A DNA stretch of 64,000 bases, from contig JAAXWO010000012.1 in NCBI GenBank assembly GCA_013334965.1, forward strand, positions 1-64,000. The letters are read 5' to 3'. Under the pieces are notes generated by a model. The model was given only the letters and a program-made list of their open reading frames with translations, searched no databases and was not told where the DNA came from. Source of the DNA: Chlorobiaceae bacterium. Its GTDB lineage: Bacteria; Bacteroidota; Chlorobiia; Chlorobiales; Chlorobiaceae. The position numbers were made by a program, and so were the translations under genes. Within the stretch, counting starts at the first letter, position 1, and every line of letters starts with the position of its first letter. Shown piece by piece: positions 1 to 64,000 of this stretch.

Positions 1-61
1 CTTCCAATGCCACCTTGGCCTTGAAGTCGGCACTGAAGCTTTTCCGCTTCTTTTCACTCAT
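1..61 (-). CDS. IS3-type transposase OrfA (N-terminal fragment, runs off the window)
   Basis: Only the first 20 codons are present. They begin MSEKKRKSFSADFKAK, the usual opening of the helix-turn-helix OrfA protein of IS3-group elements, which recognises the element ends and is normally fused to OrfB by frameshifting. The ATG at 61 has an AAGGAG Shine-Dalgarno sequence just upstream, between about 66 and 71. Part of that site can pair into a hairpin. The rest of the gene is outside the window. Confidence 0.75.
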   Translation of the reverse strand, partial: MSEKKRKSFSADFKAKVALE

Positions 62-86
62 ACTTGCTCCTTCATTTTGAGCAAGT
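62..86 (-). promoter_or_regulatory. Hairpin overlapping the orfA ribosome binding site
   Basis: ACTTGCTC (62-69 on the + strand) and GAGCAAGT (79-86) are perfect inverted repeats with a 9-base loop. In the leftward transcript this hairpin would sequester part of the orfA Shine-Dalgarno sequence and reach its start codon. Such structures are known in insertion sequences as a guard against translation from read-through transcripts. Here this is inferred from sequence alone. Confidence 0.5.
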
Positions 87-122
87 TACCAACTTAAATC
101 ACTGTCTAATAATCGGGGTCCA

Positions 123-613
123 TCTCAGAGGGTCGGGCAGCTCTTGAACAGCACAAGGTCGATGCGTGGTCAGGTATCCAGCCGTTTACCACGTTGAGCC
201 AAATGGAATGCGGTTCACGGGAGATTTATCGAAACTGTTTATATAATAAAGCAGTTGGCTGCCTTGTCGTTTCAGAAGATTTTGCCCGGAAATATCCTGA
301 TGCGGTCTTGCGCGTCATCAGGGTCTATGAACGGGCACGCAAATGGGCGCTAAGGCACCCTGATGATCTTGAGGTGATGTACGCCGATGAGGCAAAGCTC
401 TCCTTGCCTGTAGCCCGGGTTTTATTGAGCAGATATGACTTCTTAAACCCGGCCATCGACAGGAATGATCTCTCGACGTTGAGGCTGACTTGTGCCATTT
501 TAAAGCAGGAACAGTCAGTCAGTCCGGATACCGATCTGGACAAGGTGATGAATGACCTGATTGATATGAGTTTTATTATAAAGGAGATCGACGGCGAAGA
601 GATCAGGCAGTGA
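123..613 (+). pseudogene. 3' remnant of an ABC-type substrate-binding protein gene, cut by the IS
   Basis: The frame is open from the IS edge through a TTG at 194 to the stop at 611-613. It encodes about 160 residues like the C-terminal lobe of SsuA/NMT1-type periplasmic binding proteins (aliphatic sulfonate, nitrate or similar ligands). Visible family features are an AALEQHKVDAWSG segment just after the IS edge, then SEDFARKYPDAV and a long helical tail. Signal peptide and first lobe are missing, so the product is almost certainly non-functional. No permease or ATPase gene is next to it in the window. The ligand cannot be told from the fragment. Confidence 0.7.
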
Positions 614-690
614 CCTGATCCCGTAACAGACGATTGGCTACAGCTCCATTCTGGTACTCATTGATTGCTCTTTTTGCGGCATGCCACAAA

Positions 691-721
691 CACAAAAGCC
701 TCCGGTTTGGAGGCTTTTGTG
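691..721 (-). terminator. Rho-independent terminator of the first tRNA-Gly
   Basis: A perfect 13-bp stem (691-703 with 709-721) and 5-base loop lies directly downstream of the leftward tRNA-Gly gene. The T-rich arm TTTTGTG is on the 3' side in the leftward transcript. An identical hairpin follows the second tRNA copy. Confidence 0.75.
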
Positions 722-729
722 TTACTACT

Positions 730-803
<74 letters not shown>

Positions 804-881
804 TTGAGAGTCGTAATTATAGGGATAATTCCCCTTTTGTGCAACAGGACAACGCATTCTTTCTGCCTGTTTTGCAGAAAA

Positions 882-912
882 CACAAAAGCCTCCGGTTTG
901 GAGGCTTTTGTG
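882..912 (-). terminator. Rho-independent terminator of the second tRNA-Gly
   Basis: This has the same 13-bp stem and loop as the hairpin at 691-721, placed directly 3' of the second tRNA-Gly. Each tRNA copy therefore carries its own terminator. Confidence 0.75.
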
Positions 913-920
913 TTACTACT

Positions 921-994
<74 letters not shown>

Positions 995-1052
995 TTGAGA
1001 GGCCTAATTATAGGGAAAATCCCTGTTTTGTGCAACAGCTTTTTTCTTTTTT

Positions 1053-2252
1053 TCAGAGCTTCAGTTCCTGCATGATCGTTCCCATATCCTTGTCACCCCG
1101 TCCTGAAAGGCTGACTACAATGATCGACTCCCTGGTCATTGTGGCTGCGCGTTTCATCGCATAGTGCAGGGCGTGTGCCGATTCGAGTGCGCAGATGATG
1201 CCTTCGGTTTTAGCCAGCGCGTCGAGTGCGTCGATGGCTTCCCGGTCGGTTGTTGAGGTGTAGTTCACCAGGCCGAGTCTTTGCAGGTAGCAATGTTCAG
1301 GTCCGACGCCGGGGTAGTCAAGACCGGCGGATATTGAGTGTGCTTCAAGCACCTGGCCGTGTTCGTCCTGAAGCAGCTTCATCATCGCCCCATGCAGTAC
1401 GCCGATTTCCCCTTTGGTCAGGGATGCGGCATGCTTGCCTTCAAGGCCTTCTCCTGCGGCTTCGACCCCTATCAGTTCCACCGAACGCGCATCGGGCAGG
1501 AAATCGTAGAACATGCCGATAGAGTTGCTTCCGCCGCCTACGCAGGCGACGACCACATCGGGCAGGCGTCCGGCCTGTTCGACGACCTGGCGGCGCGTTT
1601 CACGTCCGATCACGGCCTGGAAATCCCTGACCATCATGGGATAGGGATGCATGCCGATGACCGAGCCGACAATGTAGAAGGTCTCTTCGGGATTGTTCAT
1701 CCAGTCGCGGATAGCCTCGCTTGTGGCGTCCTTGAGCGTTTTTGTGCCTGCGCTTACCGGGCGGACTTCAGCGCCGAGCAGTTTCATCCTCGCAACGTTC
1801 GGTGCCTGGCGACGGATGTCTTCCTCACCCATGTAAACGATACATTGCAGATCGAAAAGGGCGCAGACGGTTGCAGTGGCTACGCCGTGCTGGCCTGCAC
1901 CGGTCTCTGCGATCACCCGTTTTTTCCCCATGCGTTTGGCAAGAAGCACCTGGCCAAGCGCGTTATTTATTTTATGGGCGCCCGTATGGCAAAGGTCTTC
2001 GCGTTTGAGCCAGATTGCAGCACCACCCATTTTTTCGCTGAGTCGGGCTGCATGGTACAGGGGAGTTGGACGGCCGACATAGTCCCTGAGCAGATTTCCG
2101 AGGGTCTTTATGAATTCCGGATCTTCTTTGGCTTTGAGGTACTCCTGTTCAAGGTCCGCTGCGTTTTTTACAAGTGTTTCCGGGATGAATTTACCGCCGA
2201 ACGTGCCGAAATGGCCGAACTCATCGGGAGCGGAATAGACAACCTTTGTCAT
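1053..2252 (-). CDS. trpB: Tryptophan synthase beta subunit
   Basis: TrpB joins indole and L-serine to make tryptophan, using pyridoxal phosphate, as the beta subunit of the alpha2-beta2 complex. The 399-residue length matches the family (about 397). The PLP lysine is in [11 protein letters not shown] (about Lys94), and the phosphate-binding loop GGGSNS is near residue 240. The partner trpA is in this window at 30.6 kb but not adjacent, so the trp genes are dispersed. trpB stands alone, with the two tRNA-Gly genes downstream. Confidence 0.97.
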
Positions 2253-2402
2253 GAAGCTCAGAATAGGGTTATAAAAGTGTATCTGTAATGTTCAAATACC
2301 TTCAGGAACCAATATAGAAATCTTTGTGTGATTGGCGGCATGATGGGGCTATAAGACAATAGACCCGAAAGGCTCAGACTTGACTTATCGTTATAACTCA
2401 GA

Positions 2403-3134
2403 TTATTTTACGATTATAGGAGCTAAAAAACTGTAGCCTGATCCATGGAATGTTTTGATCGGAATCCTGAAGTCGAGCTCCTTTTTTTTACGGCGCAAAC
2501 GATGAATCAGGGCGTCCAGGGCCCGATTGCCTAAATCGTCATTGTCGTAATCGAGGGTTTTCAGCAATGTTTGACGTTCAACGAGAGTGTTGGGGGTTAA
2601 GGCCAATTTATCAAGCAGGTCAAACTCTTTTGACGTGAGAGTCGTTTTGTCGCCATTTGGTGTGAACAGCGTACAGTCTTTGCGTAGCAACACCCATTGT
2701 GTCAGTTTCGGGGGTGACGCTTCCTGCTCGTTATGTATCAGTTCCCTGGTAATCGAGTAGCTTGTTTCAAGACGTCCGAGAATACTGTTCAGCGATGCAG
2801 TCAGTTCAGCGAAGTCGATCGGTTTGATTAAATAGAGATCGGCTCCTGAACGGTACGCAGTGATCTTGCTGTCCAGGGACGATTGGGCAGTAAGCATCAC
2901 TATGCGCATGTCTGTATTTTTTCTGATGTACTCAGCAAGGACTAGCCCACTCTGGTCAGGTAAGCCGATATCAAGAATGACCAGCGGGAACTGCTGTTGG
3001 GCAATGCTCTGATAGAACTCCAATGCCGATGCGGTGCCAGTGACATCGAATCCTGCCAGAGTAAGGTATTCCACAAGGCTTTCACGGAAATCACATTCGT
3101 CCTCAACAACGATAATTTTCTTTTTTTCTGCCAT
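2403..3134 (-). CDS. OmpR-type response regulator
   Basis: The protein has an N-terminal receiver (about 1-120) and a C-terminal winged-helix DNA-binding domain (about 150-243). Acidic-pocket residues Glu11 and Asp12 and the phosphoacceptor Asp55 (VILDIGLPD) are present, as is a lysine in LIKPIDF. The winged helix has LTSKEFDLL and GSGYSF. The gene lies about 70 bases downstream of the large sensor kinase on the same strand, so they are probably a pair. I chose the ATG at 3134 (MAEKKKI), which puts the first strand in the usual place. In-frame starts at 3149 (ATG) and 3152 (TTG) are possible, and none has a good Shine-Dalgarno. Targets are unknown; the pigment gene cluster is next door. Confidence 0.85.
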   Translation of the reverse strand: MAEKKKIIVVEDECDFRESLVEYLTLAGFDVTGTASALEFYQSIAQQQFPLVILDIGLPDQSGLVLAEYIRKNTDMRIVMLTAQSSLDSKITAYRSGADLYLIKPIDFAELTASLNSILGRLETSYSITRELIHNEQEASPPKLTQWVLLRKDCTLFTPNGDKTTLTSKEFDLLDKLALTPNTLVERQTLLKTLDYDNDDLGNRALDALIHRLRRKKKELDFRIPIKTFHGSGYSFLAPIIVK

Positions 3135-3205
3135 AAGGAGAAGGCCCATCAATTGTTATGAGAGATGTCAATTCTTTCGCAATTTTTCTGACAGGATTAA
3201 GCTTT

Positions 3206-6200
3206 TCAATCGATATCCTTTGTCAGCGGCAATCTAACTTTCGCTTCAACACCGTACTCAATTCCTTTCAGGCTCACATGTCCATGATGCTGCTCGATAA
3301 TATTTTTAACAAGCCATAATCCGAGACCCGCCCCGGCAGTATTCACGGCATTGCTGCCTCGCCGATACTTATCGAAAAACTCTTTTGCTTCTTTACGGGT
3401 GATACTCTCTCCCTGATTTCGTATGGTGATTATCGCCTCTTCATTATCGATGCGGCAATCCAGTTCGATAGGTGAATCCTTGCGGGAATATTTACGGGCA
3501 TTATCAAGAAGGTTGAAAATGGCCATTTTGAGATGAGCAGGTTCACCAATGGTTTCTGCACTGCCAAAGTGTTCAGAGTAAAGTATTGATCGTTCAGGCC
3601 ACATCGCTTCGAAAGCCTCCACTTGGGAAGTAATGAGCGGAGCTATCTGAAACCTGGCCAAGTCTACCGAATCATATGACTCAAGTATCCGGCTTTCCTG
3701 AATTGAGACCTCCATTACCTCCACCAGTCGGTCGATTGCACGTTTAATTTTATTTAATTCAGCGCTATTGGAGAACGTCGGGCTGTTTTGCTTCAGATCA
3801 ATAAGGTCAAGGTTTCCACGAATGATTGCCAGCGGAGTGCGGTATTCATGTGAGATCATGCTCAGGAAACGACGCAGTCGCTCTACTTCCTGTTGCAGTT
3901 GCCTTGTTCTTTCGGCAACGGCATTTTCCAGTTGGTAGATGTTTGCCTGCTGCAACAATTGCAGGGTGATATCCGTCAGCATAACGAGCAGGCAGGTTTT
4001 GCCATTCATCGTTATGTACTCTGCAGAAAACATGATCTCCATCAGCTGCCCGGATTTCTTCCGAAACTCGAATTTCGAGTTGGTTATTCTGCCCTGTTCA
4101 AGAAGCATTTGATTGATGATCTCTTGATCGTCAGGGTGTCCGTAGAGTCCAAGATCTTTAATTCGCCTGCCTATGACCTCTTCTCTGGATAGGTCGAAGA
4201 GTTTAAGCCATGAGGAATTGACATCAAGCAACTGGCCATCCTCAGTATCTTTGATGGCGATGGCAATCGGCGAGAATTCGAATATGTTTCTGAATTTGAG
4301 TTCACTGTCCCTCAGGAGCAACTCTGTATTTTTTCTGTCGGTGATATCCTGTACGATGCCGGACTGGCGGCTTGGGTTGCCGGTCATGTTCAGGTCAAAG
4401 GCGCCGAAAACCCAGATCCATCTAAGCTTGCCGTGAACAGTGACAATACGGCACTCGAAGGTATAATTTTCCTGTTTTTCGAAAGCTTTTTGTATCAGTG
4501 CCTCAACCCAATCACGATCGTCCTGCATGACGTGGCCGAGAAACTTGTCGAATGACCAATCATCAAGGGGTTTTTCATATCCGAAAATGTGCGCGTGTTC
4601 CTGTGTCTGATGTGCGATACGACTTATGAGGTCCAGGTCCCAAACACCCAAATGGCTTTTTTGAAGGACGAAGTTAAGTCGCTCCTGGCTTTTTCTCAAT
4701 TCCTCATCCTTGAGTTTGCGCTCTGTAATGTCCATGACTGTTCCGCGGTAACAGATCGTCTCGCCGTCAGCGTTTTTCATCGGGACGCCGCGACATTTGA
4801 GCCAATGAATCGAGCCGTTACGGTGGCGAACGCGATATTCGACATTGATATCCATATTCCGGCTGGCTGCTCCCAGTACGTTCATGAAAGTTATTTCCTG
4901 ATCCTCAGGATGAACGTGGGTAGCACAGAGCTTGTGTGAGTGAGGCATACTATGCGGCGCCATATCGTATAAAGTCCATATTCGGTCCGACCATATAACG
5001 GTATCCGCCTTCAGGTCCCATTCCCAGACGCCAGTGTTTGTGGCTTCCAGTGCAAAATCATATCTCGCCTGGGTTTCGATGTGTCTATTTTCCGCCTCCT
5101 TGCGCTTGGTGATATCGATAACGGTTCCGATGTAACGAATCTTGTTGCCCTGATTATCGCGAAAGGGTTTGCCGCGTGACATCAGCCAGTGTATGGAACC
5201 ATCAGGGTAACAGACGCGATATTCGACATTCAGTTCGATATCGCTGGATGCTGTCTCGGTAACAGTGGTTATGGTATAATCCCGGTCATCAGGATGAATG
5301 GTATTTGCCCAAAGCTCGAAAGTCGGGTTTTCGGAACGAGGCTCCAAACCATATAATGGCCATATCTCATCAGACCAGGAATTCTCTCCAGTCGACAAGT
5401 CCCATTCCCATACACCGGCCTGGGCAGCCTCAAGTGCATGGCTGAGCCTCGCCTTGTTCTGGATAAGTTCAAGTTCGATCTGTTTTCGTTCGGTTATATC
5501 GATAATCGCTCCTATATAACGTATCACTCTGCCTTCGGGGTCACGCAGAGGCATGCCCCGGGAGGTGAGCCAGCGAACAGAGTCGTCAGGGCGGCAGACG
5601 CGATATTCGACTGATGCCGCATTCCCGCTACTGACAGCATCCTTGATGACTCTTGATACCATCTCCCGATCTTCAGGATGCACCGTGTCCACGCAGAGCT
5701 GATGGTTCAAAGGCTCACTGTTTGGTTTGATCCCGTACAATGTCCATACCTGATCCGACCAGCTCAATTCGTCAGTTTGTGCGTTCCATTCCCATATGCC
5801 GGAATGTGAAGCGTCCAGGGCGTAGCCGAACCGAATTTTGCTCTCAATGAGATCAAGTTCAAGTTTTTTGCGCTCGGTGATGTCGGTGATCGTTCCGATA
5901 TATCGGTCGATCTGACCGTCATCCATGAAGACCGGTTTGCCGCGGGACATGAGCCAGTGGACTGAGCCGTCAGCGTGACAGACGCGATATTCAGCGTTGA
6001 GGTCACCATTATTGGTGGCAGTCTCGGAAATGCTCTGCATAATTCTGTCCCGGTCTTCAGGATGAACCGCATTTTTCCATAGGCTGACCGATGCAGTACT
6101 GTTTTTTCTTTCCAGACCGTACAGCTTCCATACATCATCAGACCAGTATTCCTCATCGGTTTTCGGGTTCCATTCCCAGACTCCGGAATGAGCGGCTTGC

Positions 6201-7018
6201 ATCGCAAGTGTTAATCGGGTCTGGTACTTGTTGAGGTCCTCCTCTATCTTTTTTCGCTCAGTGATATCGATGCCGATGGATACCAGGCAGGGCTTGCCGT
6301 CGATCTGAACCCTTTTTGAGCGGGTCATCAGCCAGAAGGGTTCTGTACTTCCATGAGGCCGGACCTCGATTTCGCTATAATCGTCAACCCCTGTGTTGAG
6401 TGTTTCCAGGAATTTCTTTCTGAGATATGCCATGTCGTTGGAACCGAAGAAATCGACGGGAGCAACAAGTGGCGACTTCTCGTCGGTTGAGCTGAAAAGC
6501 ATATCATGGGCGTATCTGTTCCATGCAATCAGGTGCAGGTCGGCATTCATAATGGTGGCAGAACAGGGAATCGCATCAAGAAGCGCAGTTTTCATTTCGC
6601 GCTCTTTCTGCAACTTCCTGTCAATCATCTTTTCCTCGGAGATATTCTGGATGATGATCAGCAAACTGTTTATATCCCCTTCCGCAGACAGTACCGGGTT
6701 GATAGAAATCTTCCAGATGTCAGTGTCATCTTCAAAGATTCTGCGCGTCCCGGAGTTGAGAACCAAGGCACACTTCTCTCTAAGGTGTTCAACCAGCATC
6801 GGTACTCTCAGTACGGTGAGGATCAGGTCATATATATTGGTGTTAATGCACTCCTTTGGTTGTTTCCCGAACCTTGACGCGAACATCGTGTTGATATTGA
6901 GGATCAGTCCGTCCGGTTCCATTATAAAGGCAGCATCTGGGAGTGCTTCCATTATTCCGAAAACAGTATCGTTGACCTTGTCGCAGTCTGATTGGATGTT
7001 ATTATGAGGCATTGGCAT
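3206..7018 (-). CDS. Large sensor histidine kinase with about eight PAS domains
   Basis: This is a cytosolic-looking kinase of about 1270 residues with no clear membrane segments. Two divergent PAS domains (to about residue 280) come first. Four very similar PAS/PAC units follow (about 290-800), each opening like SGVWEWN with a WSD..W.LYG motif and ending in DITERK. Then come a more diverged PAS, a final PAS (about 935-1050), a HisKA domain with the phosphoacceptor His in MISHEYRTPL, and an HATPase with NLLDNARKYS and GAGLGLW. Such PAS arrays usually sense redox, light or small ligands, and the ligand is not evident here. The ATG at 7018 (MPMPHNN) is preferred over the TTG at 7066. Confidence 0.88.
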   Translation of the reverse strand: MPMPHNNIQSDCDKVNDTVFGIMEALPDAAFIMEPDGLILNINTMFASRFGKQPKECINTNIYDLILTVLRVPMLVEHLREKCALVLNSGTRRIFEDDTDIWKISINPVLSAEGDINSLLIIIQNISEEKMIDRKLQKEREMKTALLDAIPCSATIMNADLHLIAWNRYAHDMLFSSTDEKSPLVAPVDFFGSNDMAYLRKKFLETLNTGVDDYSEIEVRPHGSTEPFWLMTRSKRVQIDGKPCLVSIGIDITERKKIEEDLNKYQTRLTLAMQAAHSGVWEWNPKTDEEYWSDDVWKLYGLERKNSTASVSLWKNAVHPEDRDRIMQSISETATNNGDLNAEYRVCHADGSVHWLMSRGKPVFMDDGQIDRYIGTITDITERKKLELDLIESKIRFGYALDASHSGIWEWNAQTDELSWSDQVWTLYGIKPNSEPLNHQLCVDTVHPEDREMVSRVIKDAVSSGNAASVEYRVCRPDDSVRWLTSRGMPLRDPEGRVIRYIGAIIDITERKQIELELIQNKARLSHALEAAQAGVWEWDLSTGENSWSDEIWPLYGLEPRSENPTFELWANTIHPDDRDYTITTVTETASSDIELNVEYRVCYPDGSIHWLMSRGKPFRDNQGNKIRYIGTVIDITKRKEAENRHIETQARYDFALEATNTGVWEWDLKADTVIWSDRIWTLYDMAPHSMPHSHKLCATHVHPEDQEITFMNVLGAASRNMDINVEYRVRHRNGSIHWLKCRGVPMKNADGETICYRGTVMDITERKLKDEELRKSQERLNFVLQKSHLGVWDLDLISRIAHQTQEHAHIFGYEKPLDDWSFDKFLGHVMQDDRDWVEALIQKAFEKQENYTFECRIVTVHGKLRWIWVFGAFDLNMTGNPSRQSGIVQDITDRKNTELLLRDSELKFRNIFEFSPIAIAIKDTEDGQLLDVNSSWLKLFDLSREEVIGRRIKDLGLYGHPDDQEIINQMLLEQGRITNSKFEFRKKSGQLMEIMFSAEYITMNGKTCLLVMLTDITLQLLQQANIYQLENAVAERTRQLQQEVERLRRFLSMISHEYRTPLAIIRGNLDLIDLKQNSPTFSNSAELNKIKRAIDRLVEVMEVSIQESRILESYDSVDLARFQIAPLITSQVEAFEAMWPERSILYSEHFGSAETIGEPAHLKMAIFNLLDNARKYSRKDSPIELDCRIDNEEAIITIRNQGESITRKEAKEFFDKYRRGSNAVNTAGAGLGLWLVKNIIEQHHGHVSLKGIEYGVEAKVRLPLTKDID

Positions 7019-7066
7019 GTATAAGAACGTATAAATAGTCTGATTAATACTGGATGAACACTTCAA

Positions 7067-7386
7067 TTTGAGGGCTCATACGTTATCCATTGCTATCCAT
7101 TATTTCGTGGACATCTAGAGAAAAACTACATGTTATTTAACAAATAATCTTATAACAAGCGACTGGGCCTGTAGGAATTATCTCATCAGTGAGACTTGTT
7201 ACTTTTGTATGATTAATGGGTGTCTGTGAGCGTATGCTCAGGATAGCGCTGGATGAGTCTGTCGGGGGAGGCCGGCTTTTCCGCTCAGGAAAAAGCCGGG
7301 AATGACAAGGGGTGATTGATGACAATCGGCTTTTCAGGTCTGGCGTACCTGAATGCTGATTTGCCGGCTGTTTGGATTGCCTTGAT
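7067..7386. other. Intergenic spacer with an imperfect hairpin
   Basis: No convincing gene is present. There is an imperfect inverted repeat at 7272-7299 (CCGGCTTTTCC with GGAAAAAGCCGG, one bulged base), downstream of the pigment synthase stop. It has no T-run on either strand, so it may be a dispersed palindromic repeat rather than a terminator. Confidence 0.5.
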
Positions 7387-8490
7387 TTACATGTATTTGA
7401 TCCCGATGAGGGTCGCAACAATCATCTGATTGATCAGAAACATGATGTTGTTGATCATCGAGAACCTTAGAAATGCATTGTGTTCATGAATTGCACTTTT
7501 GCCGATCGTGTGCCCAAAACCTTCGGTCACAGCTGTCTGCATGAAAGAGATGCCATTTTGCGGGTCGCGGTAAAGTTTTACCTGTATGACGATATCGACA
7601 AGCAACGACAGAAGGACGAGATACATCAGGTAGTGAAAACCCCAGTCCCATGCCAGCCAGGCAAATACGGCGAACACAAGATCCACAATGACAAACGCGA
7701 CAAGAAAGGTATTCTTGGCTCCGATCATAACCGCAAGGGATTTCATCCCTCCCTTTGCGTCACCTTCCTGCGATTTGAAGTCATTCATAATGATGAGCGC
7801 CATGCCCATGAAGAAATTGAGGCCTGCAAGCCAGATCACTTCCGGTCTGATGTCGCTGAAAAACGCGTTTGCAGAAAGCCAGGTAATCACCCCGTAGGAA
7901 ATTCCGACAGCCGGGGCTGAAAGAAGGATATTCTTTTTCAGTTTGAGTGGCGGTGCAGAGTAAACGAACCCGAGGAGAAGCCCTGTCGATAGTGAACAGC
8001 ATAGGATCAAGCCTCTGATGCCGCCAATATGAATGCTGAGCCAGATGCCGGAAATCACTGCGATGGCGAGCACGATAGTCCAGTTCCACAGCGCTTCCTT
8101 CTTGGTCAGCCGTCCTGATGGAATCGGGCGTGTAGGTTCGTTGATCATATCGAGTTCAAGATCGTAGTAATCATTGACCGATTGGCTGAATCCGGTGCCG
8201 AGCGGTCCATAGATCATGAAAAGGGCAAAAAGCATCAGGTAATCGTGAACGCTCGAATGCATTGCGCCGGAGGCCATGACTCCTCCTGTAAGGCAGGGAT
8301 AGACGCTGATCCACGTTACGGGATCCAATATCTCAATATGTGCCTTTATTTTGTCGACAAAGCGAATGCGAGTGGGTGCTGTTGACATAAGATTTTTTTC
8401 GGAAAGGCTCCTGACGCTGCAACACTCACCCGTCAGGAGATCATTTAAACAATCGATTTCGATCGATTGACCAGGAGTGACATTATTCAT
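7387..8490 (-). CDS. (Bacterio)chlorophyll synthase, BchG/BchK/ChlG family (UbiA superfamily)
   Basis: This membrane prenyltransferase attaches the isoprenoid alcohol tail to (bacterio)chlorophyllide. The first Asp-rich motif is NDYYDLELD (106-114), followed by INEPTRPIPSG, the signature of chlorophyll synthases rather than quinone prenyltransferases. A second Asp motif, NDFKSQEGD, is near residue 240. Many hydrophobic segments are visible. Green sulfur bacteria have three paralogs (ChlG, BchG, BchK). The chlorosome-gene context favours BchK, the chlorosome pigment synthase, but sequence alone did not let me decide. The ATG is 2 bases after the stop of the radical SAM gene, so translation is probably coupled. 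A second start at 8388 (MSTAPTR) would remove an unusual 34-residue extension. Confidence 0.85.
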   Translation of the reverse strand: MNNVTPGQSIEIDCLNDLLTGECCSVRSLSEKNLMSTAPTRIRFVDKIKAHIEILDPVTWISVYPCLTGGVMASGAMHSSVHDYLMLFALFMIYGPLGTGFSQSVNDYYDLELDMINEPTRPIPSGRLTKKEALWNWTIVLAIAVISGIWLSIHIGGIRGLILCCSLSTGLLLGFVYSAPPLKLKKNILLSAPAVGISYGVITWLSANAFFSDIRPEVIWLAGLNFFMGMALIIMNDFKSQEGDAKGGMKSLAVMIGAKNTFLVAFVIVDLVFAVFAWLAWDWGFHYLMYLVLLSLLVDIVIQVKLYRDPQNGISFMQTAVTEGFGHTIGKSAIHEHNAFLRFSMINNIMFLINQMIVATLIGIKYM

Positions 8491-8492
8491 TA

Positions 8493-9899
8493 TCAGAGAA
8501 ATGCCTCAGCTTTGAGTTTTCGAGTAAAGTTGTTCATTGCCAGGTTGGCTAACCAAACCCAGTTCAGAGGCTTGCCGTACATTCGTTTCATGATTGAACG
8601 CCCTTTGTAGACCTCCTGCTGCAGCTTGACGAAATTATCCAGCAGTTTTTCGCCGGAGATCTTTTTCGGCTCAAACATATAGTGGTAAGTGTCGTACTTG
8701 TCCCAGTTGAAGTGACGGATGCGTGGCTTCATTTCGTCGTAGTAGGGAGTTCCCGGGAAAGGCGTTACCAGCGAAAAGACCGGAAACTCGATCCTGTTCT
8801 GCATGATGAAGTCGTAGGTGGCCTGGAAGCTTTTTTCGGAGTCGTCATCGAAGCCGAACATGAAGTAGCCCTGGATTGCAACGCCGTTATTATGCAGGTT
8901 ACTTACGACAGTCGAGTAGTTCTGGAGCCTGTTGGCTCCCTTGTTCACGCTTTTGAGCACATCGGGGTTAAGTGACTCGAAGCCTATGCTCATCAGGTCG
9001 CACCCAGAGCGGCCTGCGATCTCAGCCACCTCAGGCTTGTGGAGGAAGTTCATTGATATATTGGCGTTCCAGTGGACTCCGAGCTTGGCCATCTCCTCGA
9101 GGAGTTCGGTGAAGTATTGGGGACGAAAGCTGATGTTGTCGTCCATGAACGAGAAGTTCACGTTCCTTTTGCCAAGTCGGTCCTGATGGCTTCTCATTTC
9201 ATCCAGCACAAGATCAATCTCCCTGTACCGGTAACTTTTGCCGTAAACTGTCGGCGTGGTGCAGAAATTGCATCCAACCGGGCAACCTTTCGTGGCCAGG
9301 ATCGGAATGCGCTGGCTGTACCTGTTCGCGTTTTTCGAGTTAAGGGCAAAACTGAAATCAGGACTTTGCATCGCGGTCATCGGGCGCAACGTCTGTGCCC
9401 GATAGATACGTTTCATTGTCCCCTGGATGATGTCGGATGCCAGTTCGTTCCATATCGATTCGACTTCGCCGTAGATAACGCTGGTGCAGTGTTGTGTGGC
9501 CTCGTCGAGCAGCATGGTTGGATGGACTCCGCCGAGCAATACAATTTTTTTCTGTGAAAGGGCCCGGTCGCCAATACGGTAAGCCTTGTTCGCGTTGAGC
9601 GTGCGTGAAGTTATGGCTACTATATCGTATCCGGAAAAGTCTTCAGGGACCTGGTCCCCAGTTCTTTCATCGATGAGAGTGACGTCAAACTGTCTGCTGG
9701 CGAGAGTGGCGACCATGATCAGGTTCAGGGGCATGCTTACGCTTCCTGAATCGACCATCATACTGGTTTCGCTTTTCGGCTGGATCAACAGCCATTTTTT
9801 TCGGATTTTTTGCTTTGCGACAACCCGGTCCAGGGTTTCCGGTAATCTATCATTGAGGTGATTCGGCGCTTCAACGTTGTGATGATAATCTGCGGGCAT
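8493..9899 (-). CDS. BchE-class radical SAM enzyme, candidate bacteriochlorophyllide-modifying (BchQ/BchR-like)
   Basis: The first ~170 residues look like the B12-binding-type domain of BchE-class enzymes. A radical SAM core follows with the 4Fe-4S cysteines Cys206, Cys210 and Cys213 in KGCPVGCNFC. Family members in green sulfur bacteria include BchE (ring closure) and BchQ/BchR, which methylate the C-8 and C-12 side chains of chlorosome pigments. The gene is in an apparent operon directly before a pigment synthase, which supports a pigment role, but the exact member is not settled. The canonical DxHxxG cobalamin motif is not visible. A B12-type radical SAM enzyme of other function is the alternative. 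Confidence 0.75.
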   Translation of the reverse strand: MPADYHHNVEAPNHLNDRLPETLDRVVAKQKIRKKWLLIQPKSETSMMVDSGSVSMPLNLIMVATLASRQFDVTLIDERTGDQVPEDFSGYDIVAITSRTLNANKAYRIGDRALSQKKIVLLGGVHPTMLLDEATQHCTSVIYGEVESIWNELASDIIQGTMKRIYRAQTLRPMTAMQSPDFSFALNSKNANRYSQRIPILATKGCPVGCNFCTTPTVYGKSYRYREIDLVLDEMRSHQDRLGKRNVNFSFMDDNISFRPQYFTELLEEMAKLGVHWNANISMNFLHKPEVAEIAGRSGCDLMSIGFESLNPDVLKSVNKGANRLQNYSTVVSNLHNNGVAIQGYFMFGFDDDSEKSFQATYDFIMQNRIEFPVFSLVTPFPGTPYYDEMKPRIRHFNWDKYDTYHYMFEPKKISGEKLLDNFVKLQQEVYKGRSIMKRMYGKPLNWVWLANLAMNNFTRKLKAEAFL

Positions 9900-9960
9900 A
9901 CCTGTTTACTCTGCTAATGGATAAAACTGATTTCCGAATTGACGTGCGCAGGTAAGCTGT

Positions 9961-10218
9961 TTATTTGCAGAAGCGGGATTGAATCTCCTTGCTGGGACTT
10001 GCGTAACCTGAAACTTTCGGGGAGCTTCCCCTGAAGTTTTTGCTCATGGTGCTGCCACCATAAAGATGCGGATAAGCATTGGCGCCGAGCCTTTTGGTGC
10101 ACTTGCCGACATTTTCGAGATAATCTCCGACGACCCACCAGTGCCCGTCAATAAAGACTTCAAGAAGACGGCCATAAGCTGTGGCCCCCTGAACGAAAGC
10201 TCCTTGCATATTATTCAT
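9961..10218 (-). CDS. Small protein of unknown function in the pigment operon
   Basis: This 85-residue protein is not one I recognise. It is rich in Gly, Tyr and aromatics, with a FIDGHWWVVGDY segment near the start and a basic, Ser/Lys-rich tail. No signal peptide or membrane helix is seen. It lies 61 bases upstream of the radical SAM gene and 49 bases downstream of another unknown gene, all leftward, so it is likely co-transcribed with them. The ATG at 10218 has no obvious Shine-Dalgarno. The overlapping 74-residue frame at 9914-10138 looks like a shadow. Confidence 0.55.
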   Translation of the reverse strand: MNNMQGAFVQGATAYGRLLEVFIDGHWWVVGDYLENVGKCTKRLGANAYPHLYGGSTMSKNFRGSSPKVSGYASPSKEIQSRFCK

Positions 10219-10267
10219 GTTCTAAGGGTTATGATGTTAAACGGTATCGAAAGCCTATTTCTCTGAA

Positions 10268-10750
10268 TCACTTGCGAATCCTGTTTCCCCAGAGCGAGAA
10301 ATCGCTGTCGGAGTCCGAATCTTTTTCTTCCCTGGCTTTAACTGATTCTTCGGGATGCTTTTCCGATAAGCTATTGAAGACTTCTGTTCCGATGATCTTG
10401 AGGCACTCTTCAAGGCTTTCAGCCGCCGGAACCTTGTCTCGCAAAAGCTCATTTTCGGGGAGCTCGTTCCCAATTTCTTCGCTCATATTTCTGACTGATT
10501 GTAACGTTGGATCATGGACGCCTGTGGTGAATCCGCATCGCCCTTGCGGGTGTATTTCGATAAAGCCAAGCCCGGATTCGACCGGCTCGTCCTTTATACG
10601 TTCCATGTCCAGATGTTTAATGTCTATTCGTGGACTGTGGTCGTTTCCTGACAAGAGTGTTTTGGGGGCTGGTGTACCGGCAACTTTGATCGCTAATCGA
10701 GAACCTGACTTTGGCTCTGTGGTCTTTTTGTTAAGCCAATTGAAGGGCAT
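10268..10750 (-). CDS. Unknown acidic protein, first gene of the pigment operon
   Basis: About 160 residues, hydrophilic, with an acidic and Ser-rich tail (EEKDSDSDSDFSLWG). No known domain is recognised. The first ~90 residues contain RLAIKVAGTPAPKT and an HPQGRCGF motif with the protein's only evident conserved-looking Cys. The ATG at 10750 follows TAAGGTG at a good distance; an in-frame GTG at 10756 is less likely. It is the first of four consecutive leftward genes ending in the pigment synthase. A rightward frame of similar length overlaps it but has no good start and is rejected. Confidence 0.55.
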   Translation of the reverse strand: MPFNWLNKKTTEPKSGSRLAIKVAGTPAPKTLLSGNDHSPRIDIKHLDMERIKDEPVESGLGFIEIHPQGRCGFTTGVHDPTLQSVRNMSEEIGNELPENELLRDKVPAAESLEECLKIIGTEVFNSLSEKHPEESVKAREEKDSDSDSDFSLWGNRIRK

Positions 10751-11258
10751 AAACACCTTAAATTATATTTAATCAGTCACTTAGGACATTTTTTAGAAGC
10801 ATTTCTGCTCTGAAATTTGAGCTTCGTTAATCTTGATATTTCAAATTATAATATTTGTGTTAAATTTAATACAAATATTATAAATATTACTTTTTGTGAT
10901 AAAAAACGAGTGCGGTTAAGCGGGATAATTGAATGGGATCGGTTTTTTAAGTAGCATAAAATTAATGACTTAGAGTTTTCTGCCTGTGGTGGTTGTGGTA
11001 GGCGTGTCTGTTTGAAGCCGTAAAGAGCCGAAGGATAAAGAGCATCTCTTTAACGACCCTTACCGAGATTGGGATGAATAAAGGGTGCCGAGTCGGATCG
11101 GAGTGTAATAAACCGCATCGCATACGAGAACGAAGATTCCTGAAGGAAGGATATTCAGTGACTGGATCGTTCCGCTATAAGGAAGGTCGCAAGAATGTCG
11201 TAAGAATCTATTTTTTAAGCTTTTATAAGTATTTTTTTTAAACATAACCCGGACAACA
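10751..11258. promoter_or_regulatory. Divergent intergenic region between the pigment operon and csmB
   Basis: About 500 bases separate the leftward pigment operon from rightward csmB. The left half (about 10790-10980) is strongly AT-rich. A small hairpin AAAGAG-CAT-CTCTTT lies around 11036-11050. Both promoters should be here. I could not assign -10/-35 boxes with confidence, and no believable gene is present. Confidence 0.5.
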
Positions 11259-11486
11259 ATGGCAAACGAAACATCAAACGACTTCACGAGCGCGTTGAAC
11301 AATCTCGCAGAGACGGTTGGCAAACTTGGTCAGATGCAGATTGATTTAGTCACCGAAGGGATTAAATCACTGACATCAGCCATAGAGCCGTTGAGCAAGG
11401 GTTCCGTCGAGATGGCAGAGGGAGCCGTCAATGCCTTGAACCAGGCATTGCAGGGCATTACATCGGCGATAGCTCCGAAAAAGTAA
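11259..11486 (+). CDS. csmB: Chlorosome envelope protein B (CsmB/CsmF family)
   Basis: CsmB-family proteins sit in the lipid monolayer around the chlorosome, the light-harvesting body of green sulfur bacteria. The 75-residue length matches the family. The protein is an amphipathic alpha-helical repeat (ALNNLAETVGKLGQMQIDL, later VNALNQALQGITSAIAPKK), and the SAIAPKK end is typical as I remember the family. CsmF is a close paralog and cannot be excluded. The gene has its own strong terminator and starts a rightward run of small genes. No clear Shine-Dalgarno precedes the ATG. Confidence 0.75.
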   Translation: MANETSNDFTSALNNLAETVGKLGQMQIDLVTEGIKSLTSAIEPLSKGSVEMAEGAVNALNQALQGITSAIAPKK

Positions 11487-11499
11487 GCCTCAGGGCAGT

Positions 11500-11538
11500 C
11501 ATGAAAGCGCCTCTTCGGTGGCGGGAGGCGCTTTCATG
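11500..11538 (+). terminator. Rho-independent terminator after csmB
   Basis: A perfect 14-bp stem (11500-11513 with 11525-11538, CATGAAAGCGCCTC arm) is followed by GTTTTT. It sits 14 bases after the csmB stop, so csmB can be monocistronic. Confidence 0.85.
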
Positions 11539-11568
11539 GTTTTTATCACCACTAAACCATAATGCTCT

Positions 11569-11877
11569 ATGTCTGGAACGGATACGTTACCAATCCAAAT
11601 CTCTCCCGATGGGGTTAAAGGTCTTGCGATGATGGCTCCCGTCATTGGATTCCCACTGATTGTTCACGCTTTGACAGGGGCAGTTATCACAGGAGTTGCG
11701 GGCGTTGGTTTGGCGGCGATATCATCGGTGATGGGGCCTTTCAAAGAGGATATTTTACAGGCGACCAAGGGGATGCTTGTCAGGCAGATACCTTGTGACA
11801 GCCATGATGTTCCTGTGAATTCGGTTATAGATATCGTTTCCGTTACTGAGAACCCGAGTTGTCATGAATCAGTATGA
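11569..11877 (+). CDS. Small hydrophobic protein, possible chlorosome envelope protein
   Basis: This 102-residue protein has a central hydrophobic Gly/Ala-rich stretch (about 18-65, including TGAVITGVAGVGLAAISSV) that could form a membrane hairpin, then a polar tail with two Cys. CsmC, CsmD and CsmH of chlorosomes have similar hydrophobic regions. The link rests on this character and on the csmB neighbour, not on a motif. It starts 31 bases after the csmB terminator. It could instead be an unrelated membrane protein. Confidence 0.5.
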   Translation: MSGTDTLPIQISPDGVKGLAMMAPVIGFPLIVHALTGAVITGVAGVGLAAISSVMGPFKEDILQATKGMLVRQIPCDSHDVPVNSVIDIVSVTENPSCHESV

Positions 11878-12061
11878 TTTAGTGGTTTTCGTATGAGGTG
11901 CAAATATAAACAGCCCTGAACGGAGAGGCGTTCTTCTCATTGCTGAATATCCACCAGTTATTCTTTCTGAAGAATCCTGCTGGACGCCATATGTATACTT
12001 TTGCTTATCAATAAAGCGTAAGATTTGTGGGATTTCAGAAAACCATTTAACCGAAATAGCC

Positions 12062-12298
12062 ATGTCAAGAATTTTGTGGATGCAGGCGATGAGGGGGGCT
12101 TGGACTTCATATGTGAAGAAGATGAATAAAAATATGAAGCCTGATAAATTTGACAGGTATCTCAATCAGGAGATCGATATGGGAATGAAGCTCGAAGAGT
12201 TTGCCGAGTCAGTATTTATACAGGGTTTTGTCGCTGGTGAGAAGTATGCCAAGAGTTTTACGATTGGAACAAAGAAGTGCGAGCCTGAGCTGAACTGA
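12062..12298 (+). CDS. Small hypothetical protein between chlorosome-type genes
   Basis: The 78-residue protein is not recognised. It is charged, with a Lys-rich N-terminal third (MRGAWTSYVKKMNKNM) and an acidic middle (MGMKLEEFAESV), probably mostly helical. No membrane segment or signal peptide is seen. It lies in a run of small rightward genes with 100-200 base spacers. Coding status is likely but not certain. Confidence 0.45.
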   Translation: MSRILWMQAMRGAWTSYVKKMNKNMKPDKFDRYLNQEIDMGMKLEEFAESVFIQGFVAGEKYAKSFTIGTKKCEPELN

Positions 12299-12419
12299 GT
12301 GTTGAGCAGTACATGATTTCCTTTTTTTCAGGCATTCAATAATAATGGGAAGATCTGGATGTGTATGAACGGGAAGAAGGTGCATTTTGTAAACCATCAA
12401 AGTAACGGAGATAGTTGAT

Positions 12420-12656
12420 ATGAGCCAGTCAAATCCTGCTGACCTGGTCAAAAATGCTGTGGGTATTGCCGGCGGTGCCGCGTTGATCGCTCCTGCGGCT
12501 CCTCTTGCGCCCCCTATCCTGCATGGTCTTGCCGGAATAGCAGTGATAGGGTTTGGATTGTTTGCAGCCGGTTCGCTGGTAATGAAGGGCGCTGAAGCAC
12601 TTTCAGGAATGGGTAATTCATTGAAACAGAAGGGGGCTGCCCGCAAGTCAAGCTGA
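12420..12656 (+). CDS. Small hydrophobic protein, possible chlorosome envelope protein (CsmC/CsmD-like)
   Basis: This 78-residue protein is built almost entirely of Ala, Gly, Pro and Leu through residues 10-60 (GIAGGAALIAPAAPLAPP, then GIAVIGFGLFAAGSLVM), with a short basic tail (KQKGAARKSS). The pattern suits a protein buried in a membrane or the chlorosome monolayer, as in CsmC/CsmD/CsmH. I know of no diagnostic motif to confirm this. Position 0.9 kb from csmB supports it. Confidence 0.5.
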   Translation: MSQSNPADLVKNAVGIAGGAALIAPAAPLAPPILHGLAGIAVIGFGLFAAGSLVMKGAEALSGMGNSLKQKGAARKSS

Positions 12657-12808
12657 CCGTATTATGTTTTTCACCCGATATGTCAGTGTCTGCCATTCGT
12701 TTTTTTTAATCAGCCTGACCATTTCATTTCGCAAGCATGAATTTCGTGCAGGGCGAATCTGTTGAGAAGTTGAGCGCGCCGTATTGATGAGCGGTATTGA
12801 GCAGATCA

Positions 12809-13780
12809 ATGTGCCGTTATTTAGTCACGGTTGAGAACCAACACATGCATTACCACCTGCCATTGAGCTGGATACGGACTGAGGCACTCTGTCCGGTTTA
12901 TCGCGATATCACACTGCCATTATCGGGGACCCGGTGGATAACCTATGCAGACGTCCCTCACCATTATTCACTCGATATACTCCAGGAAGACCTCTCGGCA
13001 TCCTTTCCTGACGGGTATGTCTTTCGTGGATGTACTCCCGAAATGGGGGCATATTTCGTGGATCAGAACTGTCGGACATTGAGAACCGGAGCTGAAGCTG
13101 TCCTGGATTTGCAAGGTTCTCACCTGGAGAGGAAAACGGTCCAAAGCTCTCTCATGAGAGGTAGAAAACAGGGTGTTGTCGAAGAGATTGAGCTGACCGA
13201 CGGAAATATGCTGCGTTTTGAGCAATTCCATGCTGAAACAACGCACGGCGGTAAACCTCAGCTCCAGCATGTATTCAGGGGACAACCTTCCAGGCGATGT
13301 CGTGCTTTTGTGTTTCGTACGTTTGGCGGTCAGTGGCTCGGAGCCATGACACTTTCGCCAAGAGGGAACCTGGAAATGCATACGGAGCTGATGTTAAGGC
13401 GCCGGAACGCTCCAGGAGACATTATGGAGTGTCTTGTGGCTGGAATCTTTGAGACTCTCAGATCTGAAAATATGGGTGAATGGAGTCTCGGAGAGGTGCC
13501 TTTCATGACCTTGACGCAGGGCTCAACAGATTTGCTTACCCCTATGGAGCAGCTTATGGTCGGAATTGTCTCCCGATGTAAACATGCGTATGACTTTGAA
13601 GGTCTTTACCGTTTCAAAAACAAGTTTTCACCGAAATGGCGTCCCATCACGCTTTGTGTAAGCGAAGAGCCAACAACGCTATTGCTGACTGAGCTTGCTG
13701 TAGCCATGGGATTTGCCGGGTTGCTGGTACATGAATCCCTTGACTTGCTTGGACAGTCAATCCGGTTTGGGTTTAAATAG
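12809..13780 (+). CDS. DUF2156-like (LPG synthase C-terminal type) acyltransferase-fold protein
   Basis: About 323 residues, resembling the DUF2156 domain found at the C-terminus of lysylphosphatidylglycerol synthases, a GNAT-like fold that transfers aminoacyl or acyl groups. The recognisable part is the end, with GLYRFKNKFSPKWRP near residues 260-275 (family signature F-K-x-K-F-x-P-x-W). The integral membrane flippase of true MprF is absent, so this is a soluble stand-alone domain. Start is uncertain: TTG at 12797 or ATG at 12809. It is followed by an AbiEii-like nucleotidyltransferase gene, suggesting a two-gene unit. Substrate unknown. Confidence 0.65.
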   Translation: MCRYLVTVENQHMHYHLPLSWIRTEALCPVYRDITLPLSGTRWITYADVPHHYSLDILQEDLSASFPDGYVFRGCTPEMGAYFVDQNCRTLRTGAEAVLDLQGSHLERKTVQSSLMRGRKQGVVEEIELTDGNMLRFEQFHAETTHGGKPQLQHVFRGQPSRRCRAFVFRTFGGQWLGAMTLSPRGNLEMHTELMLRRRNAPGDIMECLVAGIFETLRSENMGEWSLGEVPFMTLTQGSTDLLTPMEQLMVGIVSRCKHAYDFEGLYRFKNKFSPKWRPITLCVSEEPTTLLLTELAVAMGFAGLLVHESLDLLGQSIRFGFK

Positions 13781-13872
13781 GTCAGGAGGTGATGGTTTTT
13801 AATCGTCATGCACCTCCATGCCAAAAGTTTCTGACAAATGATCTGAGGCCTTTGCAGACAGGAGTATCCGTT

Positions 13873-14709
13873 ATGAAGGTGATGAGACAACTGCTTGCGA
13901 GATTGGCGTCTGCCGACTCGGAGAGAATTACGAACGGGGTGAAGTCTGCGATGCAGGATGTCGTCCTGGACGGGTTGCAGCGAAACGGTTTTTTCGAGTA
14001 TGCTGTCTTTTGTGGAGACAGTTGCCTGAGGATAGCGTATGGATCGCCAAGACACTCTGGCAACCTTGATTTCTGTTTACTTGAATCCAATGGAGATCCC
14101 CCTCTTGAGAGTTACTTCAATGTCCTGACGACAGAATTTGCCTCACTTGGTATGGACGTTGAAATTACTCTCAACAAGAAGATGGTTCGATTGGGGGCGG
14201 AAGCCTTCTTGCTCAGGCACAGATATCGTTCTTTTGAACTCGCTGTGATTGGAGATAGTGCCCTGAAAATACCCCTGCATCTCTATACCCTTCCATTCAA
14301 ATGGGTTACTATTGAAGAAAAACAGTTGTTTGAGCCGCGCCAATTTTCCATCAGATGCTTTGCCTTGTCAGACCTTTTCATTCTGAAAATGAACACGTTA
14401 CTGTTCAGTAGCGTGAAATCAGAGGTTTCCGGGAGAGATTGGTTCGATTTCGAATGGTTTATAACGAACCGGGTTCCATTGAATTTGTCTCATCTGATTG
14501 GTCAGTTCCTTCAACCTGGCGGTTTGAATGCCCAGCGGTTTTCAGAACAAGAATTTTATGACCGTTTAGAGAGCCGAATTAACGCCATTGACATCGCGGT
14601 GTTAAAAAAAGATGTTTCCCCATTAATCAAATCTCCAGAAGCATTGAATGTCTGGTCACAGAGTTACTTCAGGGAACTGACGAATCAACTGATCATCATC
14701 CGGCAGTAA
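13873..14709 (+). CDS. AbiEii/AbiGii-like nucleotidyltransferase, altered active site
   Basis: A 278-residue protein of the nucleotidyltransferase family that includes AbiEii toxins. The core is CGDSCLRIAYGSPRHSGNLDF (two parts: Gly48-Gly57 and Arg60-Phe67), matching the usual GGT-LR--YG-R-S-DLDF. Here the first metal-binding Asp of DLD is Asn64, and the GG pair is Gly-Asp. GRDWFDFEWF further on is also a family feature. No AbiEi-type antitoxin gene is adjacent; the upstream gene is the DUF2156 protein. The ATG at 13873 has GGAG eight bases upstream and is preferred over the GTG/ATG at 13789/13792. It may be catalytically impaired or use another role. Confidence 0.7.
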   Translation: MKVMRQLLARLASADSERITNGVKSAMQDVVLDGLQRNGFFEYAVFCGDSCLRIAYGSPRHSGNLDFCLLESNGDPPLESYFNVLTTEFASLGMDVEITLNKKMVRLGAEAFLLRHRYRSFELAVIGDSALKIPLHLYTLPFKWVTIEEKQLFEPRQFSIRCFALSDLFILKMNTLLFSSVKSEVSGRDWFDFEWFITNRVPLNLSHLIGQFLQPGGLNAQRFSEQEFYDRLESRINAIDIAVLKKDVSPLIKSPEALNVWSQSYFRELTNQLIIIRQ

Positions 14710-14871
14710 CGCTTCGCAATCTTTCTCCATTCCCATCCAGTGAAGAACCTTTTCGGATGCGGTTTTTGGCGCCGCATTCGGCAGGATGGCGCTCCTTAAG
14801 CTCAGTAAAGGCGTCAATAACGCAAAGGTTTCATATATTCATATTCAGGTATTCTGTCACCGATCGTTCCT

Positions 14872-17622
14872 GTGCGCTCAGTAATCCAGCATGGTCTGCC
14901 CGTGAGATTTGTATCGTCACTGAAACTTCTGATTCTGATACTTCTCGTCAATATGGCGGAGAGGAGCGTGCCGGTGCTGGCAGCAAGCGCCCAATCAGGA
15001 CGTTCGGCGAAACAATCGGCTCCAACGCAACCCGACAGCCTGAAGACGAAGCAGGACGAGCTTGATTCCACGATCGTCTACACGGCGAAGGACTCACTGG
15101 TCTACAATTTCGACAAGCGTACGATAGACCTTTTCGGCAAGGCGCGGGTCGACTATAAAGACATGCGGCTCGAGGGCCCGAAAATTACCGTTGATCAGGC
15201 TGTTACCACCATCCATACCCAGGCGGCGCTCGATTCGCAGGGGCGCATTGCGGAACTTCCGGTTTATACCGACAAAACCGGCTCTTTCAATGCCGAGGTG
15301 ATGACCTACAACTACAAGACGAGAAAAGGCCAGAGCACGAAGGTCTCCTCGAACACTCCCCAGGGGATCTATTCCGGCAGCGAAGTCGAAAGGACGCCGT
15401 CCGGCGTATTGCATATCAAGGACGGAACCTTTACGACCTGCGAGCTTGACGAACCTCATTACTGGTTTGCCGGCAAGAACATGGAGATCATTCCGGAAGA
15501 GCGTCTCACGGCAAGCCCGTTCATCATGTACATCCATCCGGAACTGTTTTCCTATCGTCTTCCGGTGATTCCTGTCCTTCCCCTGCCGTTCATGTCCATT
15601 CCCATTTCAAACAAGCGGGCGTCAGGTTTTCTTTACCCGAGGATAGGCAGCGGCAGTGATCGCGGCACCTACCTGTCCAATCTCGGTTATTTCTGGGCTA
15701 TCAACGATTATGCCGACTTTCGGCTGGAAGGCGACATCGGATTCAAGGGGGGATGGCGTCTTGCAGAGCGGTTCCGATACAGGAACGGGAACCGTTACAG
15801 CGGGATGATCGAAGGCGAATATGAAACGCTCACGATCAACAACCCTGCAGACCCGAATTACGCCAGGTACCATAATCGGGACGTCAGGGTCATCCATCAT
15901 CAGGAGTTTGATCCTACCTCCAGGCTGGACGTCAATCTGCAGTACATCGGGGGAGACCGTTACTATAATATCAACTCGATCAACCAGGAATCGATAATTA
16001 CCGAGCAGGCTACCTCCTACGCCTCCTTTTCCAAGTCATGGGACGATGGCAACCGCGTGCTCATGGCGGGATACCAGAGGGTGGACAACCTGATCAACAA
16101 CAACCTCACCCAGAGCTTTACGACCTCGCTTTACCAGAACGTGTTCTATCCGTTCCGTCCAAGGCTTGGCGCCTCACAGTCAGATTGGAGTTCCCGTTTT
16201 TCTGTCAAGCCGTCCCTGTCTTTAAACGGGAGTTTTACCGAAGTGGGCGGCATCAGTACTGACCTGTATACCGGCAACGCTGGTGTCGAACTGGGCTTTC
16301 TCCAGGATTTCGCTCCCGGATACCGGGCTCTGTTTACCCAGGGATTCGATGTCCAGAGGCTTTACAAGACGGTTGATCTGCAGAACGACCTGAGCGCCAC
16401 CCGCGTGCAGTTGCCGTTCAAGGTCCAGTCCACGCTGTTCCGGTACCTGAATCTCACTCCTTCGCTGACCTTCAGCCATTACAGGGTCAACAGCACGATC
16501 CGGAAATATTATGACGGCGGAGAGAAAACGGTAACGGTCGATGATCCATCCGATTACTCGACGGCAGTATTTTCCGTAGATGCCCAGACCCGTCTGTACG
16601 GTGTCCTGAACACCGGACTGCTTGAGAATCTCGTTGGCCTGAAGGCTATCCGCCACACGTTCATTCCGACGCTCTCCTTTACCTGTAACCCCGATTATAA
16701 CGGACAGGGGTACAATTACTACGGTTCTTATTATGATCCTGTCAAGCAGTCGATGGTTCGGTACAACCGTTTCGAAAAGTCTCTCTATTCGATGATGCCT
16801 GATGAGCAGCGTTTTGTCGGGATCAGCCTACAGAACCTGTTTCACGGGAAGTTCAGGAACAGCGAGGTCTCCGCAACTTCGGGGGACAGGAGCGTGCAAC
16901 TGCTTTCCATGACCGCCTCCGGAGGATATAATTTCGCGGCCGATTCCCTGCGGATCGCTCCGCTTGTCCTTTCGGCATCGAGCAACGCTTTTTCTCCTTC
17001 GTTGATGATGAGCGCCGGGGCAATCTATGATTTTTATACCTGCGATCCCTTGACCGGCAACCGCATTGACCGCCTGAACGTGGACGAAGGGAAAGGTCTC
17101 CTGCGGTTTGTCAGCGGTTTCCTGAACATGAGCATGAGCTTCAGCGGCAATCTCCGGTCGAGCTACGAACCGGTCGAGCGAAAGGAGGGGGAGCCATCGC
17201 TAACGCGAAATGTCGGTACCAAGGTCGAACAGGCGATTTTCAGGGAACGGTTCAGCAGCGACGAACTCATCAAGTTCAGCTCGGGACTGCCCTGGTCGCT
17301 TCGCATGTCGCTCTACCTGGTAAACGACAAGGTAGATCCTCGTAATCCGACGACGACAGCCCTGCTGAATTCCGCAGCCAAAGTCTCCCTCTCCAGAAAC
17401 TGGCAGCTCGGCTTCAACACCGGTTTCGATCTCAGGAAAAGCGAATTCATCTATCCGGCCCTGCTCGTCTACAGGGACCTTCACGACTTTCAGCTCAGCT
17501 GTCAGTGGGTGCCTTCGGGGCAGTACAAGGGCTATCTTGTCCAGATAGCGATGAAGCCCCCTTTGCTCAAAGAGCTGAAATTAAAGGCCAGCAGCGGTTA
17601 CGGTCAATCGATGTCCCAATAG
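14872..17622 (+). CDS. lptD: LPS assembly outer membrane protein LptD
   Basis: LptD is the outer membrane beta-barrel that, with LptE, inserts lipopolysaccharide into the outer leaflet. The 916-residue protein begins with a hydrophobic segment (LKLLILILLVNM) serving as signal peptide. An OstA-type jellyroll domain follows (about 65-250: DLFGKARVDYKDMRLEGPKI). The large C-terminal barrel is rich in aromatic and alternating residues. It starts at a GTG; a downstream start within the signal region is possible. The gene stands alone between the nucleotidyltransferase and a convergent hydrolase. Confidence 0.9.
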   Translation: MRSVIQHGLPVRFVSSLKLLILILLVNMAERSVPVLAASAQSGRSAKQSAPTQPDSLKTKQDELDSTIVYTAKDSLVYNFDKRTIDLFGKARVDYKDMRLEGPKITVDQAVTTIHTQAALDSQGRIAELPVYTDKTGSFNAEVMTYNYKTRKGQSTKVSSNTPQGIYSGSEVERTPSGVLHIKDGTFTTCELDEPHYWFAGKNMEIIPEERLTASPFIMYIHPELFSYRLPVIPVLPLPFMSIPISNKRASGFLYPRIGSGSDRGTYLSNLGYFWAINDYADFRLEGDIGFKGGWRLAERFRYRNGNRYSGMIEGEYETLTINNPADPNYARYHNRDVRVIHHQEFDPTSRLDVNLQYIGGDRYYNINSINQESIITEQATSYASFSKSWDDGNRVLMAGYQRVDNLINNNLTQSFTTSLYQNVFYPFRPRLGASQSDWSSRFSVKPSLSLNGSFTEVGGISTDLYTGNAGVELGFLQDFAPGYRALFTQGFDVQRLYKTVDLQNDLSATRVQLPFKVQSTLFRYLNLTPSLTFSHYRVNSTIRKYYDGGEKTVTVDDPSDYSTAVFSVDAQTRLYGVLNTGLLENLVGLKAIRHTFIPTLSFTCNPDYNGQGYNYYGSYYDPVKQSMVRYNRFEKSLYSMMPDEQRFVGISLQNLFHGKFRNSEVSATSGDRSVQLLSMTASGGYNFAADSLRIAPLVLSASSNAFSPSLMMSAGAIYDFYTCDPLTGNRIDRLNVDEGKGLLRFVSGFLNMSMSFSGNLRSSYEPVERKEGEPSLTRNVGTKVEQAIFRERFSSDELIKFSSGLPWSLRMSLYLVNDKVDPRNPTTTALLNSAAKVSLSRNWQLGFNTGFDLRKSEFIYPALLVYRDLHDFQLSCQWVPSGQYKGYLVQIAMKPPLLKELKLKASSGYGQSMSQ

Positions 17623-17631
17623 GTTTATGCT

Positions 17632-18513
17632 TCAGTCATCGCTTTTGTCAACCCGGCGAAGGATATAATCAAGCCGTGAGTTGAACGCTTCGTGCGCATC
17701 GTGGTGAATGCAGTGGGATGCGTTGGGGATGATGTATGCGCCCGCCTGGGGAAGCAGCTCCTGGAACTCCGGTATGATTTTATGCGGCGGCAGCGCACTG
17801 TCTTCGGCTCCCCATATCAGCCACGCATCTCCCTTGTATTTGCAGGGCATGATGCTGTCAAGCAGGAAGTCATGAGGGCGCCGTGACGGCGAGAGGTATG
17901 AGAAGATTGCGCCGCGATCCATGAGCGGCCTGGAGAACTGGTTGATCAGTTCGAGGTCCACCTTTTTCTGGTTGTAATAGGTGGGGGTCAGGCTCTGGCT
18001 TACTCCTACCGGGTTTGCGAAGGCGGCAAAGAGCATCTCGCCGATCAAGGGCGAGCCGACAAGCCCGAAGAACGCTTTTGCCATGCCGTCCATGCTGTTG
18101 CCGTACAGTCCGGAAGGGTTGGCAAGAACAAGCGCCTTGACCTTGTCCGGATTGAGATGGGCATAGAGGATCCCGCTTGCGGCACCCATGGAGTGACCGA
18201 CAAGGATGATTTTGTCGAGCTTTTTCAGATGAAGAAACGCCTGAATCTGCGTGGCGAAAAGTTCAAGGCTGTAACGTACGTTGGGTTTGCCTGACTGACC
18301 GAATCCGATCAGGTCCATGGCATAGATCCTGTATCTGTTGTCGAATGCGGGAATATTGTCGTTCCAGTGCTCGATCATGCCGCCATAACCGTGGATGAAA
18401 AGCAATGGAGTGAACGGCGAGTCCGGAGGTCCGTATTCGCGGTATCGTATTTTTACCTCCTGGTTCTCGTCGAGTTGCCAGATAAACCAGCGGTCTTGTG
18501 TTGCTTTGTTCAT
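17632..18513 (-). CDS. Alpha/beta hydrolase
   Basis: A 293-residue alpha/beta-hydrolase fold enzyme. The nucleophile is Ser108 in GHSMG, the oxyanion region is FIHGYGG, the acid is Asp in WGAEDSALP, and the catalytic His is in NASHCIHHD. No signal peptide is seen, so it is probably cytosolic. Related proteins in photosynthetic bacteria include BchO-like and chlorophyllase-like enzymes, but nothing here fixes the substrate. It converges on lptD with a 9-base gap and diverges from the Rrf2 gene. Confidence 0.85.
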
Positions 18514-18687
18514 AGGTAAGATCAGGCAGGCGTTTCGCGTTCCAGCCCCTCAATTTTTGTTCGTGCCGTTTGAATGGTCGGTATTCCCTTGAAAGTAATA
18601 TAGCTGTTGAAAAAAGAATACAAGTGCATTATGGAATATCCAGAAATAGGCTTAAATTGATCCTGTTTTAATATTACCATTACGCCT

Positions 18688-19101
18688 ATGCTCCATGTAT
18701 CAAGAAAATTCGAATATGGGTTACATGCCGTGACCTATCTCTCCATCAATGGTCCTGATCGTGTCGTGACGGTGAAGGAGATGGCTGGAGATATAGGCTT
18801 TTCTCAGGTGTTCCTTGCAAAGGCCATGCAGAATCTCAAAAAAGCCGGGATCACCCGTTCAGTGCAGGGGGTCAAGGGTGGGTATATGCTCGCCAAGTCT
18901 CCGGATCAGATAACCGTGGCCGACATTGGAATCGCCATTGAGGGAACTCCCCAGCTGACGCGTTGTGCTCATGAGAACTGTGAGTGCGAGATCGAGTCGA
19001 ACTGCAATCATCGCGGGTACATGGCCAACCTTCAAGCCCGAATTCATCAGCTTCTCGACGAAACGACCATCGCCACGCTTCTCGATCGTTATGGTAAATA
19101 G
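18688..19101 (+). CDS. Rrf2-family transcriptional regulator
   Basis: A 137-residue winged-helix regulator of the Rrf2/IscR family. The helix-turn-helix covers about residues 25-65 (VKEMAGDIGFSQVFLAKAM then GGYMLAKSP). Cysteines 93, 98, 100 and 106 lie where the family binds an iron-sulfur cluster, so redox, iron or NO sensing is likely. It could control Fe-S or sulfur-metabolism genes, as relatives do; its targets are not visible here. It stands alone upstream of uvrA. Confidence 0.9.
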   Translation: MLHVSRKFEYGLHAVTYLSINGPDRVVTVKEMAGDIGFSQVFLAKAMQNLKKAGITRSVQGVKGGYMLAKSPDQITVADIGIAIEGTPQLTRCAHENCECEIESNCNHRGYMANLQARIHQLLDETTIATLLDRYGK

Positions 19102-19196
19102 CCCGGCAGGTCCGGGTTCCGATCCATTTTTATAACTCTTCCTTCCCGGGTGTGCTGTTGATTCCTTAAATTGAACGACATCTTCAGCAGAATCCC

Positions 19197-22076
19197 ATGC
19201 CTCACATTCAGAACAGCATCCCAGAACCTTTGGAACCGAACCCTTCTCAAGACCCTATCGCCGGAACCGGCACAAAACTGCCGGATATCGTGCTCGGCGG
19301 CGTTACCACCCACAATCTCAAGCATGTTACGGTCAGGATTCCACGTAACAGGTTCGTCGTCCTGACCGGCCTGAGCGGATCGGGAAAATCCAGCCTCGCG
19401 TTTGATACCCTCTATGCCGAGGGGCACAGACGTTACGTCGAGTCCCTGTCCGCCTATGTCCGGCAGTTCCTCGAACGTATGCCCAAGCCTGAGATCGAGA
19501 CGGTCGAGGGGATTGCTCCGGCCATAGCGATCGAGCAGAAAGCGATTCCGAAAAATCCCCGTTCGACGGTCGGCACCGTTTCTGAAATCTATGACTATCT
19601 TCGCCTGCTGTTCGCGAGGATCGGCAAAATCTATTCGCGTGACACCAACGAACTGGTGTTGAAGCATACTCCTGAGGACGTGGGTCTTCAGGCGCGCTTT
19701 TTCGAGGATGGAACCAGGTTTTATGTCGGATATCCGTTTCCGTGCCATCACGATCAGGCCCAGCATGACTGCGCTGTTTCCGAGGAGTTGAAAAACCTTC
19801 TTCAGAAAGGATTTTTCAGGCTTCTGAGGGAAGAGTCCGTGCTCGATATCTCCGATGCAGGCGTTCGCGGAGTGGTGGAGGCCATGGACAGGAAAGAGCT
19901 GAAGTCTCTGCTCGTGCTTGTGGACAGGTTCGTGGCCAAGCAGGACGAGAAGGTGTATGGCAGGGTCTCACAGGCGGCTGAGAGCTGTTTTGCAGAGTCG
20001 GGCGGCAATGCCGTCATCAGGGTCGCTGGCGGCAAGGAGTTCCGGTTCAGCGACAGGCTCGAAATGAACGGGGTCGTCTACCAGGAGCCATCTCCGCAAC
20101 TATTTGCATTCAATTCACCGATTGGCGCCTGCAGCGCCTGTCAGGGATTCGGAAGGATCGCTGGCATCGATGAGGATGCCGTTGTCCCGGACAAGTCACT
20201 GAGCCTTGCTGAAGGGGCTATCTCATGCTGGAATTCAGAAAAGTACTCCTGGTATCTCAAGCAGTTGCTGCGTATCGCGCCCCAGGTAGGCATTCCCGTC
20301 GACGTTCCCTACGAAAAATTGGGACATGTGCATCGGGAGATGATCTGGAAGGGGATTCCGGAGCGAGATTTCAAGGGGTTGTGGCCGTTTTTCGAGGACA
20401 TCGAGAAGGATGCCGGTTACAAGGTACATTACCGCGTGTTCCTGAGCAGGTACAGGGGATATGCGACATGTTCGGAGTGCGAGGGGAGTCGCCTGAATCC
20501 CGATGCCCGTATGGTGAGGGTTTCCGGAAAGAATATCGGCGATCTGACCAGGATGAACATCGCCGACGTACAGGCCTTTTTTTCGAATCTCGACATATCG
20601 CCGTTCGACAGATCCGTTGCCGACGCCATTCTCAAAGAGATCATTAAACGCCTTGGGTACCTCCTCGATGTCGGGCTCGATTACCTTACGCTGGACCGCC
20701 TGACGCACACCCTCAGCGGGGGAGAGTTCCAGCGGATCAACCTGTCGACCTCGCTCGGCTCACCGCTGGTCGGCGCCATCTATATCCTTGACGAACCGAG
20801 CATCGGTCTGCACCAGAGCGATTCGGCGCGTCTTGTCGCGCTGCTCAGGCGGCTTCGGGACCTTGGCAACACGGTGGTCGTCGTCGAACACGACCGTGAA
20901 ATCATCGAAGCGGCAGACGAAGTCATCGATATCGGGCCCAGGGCGGGAAGCCTCGGGGGAGAGATCGTATATCACGGTCCTCCGGCCGACATGGCGACGG
21001 CAACAGGTTCGTTGACGGCCGATTATATCTATGGCAGGCGGGATATCCAGGTCCCTGCCCGGAGGCGCACACCCGATTTCTCATCCTGCATCGAGATCAC
21101 CGGCGCCATGCAGAACAACCTCCGGAACATCGATGTTAAGTTTCCGCTCGGCATCATGACCTGCGTCACCGGTGTGAGCGGTTCCGGTAAATCGACGCTC
21201 GTGAACGATATCCTCAAACTGGGGATCGTCCGTGAAAAAGAGGGTTCCAGGGAAAAGGTCGGCACTCACCGCTCCATATCGGGCACCGAGCTCATTGACG
21301 CTGTCGAGCATGTCGACCAGTCGCCGATCGGCAAGTCGAGCCGCAGCAATCCAGCTACCTACCTGAAACTTTTCGACGATATCCGTCAGTTGTTCGCCTC
21401 CACCCGCGATGCCCGTGACCGGGGCTGGAAGCCTGGCTACTTTTCGTTCAACATTCCCGGCGGTCGATGTGAAGCCTGCGCAGGTGAAGGCAGCGTCAAG
21501 ATCGAGATGCAGTTTCTTGCAGATATCGAGGCGGTCTGCGAGGAGTGCGAGGGAAAGCGATACAAGCAGTCGACACTCGAGGTGAAGTATCGCGGCATGT
21601 CGATTGCCGAGGTGCTCGATCTCACCGTTCATGAGGCCATGGAATTTTTCAGCGGAGAGAAAACGATCCAGAGGAAACTGCAGGTGCTCGAAGAGGTCGG
21701 CCTGGAGTACATCCGGCTTGGCCAGTCATCAAGCACGCTGTCTGGTGGCGAAGCCCAACGCCTGAAACTGGCTCATTTCATATCAAGGGCCGACGTCTGC
21801 AATACGCTGTTTATTTTCGACGAACCCACCACTGGCCTTCATTTCGACGATATTGCAAAACTGGTACGGTGTTTCGATAAACTGATGGCCCAGAACAATA
21901 CGCTGGTCATCATCGAGCACAATCCGGACATCATCAAGCAGGCGGACTGGATCATCGATCTTGGGCCAGGCGCAGGAATCCGTGGCGGGGAGGTGGTCGC
22001 TACAGGCACTCCGGAAGAGATCTGCGAGTGCGAAGGCTCAATCACGGGAGTTCACCTCAGGCCTTATCTGGTTTAA
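19197..22076 (+). CDS. uvrA: Excinuclease ABC subunit A
   Basis: UvrA is the damage-sensing ATPase of nucleotide excision repair; it works with UvrB. The 959-residue protein has two ABC cassettes. The first Walker A is GLSGSGKSS (58-66) and the second is GVSGSGKST (about 660). Signature motifs LSGGE occur in both halves, and CxxC zinc-binding pairs are seen (CSACQGFG, CSECEGS, CEACAGEG, CEECEG). Length is close to the usual ~940. The extra ~25 N-terminal residues (PEPLEPNPSQ) may be a real extension or reflect an early start. Confidence 0.96.
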   Translation: MPHIQNSIPEPLEPNPSQDPIAGTGTKLPDIVLGGVTTHNLKHVTVRIPRNRFVVLTGLSGSGKSSLAFDTLYAEGHRRYVESLSAYVRQFLERMPKPEIETVEGIAPAIAIEQKAIPKNPRSTVGTVSEIYDYLRLLFARIGKIYSRDTNELVLKHTPEDVGLQARFFEDGTRFYVGYPFPCHHDQAQHDCAVSEELKNLLQKGFFRLLREESVLDISDAGVRGVVEAMDRKELKSLLVLVDRFVAKQDEKVYGRVSQAAESCFAESGGNAVIRVAGGKEFRFSDRLEMNGVVYQEPSPQLFAFNSPIGACSACQGFGRIAGIDEDAVVPDKSLSLAEGAISCWNSEKYSWYLKQLLRIAPQVGIPVDVPYEKLGHVHREMIWKGIPERDFKGLWPFFEDIEKDAGYKVHYRVFLSRYRGYATCSECEGSRLNPDARMVRVSGKNIGDLTRMNIADVQAFFSNLDISPFDRSVADAILKEIIKRLGYLLDVGLDYLTLDRLTHTLSGGEFQRINLSTSLGSPLVGAIYILDEPSIGLHQSDSARLVALLRRLRDLGNTVVVVEHDREIIEAADEVIDIGPRAGSLGGEIVYHGPPADMATATGSLTADYIYGRRDIQVPARRRTPDFSSCIEITGAMQNNLRNIDVKFPLGIMTCVTGVSGSGKSTLVNDILKLGIVREKEGSREKVGTHRSISGTELIDAVEHVDQSPIGKSSRSNPATYLKLFDDIRQLFASTRDARDRGWKPGYFSFNIPGGRCEACAGEGSVKIEMQFLADIEAVCEECEGKRYKQSTLEVKYRGMSIAEVLDLTVHEAMEFFSGEKTIQRKLQVLEEVGLEYIRLGQSSSTLSGGEAQRLKLAHFISRADVCNTLFIFDEPTTGLHFDDIAKLVRCFDKLMAQNNTLVIIEHNPDIIKQADWIIDLGPGAGIRGGEVVATGTPEEICECEGSITGVHLRPYLV

Positions 22077-22080
22077 GGAA

Positions 22081-22170
22081 AAGAAAGGGGCCAAAAGGAC
22101 ACAAGGGACAAAGTAGTTAAGAAAAACTCTTAAACATTTATGTCGCTTATGTCCCTTTGGTCCATTTCTT
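22081..22170. repeat. Long imperfect hairpin after uvrA
   Basis: Two ~42-base arms (22081-22122 and 22128-22170) are inverted copies with roughly four in five bases matching, around a short loop. The arms are purine- or pyrimidine-rich with AAGGGACA-type words. The stop of the leftward hypothetical gene lies at its right edge. It could stop transcription from both sides or be a dispersed intergenic repeat. Confidence 0.6.
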
Positions 22171-22477
22171 AAATCTTCATCTTCAGCGGATCATCCTCGA
22201 GCGCTCCGCCGTGCAGGCGGATATGGGGATAGTGTGAGGCGGTCCTTTCGGTCCAGGCGTTTCCGCCGTTTATCACCGTCGATTCGTTTTCATCCACCGA
22301 TACCCGGTTCGACGCGAGCGCCACGATCTCCCGAAGGATCTCGTGATTGAGCCTGTCAGCCTCCGTTGCCACATCGTCCCTTATTTTCGACGCGATGCTT
22401 TCCAGTTTTTCCAGGGTGACCTTACCTATGGTGCAGAGCGCTTCGGGGCTCCGTTTTTTTCGATCTTCCAGATTCAT
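22169..22477 (-). CDS. Hypothetical protein
   Basis: A 102-residue hydrophilic protein, likely helical in its first 60 residues (TLEKLESIASKIRDDVA, LNHEILREIVAL), with a polar tail ending DDPLKMKI. No domain is recognised. It is divergent from groES, with the CIRCE region between. The ATG at 22477 lacks a clear Shine-Dalgarno, so coding status is moderate. Confidence 0.5.
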   Translation of the reverse strand: MNLEDRKKRSPEALCTIGKVTLEKLESIASKIRDDVATEADRLNHEILREIVALASNRVSVDENESTVINGGNAWTERTASHYPHIRLHGGALEDDPLKMKI

Positions 22478-22528
22478 GAAGAGGGATGAGGTTTCGGGTT
22501 TTGCGTTGCAATTACAATAAAAAAATAT

Positions 22529-22556
22529 TTGCTGTCAGGAAATCTTTTTTTATACT
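22529..22556 (+). promoter_or_regulatory. Probable sigma-70-type promoter of groES-groEL
   Basis: A TTGCTG -35 box (22529-22534) and a TATACT -10 box (22551-22556) are separated by 16 bases. The predicted start falls just before the CIRCE element, the usual arrangement for HrcA-controlled chaperonin operons. Confidence 0.6.
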
Positions 22557-22567
22557 TAAAGCATCTG

Positions 22568-22594
22568 TTAGCACTCTCCCCTGATGAGTGCTAA
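22568..22594. promoter_or_regulatory. CIRCE operator (HrcA binding site)
   Basis: A perfect match to the CIRCE consensus: TTAGCACTC, 9 bases, GAGTGCTAA. It lies right after the predicted promoter and about 80 bases before groES. HrcA bound here represses the operon until heat stress titrates GroEL away. The hrcA gene is not in the window. Confidence 0.97.
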
Positions 22595-22676
22595 TGCGAC
22601 CTGAACCATGCGTTCAGGTTATGTTTTATCCCAGTGACATAATGATCAATCATCAACTCAAACGAGAAAGAAGACA

Positions 22677-22964
22677 ATGAACTTGAAACCATTAGCTGAT
22701 CGAGTTATTGTTAAGCCCGCGCAGGCTGAGGAAAAAACCAAGGGTGGCCTCTACATTCCCGATACCGGCAAAGAGAAGCCGCAGTACGGTGAAGTCGTCG
22801 CCGTTGGTGCAGGCAAGGTTGCAGAAAACGGCCAGCTGCTCCAGATGCAGGTTACCGTCGGAAGCAAGGTTCTGTACGGCAAGTACTCCGGTACGGAAGT
22901 CCAGGTCGAAGGCGAGGACTACCTCATCATGCGCGAAGCTGACATTTTTGCTATTCTTGACTAA
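22677..22964 (+). CDS. groES: Co-chaperonin GroES
   Basis: GroES is the 10-kDa lid that caps the GroEL cage. The 95-residue length is standard. It opens [19 protein letters not shown] and contains the mobile loop ([19 protein letters not shown] region, about residues 16-35) and the roof turn. It is the first gene of a two-gene operon controlled by CIRCE, with groEL 47 bases downstream. Confidence 0.98.
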
Positions 22965-23011
22965 TAACCCACTGTTTGCATTTTAAAATCCTATAGGAGG
23001 AACGCTTAACA

Positions 23012-24655
<1,644 letters not shown>

Positions 24656-24703
24656 TCTGTTGGTACATCCAACTCAATAATGGCTGTCCTGAAAGGGCGG
24701 TCA

Positions 24704-24747
24704 GAAAAGCAGAAGGGCTACCCGAAAAGGTGGCCCTTCTGCTTTTC
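24704..24747 (+). terminator. Terminator of the groESL operon
   Basis: A perfect 15-bp stem (24704-24718 with 24733-24747, arm GAAAAGCAGAAGGGC) with a 14-base loop lies about 50 bases after groEL. The right arm ends in TTTTC; the T-run is short, so termination efficiency is uncertain. Confidence 0.7.
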
Positions 24748-25088
24748 ATGCTTGATCAGCGTTAACTCCGGCTGTTGCGAACATGGTGTGCGAATATCTC
24801 TGATTTCGTCGGATCTGATAACTATTGATTTCAATAACATGGCGTTATGTCTTTTTCAAAGTCCGGCAAACCGACCTATAATCTTTATATTAACGTTTGG
24901 ATTGAGCGTGTTAGAATGATTTTCTGGTCGACAGCTTCCCCGAAAATGTAGAGTCCGCTCAACAATTCGATATGAGGTCTGAGAATTAACGATTAACAGC
25001 TCATGTCCTGTTGACGGCAGCATCATGTCCATGAAGTTTATCGAAAAACGGTGAAGGACGGTATAACAATTAAAACAGCATTTTGATT
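24748..25088. other. Intergenic region, no gene seen
   Basis: No believable gene, RNA or repeat was found between the groESL terminator and the adenylate-forming ligase. A 79-codon rightward frame crossing 24680-24919 runs through the terminator and is rejected. The promoter of the next gene should be here. Confidence 0.5.
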
Positions 25089-26564
25089 ATGGCTAATCTG
25101 ATTAATCCTGTAAAACATTTACTTCTCAGGGCGAAGATACAACCGGAAAAAATCGCTGTTTGTGATATTTATGACGCTATCAGTTACAGGAATTTATTGG
25201 TGCTGGTGACGAAAATCGCCAGAAAACTTGAGCTGCTCGGATTCAAGCCTGGTGATTTGGCCATAACATCCCTTCCACCAAAATTTGATTGGATTTTTAC
25301 CAATGCCTTGTTCCACGAGGCATGTATCACCTGTTCCAATCATGGTTATAAACCAGTTGATGAATCCCTGGAGGTTGATTGGGTTATTTCCGATAGAGTC
25401 GTTGATAATGTCGAGCAAGAAAAGTTGATACTTGTTGATCAGGCCTGGATAACTGATGCGCTTGAATGCGAAGGGATCGGCTCCATCAAGCCCTATGCTG
25501 CTGATAATGAGGTATGCCGCCTGATACTGACCTCAGGGACAACGGGTGACGCAAAGGCGGTCGCACTGCCTTTAAAAACCATTTACGGTAGATGCAGCGT
25601 CATCAATAATTATTGGTGTGGGCCGGGTAGCGAAATCAATATGATGTCACTTGCCACGGTCGGCGGTTTTTTTTCTGCAATAAACTCCATAATGACCGGC
25701 GGGACATATTACTGTGTGAATAAATCAAGTGATGTCGTCAAACTTGCCATGAGTCATACGATTGACAGCGTTACAGCCTCTCCGATTCAATTGGCCTCAT
25801 TGGTCGCAGAGCTTGAGTCAGTAAAAGGGACACGGCCTTCATTCAGGCTGATAAGATCTGCCGGCGGAACCGTGTCGGCGGCTTTGCTGGATCGTCTGCT
25901 CAGGATGACTGATGCGGAAATTTATAATATCTATGGATCTACAGAGCTTGGCGGGGTAACTCTCGACTTGATCCATTACCCATATAGTCCGGAACGAGCC
26001 GGTTATGTGCTGACTGGCGTTGTGGTTGAGATTGTGGATGAAGATGATAATCCTCTGCCTTTCGGTGCTGAAGGCGTTATACGAGCCAGAAGCAATAATA
26101 TGGTCAATGAGTACTATAAAAATCCCCAGGCTACAGCCATCTCATTTAAAAATGGGTGGTTCTATCCTGGTGACAGGGGTCTCCTGAAGAACGACGGATT
26201 GCTTTTACTCGCTGGCCGGGAAAGTGAACTCATCAACCGGGGCGGCATAAAGATCAATCCTGATACGATCGATCGCTTCCTTGCTGATTACAGTGGTGTA
26301 GAAGATGCAGCTGTTTGCGGTGTGGAAAACAGGTCCGGCATTCAGGATGTGGTGGTGGCAATTATTGTCCCTGAAGACTTTGATATGAAAACGCTCAATA
26401 TGGAATTATTGAAGAAGTTCGGCCAGTCAATAAGTCCAGTGATTCTGGTGAGAGTCAAGCAAATCCCCAGAAATGAGATGGGTAAGGTGATGAGGTCCCG
26501 GATGAGCGAGCAGCTGGCAGTAATTCTTGCTGACTATGAGTCCCGGAAAAATCAGTCGTCATGA
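25089..26564 (+). CDS. Adenylate-forming (AMP-binding) ligase of the ANL superfamily
   Basis: A 491-residue enzyme of the acyl-CoA synthetase/NRPS adenylation superfamily, which activates a carboxylic acid as an acyl-AMP. The phosphate loop is LTSGTTGDAKAV (about 147-158). YGSTELGG, NGWFYPGDRG, NRGGIKINP and a C-terminal catalytic-lysine region RNEMGKVMR are all present. No acyl-carrier or thioester-domain gene is adjacent, so the acid and acceptor are unknown. It is more AT-rich than its neighbours and faces the hybrid kinase convergently, possibly an acquired gene. Start ATG at 25089; an in-frame TTG lies 6 bases upstream. Confidence 0.85.
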   Translation: MANLINPVKHLLLRAKIQPEKIAVCDIYDAISYRNLLVLVTKIARKLELLGFKPGDLAITSLPPKFDWIFTNALFHEACITCSNHGYKPVDESLEVDWVISDRVVDNVEQEKLILVDQAWITDALECEGIGSIKPYAADNEVCRLILTSGTTGDAKAVALPLKTIYGRCSVINNYWCGPGSEINMMSLATVGGFFSAINSIMTGGTYYCVNKSSDVVKLAMSHTIDSVTASPIQLASLVAELESVKGTRPSFRLIRSAGGTVSAALLDRLLRMTDAEIYNIYGSTELGGVTLDLIHYPYSPERAGYVLTGVVVEIVDEDDNPLPFGAEGVIRARSNNMVNEYYKNPQATAISFKNGWFYPGDRGLLKNDGLLLLAGRESELINRGGIKINPDTIDRFLADYSGVEDAAVCGVENRSGIQDVVVAIIVPEDFDMKTLNMELLKKFGQSISPVILVRVKQIPRNEMGKVMRSRMSEQLAVILADYESRKNQSS

Positions 26565-26658
26565 CGATAACCCCTGACCGGGTCCATAGCGCTGGCGCCA
26601 TGGGCCCAGTCCACTTTACCGGAAAGAGCCTGAACCTTTGCCAGAGCCCGTGACAGTA

Positions 26659-28677
26659 TCACTGGTGACAGGATTCAGAGATCTTCAGGATGCTTTGTAC
26701 GGTTTGCGACAGTTTATGCAGGGTAAACGGCTTCATGATGAAATGCGTGTCATCATCAAACATGTCATCGGTAACGTAGGCTGTCATGAACAGTGTTTTA
26801 ATGTCCGGGCAGATGCTCCTCAGTTTCGATGACAGATCATTTCCGTTCATCTTCGGCATAATTACATTGGTCAGCAGCAGATCAACCGTACGAGAGGATA
26901 GCGAGGCGAGACGAATGGCTTCATAAGGGGATGTTGCCGTCAGTACCCTGTATCCGTTGGCGGCGAGAGTCGGCCTGATGATTTCGAGCATCGCCGGGTC
27001 GTCTTCGACCAGCAGAATCACTCCTCCCCGTTCATCACTTCCTGCAGAACCCTCTTCATGTGAGGGCGGCGCAGACTCGGCATTACCTTTAAACTCAGGC
27101 AGATAGATGCTGAAGTTGCTCCCTTTGCCGGGGACGCTCCGGCATTCGACGTATCCGTTGTTCTGTTTGACGATGCCATAGATCGTCGACAGCCCCATGC
27201 CGGAACCTTTTCCGATCTCCTTTGTGGTAAAGAACGGCTCGAAAATGTGGGGCCGTACGCCCGGGTCAATACCTGTACCGGTATCGATTACCGAAATCAT
27301 GACATAGTCTCCCGGCGTGTGACATGCATGGCCGGTATAGCAATCAACCTGCTCCACCCTGATGACGGAGGTTTCGATAAAGACAGAACCAGCGCCGATG
27401 ATCGCATCGCGTGCATTGACGCAAAGGTTGGTGACGATCTGGTCGAGCTGTGACGGATCGATCAGGAGCTCGGCCTGGCTGCTGCCGGGGTGGAATTCGA
27501 ATGTTATCTGCTCGTCGACAAGGCTTTCAAGCATGGGGAAAAGCTCTCCGAGCGCAGCATCCAGCGCCAATATCCTGGGTTGCGTGGCCTGTTTCCGTGC
27601 AAACGCAAGGAGCTGATGGATCATATCTGCGGCCCTGACGGATGCGGTGCGGATATTTTCAAGACTTTCGGCGAACGGATCGGCCCGTTCCATTTCGTCG
27701 AGGACGAGCTCTGCATTTCCGAGGATCGCCATGAGCATATTGTTGATGTCGTGTGCGATTCCTCCGGCGAGCTGACCGATCAACTCCATCTTTTGTGTAT
27801 GCTGAATCACCTCCTGCATCTTCTGTTCCGACTCTTCAGCATATTTTTTTGAGATGATATCCCATGCGACGCCGACAAGGATGCTTACGAGTTTAATGTC
27901 GCCGGCATTGTAATCGGTCGGTTTGTTGCCGATCTCAAGCGTCGCCATCACAAGGCCATTGCGTATCAGGGGCACGATCAATTCCCGTCCGACCTCCAGG
28001 TGCTCAACAGTTTCGATGTTGCAATGCCTGAGCGTCGAGTAATCATTATGGAACACGGCGGCCTTTTGCCTTACGACATCGGCACATACCCTGGATTTGA
28101 TCTTTGTCGGATGAAGCGCCGCACCGCATTTATCCAGTTTGGAGTTGCTCGAACAAGCTTGCCGTAATATGGTCGTCTGATCGTCCGACACAAAATTGAA
28201 GAACCCTATTGAGCTTCCGGTCAAACGCTCGGCTTCATCAAGGGTGAACGATAGCAGCTCTTCAGTCGATGAGGAGCCTGCCATCTCAAGCAATCGCAGG
28301 CGGAAGTCTGTCAGCGCCTCAAAGTGCTTGCGTTCGCTCATGTCATGAATGATCGAATAGACAACAGCTTTACCCTGAAGATCAATCGTATTGCTGAATA
28401 TCTCGACATCGCGGATCGAACCGTCCGCCATTCTGTGGTAGGTTGAAAATATTTTCTGTCCTGCATCTCCTGACCTGGGGGCATCGGTTGTCGCCCCGGA
28501 AGAGGTGGGCGACTCGATCTCTCCAAAGTTTTTCTGGATGAGTTCCTTTCTTGACCAGCCGTAAAAATTCGCGGCAGACTGATTCGCTTCAATGATATTG
28601 CCGGTTCCAGCGTCGATCAGCAGCATCACTGCCGGATGGCTTTTAAGCACGTTCCTGAAGTCCGTTTCGCTGTACAT
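26659..28677 (-). CDS. Hybrid sensor histidine kinase with a receiver lacking the phosphoacceptor Asp
   Basis: A soluble 672-residue protein. It has PAS (about 5-120), GAF (about 125-280), HisKA with His309 in GGIAHDINNML, HATPase (FTTKEIGKGSGMGLST), then a receiver domain (about 555-672). The receiver keeps the acidic pair (LLVEDDP), the Thr (FMTAY) and the Lys (FIMKPF). The phosphorylation site that should be Asp is Asn604 (LLLTNVIMPKMNG). The kinase half looks intact, so the receiver may regulate allosterically rather than accept phosphate. No other response regulator is adjacent. Confidence 0.9.
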   Translation of the reverse strand: MYSETDFRNVLKSHPAVMLLIDAGTGNIIEANQSAANFYGWSRKELIQKNFGEIESPTSSGATTDAPRSGDAGQKIFSTYHRMADGSIRDVEIFSNTIDLQGKAVVYSIIHDMSERKHFEALTDFRLRLLEMAGSSSTEELLSFTLDEAERLTGSSIGFFNFVSDDQTTILRQACSSNSKLDKCGAALHPTKIKSRVCADVVRQKAAVFHNDYSTLRHCNIETVEHLEVGRELIVPLIRNGLVMATLEIGNKPTDYNAGDIKLVSILVGVAWDIISKKYAEESEQKMQEVIQHTQKMELIGQLAGGIAHDINNMLMAILGNAELVLDEMERADPFAESLENIRTASVRAADMIHQLLAFARKQATQPRILALDAALGELFPMLESLVDEQITFEFHPGSSQAELLIDPSQLDQIVTNLCVNARDAIIGAGSVFIETSVIRVEQVDCYTGHACHTPGDYVMISVIDTGTGIDPGVRPHIFEPFFTTKEIGKGSGMGLSTIYGIVKQNNGYVECRSVPGKGSNFSIYLPEFKGNAESAPPSHEEGSAGSDERGGVILLVEDDPAMLEIIRPTLAANGYRVLTATSPYEAIRLASLSSRTVDLLLTNVIMPKMNGNDLSSKLRSICPDIKTLFMTAYVTDDMFDDDTHFIMKPFTLHKLSQTVQSILKISESCHQ

Positions 28678-29213
28678 TGCGATTATTGCTTGTGCCGGAT
28701 AACTCCGCCTGATTCGGCAAAAATGATTTCTTGCAGGCAGAGCAGGTGACTATTTACAAGTATACCTGTTTTTTTCAATATTGTTCTGTCAGGTTTACTG
28801 CGGGCAACGTAATAATTCGTCATGGTGCGGTCAGTCCGGACGACTTTCGCTGAATGGAACGGATTGGCGCTTCCCGGTTGTCCGGATTTGACGGAATTCC
28901 GTCCGAATCCTCAGTGTCCTGACCCGGAAGCGCTAAAGGGTTGCTCCTCTTTATCCTGTTTGACGATCTCCTTTAAAGCGTTTTCGAAATGCTTATATTC
29001 CAGCAATATGATCCTTGCCGGGAATACTGGCAACTTTCTGTTTATGGTAGGGTTATAAGCGTTCTGCAATTTTTTTTGCAGAGCAGCCAGCAGGTGAAAG
29101 GGCGCGTTTGATGACCTGAGACGCAGGCGGCGGTTCATCAGCCGTCCCCAACCGGCGATTGATAACAATACGAGACTGACAAAAGGCGATTCAACCGATT
29201 TTCAATTATTTTC
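28678..29213. other. Intergenic region, no confident gene
   Basis: About 540 bases between the divergent hybrid kinase and queC genes. A small leftward frame of 85 codons (28911-29168) has no Shine-Dalgarno or recognisable domain and I do not call it. A short hairpin TCTGCAA-TTTTTT-TTGCAGA lies near 29063-29082. Promoters for both flanking genes should be in this stretch. Confidence 0.45.
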
Positions 29214-29897
29214 ATGAGAGCTGTACTGCTGGTCAGCGGAGGGATGGACAGCCTGGTCGCCACGGCCCTGGCCCATCATCAGGGATTTGACCTCGCCGCC
29301 ATGCATGTCAATTATGGTCAGAGGACATGGCAGAAGGAGCTTGAGTGTTTCCGCCTGATCTGCGATCATTACGGTATTGACCGACGCCTGGAGGTCGACG
29401 CCGCTTTCCTTGGGGCTATCGGCGGCTCTTCGCTTACCGATGCGGCCATTCCCGTCGGCCCTGCCGACCTTGGGGGAAGTACCATTCCGACAAGCTATGT
29501 TCCGTTCCGGAACGCCTGTTTCCTTTCCATGGCAGTAAGCTGGTCAGAGGTTATCGGTGCCGACCGGATCTTCATCGGCGCCGTCGAAGAGGACTCTTCC
29601 GGCTATCCTGACTGCCGCAAGGTTTTCTACGACGCATTCAATCGCGTCATCGATCTCGGTACGAGGCCTGAGACTGAAATCGAGATCATGACTCCTCTCA
29701 TCGCGATGAGCAAGGCCGATATCGTCTCAAGGGGCGTTGAGCTCGACGCTCCGTTCAATTACAGTTGGTCCTGTTACAAAAGCGAAGGACGGGCATGCGG
29801 GGTATGCGACAGTTGTGCCCGGCGCCTGAGGGCATTCGAAATAGCAGGTCTCCGCGACCCGGTCGAATATGAGGTGAGGCCGAACTATCTGCAGTAA
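29214..29897 (+). CDS. queC: 7-cyano-7-deazaguanine synthase
   Basis: QueC makes preQ0 from 7-carboxy-7-deazaguanine, ammonia and ATP, a step toward the tRNA base queuosine. The PP-loop is SGGMDSL (8-14). Zinc-binding cysteines are seen near the C-terminus (SWSCY ... CGVCDSC). The 227-residue length is normal. queA, a later step of the pathway, is also in the window at 41.4 kb. It begins a rightward group queC, CPBP protease, trpA, glycosyltransferase with 9-30 base gaps that may be co-transcribed. Confidence 0.96.
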
Positions 29898-29926
29898 TAT
29901 TTTAACCAAGAAATTTCACTGAATCC

Positions 29927-30625
29927 ATGGAAAAGGCATTAGCAAATCCTTCCGATTCCCGCTCCCTCAACGAGAGGCTCAAACTCGCGTTCGGGCTGAC
30001 GGCTCTCATTTGGGTAGTCGGACTTGTCGGTCATTTCACTCCGTTGCTCGAATGGCCGGCCCTCTTCATTTACGTGATCGGCTCCATAGGCGTGGTGGTC
30101 TGGCGCGGAAAGAGCCGCGGTGAATGGGCTGAGATGTATCTTGCCGGGGGCGACCTGAAGAAGTCCCTCAAATGGGGCGGTATCGCAGGTGTCATTCTTT
30201 TCGGAATGGACGTCTTCAATACGGTGATGTGGTACAAGAATGGTGGAGCGCCGATGGGCGATATGGTCGGCATTCTCGTGAACAAGAACTTTCTCTACCT
30301 GTTTCCGGTACTCGTGCTGGCCGAGGAGTTTCTCTGGAGGGGGCTCATGCTTTCCTCAATGATCGAGAAAGGCTTCAACAAGCACCTGACTGTTTTTGTG
30401 ACAGCAGCGTTCTATGTGGTGAACCATTTTGCCGTCGCCCCGGTAGGCATGAAGGAGCGCGCCCTGATGGCCATGATGGCTTTTCCGATTGGCATTCTCG
30501 GCGGTTATATTGTGCTGAGGTCCAAAAATGTCTGGGGAAGCGTGTTGGTGCATATGGTGACCATGTTTTCCATGGTGCTTGATATTTTCGTCATCCCCGG
30601 TCTTGTCTACAAATTTGTGCACTGA
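29927..30625 (+). CDS. CPBP-family intramembrane protease
   Basis: A 232-residue multi-pass membrane protein of the CAAX/CPBP (Abi) family of intramembrane metalloproteases. Motif 1 is EEFLWR (Glu133, Glu134, Arg138) and motif 2 includes His167 in VNHFAVAP. Another hydrophobic segment follows with H in LVHMVTMFS. Members process prenylated proteins or peptides or act in bacteriocin immunity; the substrate here is unknown. It is placed between queC and trpA with short gaps. Confidence 0.85.
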   Translation: MEKALANPSDSRSLNERLKLAFGLTALIWVVGLVGHFTPLLEWPALFIYVIGSIGVVVWRGKSRGEWAEMYLAGGDLKKSLKWGGIAGVILFGMDVFNTVMWYKNGGAPMGDMVGILVNKNFLYLFPVLVLAEEFLWRGLMLSSMIEKGFNKHLTVFVTAAFYVVNHFAVAPVGMKERALMAMMAFPIGILGGYIVLRSKNVWGSVLVHMVTMFSMVLDIFVIPGLVYKFVH

Positions 30626-30643
30626 TCGTATTCATCTTTCCTT

Positions 30644-31447
30644 ATGATCGAGAACCGAATCACCCGCCTGATGAAGCAGGATAAAAAACTGCTCATCGCG
30701 TACTATATGCCTGAATTTCCTGTGCCCGGGGCTACGCTTCCGGTGCTCGAAGCCTTGCAGGAGAACAATGTCGACATCATCGAGCTCGGCATGCCCTACT
30801 CCGATCCGATCGGCGACGGGCCAGTCATCCAGGATGCTGGCCATACGGCCATCCGTCACGGCGTGACCGTCCGAAGCATCCTTGATATGGTCAAGAAAGC
30901 CAGAAACGGGGATGGGTGCCGGAAGATCACCACGCCTATCCTGCTGATGGGTTACAGCAATCCTCTCATCGCCTATGGCGGCGACTGTTTCATGGCCGAT
31001 GCAATCGAGGCGGGTGTCGATGGGCTGCTGATCCCTGATCTTCCTCCTGAAGAGTCGGAGGATTTTCTTGAACGTGCAAGAAGTTTCGGGCTTACGGTCG
31101 TCTACCTCATCTCGCCAGTCACTCCTCCGGATCGGATTGAACTCATCGACTGCATGTCCACCGATTTTTCATACTGCCTTGCCGTCAATGCTACGACGGG
31201 AACCGGGAAACTCGACGATGCAGGCATGGACCGGAAGATCGAAGAGTACCTGAAGCGGGTTCGCGAACACACAAAAAAGAAATTCGTCGTCGGGTTCGGC
31301 ATCAGGGACCGCGAACGCGTCCACAGGATGTGGGAGCTTGCCGACGGCGCAGTGGTCGGTACGGCCCTGTTGCAGCATGTGGCCGACGCCAAAAGCCCTG
31401 AAGAGACTGCCAGCAAGGCTGCCAGCTTCTGGAAATCACTGCAGTAA
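30644..31447 (+). CDS. trpA: Tryptophan synthase alpha subunit
   Basis: TrpA cleaves indole-3-glycerol phosphate to indole, which passes through a tunnel to TrpB. The 267-residue TIM barrel has the catalytic Glu in ELGMPYSDP and the Asp in PDLPPEE; the phosphate-binding GFGI loop is near residue 215. trpB is 29 kb away on the other strand. Start ATG at 30644 follows the CPBP gene by 18 bases. Confidence 0.97.
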   Translation: MIENRITRLMKQDKKLLIAYYMPEFPVPGATLPVLEALQENNVDIIELGMPYSDPIGDGPVIQDAGHTAIRHGVTVRSILDMVKKARNGDGCRKITTPILLMGYSNPLIAYGGDCFMADAIEAGVDGLLIPDLPPEESEDFLERARSFGLTVVYLISPVTPPDRIELIDCMSTDFSYCLAVNATTGTGKLDDAGMDRKIEEYLKRVREHTKKKFVVGFGIRDRERVHRMWELADGAVVGTALLQHVADAKSPEETASKAASFWKSLQ

Positions 31448-31516
31448 CGCCTATTCATGACGGCGTTCCGAAATGATTATGGACGCCGTCATGGCCACCC
31501 ACCCATTCTCCCGACA

Positions 31517-32572
31517 ATGCAAGAAACGAGCACAGTTTACCCCGCGGTTACGGTCATCATTCCGCACCTGAAGAACCGGGGTATGCTCGAGTCCTGCCTT
31601 GACTCCCTACGCCAGAGCCTTTACAAACGCCTTTCCGTTCTCGTCGTCGATAACGGCGGTCGGTTGTCCGACCTTTCCGGCATCGAAACTTCATACCCGG
31701 AAATCGATGTGATCAGGCTTCCCGTAAACGCGGGATATGCGGGCGGATGCAATGAGGGCCTGAATCGGTCGTCGTCGAAATATGTGGTTTTCATGAATGA
31801 CGATGCAGTGGTTGATCCGGGATGGCTCGGCCCGCTCGTCGACGAGGCCGAACGCGATCCGCTCATCGGGGCATTGCAACCCAAGATCCTCTCGCTCAAA
31901 GGGAGGCGTGAAGGTCGACGCACGTTCGATTATGCCGGTGCGGCAGGAGGTCTTATGGATCGTCTGGGGTTTCCGTATTGTCTCGGCAGGACCTTCAGCG
32001 GCAGGGAAGAGGACCGTGGACAGTATGATAAAGCCCGGGAGATATTCTGGGCCTCAGGCGTGGCCATGTTTGCCTCTCGTGAACTGCTCGTGGGCCTTGG
32101 CGGGTTCGAAACCGGTTTTTTCATGCACATGGAGGAGATCGATCTGTGCTGGCGGTTGAGGATGTCCGGCCACAGCGTTCGTTCGGTTCCGGACTCCGTC
32201 GTCTGGCATGAGGGGGGGGCCTCGCTGCAGGAGGGGAGTCCCATGAAGGTCTACTATAACCACCGCAACGCCATAACCATGCTGCTCCGGAACCGCAGCC
32301 TCGTTCCCCTGTTGCTGGTTTTGCCGCTCAGGCTGCTGCTTGAGGCAGCAGCTGCGCTCTACTATCTTTCAGGCGGAGCCGATGGGCGCGCCAAGGCGAA
32401 GCAGGTTCTGCGAGCCATGCGGGACAACGTTGCCGGGTTCGGAGCAACCCTTCAAGATCGTCGGCAGATCCAGCAGGCAAGGAGGGTCGGTGACCGGGCG
32501 CTGTTCAGGGAGGCCCCTCTTTCAGTTTTTCTTCTTGATGCTTCTCAGCGCCGGGCATCTGATTCGCAGTAA
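31517..32572 (+). CDS. Family 2 glycosyltransferase
   Basis: A 351-residue GT-A-fold transferase, similar to rhamnosyltransferase-like GT2 enzymes of surface polysaccharide synthesis. It begins VTVIIPHLKNRG, has a DXD-type NDDAV motif (about residue 92) and a C-terminal hydrophobic stretch (LVPLLLVLPLRLLLEAA) that may anchor it to the membrane. The ATG at 31517 puts the domain at the N-terminus; an in-frame ATG at 31457 would add 20 residues. Its 3' end overlaps the convergent SRPBCC gene by 28 bases. Sugar donor and acceptor unknown. Confidence 0.85.
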   Translation: MQETSTVYPAVTVIIPHLKNRGMLESCLDSLRQSLYKRLSVLVVDNGGRLSDLSGIETSYPEIDVIRLPVNAGYAGGCNEGLNRSSSKYVVFMNDDAVVDPGWLGPLVDEAERDPLIGALQPKILSLKGRREGRRTFDYAGAAGGLMDRLGFPYCLGRTFSGREEDRGQYDKAREIFWASGVAMFASRELLVGLGGFETGFFMHMEEIDLCWRLRMSGHSVRSVPDSVVWHEGGASLQEGSPMKVYYNHRNAITMLLRNRSLVPLLLVLPLRLLLEAAAALYYLSGGADGRAKAKQVLRAMRDNVAGFGATLQDRRQIQQARRVGDRALFREAPLSVFLLDASQRRASDSQ

Positions 32573-33078
32573 CTCCTGATACCTTTCAGAATCGTCGGTA
32601 GATCCTGGCTCTGCACGAAGCTGACAAGGAATTGCGGAGCGAAGAAGTTCGGCTTGATCTTCGCCTCGTAGGTGAGGATCGTTCCCGCATCGTTCCCGTC
32701 GGCGACCTCTTCGAGAACCCAGTTGCCCTCATAGATTTTGAAATCGCCGCCAATCTGCACGAAATGAAGGTGCTTCGGATACTCTTCCTCGACCTTCAGC
32801 CTGAAATGCACGATCGTCTCGAAAAACAGGATGCCGGACTTACCCGACTGGTCTATGATTTTTGTCGAGTCGTCAGCTTCAACCAGTTTGCTCGAAGCGA
32901 CCTTGGGCATCGTTTTGCTGAGGTTGTCGTAATCGGTCAGCATATTCCAGACGATTGCGGGCTCCGCCTTGACGAATACGCAGCCTTTCGCGCCGATGGC
33001 ACTATCCGGAAGCCAATCCAGATCGATCAGGATCTCCCGGTGGAGAAGCCTTGCTTTTTTATCAGGGGTCAGTTCCAT
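32545..33078 (-). CDS. SRPBCC/START-like (polyketide cyclase family) protein
   Basis: A 177-residue protein with the SRPBCC helix-grip fold that holds hydrophobic ligands. Typical features are the opening strand GCVFVKAEPAIVWNMLTDYDN, read as two parts around residues 31-51, the middle strands with GDFKIYEGNW, and a long C-terminal helix. No signal peptide. Relatives bind lipids, quinones or hormones; ligand unknown here. It is convergent with the glycosyltransferase. Confidence 0.8.
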   Translation of the reverse strand: MELTPDKKARLLHREILIDLDWLPDSAIGAKGCVFVKAEPAIVWNMLTDYDNLSKTMPKVASSKLVEADDSTKIIDQSGKSGILFFETIVHFRLKVEEEYPKHLHFVQIGGDFKIYEGNWVLEEVADGNDAGTILTYEAKIKPNFFAPQFLVSFVQSQDLPTILKGIRSYCESDARR

Positions 33079-33291
33079 ATGGAGGTTGCTGTCAATTGTT
33101 CATCGGGCAGGGGGCGGGAGATACGCGTCAGACAGGATGGCATCTGTTACCCTTCAATGTAAGCGTCATTCGGTTCCGCTGCAATCGTTTCGAACAGGAC
33201 TGGGCCTCAGGGGTTTCAGAATTCGATTGCCGGGAACGCGGCGTTCCCGGGAGCTCCGGCAAGATTCGGTTCCTGGACGTTCTTCAAGGTC

Positions 33292-34680
33292 TCAGTCTTC
33301 TGCGTAGAGCGGTTCGGCGTGGACGACGATCCGTGAGGTTTCCGGCAGGGAGTGGTAGATCAGGCCTTCGAGGCGGCTGGTAAGCGAATGGACGTTTTCG
33401 AGCAGCGTGTCGTCGTTGAACCCGCAGTGCAGGGTGATGCAGAGTTTTTCATGCTCAGTTACAAGGATCCGTATGTCATGGACGTCCACGATGCCGGGAA
33501 TGGTTTCCGCCGCCTGCCGGATAGCGTCGACCAGGGCCCCTTCTTTTTCCGGTGCGATAGGCCGGGCGCTTCGCTCTTCATGGCTCAGCGGGTCGAGGTG
33601 GATGCAGATGTCGATCTCGCCGTTGAACTCGCGGTGAAGCTCTTTTTCGAGCTCCGATACGGTGTTGTGGGCGTCGCGGATGGTCAGTCGGCTGTCGACT
33701 TCGACGTCGAAGGTAATCTGTTTTTTGTCACCCGACAGGTTGGTCGAGATGTTATGGGCATGGAGATTGTGGTTCAGGCCGATAACATGGATCCTTTCGG
33801 TGATGGTTTCGCTGTCCAGCACGATCGGTCGCGCGTTGACCGTGATGTCGCTGTCGGGAAGCTCCTCCTTCACACGGCGTTCCACTTCCGAACAGATTGT
33901 CCGGACTTTTTCGTGAGGCAGCGTCCTGGCGACGGTGATCGTCAGGTCGACGAAGACGAAGGGCCCAGCCGGTTTTATCCTCATCTTTTCGATGGCGACT
34001 ACTCCGGGGACCGTGGATGCGATATCCTCGATCTGTTCCGAAAGTCCCTCCGGCGCAGCGTCGACGAGCACATCGATGGTCTTTTTCCCGAGTTCCCACG
34101 CGGCGCGGGCCACCAGCACGGCCACCAGCATACCGGCAACAGCATCGGCCCAGGGAATGCCGATGGCTACGAATCCGAGTCCGACGAGGACGACTGCCGA
34201 GGAGATGATGTCTGAACTGAAGTGCAGCGCGTCCGCTTCAAGCGCCTGGCTTCTGGTCTCCCTGGCGATCTTTTTCAGGGCTCTCGAACGGGAGATGTCG
34301 ACGACGATGGAGATGACGATCACGGCGATTGCATACCATTCGACCTTGATGGCCGAATGACCTGAAATCAGCCTCTCTGTGGCTTCATAGATGATCCAGA
34401 AACAGGTGATGAACAGCAGGCCGGTCTCGATCAGCGCGCTCACGCTTTCGATCTTCGTATGGCCGTAATGATGTTTGCTGTCGGCAGGTTTGTGGCTGAC
34501 CCGTACGGCAAACCAGGTCAGGGCGGCAGCTCCGAAATCCATGGCCGAATGGGCGGCTTCCGAGAGAATACCGATACTGCCGGTCATGAGGCCGACGACG
34601 ATTTTCATGACGGTCAGAAGCAGGCTGGCCGAAACCGAACTGAGTGCGACGCTTTCCTTTTTCTGTTGGTGATTGCTCAT
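33292..34680 (-). CDS. Cation diffusion facilitator with extended C-terminal region
   Basis: CDF proteins export Zn, Fe, Mn or related divalent cations by proton exchange. About six transmembrane segments fill residues 12-205. Metal-site pairs HSAMD (His44, Asp48) in segment 2 and HFSSD in segment 5 are visible. The 462-residue length is well above the usual ~300. After the first cytoplasmic ferredoxin-like dimer domain there appear to be two more similar segments (one with HVIGLNHNLHAHNIS, one ending IVVHAEPL). Start ATG at 34680 (MSNHQQK); upstream in-frame codons look non-coding. Confidence 0.88.
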   Translation of the reverse strand: MSNHQQKKESVALSSVSASLLLTVMKIVVGLMTGSIGILSEAAHSAMDFGAAALTWFAVRVSHKPADSKHHYGHTKIESVSALIETGLLFITCFWIIYEATERLISGHSAIKVEWYAIAVIVISIVVDISRSRALKKIARETRSQALEADALHFSSDIISSAVVLVGLGFVAIGIPWADAVAGMLVAVLVARAAWELGKKTIDVLVDAAPEGLSEQIEDIASTVPGVVAIEKMRIKPAGPFVFVDLTITVARTLPHEKVRTICSEVERRVKEELPDSDITVNARPIVLDSETITERIHVIGLNHNLHAHNISTNLSGDKKQITFDVEVDSRLTIRDAHNTVSELEKELHREFNGEIDICIHLDPLSHEERSARPIAPEKEGALVDAIRQAAETIPGIVDVHDIRILVTEHEKLCITLHCGFNDDTLLENVHSLTSRLEGLIYHSLPETSRIVVHAEPLYAED

Positions 34681-34820
34681 CGGGCTGGTTAACGGTGATC
34701 GGAGTCTTATGTCGGGGGGAGCTGACGGTTGTAATGACAAAATGTAATGTTTTGGACGGAAATGACCATAACCTCGCGGCGGCATTTATCACGGATGCTC
34801 AGGATCAATGATCGGGATGC

Positions 34821-36035
34821 TCAGCATACGCGGTATTTCCCCTCAGCAAGGCTTGTGATGAACTGCTGGATATCTTCAAGTTCGCTATCGATGATGTCTG
34901 CAGGCTGCTTGCGGCAGGAGGCGAAATCTGCCCCGGGTGCGAGAACGAGTTGCGCCGAAGCAACCAGCGGGCGGTCGACCGGGTTACCGATCTGGCTGCA
35001 GAGGTAGACGACGGCCTCCCTTACCCCCTCCGTTTCACGATGGATTCTTGCGGCAATCTGATGGCTGAGGATGTTGTAGATTTTGCCGACGTGGTTGACC
35101 GGATTTTTCCCGGCAGCGGCTTCGGTCGTCTGGTGCCTGTTGAAGGGAATGATGCCGTTGACCCGGTTGCCCCGTCCAACCTGTCCGCAATCGGCGCCTT
35201 CCGCAGAGGTTCCAAGGACGGTAAGGTACATGCCTCCCTCTCCGCGGGACGGGTCGTCGAGGGTGTTGATGTCGATGTCGATCGAATCGAGCAGTCGGCT
35301 CTCCTTTTTGATGAACGTGAGCAGCTCGTCCTGAATCGCACTTTTCCGCTCGAAGTACATGTTCGAACCCTGAACGTAACGATCGACGAAGGCTATTGCC
35401 ACGGTTAACCTCAGGGATCTGCCGAACCGGTACCCCATGATCTTGATGTCTTCACCGACTTCAGGGAAGAGCGCCTTGAGGACAGGGGAGTTGAGGTGCC
35501 CTTCGGCGGCAATCACCAGACGTTCGGTTTCGCTGAGCGGTGCGTATCCGACGCCTACCGAGGTGTCGTTCGCGCCGATTACCTTTCTGGCAAAGGCATC
35601 GGTGAGCTCGGCCGAACCCGGTTTGATTTCGTTCTGGAAAAGGATGTGCCTGTCAGGGTCGACGAAACGAAGGTTCTGCCTGATCCATCCCCTGGCGGCG
35701 GCCTCGGCGATATCGCCCACCGGTACGAGGCGGCCTTTGTAGCTGTAGGTCGCTCGGTCTCCGAAAATGAGTCTCATGGGCTCGACCATTTCGCCGCCTC
35801 CTGTTTTCGGGAGGCTTCGGCCAGCCACGAGCAGCCCCTTGTCGATGTTGTGGTGGCAGATATGGCCGAAAATGCGGTTGTATTCGCGGCAAAGCTCTAC
35901 GCAGACAGCCTCCATGATCGAATCGCATATCGTGTCAGGGTGTCCCGTTCCCTTTCGTTCGACGAGTTCGATCGGCTGCTCTTCCATCGGGGCGTCAGGA
36001 GCCCTGTCGATGATGATGTTTCGCGTGTGACTCAT
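34821..36035 (-). CDS. Archaeal-type methionine adenosyltransferase (S-adenosylmethionine synthetase)
   Basis: This enzyme makes S-adenosylmethionine from methionine and ATP. It belongs to the archaeal MAT family, not the bacterial MetK family. Evidence is the early GTGHPDTICDSI motif (29-40), GRGNRVNGIIPFNR and the EAAAGKNPVNHVGKIYN block (about 295-335), and the 404-residue length. The ATG at 36035 has GGAGG ten bases upstream and is favoured over the ATG at 36053. Pigment synthesis by radical SAM enzymes and methyltransferases needs much SAM. Whether the cell also has a bacterial MetK cannot be seen here. Confidence 0.92.
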   Translation of the reverse strand: MSHTRNIIIDRAPDAPMEEQPIELVERKGTGHPDTICDSIMEAVCVELCREYNRIFGHICHHNIDKGLLVAGRSLPKTGGGEMVEPMRLIFGDRATYSYKGRLVPVGDIAEAAARGWIRQNLRFVDPDRHILFQNEIKPGSAELTDAFARKVIGANDTSVGVGYAPLSETERLVIAAEGHLNSPVLKALFPEVGEDIKIMGYRFGRSLRLTVAIAFVDRYVQGSNMYFERKSAIQDELLTFIKKESRLLDSIDIDINTLDDPSRGEGGMYLTVLGTSAEGADCGQVGRGNRVNGIIPFNRHQTTEAAAGKNPVNHVGKIYNILSHQIAARIHRETEGVREAVVYLCSQIGNPVDRPLVASAQLVLAPGADFASCRKQPADIIDSELEDIQQFITSLAEGKYRVC

Positions 36036-36169
36036 TTTCAGCTGCGCCTCCATCTGTCGTTTGGATATGGCTCAGAGAGTGAGAACCATGTGTTCGTGCC
36101 CATCTTCACCGCATCTGCGGAGACGGCCAGCAACATCACGTCACCAGAAGCAGTCGCGGACGCAGATGG

Positions 36170-37483
36170 TCAATTCTCCGCTTTCTCCCCGTCTGCAGGA
36201 GGATCGATTTTGGTGGCGAGCACCTTGTCGATGCGCTTGCTGTCCATGTCGACCACCTCAAGACGCCAGTTCTCACAGGTCGTGATGTCGCCGGTCTGGG
36301 GCATGCGTCCAAGCAGCCACATCACCAGTCCGCTGAGCGTGTGGTATACCCCCTTTTCCTCTTCAGGCACGTACCTGAGTTCAAGCGTATCCTTGAGTTC
36401 GGGAACCGGGATCAGGCCGTCCAGAAGCCAGGAGCCGTCTTCACGCTGGATAGCCCATGAATCTTCGATGTTGCGGGGCACGAATTCGCCCGTGACCGCT
36501 TCAAGCATGTCCTGCAGGGTTACAAGGCCCTGGATTTCACCATACTCGTCCACAACGAAGACCATCTGGGTTCCCGATGTCCTGAAATGTTCGAGCAGTT
36601 CCATGCCGGTCAGGGTTTCGGGCACGAATACGCAGGGCTGGAGATGATCGGCGAGGTTGGTGAGCGCGCCTTTGATGGTCTGGGCAAGAAGCTGTTTTGC
36701 GTTGATCACGCCGAGCAGCGACTGGAGGCTGCCGTGGCAGACGGGAAACCTCGAGTGTTCTGATTCGGCCACACGTCCCATGTTCTCCTGCATCGAAAGG
36801 GTCGTGTCCAGGTAGATGATGTCAGACCTCGGAACCATGAGCGAGCCGAGCTGGCGGTCGTCGAGACGGAACACGTTGCGTACCATTTCGTGTTCATGCT
36901 GCTCGATGATGCCTGCTTCCGAGCCCTCTTCGAGTAACGCGTGGATCTCCTCTTCGGTGACGCCGGGCAGCGACTGCGCATCCCTCCCCATAAGGCGCAG
37001 GATGCCATCGGTCGATGCGGAGAGCAGGCGAACGAACGGGCGTGTCACGGAGGAGAGTATCTGCATGGGGCGCGCGACGACGCGGGCTATACCTTCGGGA
37101 TTGGTCTGGCCCAGCCGCTTCGGCACCAGTTCACCGATCACGATCGTCACATAGGTGATGATCATGACCACAAATACGGTGGCGGTGACGTGGCTCGGTT
37201 CGTCAGCCATTCCGAGGTTCCGGAGCGTTTCGGCCAGAGGCGGGGCGAAGGTCGACTCGCCGATGATGCCGTTCAGGACACCGATCGCCGTCAGGCCGAT
37301 CTGTACGGTAGAGAGGAATCGCGTGGGCTCCTGCCCGAGCTTGATGGCTACTGCAGCAGCCTTGTCACCGTCTTCGGCAAGCCTGGTCAGCCGTGATCGT
37401 TTGGCGGTTATCAGGGCCATCTCCGACATGGCGAACAGGCCGTTGATGACGATCAGCAGAGAGAAAAGAATGAGGATTTCCAT
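36170..37483 (-). CDS. CNNM/CBS-domain membrane protein (HlyC/CorC family)
   Basis: A 437-residue protein with an N-terminal CNNM membrane domain (three to four hydrophobic segments within 1-190, starting LILFSLLIVINGLFAMSEM), paired CBS domains (about 205-335: VMVFVVDEYGEIQGLVT as a landmark), and a C-terminal CorC/HlyC domain (about 350-435). Family members handle magnesium or cobalt export or sense adenine nucleotides. 'Hemolysin' in older annotations is misleading. It is followed leftward by the SAM synthetase gene after 134 bases. Confidence 0.88.
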   Translation of the reverse strand: MEILILFSLLIVINGLFAMSEMALITAKRSRLTRLAEDGDKAAAVAIKLGQEPTRFLSTVQIGLTAIGVLNGIIGESTFAPPLAETLRNLGMADEPSHVTATVFVVMIITYVTIVIGELVPKRLGQTNPEGIARVVARPMQILSSVTRPFVRLLSASTDGILRLMGRDAQSLPGVTEEEIHALLEEGSEAGIIEQHEHEMVRNVFRLDDRQLGSLMVPRSDIIYLDTTLSMQENMGRVAESEHSRFPVCHGSLQSLLGVINAKQLLAQTIKGALTNLADHLQPCVFVPETLTGMELLEHFRTSGTQMVFVVDEYGEIQGLVTLQDMLEAVTGEFVPRNIEDSWAIQREDGSWLLDGLIPVPELKDTLELRYVPEEEKGVYHTLSGLVMWLLGRMPQTGDITTCENWRLEVVDMDSKRIDKVLATKIDPPADGEKAEN

Positions 37484-37641
37484 AGATTCACTTATGTGTG
37501 CGAACTGTTTTCATGTAAGAAGACAGATATGCTTAACTATTATAATATGTTATCGGTGATATTTTGTTCCTGGATGTTCAAAGATTCCGGATACGGTAAA
37601 ACTGTCGCTCATTACCAAGATAACCATTTCGATTTTTCATT

Positions 37642-38799
37642 ATGAAGATAGGCATCTCCTGTCATCACACCTACGGCGGAAGCGGCGCCATAGCCACGGA
37701 ACTTGGCAAGGCGCTGGCGTTGCGGGGCCACACGGTCCATTTTTTCAGCCAGGCGGCTCCGTTCAGGCTCGGGAAGTATTCGAAGAACATCTTCTTCCAT
37801 GAGATCGAGGCGATGAACTATCCGCTTTTCGAAAGTCCCTATTATGCCTTGGCCCTCGCCTCCAAGATCGCCGAGGTAGCGTTTTACGAAAAACTGGACG
37901 TGGTGCATGCCCATTATGCGATTCCCCATGCGATCAGCGCGCTCCTTGCACGCCAGATGCTTGAAGAGAAGTGCCCGGCTTCCCGCTGCTTCAGGATCGC
38001 CACGACGCTTCACGGTACGGACATAACGATTGTCGGTGCCGACGCAAGCATGCGCGACGCCGTCCGTCTCGGCATCAACAAGTCCGATGGGGTTACGGCC
38101 GTGTCCGGCTACCTGAAGGATGAAACCGTCAGGATGTTCACTCCACGGAAACCCATCGAAGTCATCCATAACTTTGTCGATACATCGGTGTTCAGGCGCC
38201 TTCCTGGCCGGGAGCCGAGGGAATTGCTGGGAATCGGAACCGAGAAGGTGGTTATCCACATATCCAATTTCCGCCCGGTGAAGCGCATCGGCGATGTCCT
38301 TGCCGTTTTTGAACAGATCCAGCAGAGGATTCCCGCCACCCTTCTGCTTGTGGGCGACGGTCCTGAACGGAGCGAGGCCGAGACCTGGGTAAGGATCAAC
38401 GGGCTGACCAGCAAGGTGAGGTTCCTTGGCAAGCTCGACGACATCGTACCGCTGCTTTCGATTGCCGACCTTATGCTCATGCCGAGCAACGTCGAATCGT
38501 TCGGACTTGCCGCCCTGGAGGCCATGGCTTGCGGAGTGCCGGTGGTCGTTACCGATGCGGGCGGTTTTCCGGAATTCGTCAGGCAGGGAGTGGACGGGTT
38601 CAGGCATCCTCATGGCGATGTGGAGGGCATGAGCCGGAGCGCGCTCAGCATACTGGAGGACGATGCCGTGTGGCGACGGTTTTCGGAATCGGCTGAACAA
38701 CATGCAGGGCAGTTTGAGACTGCCCTGCTGGTCGAAAAATATGAGTCGTTCTACCGTAAGCTTGTCGACGAAGCCGATAAAGCCGCAGCGGATCAGTAG
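37642..38799 (+). CDS. bshA: N-acetyl-alpha-D-glucosaminyl L-malate synthase
   Basis: BshA joins UDP-GlcNAc and L-malate in the first step of bacillithiol synthesis. Chlorobiaceae are known to use bacillithiol derivatives, including N-methyl-bacillithiol. The 385-residue GT4 protein opens MKIGISCHHTYGGSGAIA, with HGTDIT and VIHNFVD mid-way and the nucleotide-sugar Glu region SFGLAALEAMACGVPVV near residue 290. bshB and bshC are not in the window. It is convergent with mreB, their ends overlapping by 7 bases. Confidence 0.93.
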   Translation: MKIGISCHHTYGGSGAIATELGKALALRGHTVHFFSQAAPFRLGKYSKNIFFHEIEAMNYPLFESPYYALALASKIAEVAFYEKLDVVHAHYAIPHAISALLARQMLEEKCPASRCFRIATTLHGTDITIVGADASMRDAVRLGINKSDGVTAVSGYLKDETVRMFTPRKPIEVIHNFVDTSVFRRLPGREPRELLGIGTEKVVIHISNFRPVKRIGDVLAVFEQIQQRIPATLLLVGDGPERSEAETWVRINGLTSKVRFLGKLDDIVPLLSIADLMLMPSNVESFGLAALEAMACGVPVVVTDAGGFPEFVRQGVDGFRHPHGDVEGMSRSALSILEDDAVWRRFSESAEQHAGQFETALLVEKYESFYRKLVDEADKAAADQ

Positions 38800-39821
38800 C
38801 GTTTGGTCGAGAGAAGCACCGAACGGTACTTTTCGAGATCTTCGAGGACGGCGCCGGTTCCGCGAGCAACAGCCGTCAGCGGATCATCGCTGATGTGCAC
38901 CGTCAGTTTCGTCTCTTCGTTGATCTTCTTGTCGAGCCCCTTGATCAGTGCGCCGCCTCCAGCGAGGAACAGGCCCCTGTCGAGGATGTCAGCCGATAGT
39001 TCAGGCTTGGTGACTTCAAGGCTTTTCTTGATCGACGTGATGATCTGGCTGATCGGGGTGGCGATGGCTTCGCGAATGGTCGCTGAATTGATTTCACGCT
39101 CTTCCGGCAGCGCAGTCACGAGGTTTCTTCCCCTGACCATCATGGTGAGCTCCTTGTCGAGCTTGTACGCTGACGCGATCCTGATCTTGACCTCTTCGGC
39201 GGTGCGTTCGCCGATGGCGAGGTTGTATGCCTTCCGGAAATGGCGGATAATCGCGTTGGTGATGTCGGTGCCGGCGACCCTGAGAGATTCGCCGGATGCG
39301 ATGCCTCCGAGAGAGATGACCGCAATTTCAGTGGTTCCGCCGCCGATATCGACGATCATGTTGCCCATGGGCTCCTTGACGTCGATGCCGATACCGATTG
39401 CCGCAGCCATAGGTTCTGCTACCAGGTACACCTCTTTCGCTCCGACATGCTCGGCCGAGTCACGGACGGCGCGCTTTTCGACTTCGGTGATGCCCGACGG
39501 AATGCCGATAACCATACGCCTTATTCCGAGCGAGAACTGCTTCTTGGTCTTGAGGATCAGGCCCCTGATGAGCTCCTCGGTGGCTTCATAGTCGGCGATG
39601 ACGCCGTTGGCCAGCGGCTTGATGGTAATGATGCCCGGATGGGTCTTTTCGTGCATGAGGAGAGCTTCCTCTCCGATGGCTACGACTTTACCTGTATTGC
39701 GATCGCGTGCTACGATGGACGGTTCGTTAAGAACTACGCCCTGGTTGCGGATGAAAATGAGGGTGTTAGCTGTTCCAAGGTCGATGGCGATGTCCTTGAA
39801 CAGGTTACTGAAAAAGCCCAT
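38793..39821 (-). CDS. mreB: Rod-shape-determining protein MreB
   Basis: MreB is the bacterial actin that guides side-wall peptidoglycan synthesis. The 342-residue protein starts MGFFSNLFKDIAIDLGTANT, with phosphate loops DLGTANT and DIGGGTTE, and an amphipathic N-terminus for membrane contact. The frame is open 66 bases further up, but the ATG at 39821 gives the conserved N-terminus. mreC and the other usual neighbours are not downstream; bshA is there instead in the opposite direction. Confidence 0.96.
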   Translation of the reverse strand: MGFFSNLFKDIAIDLGTANTLIFIRNQGVVLNEPSIVARDRNTGKVVAIGEEALLMHEKTHPGIITIKPLANGVIADYEATEELIRGLILKTKKQFSLGIRRMVIGIPSGITEVEKRAVRDSAEHVGAKEVYLVAEPMAAAIGIGIDVKEPMGNMIVDIGGGTTEIAVISLGGIASGESLRVAGTDITNAIIRHFRKAYNLAIGERTAEEVKIRIASAYKLDKELTMMVRGRNLVTALPEEREINSATIREAIATPISQIITSIKKSLEVTKPELSADILDRGLFLAGGGALIKGLDKKINEETKLTVHISDDPLTAVARGTGAVLEDLEKYRSVLLSTKRY

Positions 39822-40111
39822 GATGAATAAGGATCTTGGTATGGTACATAGTGTCTTGGAAGACGCATATTTCAGGCTGGGTTCCAAGGTTTTCGAATGA
39901 ACTCATAAGGTACTTAATGGAATATTTTTTTCAAATGAAAACATCGCCTGATTACGCTCATATTGACAATATATGGCCCTTTTTCAGCCGAGAGCGGGGT
40001 TTCGATTAAAGCGGGCATTCCGTACATTAAAAAACATAGAGGATGCCTGAACAGAATGCCGTCTGAACGGCAGCCAGGGATCCCGAACATCCATCATTAA
40101 AAGAACGATCA

Positions 40112-41398
40112 GTGTTAACGATCTATCATTTCGCACAGGACGAAACCGCCCTCAGGGAGCAGCTCAACCGGACGGTATCGTTTGACCCGGATTCCCGGCA
40201 CACTGTCGATGAAATCCTGTCCCGGGTGAAGACGGAAGGAGATGCAGCCGTTCTCGACTATACCAACCGTTTCCAGGGAGTTCTTCTCCCGGACATGAAG
40301 GTGAGTGCTGCGGAGATCGATCAGGCATACGCGGAAGCCGATCCGGAGTTCATCGCAATTCTTGAGGAGGCGTTCAGGAACATTACCGCGTTCCATCGAC
40401 ACGAGGCCGAACGCAGTTTTTTCTATGAACAGAAAGGAGGAGTCATTCTCGGTCAGCGGGTGACCCCCATGGAAAAGGCCCTTCTGTACGTACCGGGCGG
40501 CAAGGCCTCATATCCTTCATCCGTGCTGATGAACGCTGCGCCCGCACAGGTCGCAGGCGTAAGCGAGATCTACATGACCACCCCATGCGACGCTGAGGGC
40601 AAGGTCAGCCCGCATATCCTTGCTGCCGCGAAAGTGGCGGGCATCAACAGCGTCTACAAGCTTGGCGGTGCGCAGGCCATTGCCGCATTCGCCTTCGGTA
40701 CTGCCACGATTCCCAAGGTCGATATCGTCACCGGTCCCGGCAACAAATATGTCGCGCTGGCCAAGAAACAGGTGTTCGGCCATGTCTCCATCGACAGCAT
40801 TGCCGGACCTTCAGAGGTCGTGGTGATCGCCGACGGCAGCGCCGACCCGGAATTCATCGTCATGGACATGTTCGCACAGGCCGAGCACGATCCGGACGCA
40901 TCGGCAGTGCTGATCACCCCCTCCGAAACGCTTGCTTCGGCAGTACAGGAGCTGGCCGGTCGACTCGTCGGAACGATGCTGCGCGGCGAAGTGATCGCCA
41001 GGGCCCTCACGGAGAACGGCGCCATCATCGTCGTCGACAGCATGGCTGAAGCCTGCCGGGTATCGGACATGATCGCCCCCGAGCATCTCGAACTGCATGT
41101 GGAGAACCCCTGGGGGATCCTGCCCGACCTGCGTCACGCCGGTGCCATTTTCATGGGCCCCTGGTCCTGCGAAACCGTCGGAGACTATTTCGCAGGTCCC
41201 AACCATACGCTTCCGACCAACGGAACGGCAAGGTTTTTCTCGCCGCTGTCGGTTCGTGATTTCGTCAAGCACACTTCGATCATCGCCTGGTCGAAAGAGG
41301 AGCTTGGCCGGACAGGCGAAAAGATCGCCCGGTTCGCCGACCACGAGGGGCTGCAGGCACATGCCGAAGCTGTCCGGGCAAGATTGAAGAAGTTATGA
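40112..41398 (+). CDS. hisD: Histidinol dehydrogenase
   Basis: HisD carries out the last two oxidations of histidine synthesis, histidinol to histidine, with NAD and zinc. The 428-residue protein has the family signature in [15 protein letters not shown] and the zinc and catalytic residues in AQAEHDPDA and APEHLE, plus GPNHTLPT. It starts with GTG at 40112. It overlaps queA by 4 bases (ATGA), so the two are translationally coupled. No other his gene is adjacent. Confidence 0.97.
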
Positions 41399-42417
41399 GG
41401 GTCAGCGATTTCGATTACGTTCTTCCCGAAGACCGCATAGCATATTATCCGCCGACCGAGAGGGGGACAACCCGCCTGCTTGTGCTCGACAGGGCAAAAG
41501 GGGAGATCGGGCATTCGACCTATGCGTCGCTCGACACGCGCCTCCAGCCGGGCGACCTTCTCGTGCTGAACAACAGCCGGGTGATCACGGCCCGCCTCAT
41601 GGCCCGGAAGTCGACTGGGGCCCGGATCGAACTCATGCTGCTCGAAAAGCATCAGGGGGAGCAGGAGCTTGCGCTTTACCGGGGACGGCTCAGGAAAGGG
41701 GACAGGCTTCTGACCAACGGGAGCGAGCTTGTCGTCGAGGAGTTGCCTGACGATGGCGTCGCAAGGCTTTCCTGCAGCACAGGGAGCGTTTCGGCACTGT
41801 TCGGGGAGCATGGCGCAGTACCCATTCCGCCGTACCTGAAACGCGACGCAGAAGCGCTCGATCGTGAACGTTACCAGACGGTGTTCGCTGAACCGCCAGG
41901 CTCCGTTGCGGCACCGACGGCCTCGCTCAACATCACCGATGACCTGCTCCAGCGGCTCAGGGCGAAAGGGGTCGAGATCGCGCAGATCACCCTGCACGTC
42001 GGGTTGGGCACATTTCTGCCGATCAGGTCTGAAACGTTCGAAGAGCATGTCATGCACCGGGAGTTCTACCGGATTTCCGCACAGACGGCCATGCAGATCA
42101 GCAAGGCAAAAGAGGCGGGACGTCGGGTCGTCGCCGTCGGTACGACGGTCACCAGGGCTCTCGAACACGCTTCGTCAAGGCTTGTCGAAACCGGTTTTCA
42201 GGAGGAGGTCAGCGGAGAAGCCGACATCTTCATCTACCCAGGGTACCGGTTCAGGATCATCGATGTGCTGCTCACCAATTTCCACGCCCCTCGCTCCACC
42301 GTCCTGATGCTGACGGCCGCATTCGCCGGCACAGAACTTCTTCAGAGGGCATACCAGGAAGCCCTCGATAACGGTTACCGTTTCCTGAGCTACGGCGACA
42401 GCATGCTGATTCTCTGA
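41395..42417 (+). CDS. queA: S-adenosylmethionine:tRNA ribosyltransferase-isomerase
   Basis: QueA transfers and rearranges the ribosyl group of SAM onto preQ1 in tRNA to form epoxyqueuosine. The 340-residue protein has the typical [19 protein letters not shown] opening, NNSRVI, HVGLGTF, and TNFHAPRST. It overlaps hisD by 4 bases. With queC at 29.2 kb, two steps of queuosine synthesis are in the window, not clustered. Confidence 0.97.
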
Positions 42418-42847
42418 GTTTTCCGCCGTCAGCACATCGAAATTCGTAGAAGAGGCTCTTCGGAAAAGCAGTCAACAATCCCCGGGAACGCCAGGCTCCA
42501 GTCCTTACTTCTTATTTCCCCTCCTGAGGAGATTTTATCGCAGCTTCCCACTGTCTCCTCAATTAAACCGCACATCCCGCTCTGATAGAGGGAACGATTG
42601 TTTTCTTTTGACCTGAATATTTTCACGCCAAGGCCTGTTTCCTCCGTTTCAACTGAATATATTAGCTCTTGTTGGTAGGAGACCCTGAAAAAGTTCGGAA
42701 GAGGTTGTCCGCAGTCATGGGGAGGTTTTGCATTTCATTCAGGCTGGCCTTATTTTAATACTTTGCCTTTTTTCGGCAGAAACCTATCCGTCCTTTTCCG
42801 TTCGCCATAATTACCATTTCAATACCATTCCAGGGGGATTTTTAATA
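42418..42847. promoter_or_regulatory. Intergenic region upstream of acnB
   Basis: About 430 bases with no believable gene. A small CTCC-TGA-GGAG hairpin followed by ATTTT is near 42523-42537 and may end the hisD-queA transcript. The frame of acnB is open upstream to 42728, but the sequence before 42848 encodes an unrelated hydrophobic stretch and looks non-coding. Confidence 0.45.
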
Positions 42848-45412
42848 ATGAGTCTCATCAGTCAGTATCGCGCCCACACCCAAGAGCGCGCACAACTTGG
42901 CATTCCACCGTTACCGCTCACCGCTGAGCAGGCCGTCGAACTTGTCGCTCTTCTCAAGGAGAATCCTGTTCAGGAGCAGGAGTATCTTCTCGACCTGTTC
43001 AGGAACCATATCAGCCCCGGTGTCGACGACGCAGCTTTCGAAAAAGCCTCGTTCCTCGATGCGATCATTCGCGGAGATGCCTCATGTGCGGTCATAACCC
43101 CTGTCGAAGCCGTAGGTATCCTCGGTACCATGCTCGGCGGTTACAACGTCAAACCGCTTGTCGATGCGCTCGGCCACGCAGACCAGGGCGTTGCTGAAGC
43201 AGCGGCGCAGGCACTGAAGTCGACCCTGCTCGTCTACGACTCATTCGATGCGGTAGTCGCGCTCTCCAGCACCAACAGATTCGCCAAAGAGGTCCTCGAT
43301 TCCTGGGCAAACGGCGAATGGTTCACTTCGCAGCCGACCCTGCCGGAAAAAATGACCCTGACGGTATTCAAGGTTCCGGGTGAGACCAACACCGACGATC
43401 TTTCTCCGGCTGGTGAAGCCTTTACCCGAAGCGATATTCCCATGCACGCACTGAGCATGCTTCGCTCGAAGATGGACGATCCGATCGGAACCATCGCCGC
43501 CCTCAAGGCAAAAGGCCATCCTCTTGCCTACGTCGGTGATGTCGTCGGTACCGGTTCAAGCCGCAAATCTGGCATCAACTCCGTCCAGTGGCATCTCGGC
43601 GTGGATATTCCTGCCGTACCGAACAAGCGCACCAGCGGCGTCGTGATCGGCGGCATCGTAGCCCCCATTTTCTTCAACACGGCAGAAGATTCCGGCGCGC
43701 TTCCGATCCAGGCTGACGTTACGGCCATGGAAACCGGCGACGTCATCGATGTCTATCCATACAAGGGCACGATCGAAAAGAACGGACAGCGGATCTCCAC
43801 ATTCACGCTTGAACCGAACACGCTTGCCGATGAGGTAAGGGCGGGAGGACGCATTACGCTCATCATCGGACGTAACCTGACCCGCAAGGCCCGCAAGGTG
43901 CTCGGGCTCGGCGACGAATCGATCTTCAGCAAGCCCGAACAGCCTGCCGACTCCGGGAAAGGCTACACCCTCGCCCAGAAGATGATCGGCAAGGCATGCG
44001 GCCTTCCCGGCGTGCGACCCGGCATGTACGTCGAAGCCGAAACACTGACCGTCGGCTCACAGGACACCACCGGCCCGATGACCAGGGACGAGATCAAGGA
44101 GCTTGCCGCCCTCAGCTTCAGCTCAGACCTCTTCATGCAGAGCTTCTGCCATACTGCGGCCTACCCGAAACCCTCCGACGTGCAGATGCACCGGACATTG
44201 CCCTACTTCATCATGAGCAGGGGCGGCGTCTCCCTCAAACCGGGCGACGGAGTCATCCACACATGGTTGAACCGCATGGTGCTTCCCGACACACTCGGCA
44301 CCGGCGGCGACTCGCACACCCGTTTCCCGATCGGCGTCTCGTTTCCTGCCGGTTCAGGCCTTGTCGCTTTCGCCGGTGTGACCGGCACGATGCCGCTGAA
44401 CGTGCCAGAGTCAGTACTCGTCAGGTTCAAGGGCGAACTCCAGCCGGGCATCACCCTGCGCGACCTGGTTAACGCAATCCCTTACGTAGCGATCAGGAAA
44501 GGGCTGCTGACCGTCCAGAAGAAAGGCAAGAAGAACATCTTCGCCGGAACGATCCTTGAAATCGAAGGGTTGCCGAAGCTCAAGGTTGAGCAGGCCTTCG
44601 AGCTTTCAGACGCTTCCGCCGAGAGGAGTTCTGCTGCCTGCACCGTTCGTCTCGACAAAGAGCCGGTGATCGAATATCTCGAATCCAACGTCAAGCTCCT
44701 CGAACAGATGATCGACGAAGGTTACGGAGATGCGGCCACCATCAGCCGTCGTATCGGCAAGATGAAGGAGTGGCTCGCCGATCCGCAGCTGCTCGAACCG
44801 GACAGCGATGCAGAATATGCAGCAGTCATCGAAATCGACATGTCTGAAATCAAGGAGCCGATCCTTGCCTGCCCGAACGATCCTGACGATGTGATGACCC
44901 TCAGCGAGGTCCTCGCCGATGCGAAACGCCCGAAAAACATCGATGAAGTCTTCGTGGGAAGCTGCATGACCAACATCGGTCACTTCCGCGCTCTCGGCGA
45001 AGTGCTTCGCGGCAAAGGTCACGCAAAAGCCAAGCTATGGGTTGTGCCGCCTACCAAGATGGACCTGAAAAAGCTCGCAGAAGAGGGGTATTACTCGATA
45101 TTCGGTTCAGCGGGAGCCAGGGCTGAGGTGCCGGGCTGTTCGCTCTGCATGGGTAACCAGGCCCGCGTCGCAGACAACGCCGTGGTATTTTCGACCAGCA
45201 CGAGGAACTTCGACGACCGCATGGGCAAGGGCGCCCAGGTCTACCTCGGCTCAGCGGAACTGGCTGCGGTTTGTGCGCTGCTGGGTCATCTGCCCGACAA
45301 GGAGCAATATATGGAGATCGTCGGATCGTTGGCCAAAAACAGCGAGAAGGTCTATCGCTATCTCAATTTCCACGAGATCGGCAAGGAAGAGTTGCAGATG
45401 CTCGTCGATTGA
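42848..45412 (+). CDS. acnB: Aconitate hydratase B
   Basis: Aconitase isomerises citrate and isocitrate; in green sulfur bacteria it works in the reductive TCA cycle for carbon fixation. The 854-residue protein has the AcnB order: N-terminal helical HEAT-like domain (about 1-155), then the swivel domain (about 165-380, [13 protein letters not shown]), then the catalytic domains. Cluster cysteines lie in SCMTNIGHF and [10 protein letters not shown]. Start ATG at 42848 is preceded by AGGGGG at about 10 bases. Strong codon bias suggests high expression. Ends well before the next small gene. Confidence 0.96.
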
Positions 45413-45471
45413 TGGCGTATTATTTTAATCCGCACAGAATTGAGTCTTATTGAACCATTCAGTGTGTTTTT

Positions 45472-45501
45472 TTGAAAAATCGCTGTTTTTGATTATTATA
45501 C
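45472..45501 (+). promoter_or_regulatory. Probable promoter of the small lipoprotein gene
   Basis: A TTGAAA -35 box (45472-45477) and a TTATAC -10 box (45496-45501) with an 18-base spacer lie about 50 bases upstream of the lipoprotein ATG. Confidence 0.45.
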
Positions 45502-45552
45502 GTGAGCTGAACAAGCTGTTATATTTATTCGAAACCAAAATGCATTCGAACC

Positions 45553-45759
45553 ATGAAAAAACTTCTCGTGTTCCTGTTCCTCATGAGCTCAGTTTCATTT
45601 GTTGGCTGCGCACAGAAAGCCGAACAGCCTGCTGCTGAAGCACCGAAAACCGAAGCTGCTCCGGCACCTGCCGCTGCTCCTGCTGCACCTGCAGCTCCTG
45701 CTGAGCAGGCTGCTCCTGCTGCTGCTCCTGCTGCTCCTGCTGCACCTGCTGCAAAATAA
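45553..45759 (+). CDS. Small Ala/Pro-rich lipoprotein
   Basis: A 68-residue precursor with a lipoprotein signal peptide (KKLLVFLFLMSSVSFVGC, Cys19 as lipidation site). The mature 50 residues are almost only Ala, Pro, Glu, Gln and Lys in APAAAPAAPAAPA-type repeats, encoded by GCTGCTCCTGCT-type repeats. It should be anchored in a membrane with a stiff, extended chain. It has its own promoter and a strong terminator, so it is a monocistronic, probably abundant transcript. Function unknown; repeat number may vary between strains. Confidence 0.8.
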   Translation: MKKLLVFLFLMSSVSFVGCAQKAEQPAAEAPKTEAAPAPAAAPAAPAAPAEQAAPAAAPAAPAAPAAK

Positions 45760-45780
45760 GTTCCTGAATAAGGGCTTCTT

Positions 45781-45812
45781 AAAAAGAGACAGAGGAAACT
45801 CTGTCTCTTTTT
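45781..45812 (+). terminator. Rho-independent terminator of the lipoprotein gene
   Basis: A perfect stem (45781-45794 with 45799-45812, core GAGACAGAG) with a GAAA tetraloop, followed by a run of T. It lies about 20 bases after the stop. Confidence 0.92.
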
Positions 45813-45870
45813 TTTTATCCAATTTTCGCGTTGCCAACGGTTTTCAACAGGCGGAAATCGGAATGGGCAA

Positions 45871-45903
45871 AAAAAAAGACACGGTTGAGCCGTGTCTTTT
45901 TTT
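45871..45903 (-). terminator. Terminator of tRNA-Gln
   Basis: Stem GACACGG/CCGTGTC flanked by A7 and T7 runs, loop TTGAG. It lies immediately 3' of the leftward tRNA-Gln and could act in both directions. Confidence 0.85.
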
Positions 45904-45904
45904 G

Positions 45905-45976
45905 CTGAGGAGGTAGGAGTCGAACCTACAATTGTCTGATCCAGAATCAGGTGCCTTACCATTTGGCCACTCCTCA
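45905..45976 (-). tRNA. tRNA-Gln(CTG)
   Basis: The 72-base cloverleaf starts TGAGGAGTGGCCAAATGG. Its anticodon loop TTCTGGA carries anticodon CTG, and the T-arm has GGTTCGACTCC. CCA is not encoded. It is followed by its own terminator. Confidence 0.95.
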
Positions 45977-46029
45977 ATAGCGTTGTGAATATAAGAAAAT
46001 ATTTAAAAATCAATCGCCTGTTTTAGAAA

Positions 46030-46926
46030 TTATTTCATGGGTAGGGCGGGCGCTTGCGGAAATACGGTGGCAAAGGCTTTGCGGGTCATTACGGCTACTT
46101 CGATCCACCCCGAATTTTTGTCTTTAAACAGCCGTTTTTCAGGTTTCAATTCATTCTCGATTTCGCAGAGGCTGGAGCAGGAGTCCAGCGTCACTGAACT
46201 TTCATTGGCCAGTTGATCTTCACTCCAATAGGTAAGGGCAGAATCGGAGCCGCAATAGTCCATGATTTCGTTGAAAACGTTTTCTGGTATCAGCCTTCTT
46301 GCGGTTGATACCTGACCTGGCGGCACGAGGTATTCGAAAATGATTTTCGAGCCGGGCGCCAGCATGGACCATTGCCCGAATATCGCCTCTCTGGATACAT
46401 AATAGGAAAGTCCTTCGATGACGAGAAGTGCCGGTTCGTCTTGCCGCCATCCGGCTTCGGACAGCAGTCGTCTGCACGTTTCGATATCCTCGACATCTGC
46501 GGAAAGGCAGGAGAGTCGGCTGTTTTCGGCAAAAGAGAGACGGTTGACCATTTTCTGTTTTTCATGCATCTGGTCATGGTCAAGCTCGAATACCTCCAGG
46601 TTCGGGAATGTCGCTGCCAGCTCGATACCGAGCATCGAAAATCCCGCGCCAAGGATTGCAACCTGCCCGATTTGGTTATGGCCGATTATAGACGCAGCCT
46701 TTCCGGCGATGCAGAGCTTTCGATACCTGATGACCGATCCGTATTCGGCCCATATCCGGTTACATCTCTCAAACAGCTCATTTCCCCTGCTGAGGTCGAG
46801 CATTTCCGAATATTGGCGCACGGCTCCGGTGTGATAAATCTCATGACCGCACCACAGCAGCACCAGGGCGGATGTATCGGCGATCAGCTCTCTGGTGTGT
46901 TTCGTTTTTTCCATGGCAATTATCAT
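46030..46926 (-). CDS. SAM-dependent methyltransferase, leucine carboxyl methyltransferase-like
   Basis: A 298-residue class I methyltransferase resembling the LCM/PPM family. The SAM site is QVAILGAGFSMLG (about residues 88-100), the acidic ribose-binding residue lies in VFELDHDQMHEKQK, and EGLSYYVS (about 170) is a family motif. In related bacteria such enzymes methylate small molecules, amines or thiol derivatives. Substrate unknown. Starts at 46926 or 46914 (MEKTKHTREL), neither with a strong Shine-Dalgarno. Confidence 0.75.
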   Translation of the reverse strand: MIIAMEKTKHTRELIADTSALVLLWCGHEIYHTGAVRQYSEMLDLSRGNELFERCNRIWAEYGSVIRYRKLCIAGKAASIIGHNQIGQVAILGAGFSMLGIELAATFPNLEVFELDHDQMHEKQKMVNRLSFAENSRLSCLSADVEDIETCRRLLSEAGWRQDEPALLVIEGLSYYVSREAIFGQWSMLAPGSKIIFEYLVPPGQVSTARRLIPENVFNEIMDYCGSDSALTYWSEDQLANESSVTLDSCSSLCEIENELKPEKRLFKDKNSGWIEVAVMTRKAFATVFPQAPALPMK

Positions 46927-47122
46927 TCGGTTGGTTCAAGATAATCATTACCGGAATACCATGTTTTAATGGATTGCCATTCCGGTCGATCAGGAGATTT
47001 CCTGACCGGTCATTCCTGGTTGTCCGACCTCTGCGCCAAACCAGATTTTGATGCGACATAAATTATTGCAATAATACGGTGTGAACCCCTATTCATGATA
47101 ACCTGAACATAACAAGATCGCA

Positions 47123-47926
47123 ATGACAAGCAGCTTCTTCAGGATTCTGCTCCTGACCCTTTTATCCCTGTCGACAATGATGTCGGGATGCAGTGAGCGC
47201 CCTCACGCCATCGAGAAAATGGATGACGCCCGATATGCCAAGATCGGCATCATGACCGGCACAACCGGTGAGATTATCGCCAAAAACAGGTTTCCCCAGG
47301 CCGATTTGAAGCACTTTGACGACGTCATGGATGCGTTTATGGCCCTCAAATCTGGTAAGATCGACGGGATTGTCACTACATACCTGACGGCGAACCAGCT
47401 CTGCAAGAAGAACGCCGATGTCCATTTCCTGAGCGAAGACCTTATCAGGGAGAGTGTTTCCGTTGCTGTTAGAAAAGGGAATACCGAGCTTCTTCAGGCA
47501 GCCGACGCCCTGATCGACGAGCTGAACGCCGACGGTACGATTGCCGAAATGCGCAAACGCTGGTATGACAATACGACGGGCGATTACCAGGAGCCTGAGT
47601 ACGCATTGCCTGACTCGGGTGAGCCACTGAAAATCGGCGTCAGCGCGACACGCGAACCGATGAGCTTTGTCGACAAAAACGGCAGGGTGACCGGATTTGA
47701 CGGAGAACTTGCCCGGCGGTTTGCCGCAAAACTCAACAGGCCGGTAACATTTCATGACATGAAGTTCATGGCCTTGATTCCCGCCCTCGAGTCCGGCAAG
47801 GTCGATGCCGTCATCACCGGCATCTCTGAAACCGATGAGCGGAAAAAGCGGGTTGATTTCAGCAAGCCATATTTCTACATGGCACAGGTCCTGCTGGTGA
47901 AGAAGGCGGGATCAACCTCACATTAA
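47123..47926 (+). CDS. Family 3 solute-binding lipoprotein with swapped lobe order (apparent circular permutation)
   Basis: A 267-residue secreted lipoprotein (hydrophobic signal, lipid site Cys23 in MSGCSE). Both halves match the SBP_bac_3 family of amino-acid binding proteins, but in reverse order. Residues 37-150 (KIGIMTGTTGE through ELNADGTIAEMRKRW) correspond to the second half of normal members. Residues 168-260 (LKIGVSATREPMSF, GFDGELARRFAAKL, ERKKRVDFSKPY, VLLVKK) correspond to the first half. The break falls at the hinge. No further second-half sequence follows the stop, and no ABC permease is adjacent. Ligand unknown. Confidence 0.8.
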   Translation: MTSSFFRILLLTLLSLSTMMSGCSERPHAIEKMDDARYAKIGIMTGTTGEIIAKNRFPQADLKHFDDVMDAFMALKSGKIDGIVTTYLTANQLCKKNADVHFLSEDLIRESVSVAVRKGNTELLQAADALIDELNADGTIAEMRKRWYDNTTGDYQEPEYALPDSGEPLKIGVSATREPMSFVDKNGRVTGFDGELARRFAAKLNRPVTFHDMKFMALIPALESGKVDAVITGISETDERKKRVDFSKPYFYMAQVLLVKKAGSTSH

Positions 47927-48077
47927 CAGCAGGCCAAGTCAGCCAAAATTCTGGTCATCCTGAATCTGACGCGGTTGGGACAGAAGGGTAAAGGAGGTCT
48001 CATCCGCCATGAGGTTAAGGTCAGTGTGTCATATGAGGAACGTTTCCTGAGTCCCTTAAGTCCAGGTTTCTGATCGG

Positions 48078-49502
48078 TTATTTCCATCCGCCTCCCAATG
48101 CTTTATAAAGGTTGACCAGGTTTGCCAGGCTTTGCTGATGGACCAGAATTTCGTTCTGTTGGGCTGCGAAGTAGGAGCGTTGGGCATCCAGCAGGGTAAG
48201 GTAGCTGTCGGTTCCCTGGTCGTAACGGGCTTTGGAGATCGTATAGGCGCTTTCGCTGGCTTTGACAAGGGCCTGCTGCGCGTTTAACTGATCGGTGTAG
48301 GTGAGGCGAGCCACCAGCGCATCCGCAACTTCCCGGAAGGCGTTCTGGATGCTTTTCTCGTATTTGGCAGCGGCAATCTCCCGGTTGGTTTTTGCCAGGT
48401 TGAGGTTGGACCATAGGCGTTCTCCCTGGAAGATCGGCAGCACTACCTGGGGCGCGAAGCTCCAGGCGCCTCCTGATCCGGCCAGAAACAGGCTGGAGAG
48501 GCTGTCGCTGGCAAAACCGGCAGATCCGGTAAGGCTGATGATGGGGAAGAACGCTGCACGTGCCGCCCCGATATTGGCGTTTTCACCTTTCAGGACATAT
48601 TCTGCCTGGCGGACATCCGGACGGTCAAGCAAAACCGTGGATGGAACACCCTCAGGAAGTGTCTCCATTACGGAAACAGAACCGAGGCTTTCCGGCTTGA
48701 GGAGCTCCGGATCGATCTCCTTTCCCACCAGAAGGGTAAGGGCATTTTTGTCCTGTTCCACCTGGCGCTGATATTGGGCGCGGTTTGCCCTTGCGGTTTC
48801 AACCTGGGTGGCGGCTTGTGACACATCCAGCTGGGACCTGGCTCCCAAATCATAGCTGCGCTTGATGAGGTCGTAGGAGTCAAGCTGGGTTTTGAGCGTG
48901 CTTTCGGTCAGTTGAAGCAGTTCGACATCGGCAAGATAGGTCAGGTAGGCGTTGGCAACTTCAGCGACCAAGGTGGTCTGGGCGGCTCTGCGCCCCTCTG
49001 CCGTGGCCAGGTACTGGTTTATCGCCCGGTTGCCGAGGCTGCGTACGCGGCCGAAAAGATCCAGCTCATAAGCTGTGATACCGATGTTGGCGCCATAGAC
49101 AGAGGTGATTTCAGGATGTCCCGTCGTACTGGAGTTTTCCGATGAGCGTTGGCGCAAAGCGCTGCCCGATGCGTTTATCGAAGGCAGAAGATCTGATCGC
49201 TGTATGCGGTAAGAGGCGCGGGCAGCTTCAATGTTGAGCGTCGCCACCCTCAGGTCGCGGTTATTGGCCAGCGAGCTTTCAATCAGGCTTTGAAGCTTTG
49301 GGGATTTGAACATGTTCCGCCAACCGATATCGGCAACATGCGGTTGTTCTGCAGTTTGGGCAGCGGTTACAGGGGCGATTCCCGAAGATGCCGGCCACTG
49401 TGCAGCAACAGGCGCGATTGGCTGATCGTAGCGCGGAGCCATGGAACATGCCGTCAGCGTGCCGGCAGCCAGAAACAGGGGGAGCAGCTGCTTAGTGGTC
49501 AT
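48078..49502 (-). CDS. RND efflux outer membrane lipoprotein (OprM/NodT family)
   Basis: The outer-membrane exit duct of a tripartite pump. About 474 residues with a lipoprotein signal (TLTACSMAP) and two OEP repeat halves of long helices and barrel strands. ATG at 49502 (MTTKQLL) follows AAGGATTCGAAC and is favoured over the ATG at 49520. It overlaps the end of the inner-membrane pump gene by 11 bases and is the last gene of a tetR-acrA-acrB-oprM operon. Confidence 0.9.
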
Positions 49503-52500
49503 GTTCGAATCCTTTTTCATTTTTTATTATGTCTGTTTCAGGTACAGGTTTTTTGGCGAAGCGACCCTGCACGAGGATATAAAAAAGCGGCACGAAAAAG
49601 ATCGCCAGAAGCGTCCCGGATAACATCCCGCCGATCACGCCGATGCCGATGGCGTTCTGGCTTGCCGAGCCTGCGCCGGAGGAGAGCGCAAGCGGGGTAA
49701 CTCCAAGAATGAAGGCCATCGAGGTCATGACAATCGGTCGCAGACGTCGTCCTGCTGCCGTTAAGGCGGCTTCTTTCAGGTTCATCCCGTTTTCGTAGAG
49801 CGATTTTGCGAACTCAACGATGAGGATGGCGTTTTTTGCCGTCAACCCGACCGTGGTCAGAAGTCCTACCTTGAAGTAGACGTCGTTGGAAAGACCGGCA
49901 AGGAAGGTTGCCAGCACTGCACCCAGAACGCCGAGAGGAACCACCAGCATGACGGCAAGCGGCACGCTCCAGCTTTCGTAAAGGGCCGCAAGGCACAAGA
50001 AGACGAAGAGCAGTGACAGCGTGTACAGCATCAGGGTTTGCTGACCTGCAGCGCGCTCTTCGTAGGAAAGGCCGGTCCACTCAATTCTGAAGCCTTCAGG
50101 CAGTTTTGACGCCAATTCTGTCATTTTGGCCATCGCGTCGCCTGAACTTACGCCGGGCGACGGGGCTCCCTGGATATTCATCGACGAAACCCCGTTAAAG
50201 CGCTCAAGTTTGGACGACCCGAAGCTCCAGCGACCGGTAGAGAATGCCGAAAAGGGAACCATTTCGCCACCGGCATTACGAACGTGCCAGATGTTCACAT
50301 CGGCAGGGTTCATGCGGTAGGGAGCGTCGCTCTGCATGAACACTTTCTTGATTCGTCCTTCATGAAGGAAATCATTGACGTAGGCCGAACCCCAGGCAGT
50401 TTGAAGCGTGGTATTGATGTCTGCTATGGATACGCCAAGGGCGCTGGCTTTCTCATGGTCAATGTCCACCTTGTATTGAGGCACATCTTCAAGGCCGTTG
50501 GGTCGCACGCCGCTTAAGGCGGGGCTTTTAGAGGCCATGCCCAGCAACTGGTTTCGGGCGGCCATCAGGGCTTCGTGTCCTTTGCCGTTACGATCGAGAA
50601 GCTGGAGGTCAAAGCCGGAAGAGTTGCCAAGTTCCATCACGGCAGGTGGGAAAAATGCAAAGATCATGGCGTCTTTAACGCTTGAGAGGGCGCCCATGGT
50701 GCGTCCGGCTATCGATGCGACATCCTGTCCCTTGTCTTTACGGGCGCTCCAGTCTTTGAGCTGTACGAACCCCATGGCGGAGTTTTGACCCTGTCCGGCA
50801 AAACTGAAACCGATTACACTGAAGATGCTTTCAACCGACTTTTTTTCCTTTACGAGAAGGTAATCCTCCATTGCCTTAACGCTTTCAAGCGTACGCTCCT
50901 TGGTCGCCCCGGATGGGGTTGAAACCTGGACGAACATGAAGCCCTGGTCTTCATCCGGCAGGAAGGAGGTAGGGATTCGCATGAATACGAGGCTCATCAG
51001 CACGATGGCCAGCGAGAACGCAATCATCGATCTGCCGACTTTTCCGGTCATGATTCCTGCTCCGCTTACATAACTGTCGCGGCTTCGGTTGAATAATTTG
51101 TTGAACCAGGCGAAGAAACGTCCGAGCTTCCCGTTGCCATGCATGTGCTCATCCTTCTTCAGCGGTTTGAGGATGCTCGCGCACAGGGCCGGTGTCAAAA
51201 TCAGGGCAACCAGCACAGAGAGAAGCATGGCTGAGACGATGGTGATGGAGAACTGACGGTAAATGGTCCCGGTCGAGCCTTTAAAGAAGGCCATCGGTAC
51301 GAATACCGCTGAAAGAACCAGGGCAATTCCTATCAGGGCGCTGGAAATCTGCTTCATGGATTTTCGTGTGGCTTCCACGGGAGAGAGTTTTTCCTCCTCC
51401 ATAATGCGCTCGACGTTTTCAACAACGACAATGGCGTCATCCACCAGCAAGCCGATGGCAAGGACCATGGCGAACATGCTGAGGGTGTTGATCGAGTAGC
51501 CGAAGGCTGCCAATACCCCGAATGTTCCCAACAGCACGACGGGCACCGCGATTGTGGGAACCAGAGTCGCGCGGAAGTTCTGAAGGAACAGGAACATGAC
51601 GAGGAATACCAGGATAATGGCTTCGATCAAGGTGTGGACAACTCCTTCGATCGATGTTTTCACAAACGGGGTCGTATCAAACGGGTAAACGACTTGAACT
51701 CCGGGGGGCAGCAACGTCTTGAGTTCTTCCATCTTGGCTTTCACCAGCTCTGCGGTTTTCAGTGCATTGGCCCCGGTTGCCAGGCTGATGGCCAGGCCTG
51801 ATGCGGGTTTGCCGTTGAAGCGCGTCGTCATGTCATAGTTTTGAACTCCCAGTTCGATGCGGGCTACATCCTTAAGGCGAACCTGAGAACCGTCGGCATT
51901 GACCTTCAGCATGATTTTCTCGAAATCGGCAACGCTCTTCAGTCGGGATTGGGCCGTAATGGTGGCGTTGAGCTGCTGTCCGGGAACGGAGGGAGTTCCC
52001 CCCAGTTGACCTGCAGAAACGTCGGCGTTCTGGGCGCTGATTGCCGCCTGCACCTCGGTGGTGGTGAGGTTGAAACTGGCCAGCCTGTGGGGATCAAGCC
52101 AGATGCGCATGGAATAAGGCTGTCCGAACACCTGGATGTTTCCGACGCCGGGGACGCGACTTAACGGATCAAGAACCTTTGAGTTGAGGAAATCATTCAT
52201 GGCGAATTCATCGACCGTGCCATTGGCCGAGTAGACGCCGACAACCATCAGGAATCCGGTTTCCCCCTTGGTGACGCGGACCCCTTGTTGCTGGACTTGC
52301 TGGGGCAGATTCGACATTATGGCCTGCAACTTGTTCTGGACCTGGACCTGGGCAATATCGGGGTTGGCTTCCGGTTCGAATGTCACAGTCAGGGAGACAT
52401 TTCCGTTGGAATCGCTGTTGGCGTTGAAATAACGGAGGTGATCGATGCCGGTCAGCGCCTGCTCGATAACCTGGGTTACGCTGTTTTCGACCGCTTCTGC

Positions 52501-52659
52501 AGAGGCTCCAGGATATGAGGCGTTAATATTGATGGTCGGTGCCGCGATCCGCGGATACTGTTCAATCGGCAGGGTCTGGATGGCAATAACGCCTGCGAGC
52601 ATTATGCAGATGGAAATCACCCATGCAAAAACCGGGCGGTTTATGAAAAATCCGGACAT
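49492..52659 (-). CDS. RND multidrug efflux pump, AcrB/MexB type
   Basis: A 1055-residue inner-membrane proton-driven drug exporter of the HAE1 family. It has twelve predicted transmembrane segments and two large periplasmic domains. The proton-relay pair is in [16 protein letters not shown] (about 405-410). It starts [17 protein letters not shown]. Neighbours encode the fusion protein and outer-membrane duct, so the whole pump is encoded here. Substrates cannot be predicted from sequence; hydrophobic drugs, dyes and detergents are typical. Confidence 0.95.
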
Positions 52660-52686
52660 GAGATTGTTTTCTTGTAATGAATGGGA

Positions 52687-53841
52687 TTATTTGGCCGGAA
52701 TGGGTTTGTTGCCTGCCTCGACGCTTTTGACCGCCATGCCCGGTTGAATTTTCATGATTCCTTCCAAAACCACCTTTTCACCGGCCTTGAGTCCGTTGCT
52801 GACAATCCATTTGTCGCCGACTATTTCTGACACGGTGATCGGTCTGGGATTCACCTTGCCGTCAGTTCCGACGACCCAGACTGAAACCGATCCGTCAGCC
52901 TGACGGGTTACGGATTTCTGGGATACAAGAATGGCCTGATCGTCTTTCCATTGCTCCAGTCTGGCATGGACAAACATGCCCGGAAGAATCTCGTGGTTGA
53001 CGTTGGGGAATAACAGACGCAGCAGGACGGTTCCGGTGGTCGGATTGACCGTCACATCCGAGAACTTCAGCTTGCCTGGCTCGCCAAAGGGTTTTCCGTC
53101 GACCAGAAGCTGGACTGAAGCTGCCGTATCAGCTGAATTCCTGACCTTTTGATCCTGCTGGATCCTGCGCAACTGGATCATTTCCGCACTCGATTGGGAA
53201 ACGTCCACATAGATGGAATCAAGCTGTTGAACAACCGCCAATGCCACACTCTGGTTGGCATTGACCAGGGCTCCTTCCGTAACCTTGGTTTCCCCTATGC
53301 GGCCGGAAATCGGCGCCATGACTTTGGTGTAGTCAAGGTTGATTTTCGCAGTTGAAACTTCGGCCTTCGCGATAGCGACGTCGGCATGGGCCTGGGCAAG
53401 GCTTGCCGTCGCGTCGTCAAACTCCTGCTTGCTGATGCCGCCGATTTTGACCAGTTCCCCGTATCGGGAGGCCTTGGCCTCAATTGACTTGACGTTGGCT
53501 TCAGCCTTGTTGAGGTTCGCACGGGCACTGTTCAACGCAGCAAGATAGGGGGCGGAGTCAATCTGGTAAAGTTGTTGGCCCTGCTTTACCATGCTGCCTT
53601 CCTCAAAGAAGCGCCGGGTAATGATGCCGCTGACCTGCGGGCGGATTTCTGCCACACGAAAGGCCGAGGTCCGGCCGGGAAGATCTTTTGTCAGAACCAC
53701 CGGTTCGGTCTTCATGGTTACTACGCTGACCTCGGGTTTTCCGCCCATATCCTGACGGTTACCTGTCGGTCCCTTTGGCCACAGGAACCATCCCGCAACC
53801 ACTGCGACCAGAACGACGGCGATGATGTAAGTCCTTTTCAT
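52687..53841 (-). CDS. RND efflux membrane fusion protein, AcrA/MexA type
   Basis: A 384-residue periplasmic adaptor linking the pump to the outer-membrane duct. It has an N-terminal hydrophobic segment (YIIAVVLVAVVAGWFLW), with no lipobox Cys, then a split lipoyl domain around a coiled-coil hairpin (about 95-165), a barrel domain, and the end KSVEAGNKPI. Tethering is by the membrane segment or a cleaved signal. It lies 27 bases upstream of the pump gene and 35 bases downstream of tetR. Confidence 0.93.
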   Translation of the reverse strand: MKRTYIIAVVLVAVVAGWFLWPKGPTGNRQDMGGKPEVSVVTMKTEPVVLTKDLPGRTSAFRVAEIRPQVSGIITRRFFEEGSMVKQGQQLYQIDSAPYLAALNSARANLNKAEANVKSIEAKASRYGELVKIGGISKQEFDDATASLAQAHADVAIAKAEVSTAKINLDYTKVMAPISGRIGETKVTEGALVNANQSVALAVVQQLDSIYVDVSQSSAEMIQLRRIQQDQKVRNSADTAASVQLLVDGKPFGEPGKLKFSDVTVNPTTGTVLLRLLFPNVNHEILPGMFVHARLEQWKDDQAILVSQKSVTRQADGSVSVWVVGTDGKVNPRPITVSEIVGDKWIVSNGLKAGEKVVLEGIMKIQPGMAVKSVEAGNKPIPAK

Positions 53842-53876
53842 GATACAACCAATGCTTTATGCGAGTTAATAATAAT

Positions 53877-54437
53877 TCACGTTTGACTGTCTGGATAACT
53901 TGAGTACATGGTCCTGATTGAATCCAGAAACGACAGGCGTTTCTCGGCTGGCCAGTTGATGAGGCCGAACCATTCATGGAAACTGAATCCTAGCAGGGCA
54001 AAAAAGGCCAGATATGCCGTCTGACTCTTGTCTGCACTGCCAATGGCCCTCAGGTCCTGATCCACCCACTCCTGTATTTTTCGCTGCAGCGCCGCGTCGC
54101 TTGACATCGATGCAGAGACAGCCATTGCGACAGCTTTTTCAATATCATCCGGAACATGCTCGGCCATTTTGATGCGGGCGAAAAGCTCCGGATGGGGAGT
54201 ATCGGCACACTCCTGGACAAGAGTTTCGATCTGCTCTGAATCCCGTTGAAACTGGCGGTCGATCAGTGCCTCAAGGAGGGCTGCCTTTGATTTGAAATCA
54301 TACACGACGCGGGTCTTGCTTATACCGGCCTCTTTGGCCACGGCATCGATGGAAAGTCGTGCCGATCCAAGCTTGACGACAACGCGTTCAGTGGCATCCA
54401 GGATTTCTGAGCAGGTGACTTTTTTGGTTCTGGCCAT
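53877..54437 (-). CDS. TetR-family repressor of the efflux operon
   Basis: A 186-residue regulator with an N-terminal helix-turn-helix (about 8-55: LSIDAVAKEAGISKTRVVY) and a helical ligand-binding domain. It is the first gene of the efflux operon. A perfect 16-base palindrome overlapping its promoter is the likely operator, so it probably represses itself together with acrA-acrB-oprM, released by a pump substrate. ATG at 54437 has AAAGGAG upstream. Confidence 0.92.
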   Translation of the reverse strand: MARTKKVTCSEILDATERVVVKLGSARLSIDAVAKEAGISKTRVVYDFKSKAALLEALIDRQFQRDSEQIETLVQECADTPHPELFARIKMAEHVPDDIEKAVAMAVSASMSSDAALQRKIQEWVDQDLRAIGSADKSQTAYLAFFALLGFSFHEWFGLINWPAEKRLSFLDSIRTMYSSYPDSQT

Positions 54438-54466
54438 GATGGTTAACTCCTTTAGAAGTTCGTACC

Positions 54467-54495
54467 TATTTAAGAACGATCGTTCTTTTATGCAA
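54467..54495 (-). promoter_or_regulatory. Promoter of the tetR-efflux operon
   Basis: On the leftward strand, TTGCAT (54490-54495) and TAAATA (54467-54472) are spaced by exactly 17 bases. The operator palindrome fills that spacer. It lies about 30 bases before the tetR start. Confidence 0.65.
54472..54487. promoter_or_regulatory. Palindromic operator (TetR-family)
   Basis: AAGAACGATCGTTCTT is a perfect 16-base palindrome lying in the -10/-35 spacer of the operon promoter. Location and symmetry fit a TetR dimer site; binding is inferred. Confidence 0.75.
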
Positions 54496-55335
54496 GTATT
54501 TTTATTTTTTTTTGCTTAAAAAGGGAGGTGGATTCGGAGTGAGGTGAAAAGGCAATGCAAGTGATTCAGGAAGAGTCGTGAAGGAGGGATGCGCTGAGGG
54601 AAGTGAAGAGGGGGGCTGGTACATTCAAATGCACCATCGCAAAGGCACAACAAAAAGAGGTACAAGCCGGAAGCTGAAGGTCATTCAGTTATATGGCGCC
54701 CCAGAGATTAGAACAAAGCAGGGTTACGATTACAGGAGGACATTGGGTATCAATACTTGTAATTATGGCAGCTCCTGTCATTTCAGATCCGAAGGGTCAG
54801 ATGGGAAATTCATGGTGTTCACACTGACCGCTGGCCAGGAATGCCTGAATACCCACCGGCCTTTCAGGTATAAATCTGGATAAGCTTATATCGTCTACAT
54901 GAAGAGGTTTTCTGATCGTCGAGATGATAAAGCCATTTTGTATTGCCGAGGGCATCTGTTTGCAGTAGAGTATTTAAATAGATGACCCCTCAATCCATAA
55001 TTATCCTGCCAGCTGATAATGTGCTATTTCCCTGGCTGTAACTCGGAATTTGAATAAAAGAATTGCCAAGCTCGATCTTGGCATTCCCGGTTTAAGTAAT
55101 TCTGATATTTGTATTTGAGACAGAGTATGGATTAAATGATCCGAAGGGAACGGTGGTATTATCAGGTAGAGCAGAGGAGGCAATTATTTTAATTAGAGGC
55201 AGTATGGAAAAACTATCTGATAAATAATTTAAACAATGGGTGGATTTAATTGGCAGAAAATCATTTTTAGTTCTAAATACATAAGAGCCATACATTTACA
55301 TGATGGCCCTTAATATGGAATTGAAATTTCTGGTA
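54488..55335. other. Gene-poor spacer with a decayed tRNA-Arg region copy
   Basis: About 850 bases without a believable gene. A 101-codon frame at 54578-54883 covers the degenerate repeat and shows no domain, so it is not called. From about 54950 the sequence becomes AT-rich. A decayed copy of the tRNA-Arg 3' region lies at 54647-54714. Confidence 0.5.
54647..54714. repeat. Decayed direct repeat of the tRNA-Arg 3' end and terminator
   Basis: This 68-base stretch aligns to 56716-56787 with about four in five bases matching, sharing TACAAGCCGGAA, GTCATT and GAGATT-GAAC. The intact copy is the tRNA-Arg terminator plus the last ~20 bases of the tRNA. Direct repeats of a tRNA 3' end are what integration of a mobile element leaves behind. 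The divergence means an old event. Confidence 0.6.
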
Positions 55336-55710
55336 TTAACTGAAAAGGGGGATTTTATTCGGATTCTCCTTGACGGCTTTTTCTTTGGGATTGGAATCGG
55401 TATTTCTGATCCGGTATTGCTCAATATCTCCGCCAGCATCAAGAATTTGTTTTACCCACTTAGGTTTAGGCCCTTTGCCTCCGCCCCAGGTTTCAGATTC
55501 GCTTTTACGATATTTAATGACTGATGGGGCTTTTACTGCTTTAGGTTGATTTGTTAAAGCACTCCCCTGAAGATCGTCTACAGTTATTTCATACTCAGCC
55601 ATCTTGGCTTTAATCTCCTTAATCACCCCTTTTTTTGCAGCCGCTTTTCGGGCATCTATCTGTTTTTGAAGAGCCGCAATATCAGCCTGAAGCTCAGCAA
55701 TGGTTTTCAT
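55336..55710 (-). CDS. H-NS-like nucleoid protein
   Basis: A 124-residue protein like proteobacterial H-NS (Bv3F/BpH3 type). Residues 1-48 form a coiled-coil oligomerisation region (LQADIAALQKQIDARKAA, MAEYEITVDDL). The DNA-binding motif is at 74-85 (TWGGGKGPKPKW), matching TW-G-GR-P-W with Lys in place of the usual Arg. The C-terminal tail is longer than usual and Lys/Asn-rich. H-NS proteins bind AT-rich, often foreign DNA, and this gene sits in an AT-rich island. It may have come with the element. Confidence 0.8.
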   Translation of the reverse strand: MKTIAELQADIAALQKQIDARKAAAKKGVIKEIKAKMAEYEITVDDLQGSALTNQPKAVKAPSVIKYRKSESETWGGGKGPKPKWVKQILDAGGDIEQYRIRNTDSNPKEKAVKENPNKIPLFS

Positions 55711-56763
55711 ATTGAATCATAAATAGTATTGGCAAAACATCATTAGTGGTAATTTAAATAAAAATTCGAACAGGCAAAATTAATCATATTATTACAATCT
55801 CTATGTGTAGGCATGACCTTGAGATGTCAAGATGAATACTCCAATGGATATTAATTATCCGAATAATTTTCAATGGTTTGATTAATTAATTTCTATTTGC
55901 CGTCATATTATTAAATCTGAAATGTGTATCCGGTAAATTGAACTTTTCGTGGATACTTATTTCAAGGATAATCAGTGATCAGGTATTAGAGTCGTAATTG
56001 ATCGAAGAGAGTGGGGTGTTATTAATTATCAGCAGGATTATTGTATTGATTGTCGCTGAGAGTTTGGCGGATGGCTTATTCGAAACGCTATTATATATTC
56101 ATTTTGTTTGTATTTAGTCTCTAATTATTTTTATTCGATTTGTAATTATTTACTTGTGCTTATGTTTCTGATCAGATAATGGTATTTGGATCAGGTTAAC
56201 TTTTGCGTATGCTTATAAGTATTTAAATTATAATATCATGGAGTTGTGTCTTTTTTGCGTAGTATAATTAATCTTATTCGTGAGTTAATTATTTTGGTAT
56301 TTGATTATAGGGTTTTGGATAATTAATTTTAAAAGAATTATAATTGAGGCTGAATCGTAAAGATGCTATTCAATAATCTATAGAAGTATTATAAGCAGTA
56401 TTACAAATTAAAACCATATTCGAAAGAGCATTTATTAAATAGATATGGGCTTTTCTTAAGCCCTGTTTTTGTATTAATATGCTAATTCATTTGAATTGCG
56501 GATAGATCGATAATGATATAATGAATTTGTGATCTTTCGGATTTGAGATGTAGCTGGATTACATAATTGATTATACATGAGCATATCGCGTCATGTCAGC
56601 GGATGGCCTCAACAGGTAAGTAATGCAGATACAGGCATTCACGAAGTAATCAGGATGAGGTCGCGTGAAGAGGGGAGGAGTGGGATGGAGGATATTGTGC
56701 ACCTGCTAGAGGCATAAAACAAAAAAGACCTACAAGCCGGAACCTGTAAGTCATTATGTTTTA
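55711..56763. other. AT-rich gene desert next to the H-NS-like gene
   Basis: About 1050 bases of markedly AT-rich sequence (frequent AATTATT, TAATTA words) with no believable gene, RNA or strong repeat. It may be decayed mobile DNA or a silenced region bound by the H-NS-like protein. The tRNA-Arg terminator is at the right edge (about 56722-56755). Confidence 0.55.
56722..56755 (-). terminator. Terminator of the tRNA-Arg
   Basis: A stem of ACCTACAAG (56728-56736) with CCTGTAAGT (56743-56751), using G:U pairs and a short loop, followed in the leftward direction by a run of T (A run at 56719-56726 on the + strand). Confidence 0.6.
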
Positions 56764-56766
56764 TGG

Positions 56767-56840
56767 TGCACCCGAAGAGATTCGAACTCCTAACCTTCTG
56801 ATCCGTAGTCAGATGCTCTATCCAGTTGAGCTACGGGTGC
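56767..56840 (-). tRNA. tRNA-Arg(ACG)
   Basis: The 74-base cloverleaf starts GCACCCGTAGCTCAACTGG. Anticodon loop CTACGGA gives anticodon ACG (read as ICG). The T-arm has AGTTCGAATC. CCA is encoded at 56764-56766. It is the last gene of a three-tRNA leftward cluster and the apparent attachment site of the AT-rich island. Confidence 0.95.
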
Positions 56841-56878
56841 AAATTGCAGGCATCTTGTAAACGAGATACCTGTCAATG

Positions 56879-56952
56879 TAGCGTGTACGGGATTCGAACC
56901 CGTGATCTTCGCCTTGAGAGGGCGATGTCCTGGGCCACTAGACGAACACGCC
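56879..56952 (-). tRNA. tRNA-Glu(CTC)
   Basis: The cloverleaf starts GGCGTGTTCGTCTAGTGG. The anticodon stem CGCC/GGCG holds loop CTCTCAA with anticodon CTC, and the T-arm has GGGTTCGAATCCC. The acceptor closes with one G:U pair. CCA is not encoded. Confidence 0.9.
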
Positions 56953-56982
56953 ATTAAATCAATACTGTACTCCCTCTGTTGG

Positions 56983-57056
56983 TGGGCCCTGTAGGACTTG
57001 AACCTACGACCCAGCGATTATGAGTCGCTTGCTCTGACCAACTGAGCTAAGGGCCC
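56983..57056 (-). tRNA. tRNA with anticodon CAT, probably tRNA-Ile2 (lysidine type) or elongator Met
   Basis: The cloverleaf starts GGGCCCTTAGCTCAGTTGG, anticodon loop CTCATAA (anticodon CAT), T-arm GGTTCAAGTCC. CCA is encoded at 56980-56982. The acceptor and anticodon stem GCGA..TCGC resemble the AUA-reading tRNA-Ile2, whose C34 becomes lysidine by TilS, more than elongator Met as I recall them. It is not an initiator (normal first base pair). Confidence 0.9.
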
Positions 57057-57140
57057 TCTTAGCCTTGCTTTAGAGTGGGATTAATATAGCGCTTTGAACC
57101 AATAATCCAAAAAGAATCATCGCATTTTGTCAGCCTATTT

Positions 57141-58415
57141 TCAGGAAAATTCCTGGTATCGGTCTCTCTCGATATCGGCTCCAAGAGAGGTCAGTTTCTT
57201 CTCGATTTTTTCATACCCACGATCAAGATGGTACACCCGGAGCACTTCGGTCGTGTCGCTTGCCACAAGTCCGGCAAGGACGAGGCATGCTGAAGCCCGC
57301 AGGTCGGTCGACATGACCTTTGTGCCAGTCAGCTTCTGCGGGCCGTGTACGAGAGCCTGATTGTCCCTGATTTCGATGTTTGCGCCCAGGCGGTTCAGTT
57401 CCGGGATATGGTTGAACCGTTCATGGTAGATCTTGTCGATGATGGTGCTTGTGCCTTCTGCCTGGGTCATCAGCGCCATCCATTGAGCCTGCATGTCTGT
57501 GGGAAAGGCCGGGTATGGATTGGCCGTGATATCGGTGGGCTTGAGTATTTCGGGTGCCGTGAGCGATATTGAGTCCGTTCCGGTTGTGACCGAGCATCCT
57601 GCTTTCCGGAACGCTTCGATGACCGATGACAGTTGTTGCGGATCGACGCCCGTGACGGTTATTTCGCCCTTGGTGATTGCTGCCGCGCACAGGAGGGTGC
57701 CCGCTTCAATCCTGTCGAATATGTTGTCGAATGATACGGCCTTGAGCTTGTCGACCCCTTCGATGACGAGCGTCGTGGTGCCGATGCCTTCGATATTGGC
57801 TCCCATTTTCTGCAGGAAGTTGCAGAGGCAAACGATCTCCGGTTCAAGGGCTGCGTTGCCGAGTATGGTCGTGCCCCCAGCGGTGACCGCCGCCATCAGG
57901 GCGTTGCCGGTCGCTCCTACGGAGGAGATGGGGAAGTCGATACGGGTGCCGCGCAGTCTGGAGCCTTTGACCTTTGCATCGATATATCCCTTTTCGATGG
58001 TGATTTCAGCTCCGAGCTTTTCCATGGCCATGATGTGAAGGTCGACCGGTCGTGGCCCGAACGCGCATCCGCCCGGAAGCGATACCCTGGTGTGGCCGAA
58101 CCGTGAAAGCAGTGGGCCGAGGACGTAGATTGACGCCCTCATTTTCTTTACCAGTTCGTATGGCGCCTCGATGCTTTTCAGTTGATCGGTGGATACTTGC
58201 AGCACATTGTTTTCGAAAGCGACGTTCGCCCCGAGGTATTCGAGGAGGGTGCTGAAGGTGCGGACATCCTGCAGGTCCGGTATTCGATTGATCGTAAAGG
58301 TTCCGTCAGGGGTAAGCAGTGTGGCTGCAATAACGGGAAGTGCGGAGTTTTTGGAGCCGGAAGCCGCAATCGTGCCGAAAATCCGGTTTCCTCCGCGGAT
58401 GACGAGTTTATCCAT
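57141..58415 (-). CDS. murA: UDP-N-acetylglucosamine 1-carboxyvinyltransferase
   Basis: MurA starts peptidoglycan synthesis by adding enolpyruvate to UDP-GlcNAc. The 424-residue inverted alpha/beta-barrel protein opens [16 protein letters not shown]. The catalytic Cys117 is in [13 protein letters not shown], so it is of the fosfomycin-sensitive type. Three tRNA genes lie downstream. It is divergent from the envC-like gene. Confidence 0.97.
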
Positions 58416-58576
58416 TCAAGTTCATGTCCATGGTTACATCGAAAAAGCCTTATTTAATTATTTCACGCTCAGAAACACAAAATAATTATTTTAAAGCCAC
58501 TTTTGTCCTGACCTGTTTGACCTTTGTGTCGGCTGGTCGATGGTATGTAAACGTCTGTGCCAACCATTTCCATATC

Positions 58577-60184
58577 ATGCAAATTCTTTCCGGAAGCCGT
58601 TCCATACCGATTTATCTTCTCAGGCTTCTCTGTTTATGCCTTTTTGTTGCCGGTACGATCTCCATACAGCCGACGGAAGGCCGGGCGGCAAGCGATGAGA
58701 TGACCCGGATCGTCCAGGAGCGGAACAGGGTCGAAAGTAATCTGAAGGGGCTGAAAATACAGCTCGAAGAGTATCAGTTGAAGCTCAAGAAAACCAGGAA
58801 GGACGAGGTTCTTTCGATGGATGCGCTCAAGAACATCAGGAAGCAGATCCTGGTGTATGAGCGGCTCATCAATGAAAACCAGACCTATCTGAACAGCCTG
58901 GACAGAGAGATATCCTACCTGCAGAACCAGTTGGAAGACAACCGGAAGAATTACCATCGAGTTTCTTCTGATTTTGAGCGTGTTGCCGTGGCGGCATACA
59001 AGCAGGGAGGAAACCGGGATGCTGAAATGGTTTTCGCTTCGAACTCCGTCAACGACGCAATGATACGAACGAGGTACATGGGGTTTCTGTCGCGATCGGT
59101 CAAGTCGAAGGTGACCGACCTGCAGACCAGCGCACAGCAGATGGAGGCCGCGCAGGTCCAGCTCCAGCAGAATTACCGCCAGAAAGAGCAGGCCATGAAG
59201 GCCCAGCGTGAGCAGCTTCTGAGCTATTCGTCCAAACAGAAGGAGAAGGAGGCGGTGCTCAGCGACATCAAAAAGAACCGAAGCGAGTATGCCGCAAGGA
59301 TAACCGAGGTCAGGAAAAAGCAGCGGGAGATGCAGTCGAAGATCGAATCGCTGATCATGGCCCAGCAGGAGCTTATCCAGAGGGAGCAGGAACGGGCAAG
59401 GCTGGCCGAGTTGAAGCGCCAGAAGGAGCGCCAGGCACGTGTCGCAGAAAAAAGGCGCCTTGAGGCGGAGCAACGTCGCAAGGCCGCTGCTGACGCAAAG
59501 GCTGCCGCCGTAGCCGCGGCTAAAGCTGCTGCCAGGGTAAAAACCCAACCCCGCCCTCCTGCTCAACCTCAGCCATCCCAGCCCATGGCGCAGGTCCCGG
59601 CGCACTCCAGGCAACAGCAGCAGGGCAGGACCCAGCCTCAAACATCCCCCGGCGCCAAGCTGCCGCCGGCAGCACCTCCGCAGGCCGTTGTTCGCCAGGA
59701 TGCTCCGGCAGCTGAACCCCAGCAGGAGGAGGCACAGCCTCCGATCGATCCTACCGAATCCGAGATCGACAAGGTGTCTGTCGATTTTGATGCAAGCGGC
59801 TCTTCGCTTCCGTGGCCGGTCAGGAACGGTGTTATCGTCCGCAGGTTCGGTTCAAGCCTCGACAAGGAGCTGAATCTGGTGACCACCAGCAACGGCATCG
59901 ACATCTCTGTGCCGGTCAACACTCCCGTCAAGGCTGTTTCCGGCGGCAAGGTGGCCCAGATCGCCTATCTTCCGACCTTCGGCAACGTGGTGATCATACG
60001 TCATCCGAAATCGTATCTTACCGTATACGCCAACCTTGCACGCGTTTCGGTGGCAAAAGGCGAGGTCATTCGCTCCCAGCATCTGCTCGGTAACTCAGGA
60101 CCGATGCCTGAAGGCGGATCGATCGTTCATTTTGAAGTGTGGAAAGGCAAGATCAAGCAGAACCCTCAGAAATGGCTGAGATAA
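58577..60184 (+). CDS. EnvC-like murein hydrolase activator (degenerate LytM domain)
   Basis: A 535-residue periplasmic protein with a signal sequence (YLLRLLCLCLFVAGTI), long coiled coils (about 40-320), a Pro/Gln/Ala-rich linker (about 330-405) and a C-terminal M23/LytM domain. The zinc ligands of active M23 enzymes are missing: the HxxxD position reads SNGID, the usual YAHL is YANL, and the final HxH is IVH. That is the EnvC pattern, where the protein activates an amidase instead of cutting peptidoglycan itself. ATG at 58577 gives the signal peptide; the frame is open 150 bases upstream. Confidence 0.88.
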   Translation: MQILSGSRSIPIYLLRLLCLCLFVAGTISIQPTEGRAASDEMTRIVQERNRVESNLKGLKIQLEEYQLKLKKTRKDEVLSMDALKNIRKQILVYERLINENQTYLNSLDREISYLQNQLEDNRKNYHRVSSDFERVAVAAYKQGGNRDAEMVFASNSVNDAMIRTRYMGFLSRSVKSKVTDLQTSAQQMEAAQVQLQQNYRQKEQAMKAQREQLLSYSSKQKEKEAVLSDIKKNRSEYAARITEVRKKQREMQSKIESLIMAQQELIQREQERARLAELKRQKERQARVAEKRRLEAEQRRKAAADAKAAAVAAAKAAARVKTQPRPPAQPQPSQPMAQVPAHSRQQQQGRTQPQTSPGAKLPPAAPPQAVVRQDAPAAEPQQEEAQPPIDPTESEIDKVSVDFDASGSSLPWPVRNGVIVRRFGSSLDKELNLVTTSNGIDISVPVNTPVKAVSGGKVAQIAYLPTFGNVVIIRHPKSYLTVYANLARVSVAKGEVIRSQHLLGNSGPMPEGGSIVHFEVWKGKIKQNPQKWLR

Positions 60185-60197
60185 CAGGGAGTGCATT

Positions 60198-60749
60198 ATG
60201 GGAGTGAAGTGGCTGTTTATGACGATTTTTTCCGTGCTGTTCCATCCCGAAGCATTCTGGGAAGAGGCCAGCGCGCATCGTCGTGAGGTCAATGCGATGA
60301 AGGATTATGCAGCGCCGGTAATCGCGCTTGCCCAGTTGAGCAAGATTCCATTCATTGCGGTCCCGAGGATGGCGATGTTTCTTGCCATCGTCAGTTTCGT
60401 CGTCGACGTCGCAGTGCTGTACCTCCTGTCGGGGGCAATCGTAACTCTTGTCGGGAGTGATCGGACCGAATCGATCCAGGATGACGTCATGACCATGCTC
60501 TGCTTCTCCCTGACGCCAGTCTGGCTCGCAGAACCATTCTATTTCAGCGGCCCATGGCGCTGGCTTTTCATGGTGGCCGCCCTTCTCTACTCTTTGCTGA
60601 TTGCCCGGTCGGGCCTGAAGGCGATGCTTGAAAAGGAGATTCCCCAGATCGACGCGTTCTCCGGTAAGTCGGCCCTGTTTCTGGTCGTGGCGACGATGAC
60701 CTCGTTCATGCTCACCAGCGGGTTCGCCCGTTTTTTCACCTCTTTATGA
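60198..60749 (+). CDS. Small multi-pass membrane protein, Yip1-like
   Basis: A 183-residue protein with about four to five hydrophobic segments (for example [20 protein letters not shown] and [16 protein letters not shown]). The opening [20 protein letters not shown] and the conserved [11 protein letters not shown] resemble bacterial Yip1/DUF1282 proteins. It sits 13 bases after the envC-like gene and 10 bases before nadE, in the same direction, so it is probably co-transcribed. Function unknown. Confidence 0.7.
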
Positions 60750-60759
60750 CCTTTATGCC

Positions 60760-61593
60760 ATGGAACCTCATGACCTCCATCTTGATTACAGTCTGGTCGA
60801 ATCCATCCTGATCTCGTTCATCCGCAACGAGATCAGGAAGTTCGGGTTCGGGTCGGTGGTGCTCGGCCTGTCTGGAGGCATCGACTCGGCGGTCGTCTGT
60901 GAGCTCGCTGTTCGGGCCCTCGGGCCGGACAATGTTCTGTCGCTCATGATGCCCTACAGGACAAGCAGCCAGGGCAGCCTCGACCATGCGATGCTCATGG
61001 TCAATCGGCTCGGGATCAGGGTAGAGATGATGCCTGTGACGGAGGTCGTCGACGCCTTTTTCGCCTCACGAGAGGACGCAGGACGGCTCAGGAGGGGAAA
61101 CGTCATGGCGAGGGCAAGGATGCTCTGCCTCTACGATGTATCGGCCAGGGATGGCTGCCTGGTGCTCGGTACCAGCAACAAGACCGAGTTGATGCTTGGT
61201 TATGGCACCATGTTCGGCGATATGGCCTCAGCGGTCAATCCGATTGGGGATCTCTACAAAACCCAGCTCAGGGGACTGGCGAGGCATCTCGGCATACCAG
61301 CTCCGCTCATCGACAAAGAGCCGTCGGCAGACCTCTGGGAAGGTCAGAGCGACGAACAGGATCTCGGGTTCAGCTACGAATCGGTCGATATGCTTCTATA
61401 CATGATGCTGGAAGAGAGGCGGGACCGTGATGCGATCCTTGCTGAAGGCATAGACCCGGCATTTTACGACAGGGTCAGACGTATGGTCGTAAGAAACCAG
61501 TACAAGCGCATGATGCCGGTCATCGCCAAACTCTCCAGCCGCACCCCCGGCATCGACTTCCGCTATGCGAGGGACTGGCAGGAGGTGAGGTAG
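60760..61593 (+). CDS. nadE: NAD(+) synthase, ammonia-dependent type
   Basis: NadE amidates nicotinic acid adenine dinucleotide to NAD using ATP. The 277-residue length shows no fused glutaminase, so it uses ammonia or a partner. The PP-loop is [10 protein letters not shown] (37-46), and [12 protein letters not shown] and GDLYKTQL are typical. nadB, the first step of the de novo pathway, is convergent next door. Confidence 0.96.
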
Positions 61594-61826
61594 GGAGGAG
61601 CGTGACACGCGACCGGTCGTGACTCGTGACACGTGACGGTCGTGATGCGTGACGCGTGACACATAAACGGCGCGTAAATGGTTGTTGGTGTCGGGTAAGG
61701 GGGCAGCGTGCCGTGCCTGATGTTTATTCTTCTTTGTCCACGACGTCCATGACGTCCATCCTGTCCATTCAGTCCACAATTCGGTGTCGCATCACACGCC
61801 ACGCACGACCGTCACGAGTCACGTTG
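61594..61826. repeat. Repeat-rich spacer between convergent nadE and nadB
   Basis: The left part (about 61600-61665) is built of CGTGAC-type words (CGTGACACGTGACGGTCGTG). The middle (61735-61777) repeats GTCCA with short spacers. The right part (about 61785-61825) carries inverted CGTGAC words (CACGAGTCACG). Left and right parts can pair as imperfect inverted repeats. No gene is seen. Confidence 0.65.
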
Positions 61827-63422
61827 TTAAAACGATCTCAGCACGGTGTCGACCAGATAATACTTGTCGTCTTTCTGGGGGAAGTCCGTCGTGTAGTGCA
61901 GGCCTCGCGATTCCCTTCGTTTGATGGCGCTCTGGATGATCAGGCTCGCAACCTTGATGATGTTGCGCAGCTCGATGATCTGGGGCGTGATTCTCGTTTT
62001 CTTGTAATAGGCTTCGGTCTCCTCCTTCAGGAACTCGATGCGACGCCTTGCGCGGTCGAGGCGCAGGTCGCTTCTGACGATGCCCACGTAATCGTTCATG
62101 ATCTCCTGGGTTTCACGCTTGTTGTGCGCCACCAGGATCCACTCTTCGGGGCTCGATGTACCGGAATCGTCCCAGTCGGGGAACTCGAATTCGTGGCAGA
62201 TGGCGTTCAGCCTCTCTTTGATGTCCTGGCTTGCGCGCCAGGCGAAGACGAGCGCTTCGAGCAGGGAGTTGCTGGCCAGTCGGTTCGCTCCGTGCACACC
62301 CGTGCAACTGGTCTCTCCGCACGCATAAAGCCTGTTGATCGTGCTTCGTCCGAGGCTGTCGGTCATGATGCCGCCGCAGGAGTAGTGGGCTGCCGGCACG
62401 ACAGGGATCATCTCCCTGGTCATATCGATGCCGAAGCTCAGGCAGGTTTCGTGGATATGGGGGAAATGTTCCCTTACCTTCTCGGGGTCGATATGGGTCA
62501 CATCCAGGAAAACGCACTCTTCACCGGTTTTTTTCATCTCCGAATCGATGGCTCTGGCCACGATGTCCCTCGGCGCGAGATTTTCCCGCTGGTCGTACTT
62601 GTGCATGAAGGCTTCGCCGCTCTTGAGCCGCAGGATGCCGCCGAACCCTCGAACAGCTTCGGAAATGAGGAACGATTTGGCTTTCGGGTGGAACAGCGAC
62701 GTCGGATGGAACTGGATGAACTCCATGTCGGCGATCTGTGCACCGGCACGATAGGCCATGGCTACGCCGTCTCCTGTGGCGATATCCGGATTCGTCGTAT
62801 GCAGGTAGACGTGTCCAAGGCCGCCTGATGCGACCATGGTGACCTTCGCCAGGATCTTCTTCGGCTTGTGGTTCAGGGTGTCGAGCACGTAAGCCCCATA
62901 ACACGTGATATCGTTGGTTTTTATGTCGAGGTGGTGCTCGGTGATGAGTTCGAGCGCGTAATGGTGCTCAAGCAGGGTGATGTTGGGATGGGCATCGATT
63001 TTTGCGAGCAGCGCCGTTTCGACCTCGCGGCCAGTCAGATCCTTCGCATGGACGATCCTGCTGTGCGAATGCCCGCCCTCCTTGCCGAGGTCGAGCGACT
63101 GGTCGGGGTTTGTGGTGAACTCGACGCCGAGTTCGATGAGGCGCATGATATGCGATGGCCCTTCATGCACCAGGATGCTGACCATCTCCTTGTTGCAGAG
63201 GCCTGCGCCTGCGTCGAGCGTGTCGCTGATATGAAGTTCAGGACTGTCGTTCGCGTCTATCGTTGCGGCTATTCCGCCTTGAGCCCAATTGGTGTTGGAT
63301 GTCGAACTCTCTTTTTTCGTGATGATCGTGACCTTCGCGTGATCGGCCATCTGAATCGCGAAATAGAGGCCTCCGATTCCGCTGCCGATAACCAGCACAT
63401 CGGTCTTCATTTCCTGTGTCAT
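61827..63422 (-). CDS. nadB: L-aspartate oxidase
   Basis: NadB is the FAD enzyme oxidising aspartate to iminoaspartate, which NadA condenses to quinolinate. The 531-residue protein has the dinucleotide fold [24 protein letters not shown], the catalytic HSHSRIVHA region, and a C-terminal helical domain. Under anaerobic conditions fumarate can replace oxygen as acceptor. Start ATG at 63422 (MTQEMKTD) or the Met four codons later; the upstream open frame looks non-coding. Confidence 0.95.
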
Positions 63423-63730
63423 GTACGTATGTGACAATTTTCTGTTACTGCCGTTGCTTTGGGGTTTTACTCCGGCTCTTCGACGGCAAGAGGTAATATA
63501 ATCAGCAGGATTCCAACTCAAGGCCATCGCCAGGCATCCGGAATGCGATTTTACGGTTTTATGGCATGGGCTGAAGGCACGGGAAGAGCCATGGAGAACA
63601 GACACATCCCGGAAAGGGCGGTTGCTGTCGGGTAAAAAAAAGGGAACCTGTCGAATGGCAGATTCCCTTTTTATACTGATGCCGTCTTCGCTCGTGCGGA
63701 GCCGGATTCGCTTCGTCTGGTTTCCTGATA
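63423..63730. other. Spacer between nadB and pdaD
   Basis: About 310 bases. It holds the pdaD terminator (63634-63672) and should hold the nadB promoter near 63430-63550. No gene is seen. Confidence 0.5.
63634..63672 (-). terminator. Terminator downstream of pdaD
   Basis: An A-run and GGGAA-CCTG arm pairs with CAG-A-TTCCC and a T-run (one bulge). In the leftward direction the stem is followed by eight T. It lies about 60 bases after the pdaD stop. Confidence 0.75.
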
Positions 63731-64000
63731 TCAGGGCAGCAGCACTGCGCAGGAGATGACCGTCGTCCAGAGGCCTGTTTCGCCCTCTGCAGACTGGGTG
63801 ATATTGTACGAATTGATGATTTTGCCGCTCATCTTGTAGATGCCTTCACGCTCGTCCCAGTCCTTGTTCGGGTCGAACTCGATGCCGAGGGTCGTGGCAA
63901 GCATAGTTGCGGCCAGATCCTCTGCGTATTCGCCGGACTGTTCAGTTGTTTCACCGTAAGGGTGGTGTTCGGAGAGGTAGCCGTACTGCGTGTCGTCAGC
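63731..64000 (-). CDS. pdaD: Pyruvoyl-dependent arginine decarboxylase (C-terminal part, runs off the window)
   Basis: The last 89 residues of PdaD, which makes agmatine, the precursor for polyamines. The visible part begins [17 protein letters not shown] and has [23 protein letters not shown] and NITQSAEG, all characteristic of the pyruvoyl-type enzyme. The self-cleaving Ser-Ser site lies outside the window. A terminator follows. Confidence 0.92.

Follow-up and report, generated by a model that had tools for sequence, protein, structure and literature searches.

The window, a 64,000-nucleotide stretch of Chlorobiaceae DNA, contains a divergent gene island at positions 2403-13780, with a left arm (2403-10750, minus strand) and a right arm (11259-13780, plus strand). 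Counted outward from the promoter region, the left arm encodes P160 (10268-10750), a 160-residue Nif11-type family protein with an acidic C-terminal stretch and the C-terminal motif FSLWGNRI; an 85-residue CsmE-like baseplate paralogue (9961-10218); a predicted BchR-type B12/radical SAM methyltransferase paralogue (8493-9899); a UbiA-type paralogue of the bacteriochlorophyll (BChl) c synthase BchK (7387-8490); a multi-PAS sensor histidine kinase (3206-7066), identified by PAS repeats, HisKA and HATPase_c domains and synteny; and an OmpR/PhoB-type response regulator (2403-3152) with Response_reg and Trans_reg_C domains. The right arm encodes a small 75-residue protein (11259-11486), a hydrophobic Gly/Ala-rich protein of 102 residues that belongs to an island family (11569-11877), a conserved 78-residue protein (12062-12298), a hydrophobic 78-residue protein (12420-12656) and, as the last conserved gene of this arm, an LPG_synthase_C-domain protein (12797-13780; PF09924, E 1.4e-18).

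Intergenic gaps at the head of the left arm are short, being 49 nt between the P160 and baseplate genes, 61 nt between the baseplate and BchR genes, and 2 nt between the BchR and BchK genes. The P160 gene, which heads the leftward operon, was assigned a start at the ATG at 10750, with a GTG at 10756 as the alternative. A preliminary description of this DNA had placed two leftward open reading frames (10268-10750 and 9961-10218) before a radical SAM gene and a synthase gene and had noted a Shine-Dalgarno sequence for the first. That order was correct, and a Shine-Dalgarno-like AAGGTG lies upstream of the ATG. The surroundings of these two genes are, however, more interesting than the genes themselves.

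Among the right-arm proteins, the 75-residue product is named by resemblance, as we take it to be similar to CsmB/CsmF. The conserved 78-residue protein carries an invariant LEEFxE..F..GF.AGE.Y pattern and is modelled by AF2 as three helices (pLDDT 76.5); no Pfam family matched it at E ≤ 0.01, and a fold search with it gave no similar fold (best E 3.1). The family of the hydrophobic 78-residue protein also occurs once in genome G019. CsmC or CsmD identity for the hydrophobic right-arm proteins was considered and not established.

Baseplate and pigment-enzyme paralogues

The preliminary description had listed both small proteins as unknown. This holds for P160, which belongs to a lineage-specific family, but not for the 85-residue protein, which by family assignment is a chlorosome baseplate protein. 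It matched Bac_chlorC (PF02043), scoring 120 bits (cut-off 25; E 4.1e-35), as well as the solved CsmA chain in the PDB (2k37/5lcb; E 3.9e-9 for 2k37). Pairwise identity was 77-78% to CsmE-type copies and 42-48% to CsmA, and four Bac_chlorC genes were found in the window genome. The protein shares with CsmA and CsmE the BChl a site G24-H25-W26 (in IDGHWWVVG) and the C-terminal GSSPxxSGYAxPxKE tail. PMC4992139 describes H25 as the BChl a ligand position and the C-terminal side as the part in contact with FMO. Cys replaces the Gly39 of CsmA and the Thr of CsmE in the island copy, which further differs in having GDYLEN instead of GDALEN and in the grouping of its gene with those for pigment enzymes and the two-component pair. 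The Cys was present in 20 of 21 full-length island baseplate copies, the exception being L092 (Gly); a role for this residue is speculation. A tree of these short sequences gave modest support (SH-aLRT 91) for a group of canonical Thr-type CsmE copies that excludes the island ones.

When the GTDB contig set was searched with a DNA pattern for the Cys-type motif, 27 stretches matched, each from a record of Chlorobi, Chlorobium, Chlorobaculum, Chlorobiaceae, Chlorobiales or Pelodictyon, including Chlorobium ferrooxidans DSM 13031, Chlorobium sp. N1, Chlorobium sp. L304-S-6D, Chlorobaculum sp. 24CR and Pelodictyon luteolum CIII. As further copies lie outside full islands (L104-L106, L108, L111, L114, L119, L120 and L126), the motif alone does not define the island. 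L114 and L126 hold extra Cys-type baseplate genes together with CsmB-like and hydrophobic envelope genes, without BchR or BchK, in genomes that additionally carry a full island.

The radical SAM enzyme had been called BchE-class. We rejected this identity, the score with the NCBIfam BchE model (TIGR02026) being 80.4 bits against a cut-off of 481. The enzyme contains a CPVGCNFC motif, matched PF04055 with 66.8 bits, and scored 26.1 bits with the B12-binding family PF02310 (cut-off 32.1). It was 77% identical to a locus at 1.242 Mb of genome G019 and 30% identical to one at 1.684 Mb. We take G019 to be C. tepidum and these loci to be CT1320/BchR and CT1777/BchQ, respectively. By family scores, identities and tree, the island enzyme is thus assigned to the BchR type, closest to the C-12 and not the C-8 methyltransferase. 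PMC7242693 gives BchR and BchQ as the C-12 and C-8 methyltransferases and BchK as the BChl c synthase. The neighbouring "chlorophyll synthase" is a UbiA-type synthase identified as the BChl c synthase BchK, as it matched the BchK model NF009058 with 597 bits (cut-off 494).

Because the same genome has another BchR on contig C6 (G000:C6:35530; 84-85% identical to the island copy) and another BchK on contig C12 (68% identical), the pigment operon in the window is a paralogue cassette. The island copies resemble canonical BchR and BchK in sequence family and predicted activity; they differ in lying together with one another and with genes for the baseplate and envelope, whereas the canonical copies are located elsewhere. 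In the BchK tree, all 25 sampled island rows fell in one clade (SH-aLRT 97). In the BchR tree, copies from islands that lack P160 formed one clade, while those from P160-bearing islands were mixed with canonical copies, the window genome's own included. A monophyletic origin for all island BchR is therefore unsupported, and gene conversion or late duplication is likely. For the window genome, the 85% identity of its island and canonical BchR and their proximity in the tree suggest that gene conversion shaped the pair.

These comparisons bear on whether the island merely adds gene dosage, with extra copies giving more chlorosome and no qualitative change. The two BchR copies, at 85% identity, are probably interchangeable, as such a reading would have it. 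The island BchK and baseplate copies, in contrast, form distinct, long-kept groups, the latter with its near-invariant Cys, and both are tied to a dedicated two-component pair. We consider simple dosage unlikely.

Recurrence and proposed control of the island

Recurrence was assessed in 86 Chlorobiaceae genomes, comprising the window genome (G000) and 85 others, and family HMMs were used to map 31 regions chosen for their matches (L063-L093). Gene set and divergent order were shared across the mapped island loci, which fell into two classes, one with P160 and one without (L082-L088). Individual members were lost in some loci: BchR in L078 and L081, BchK in L080, and both in L089 and L091. The conserved 78-residue protein was the best island marker, with profile matches in 35 of 86 genomes. 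In the 31 of these 35 genomes whose context was viewed (the others being G026, G041, G047 and G048), it lay, by coordinates or mapping, next to other island genes. A second BchK was found in 33 of 86 genomes, 28 of which also had the marker (P 2.5e-11), a count drawn from related genomes and so not from independent observations. The link to chlorosome pigment genes proposed in the preliminary description thus stands, as homologues adjoin pigment genes in many other Chlorobiaceae and are not absent from such positions elsewhere.

At E ≤ 0.01 the kinase had matches to PAS, HisKA and ATPase families only, with no phytochrome domain among them. Of the 32 island loci scored, 28 had both the kinase and the regulator gene next to it (L066 and L176 derive from one genome, whose island is in two pieces). 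Every kinase-bearing locus also had the regulator; neither gene scored in the other four loci, all of which end at contig edges. That this pair regulates the island is what such linkage suggests.

Between the divergent arms lies a 38-bp near-perfect dyad (10846-10883). With a half-site matrix derived from four regions, 12 of the 15 remaining P160-type regions scored above at least 98% of shuffles, as did two of seven P160-less regions, with a third at 97.5%; these regions are related, and the counts are not independent. Scans for sigma-70 promoters and terminators gave no more sites than in shuffled sequence. The bchK and kinase genes are separated by 320 nt containing a hairpin-forming stretch, and the regulator pair may therefore form a separate transcript. 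The inverted repeat in this gap, CCGGCTTTTTCC...GGAAAAGCCGG at window positions 7270-7340, has no clear T run and is a possible attenuator or transcript end.

P160 and the Nif11 domain

At E ≤ 0.01, P160 had 24 matches in the 86 genomes, 21 of them no more than 1.5 kb from a further island gene; the family HMM did not recover the remaining three, which were among the weakest (E 0.003-0.006). This conservation indicates that P160 and the 85-residue reading frame are genuine genes. P160 was split or truncated in L073-L075. An alignment of 20 members showed an N-terminal MxFxWLxK, a (C)GFxTG motif, a middle domain and a C-terminal FxLWGN[RK]I in which WG is invariant. At E ≤ 1, Pfam Nif11 (PF07862) matched 12 of the 20 (best 1.3e-9) and NCBIfam TIGR03798 matched 13 (best 3.5e-10). 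The window copy matched neither model, being too degenerate to score. From these alignments we regard P160 as a lineage-specific family that is Nif11-type in most aligned relatives. The AF2 model of the window protein was of low confidence (pLDDT 61.5, pTM 0.26) and placed helices at residues 81-95, 101-106 and 113-131, and a PDB profile search returned only a weak Nif11 match (9zn4, E 0.2).

In the preliminary description, both small proteins were proposed to aid the radical SAM step or the delivery of pigment, and the P160 and baseplate genes are indeed tightly linked to BchR. The 85-residue protein is, however, Bac_chlorC, by family a structural baseplate antenna protein and not an enzyme accessory. 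P160 is absent from the islands L082-L088, which have BchR and BchK, and is present without BchR in L081, L089 and L091; it is therefore not needed for the radical SAM step. We regard that proposal, taken as a whole, as very improbable; of its parts, pigment delivery by P160 is a possible one.

The Nif11 domain shared by most P160 relatives raises the alternative that P160 is a precursor of the Nif11-like leader peptide family (PF07862, TIGR03798), whose Nif11 domain would recruit a maturase and whose C-terminal segment would become a modified peptide. RiPP precursors of the N11P type do occur beside RiPP genes in C. luteolum (PMC2887384). In contrast to the leader peptide family, P160 has its domain internally, behind approximately 80 residues, and the stretch from residue 100 to the LWG motif lacks G-[GAS] in 15 of 18 scorable members. 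Conservation peaks at the C-terminus, leaving no variable core, and no LanM, YcaO or peptidase-transporter gene was recognised among the island genes, where the radical SAM enzyme is BchR-type. As the cleavage site is absent in most members and the C-terminus is conserved, we have mostly rejected a RiPP precursor role and consider it decidedly unlikely.

A second Nif11 architecture was found in L092 (8199-8501, minus strand), where a Nif11 domain is followed by the last 23 positions of Bac_chlorC, a CsmA-type C-terminal tail. Bac_chlorC scored above its cut-off in this protein and Nif11 below (E 0.002). Proteins of this type were also present at L130-L137 and L139, and in six of the loci L092, L130-L137 and L139 the gene directly adjoins a Bac_chlorC gene or fragment. 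Relatives of the L092 protein occurred in 12 genomes (including G036 and G080, with a partial match or one split over two frames), none of which has the 78-residue marker. A chlorosome-family or island gene lay within 1.5 kb in 11 of the 12 loci L130-L141, with none at L141. The more distant Nif11 loci L142-L144 had no baseplate or CsmB-like gene; a regulator was matched at L142 and a kinase at L144. The island links Nif11-domain proteins to chlorosomes, and no paper joining Nif11 with a chlorosome term was found in the literature searched.

BChl e and the proposed function of the island

The brown C. limnaeum (G001) carries the P160-less form of the island, and we assessed whether the island BchK and BchR might serve BChl e/f synthesis. 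As a candidate for bciD, the BChl e gene, we used a weak PF04055 match in C. limnaeum located beside BchF and a gene that we take by resemblance to be CruA/B-like, its product having no Pfam family. A further radical SAM gene, at L223, was dropped as bciD, its neighbourhood containing neither bchF nor cruB. The arrangement of the candidate follows the bciD-cruB-bchF cluster as described in PMC3613366. Matches to it of at least 86% identity occurred in nine of 86 genomes (one partial), and three genomes had both the bciD candidate and the island marker (9 and 35 of 86, respectively; Fisher P 0.73). The window genome had no bciD match. It has two BchF genes, as does G024, while C. limnaeum has three.

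The island is thus separate from bciD. Like the bciD-cruB-bchF cluster of brown green sulfur bacteria, it is an accessory chlorosome-pigment gene cluster, but it has different genes, a different location in C. limnaeum and no co-occurrence. In favour of a BChl e role, one review (PMC9066304) assigns BChlide e/f esterification to BchK2, and PMC7242693 states that BchK2 is present in every BChl e producer. The published BchK2 clade may or may not be the island BchK clade. As the marker is not associated with bciD and the window genome lacks both bciD and a third BchF, we rejected a BChl e function for the island, which we consider extremely unlikely.

The reading that we favour, with somewhat more confidence than doubt, is that the island is an auxiliary chlorosome kit under two-component control, serving to remodel the baseplate, the envelope and the pigment, in which the Nif11-type P160 acts as an assembly adaptor. 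As the island holds spare chlorosome parts and its own sensor-regulator pair, green sulfur bacteria may rebuild their antenna on a signal. The multi-PAS kinase and OmpR-type regulator would control the divergent gene set, in response perhaps to light dose or redox state. The GHW site of the alternative CsmE-like protein would bind BChl a, the envelope would draw on the CsmB-like and small hydrophobic proteins, and the second BchR and BchK would make and esterify C-12-ethylated BChl c/d. P160 may work specifically with the alternative baseplate protein; most likely, it would serve as an adaptor in baseplate or envelope assembly through its Nif11 domain and conserved ends. The sequences establish the gene identities, the recurring arrangement, its linkage to the two-component pair and its separateness from bciD; control by the pair, the signal, the remodelling and the adaptor role are inferred. 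More tentatively, a PAS two-component antenna-acclimation programme might swap in a second kit of Cys-bearing baseplate protein, envelope proteins, BchR and BchK, with Nif11-domain proteins, which elsewhere are RiPP leaders, co-opted on two or more occasions to help assemble the baseplate, in one case by gaining the CsmA C-terminal tail; we hold this fuller version to be possible and somewhat doubtful.

In the FaRLiP cluster of cyanobacteria (PMC4658448), paralogous antenna subunits are likewise linked to their own sensor and regulator genes. The island differs in encoding chlorosome and not photosystem parts and a PAS kinase with no phytochrome domain found, and the likeness is one of gene content. 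No published description of the island was found in the open-access literature searched.

Reviews either call the roles of BchK paralogues in green sulfur bacteria unknown (PMC7242693) or attribute them to BChl e. The island largely separates these paralogues from BChl e and gives them a context of their own regulator, baseplate and envelope proteins. Their role could be tested in cultured island carriers such as C. limnaeum and C. ferrooxidans. The former (DSM 1677) carries an island that lacks P160; in the latter (DSM 13031) the island has P160, and its locus showed no BchK.

C. limnaeum has two BchQ-BchF pairs (G001:C1:465818 and 2443846), one by the bciD candidate and the other approximately 14 kb from its island. 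Just downstream of the island in the window, positions 13789-14709 encode an AbiEii-family nucleotidyltransferase (PF08843), a weak relative of which (27%) adjoins the island in L077.

Follow-up and report, generated by a model that had tools for sequence, protein, structure and literature searches.

A natural circularly permuted family-3 solute-binding lipoprotein from a Chlorobiaceae bacterium and the importer class of its relatives

Closest described systems and the permuted gene

Two described systems come closest to the binding protein presented here. GlnPQ of Lactococcus and Enterococcus carries tandem family-3 substrate-binding domains (SBDs) that have the usual order of halves and are fused to the permease (PMC8025302), and TpMglB-2 (Tp0684) of Treponema pallidum is a natural, circularly permuted type I sugar-binding protein (PMC4990184). 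The gene under study lies in a 64,000-nucleotide stretch of a Chlorobiaceae genome (contig JAAXWO010000012.1, positions 1 to 64,000), which is referred to as the window. Its product is a type II (family 3) solute-binding protein (SBP) in which the half that is second in ordinary members (H2) precedes the half that is first (H1):

47123..47926, + strand: permuted family-3 solute-binding lipoprotein gene, 267 aa, identified by profile and PDB sequence matches, rotation, a syntenic orthologue and its dN/dS (see below)
47123..47191, + strand: predicted lipoprotein signal ending at Cys23 (MSGC), which is nearly invariant among 64 relatives; helix 2-17 in the AlphaFold2 model
47237..47572, + strand: H2 half, aa 39-150, matching the second half of ordinary family-3 SBPs (148.8 bits)
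47378..47380, + strand: codon of Thr86, aligned with Asp161 of the LAO-binding protein; non-acidic in the window-type subclass
47573..47623, + strand: within-unit linker, aa 151-167, joining the former C- and N-termini; near-constant length in 167 units
47624..47908, + strand: H1 half, aa 168-262, ending in the hinge strand VLLVKK and matching the first half of ordinary family-3 SBPs (135.5 bits)
47651..47653, + strand: codon of Arg177, aligned with LAO Tyr14; invariant in the window-type subclass
47840..47842, + strand: codon of Arg240, aligned with LAO Arg77; invariant (64 of 64 rows)

H2 comprises lobe 2 and the C-terminal helices of lobe 1. The lipobox-like MSGC motif is located immediately N-terminal to it, and this motif, the signal helix and the conserved Cys23 predict, on the level of sequence, that the protein is exported and lipidated.

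With canonical family-3 SBPs such as the LAO-binding protein, GlnH, ArgBP and AncQR, the protein shares the homology of both halves and the invariant carboxylate-binding arginine, but its halves are reversed, its termini are on the hinge side of lobe 2, and its subclass combines a non-acidic residue at the LAO Asp161 position with the additional invariant Arg177. TpMglB-2 is likewise a naturally permuted lipoprotein SBP, is present in many species and binds its ligand, but it is of type I, permuted within the N lobe and has a fourth crossover, whereas the window protein is cut at the hinge with an exchange of whole halves; on the sequence level, the latter is matched in Pfam and the PDB by type II family 3 alone and does not belong to the type Ic of TpMglB-2. 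In case of GlnPQ, the permuted relatives share the tandem SBDs N-terminal to a HisM/GlnP-type TMD, the separate GlnQ ATPase and the flexible inter-SBD linkers, but GlnP is built as (H1-H2)x2-TMD and the permuted relatives as (H2-H1)x1-4-TMD, and the ATPase of the latter possesses an extra HATPase_c_2-like C-terminal domain. A natural permutation of a family-3 SBP was not found in the open-access literature, subscription papers being outside this search, and no permuted family-3 member with a solved structure or with ligand data was encountered; the half-swapped layout is thus apparently undescribed.

Half order, gene integrity and predicted fold

The window protein scores 132.7 bits with Pfam SBP_bac_3 (PF00497; cut-off 26.4), and the match is split into two stretches, the best of which places aa 169-262 on profile positions 1-93. 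In the PDB, AncQR is matched with swapped order (E 1.6e-43), its residues 12-106 corresponding to 169-263 and its residues 108-231 to 29-148 of the query. The initial annotation had put the second half (residues 37-150) before the first (168-260), and both the coordinates and the order agree with these matches. It had also proposed a comparison after rotation, and indeed, when the C-terminal part is moved in front, the cystine-SBP model is matched in one full-length collinear stretch (42-261 of 266, 150.3 bits), as compared to two stretches with 136.6 bits for the unrotated protein. The remaining main NCBIfam SBP models behave in the same way and give a collinear single match after rotation, which argues against two chance hits and for a permutation. 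The swapped order of the window protein is therefore confirmed.

As the homology to SBP_bac_3 is clear but the order is H2-H1 and not the canonical H1-H2, the protein is filed as a permuted variant rather than as a canonical member of the family. Named amino-acid SBP equivalogs (cystine FliY, ArgT, GlnH, HisJ) do not reach their curated NCBIfam cut-offs even with the rotated sequence, the best rotated score being 150.3 bits against a cut-off of 312, and no named specificity can therefore be assigned.

Could the reversed order simply result from decay or from an assembly artefact, with the outer halves of a once normal tandem SBP removed by frameshift or truncation? Such a route could in principle yield an H2-H1 order, but no result supports it. 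The gene has its own signal peptide, and when all six frames of the complete window were scanned for H1 and H2 profile matches, exactly one of each was detected, both within the 47123-47926 ORF, and no detached half elsewhere in any frame. In the assembly of another species (G018), an orthologue with 89% identity has the same half order and the same neighbours, which are an aconitase, a methyltransferase and an outer-membrane efflux protein. Between the two genes, the Nei-Gojobori dN/dS is 0.09 for the whole gene, 0.06 for H2 and 0.04 for H1, and third codon positions hold 87 of the 117 differences, so that the stand-alone protein is under strong purifying selection. With this orthologue, this selection, the absence of remnant halves and an H2-H1 order that is common to about a dozen phyla, decay is ruled out for practical purposes. 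Homologues in normal order with extra halves that the window gene had lost by frameshift, which would have contradicted the initial annotation, were not seen; the homologues keep the H2-H1 order.

An AlphaFold2 model that was built with an alignment of 64 relatives (pLDDT 90.5, pTM 0.83) predicts that both lobes form and that residues 244-260 make up a long hinge strand, in agreement with the earlier proposal that the permutation retains the two-lobe fold. Residues 163-256 of the model correspond to the isolated domain 1 of the Thermotoga maritima arginine-binding protein (TmArgBP; 43% identity), and 84 columns superpose on AncQR with 0.8 A at 52% identity. Canonical family-3 SBPs are found at Z scores of about 11, which supports a two-lobed fold with hinge as far as a prediction can do so. 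Type II SBPs are internally pseudo-symmetric, and for this reason ordinary SBPs also superpose on the model in sequential order with exchanged lobes (Z about 11, 3.4 A, 13-21% identity), as for example 4zv1 (Z 11.4, 3.4 A, 172 aligned residues, 21% identity). A fold search was therefore rejected as proof of the permutation. The same pseudo-symmetry probably accounts for the tolerance of half swapping.

The permuted class and the pairing of its halves

A scan of genome contigs with the permuted query gave at least 410 relatives, and the best 80 loci were analyzed with H1, H2, permease and ATPase profiles. They belong to Chlorobiota, Pseudomonadota, Thermodesulfobacteriota, Myxococcota, Acidobacteriota, Bacillota, Bacteroidota, Ignavibacteriota, Actinomycetota and others, about a dozen phyla in total. 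H2 leads in all 100 complete SBP ORFs of these loci, in a set of relatives that the permuted query biases toward permuted proteins. Single H2-H1 proteins are most frequent (42), 11 ORFs are H2-H1-TMD proteins, and two, three or four units precede the permease in 25, 15 and 3 ORFs, respectively; the remainder are a few truncated or altered forms. The general layout thus is (H2-H1)x1-4; a HisM/GlnP-type permease is fused to it in many cases, and a GlnQ-type ATPase usually lies beside it. As the same H1 and H2 profiles read 17 canonical two-half control proteins as H1-H2, the method can recognize the usual order, and the permuted layout is a real and widespread class and not a broken gene. No match was found among plasmid records.

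Canonical H1-H2-permease fusions were also encountered (L155, L158, L160, L163, L168), and both arrangements thus coexist in this phylum. An assignment of the about 500-aa single-half matches in relatives to MltF had to be rejected for those that are canonical H1-H2-TMD fusions, and these served as controls; the corresponding about 500-aa match in the own genome is, by its own sequence, an MltF-like lytic transglycosylase. In the tree, which includes several long-branched canonical rows, the permuted units are on one side with weak support (78), so that a single origin of the permutation is at most weakly supported. Tandem duplication with subsequent loss of the outer halves, one of the origins initially suggested, is plausible, and since the H2-H1 order is common to about a dozen phyla, such an event would have been ancient.

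Which halves pair with each other in the tandem proteins? If the tandem relatives were ordinary, H1 of one unit would pair with H2 of the next and the outer halves would close together, and the stand-alone H2-H1 protein would be a leftover middle piece that forms a swapped dimer or is non-functional. Profile matches across unit junctions speak for such an arrangement: in a 775-aa ORF, TIGR01096 spans the junction (24-250) as a full-length ordinary SBP, a Pfam match likewise crosses a unit junction (166-388 corresponding to 1-131), and L. lactis GlnPQ (6h30) is matched collinearly across its SBD1-SBD2 junction. The linkers, however, favor the H2-H1 module. Within units, the H2-to-H1 linker has a near-constant length (median 16, SD 1.6, 167 units), whereas linkers between units vary from 19 to 40 (SD 5.2). 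Coevolution points in the same direction, as H2 distances correlate with those of H1 of the own unit with r 0.925 and with those of H1 of the preceding unit with r 0.388 only (bootstrap difference 0.40-0.67). In a predicted two-unit importer (moderate confidence, pLDDT 76, pTM 0.39), compact SBP superpositions of 3.3-3.5 A extend over residues 23-263 and 261-504. Ordinary SBPs that were superposed on H1 of the first and H2 of the second unit (162-352) of this model have 24-35% identity at about 15 A rmsd, and these two halves thus do not pack together in the model.

Moreover, nature has carried out a one-unit removal. At locus L053 (3950-5698), an in-frame deletion inside the second binding unit extends from mid-H2 to the end of H1, which leaves the neighboring unit intact and results in an H2-H1-(partial H2)-permease arrangement. 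Linker lengths, coevolution, the tandem model and this deletion together argue that H2-H1 is the module and that the stand-alone protein is one such module. The 42 stand-alone single units and the strong purifying selection on the stand-alone protein also disagree with the ordinary pairing, which we regard as quite unlikely. In the module arrangement, the H2 and H1 halves of the window protein would pair within one chain; the AlphaFold2 model rests on the sequence alignment and is equally compatible with a domain-swapped dimer.

A very common bacterial fold therefore has a natural half-swapped branch in about a dozen phyla, and annotation has hidden this branch, since an ordinary domain is what the profiles report across unit junctions. 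It offers natural material on how a pseudo-symmetric two-lobed fold tolerates permutation as well as for the design of binding-protein biosensors, and permuted SBDs can inform about docking when the tether leaves from the hinge.

Ligand pocket, probable importer role and signalling neighbours

In the LAO-binding protein, we take Arg77 to contact the alpha-carboxylate and Asp161 the alpha-ammonium group of the ligand. The equivalent of Arg77, Arg240, is kept in all 64 aligned rows. At the Asp161 position, the 31 window-type rows have A, S, T, L or G, and 31 of the 33 other rows D or E; Arg177 is invariant in the 31 window-type rows and T in most others. The retained Arg240, the replaced Asp161 and the invariant Arg177 suggest the hypothesis of an anionic ligand that is bound without the usual alpha-ammonium contact.

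The chain would run from lobe 2 to the C-terminal helices of lobe 1, then via the short linker to the N-terminal part of lobe 1, and finally return with the hinge strand to lobe 2, and the two lobes would close like a Venus flytrap around a small anionic solute that bears a carboxylate.

No permease or ATPase gene adjoins the window gene or its syntenic counterpart in G018, and it was this absence beside the window gene that had led the initial annotation to suggest a sensor or scavenger. The genome encodes three permuted SBPs, namely the window protein, an orphan on contig C12 and a copy on contig C13 that is followed by permease and ATPase genes, and a search of the genome for permeases gave only that of the C13 SBP-permease-ATPase operon as matching. 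In the tree, the window protein is placed with the first units of multi-unit importers (support 98), the C12 SBP with the permease-nearest units and the C13 SBP with stand-alone SBPs. This placement identifies the window protein as a detached copy of the leading binding domain in the permuted importer class. In G021, window-type and C12-type units are fused in one 772-aa SBD-SBD-permease protein that is followed by the ATPase. The closest stand-alone orthologue after that of G018 among the matches listed (68% identity, L043) begins some 10 bp downstream of an ABC ATPase frame and sits in an SBP-permease operon, and many other orthologues are fused to a permease. The covalent TMD fusion of GlnPQ-type importers is thus absent from the window protein but present in orthologues, and the permease and ATPase are present in the genome as the C13 operon, the cognacy of which is deduced.

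The simplest reading, which we hold to be the somewhat more probable one, is that the importer has been taken apart in this lineage and that dispersed lipoproteins feed C13. The protein descends from the leading binding domain of importers with the layout (H2-H1)x1-4-permease plus ATPase, the importer would have been split into separate genes in this genome, and the window protein would dock on the one permease-ATPase pair that matches, on contig C13, to deliver its solute. For the explanation as a whole, i.e. a genuine natural circularly permuted type II (family 3) lipoprotein that stems from this importer class and feeds the C13 pair, we estimate a probability of about 0.78.

A stand-alone periplasmic sensor or scavenger that feeds no transporter and, for example, reports its ligand to a signalling protein would agree with the missing ABC genes beside the window gene, and relatives often sit with genes of a dCache-HAMP-SpoIIE phosphatase, STAS and RsbW, on account of which a sensory role is possible. 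However, orthologues are permease-fused or in ABC operons, the genome has the matching pair, and the dCache-HAMP-SpoIIE phosphatase was not detected in it by a search that was run without positive control. We thus consider the sensor or scavenger rather unlikely and favor the role in import to C13.

In about half of the window-type loci, the dCache-HAMP-SpoIIE phosphatase is encoded upstream of the permuted importer. The recurrent order is NMT1-like SBP - SpoIIE - (H2-H1)n-TMD - ATPase - STAS - RsbW in Chlorobi, Nitrotoga, Nitrosomonas and Methylobacter, with later cluster genes falling outside the examined DNA in some loci. SpoIIE and dCache are confirmed by Pfam, and the names NMT1-like, STAS and RsbW derive from reading the sequences and from similarity between loci. 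An example is L033 (2937-8292), and further ones from several phyla are L049, L052, L053, L056, L057, L058 and L064; in this cluster, a complete set of partner-switching genes adjoins an ABC importer. The partner ABC ATPases, including that of C13, have a C-terminal domain of about 118 aa (e.g. L035 3534-3887, - strand), of which 31 of 39 are matched by the RsbW-like Pfam HATPase_c_2 (best 8e-7; the C13 match is weak with E 0.023), while a PDB profile search gave no match; the usual N-box asparagine appears to be lost.

These associations lead to an apparently undescribed operon that links ABC import to SpoIIE/STAS/RsbW signalling, and no report on a SpoIIE-ABC system was found in the open-access literature. 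Tentatively, the permuted importers may be tied to partner switching by the SpoIIE phosphatase, STAS, the RsbW kinase and the RsbW-like ATPase domain, so that the phosphatase-kinase module would read out, or switch on and off, the occupancy of as many as four permuted domains or the transport that passes through them; Chlorobiaceae like the source organism would have lost this module, with the domains dispersed as individual lipoproteins. We consider this idea possible but still doubtful.

As a minor observation within the window, an ORF at 45525-46013 (- strand) that adjoins the aconitase gene contains long Ala/Gly low-complexity repeats (GAAGAAGAA...) and probably represents repetitive DNA, not a normal protein.
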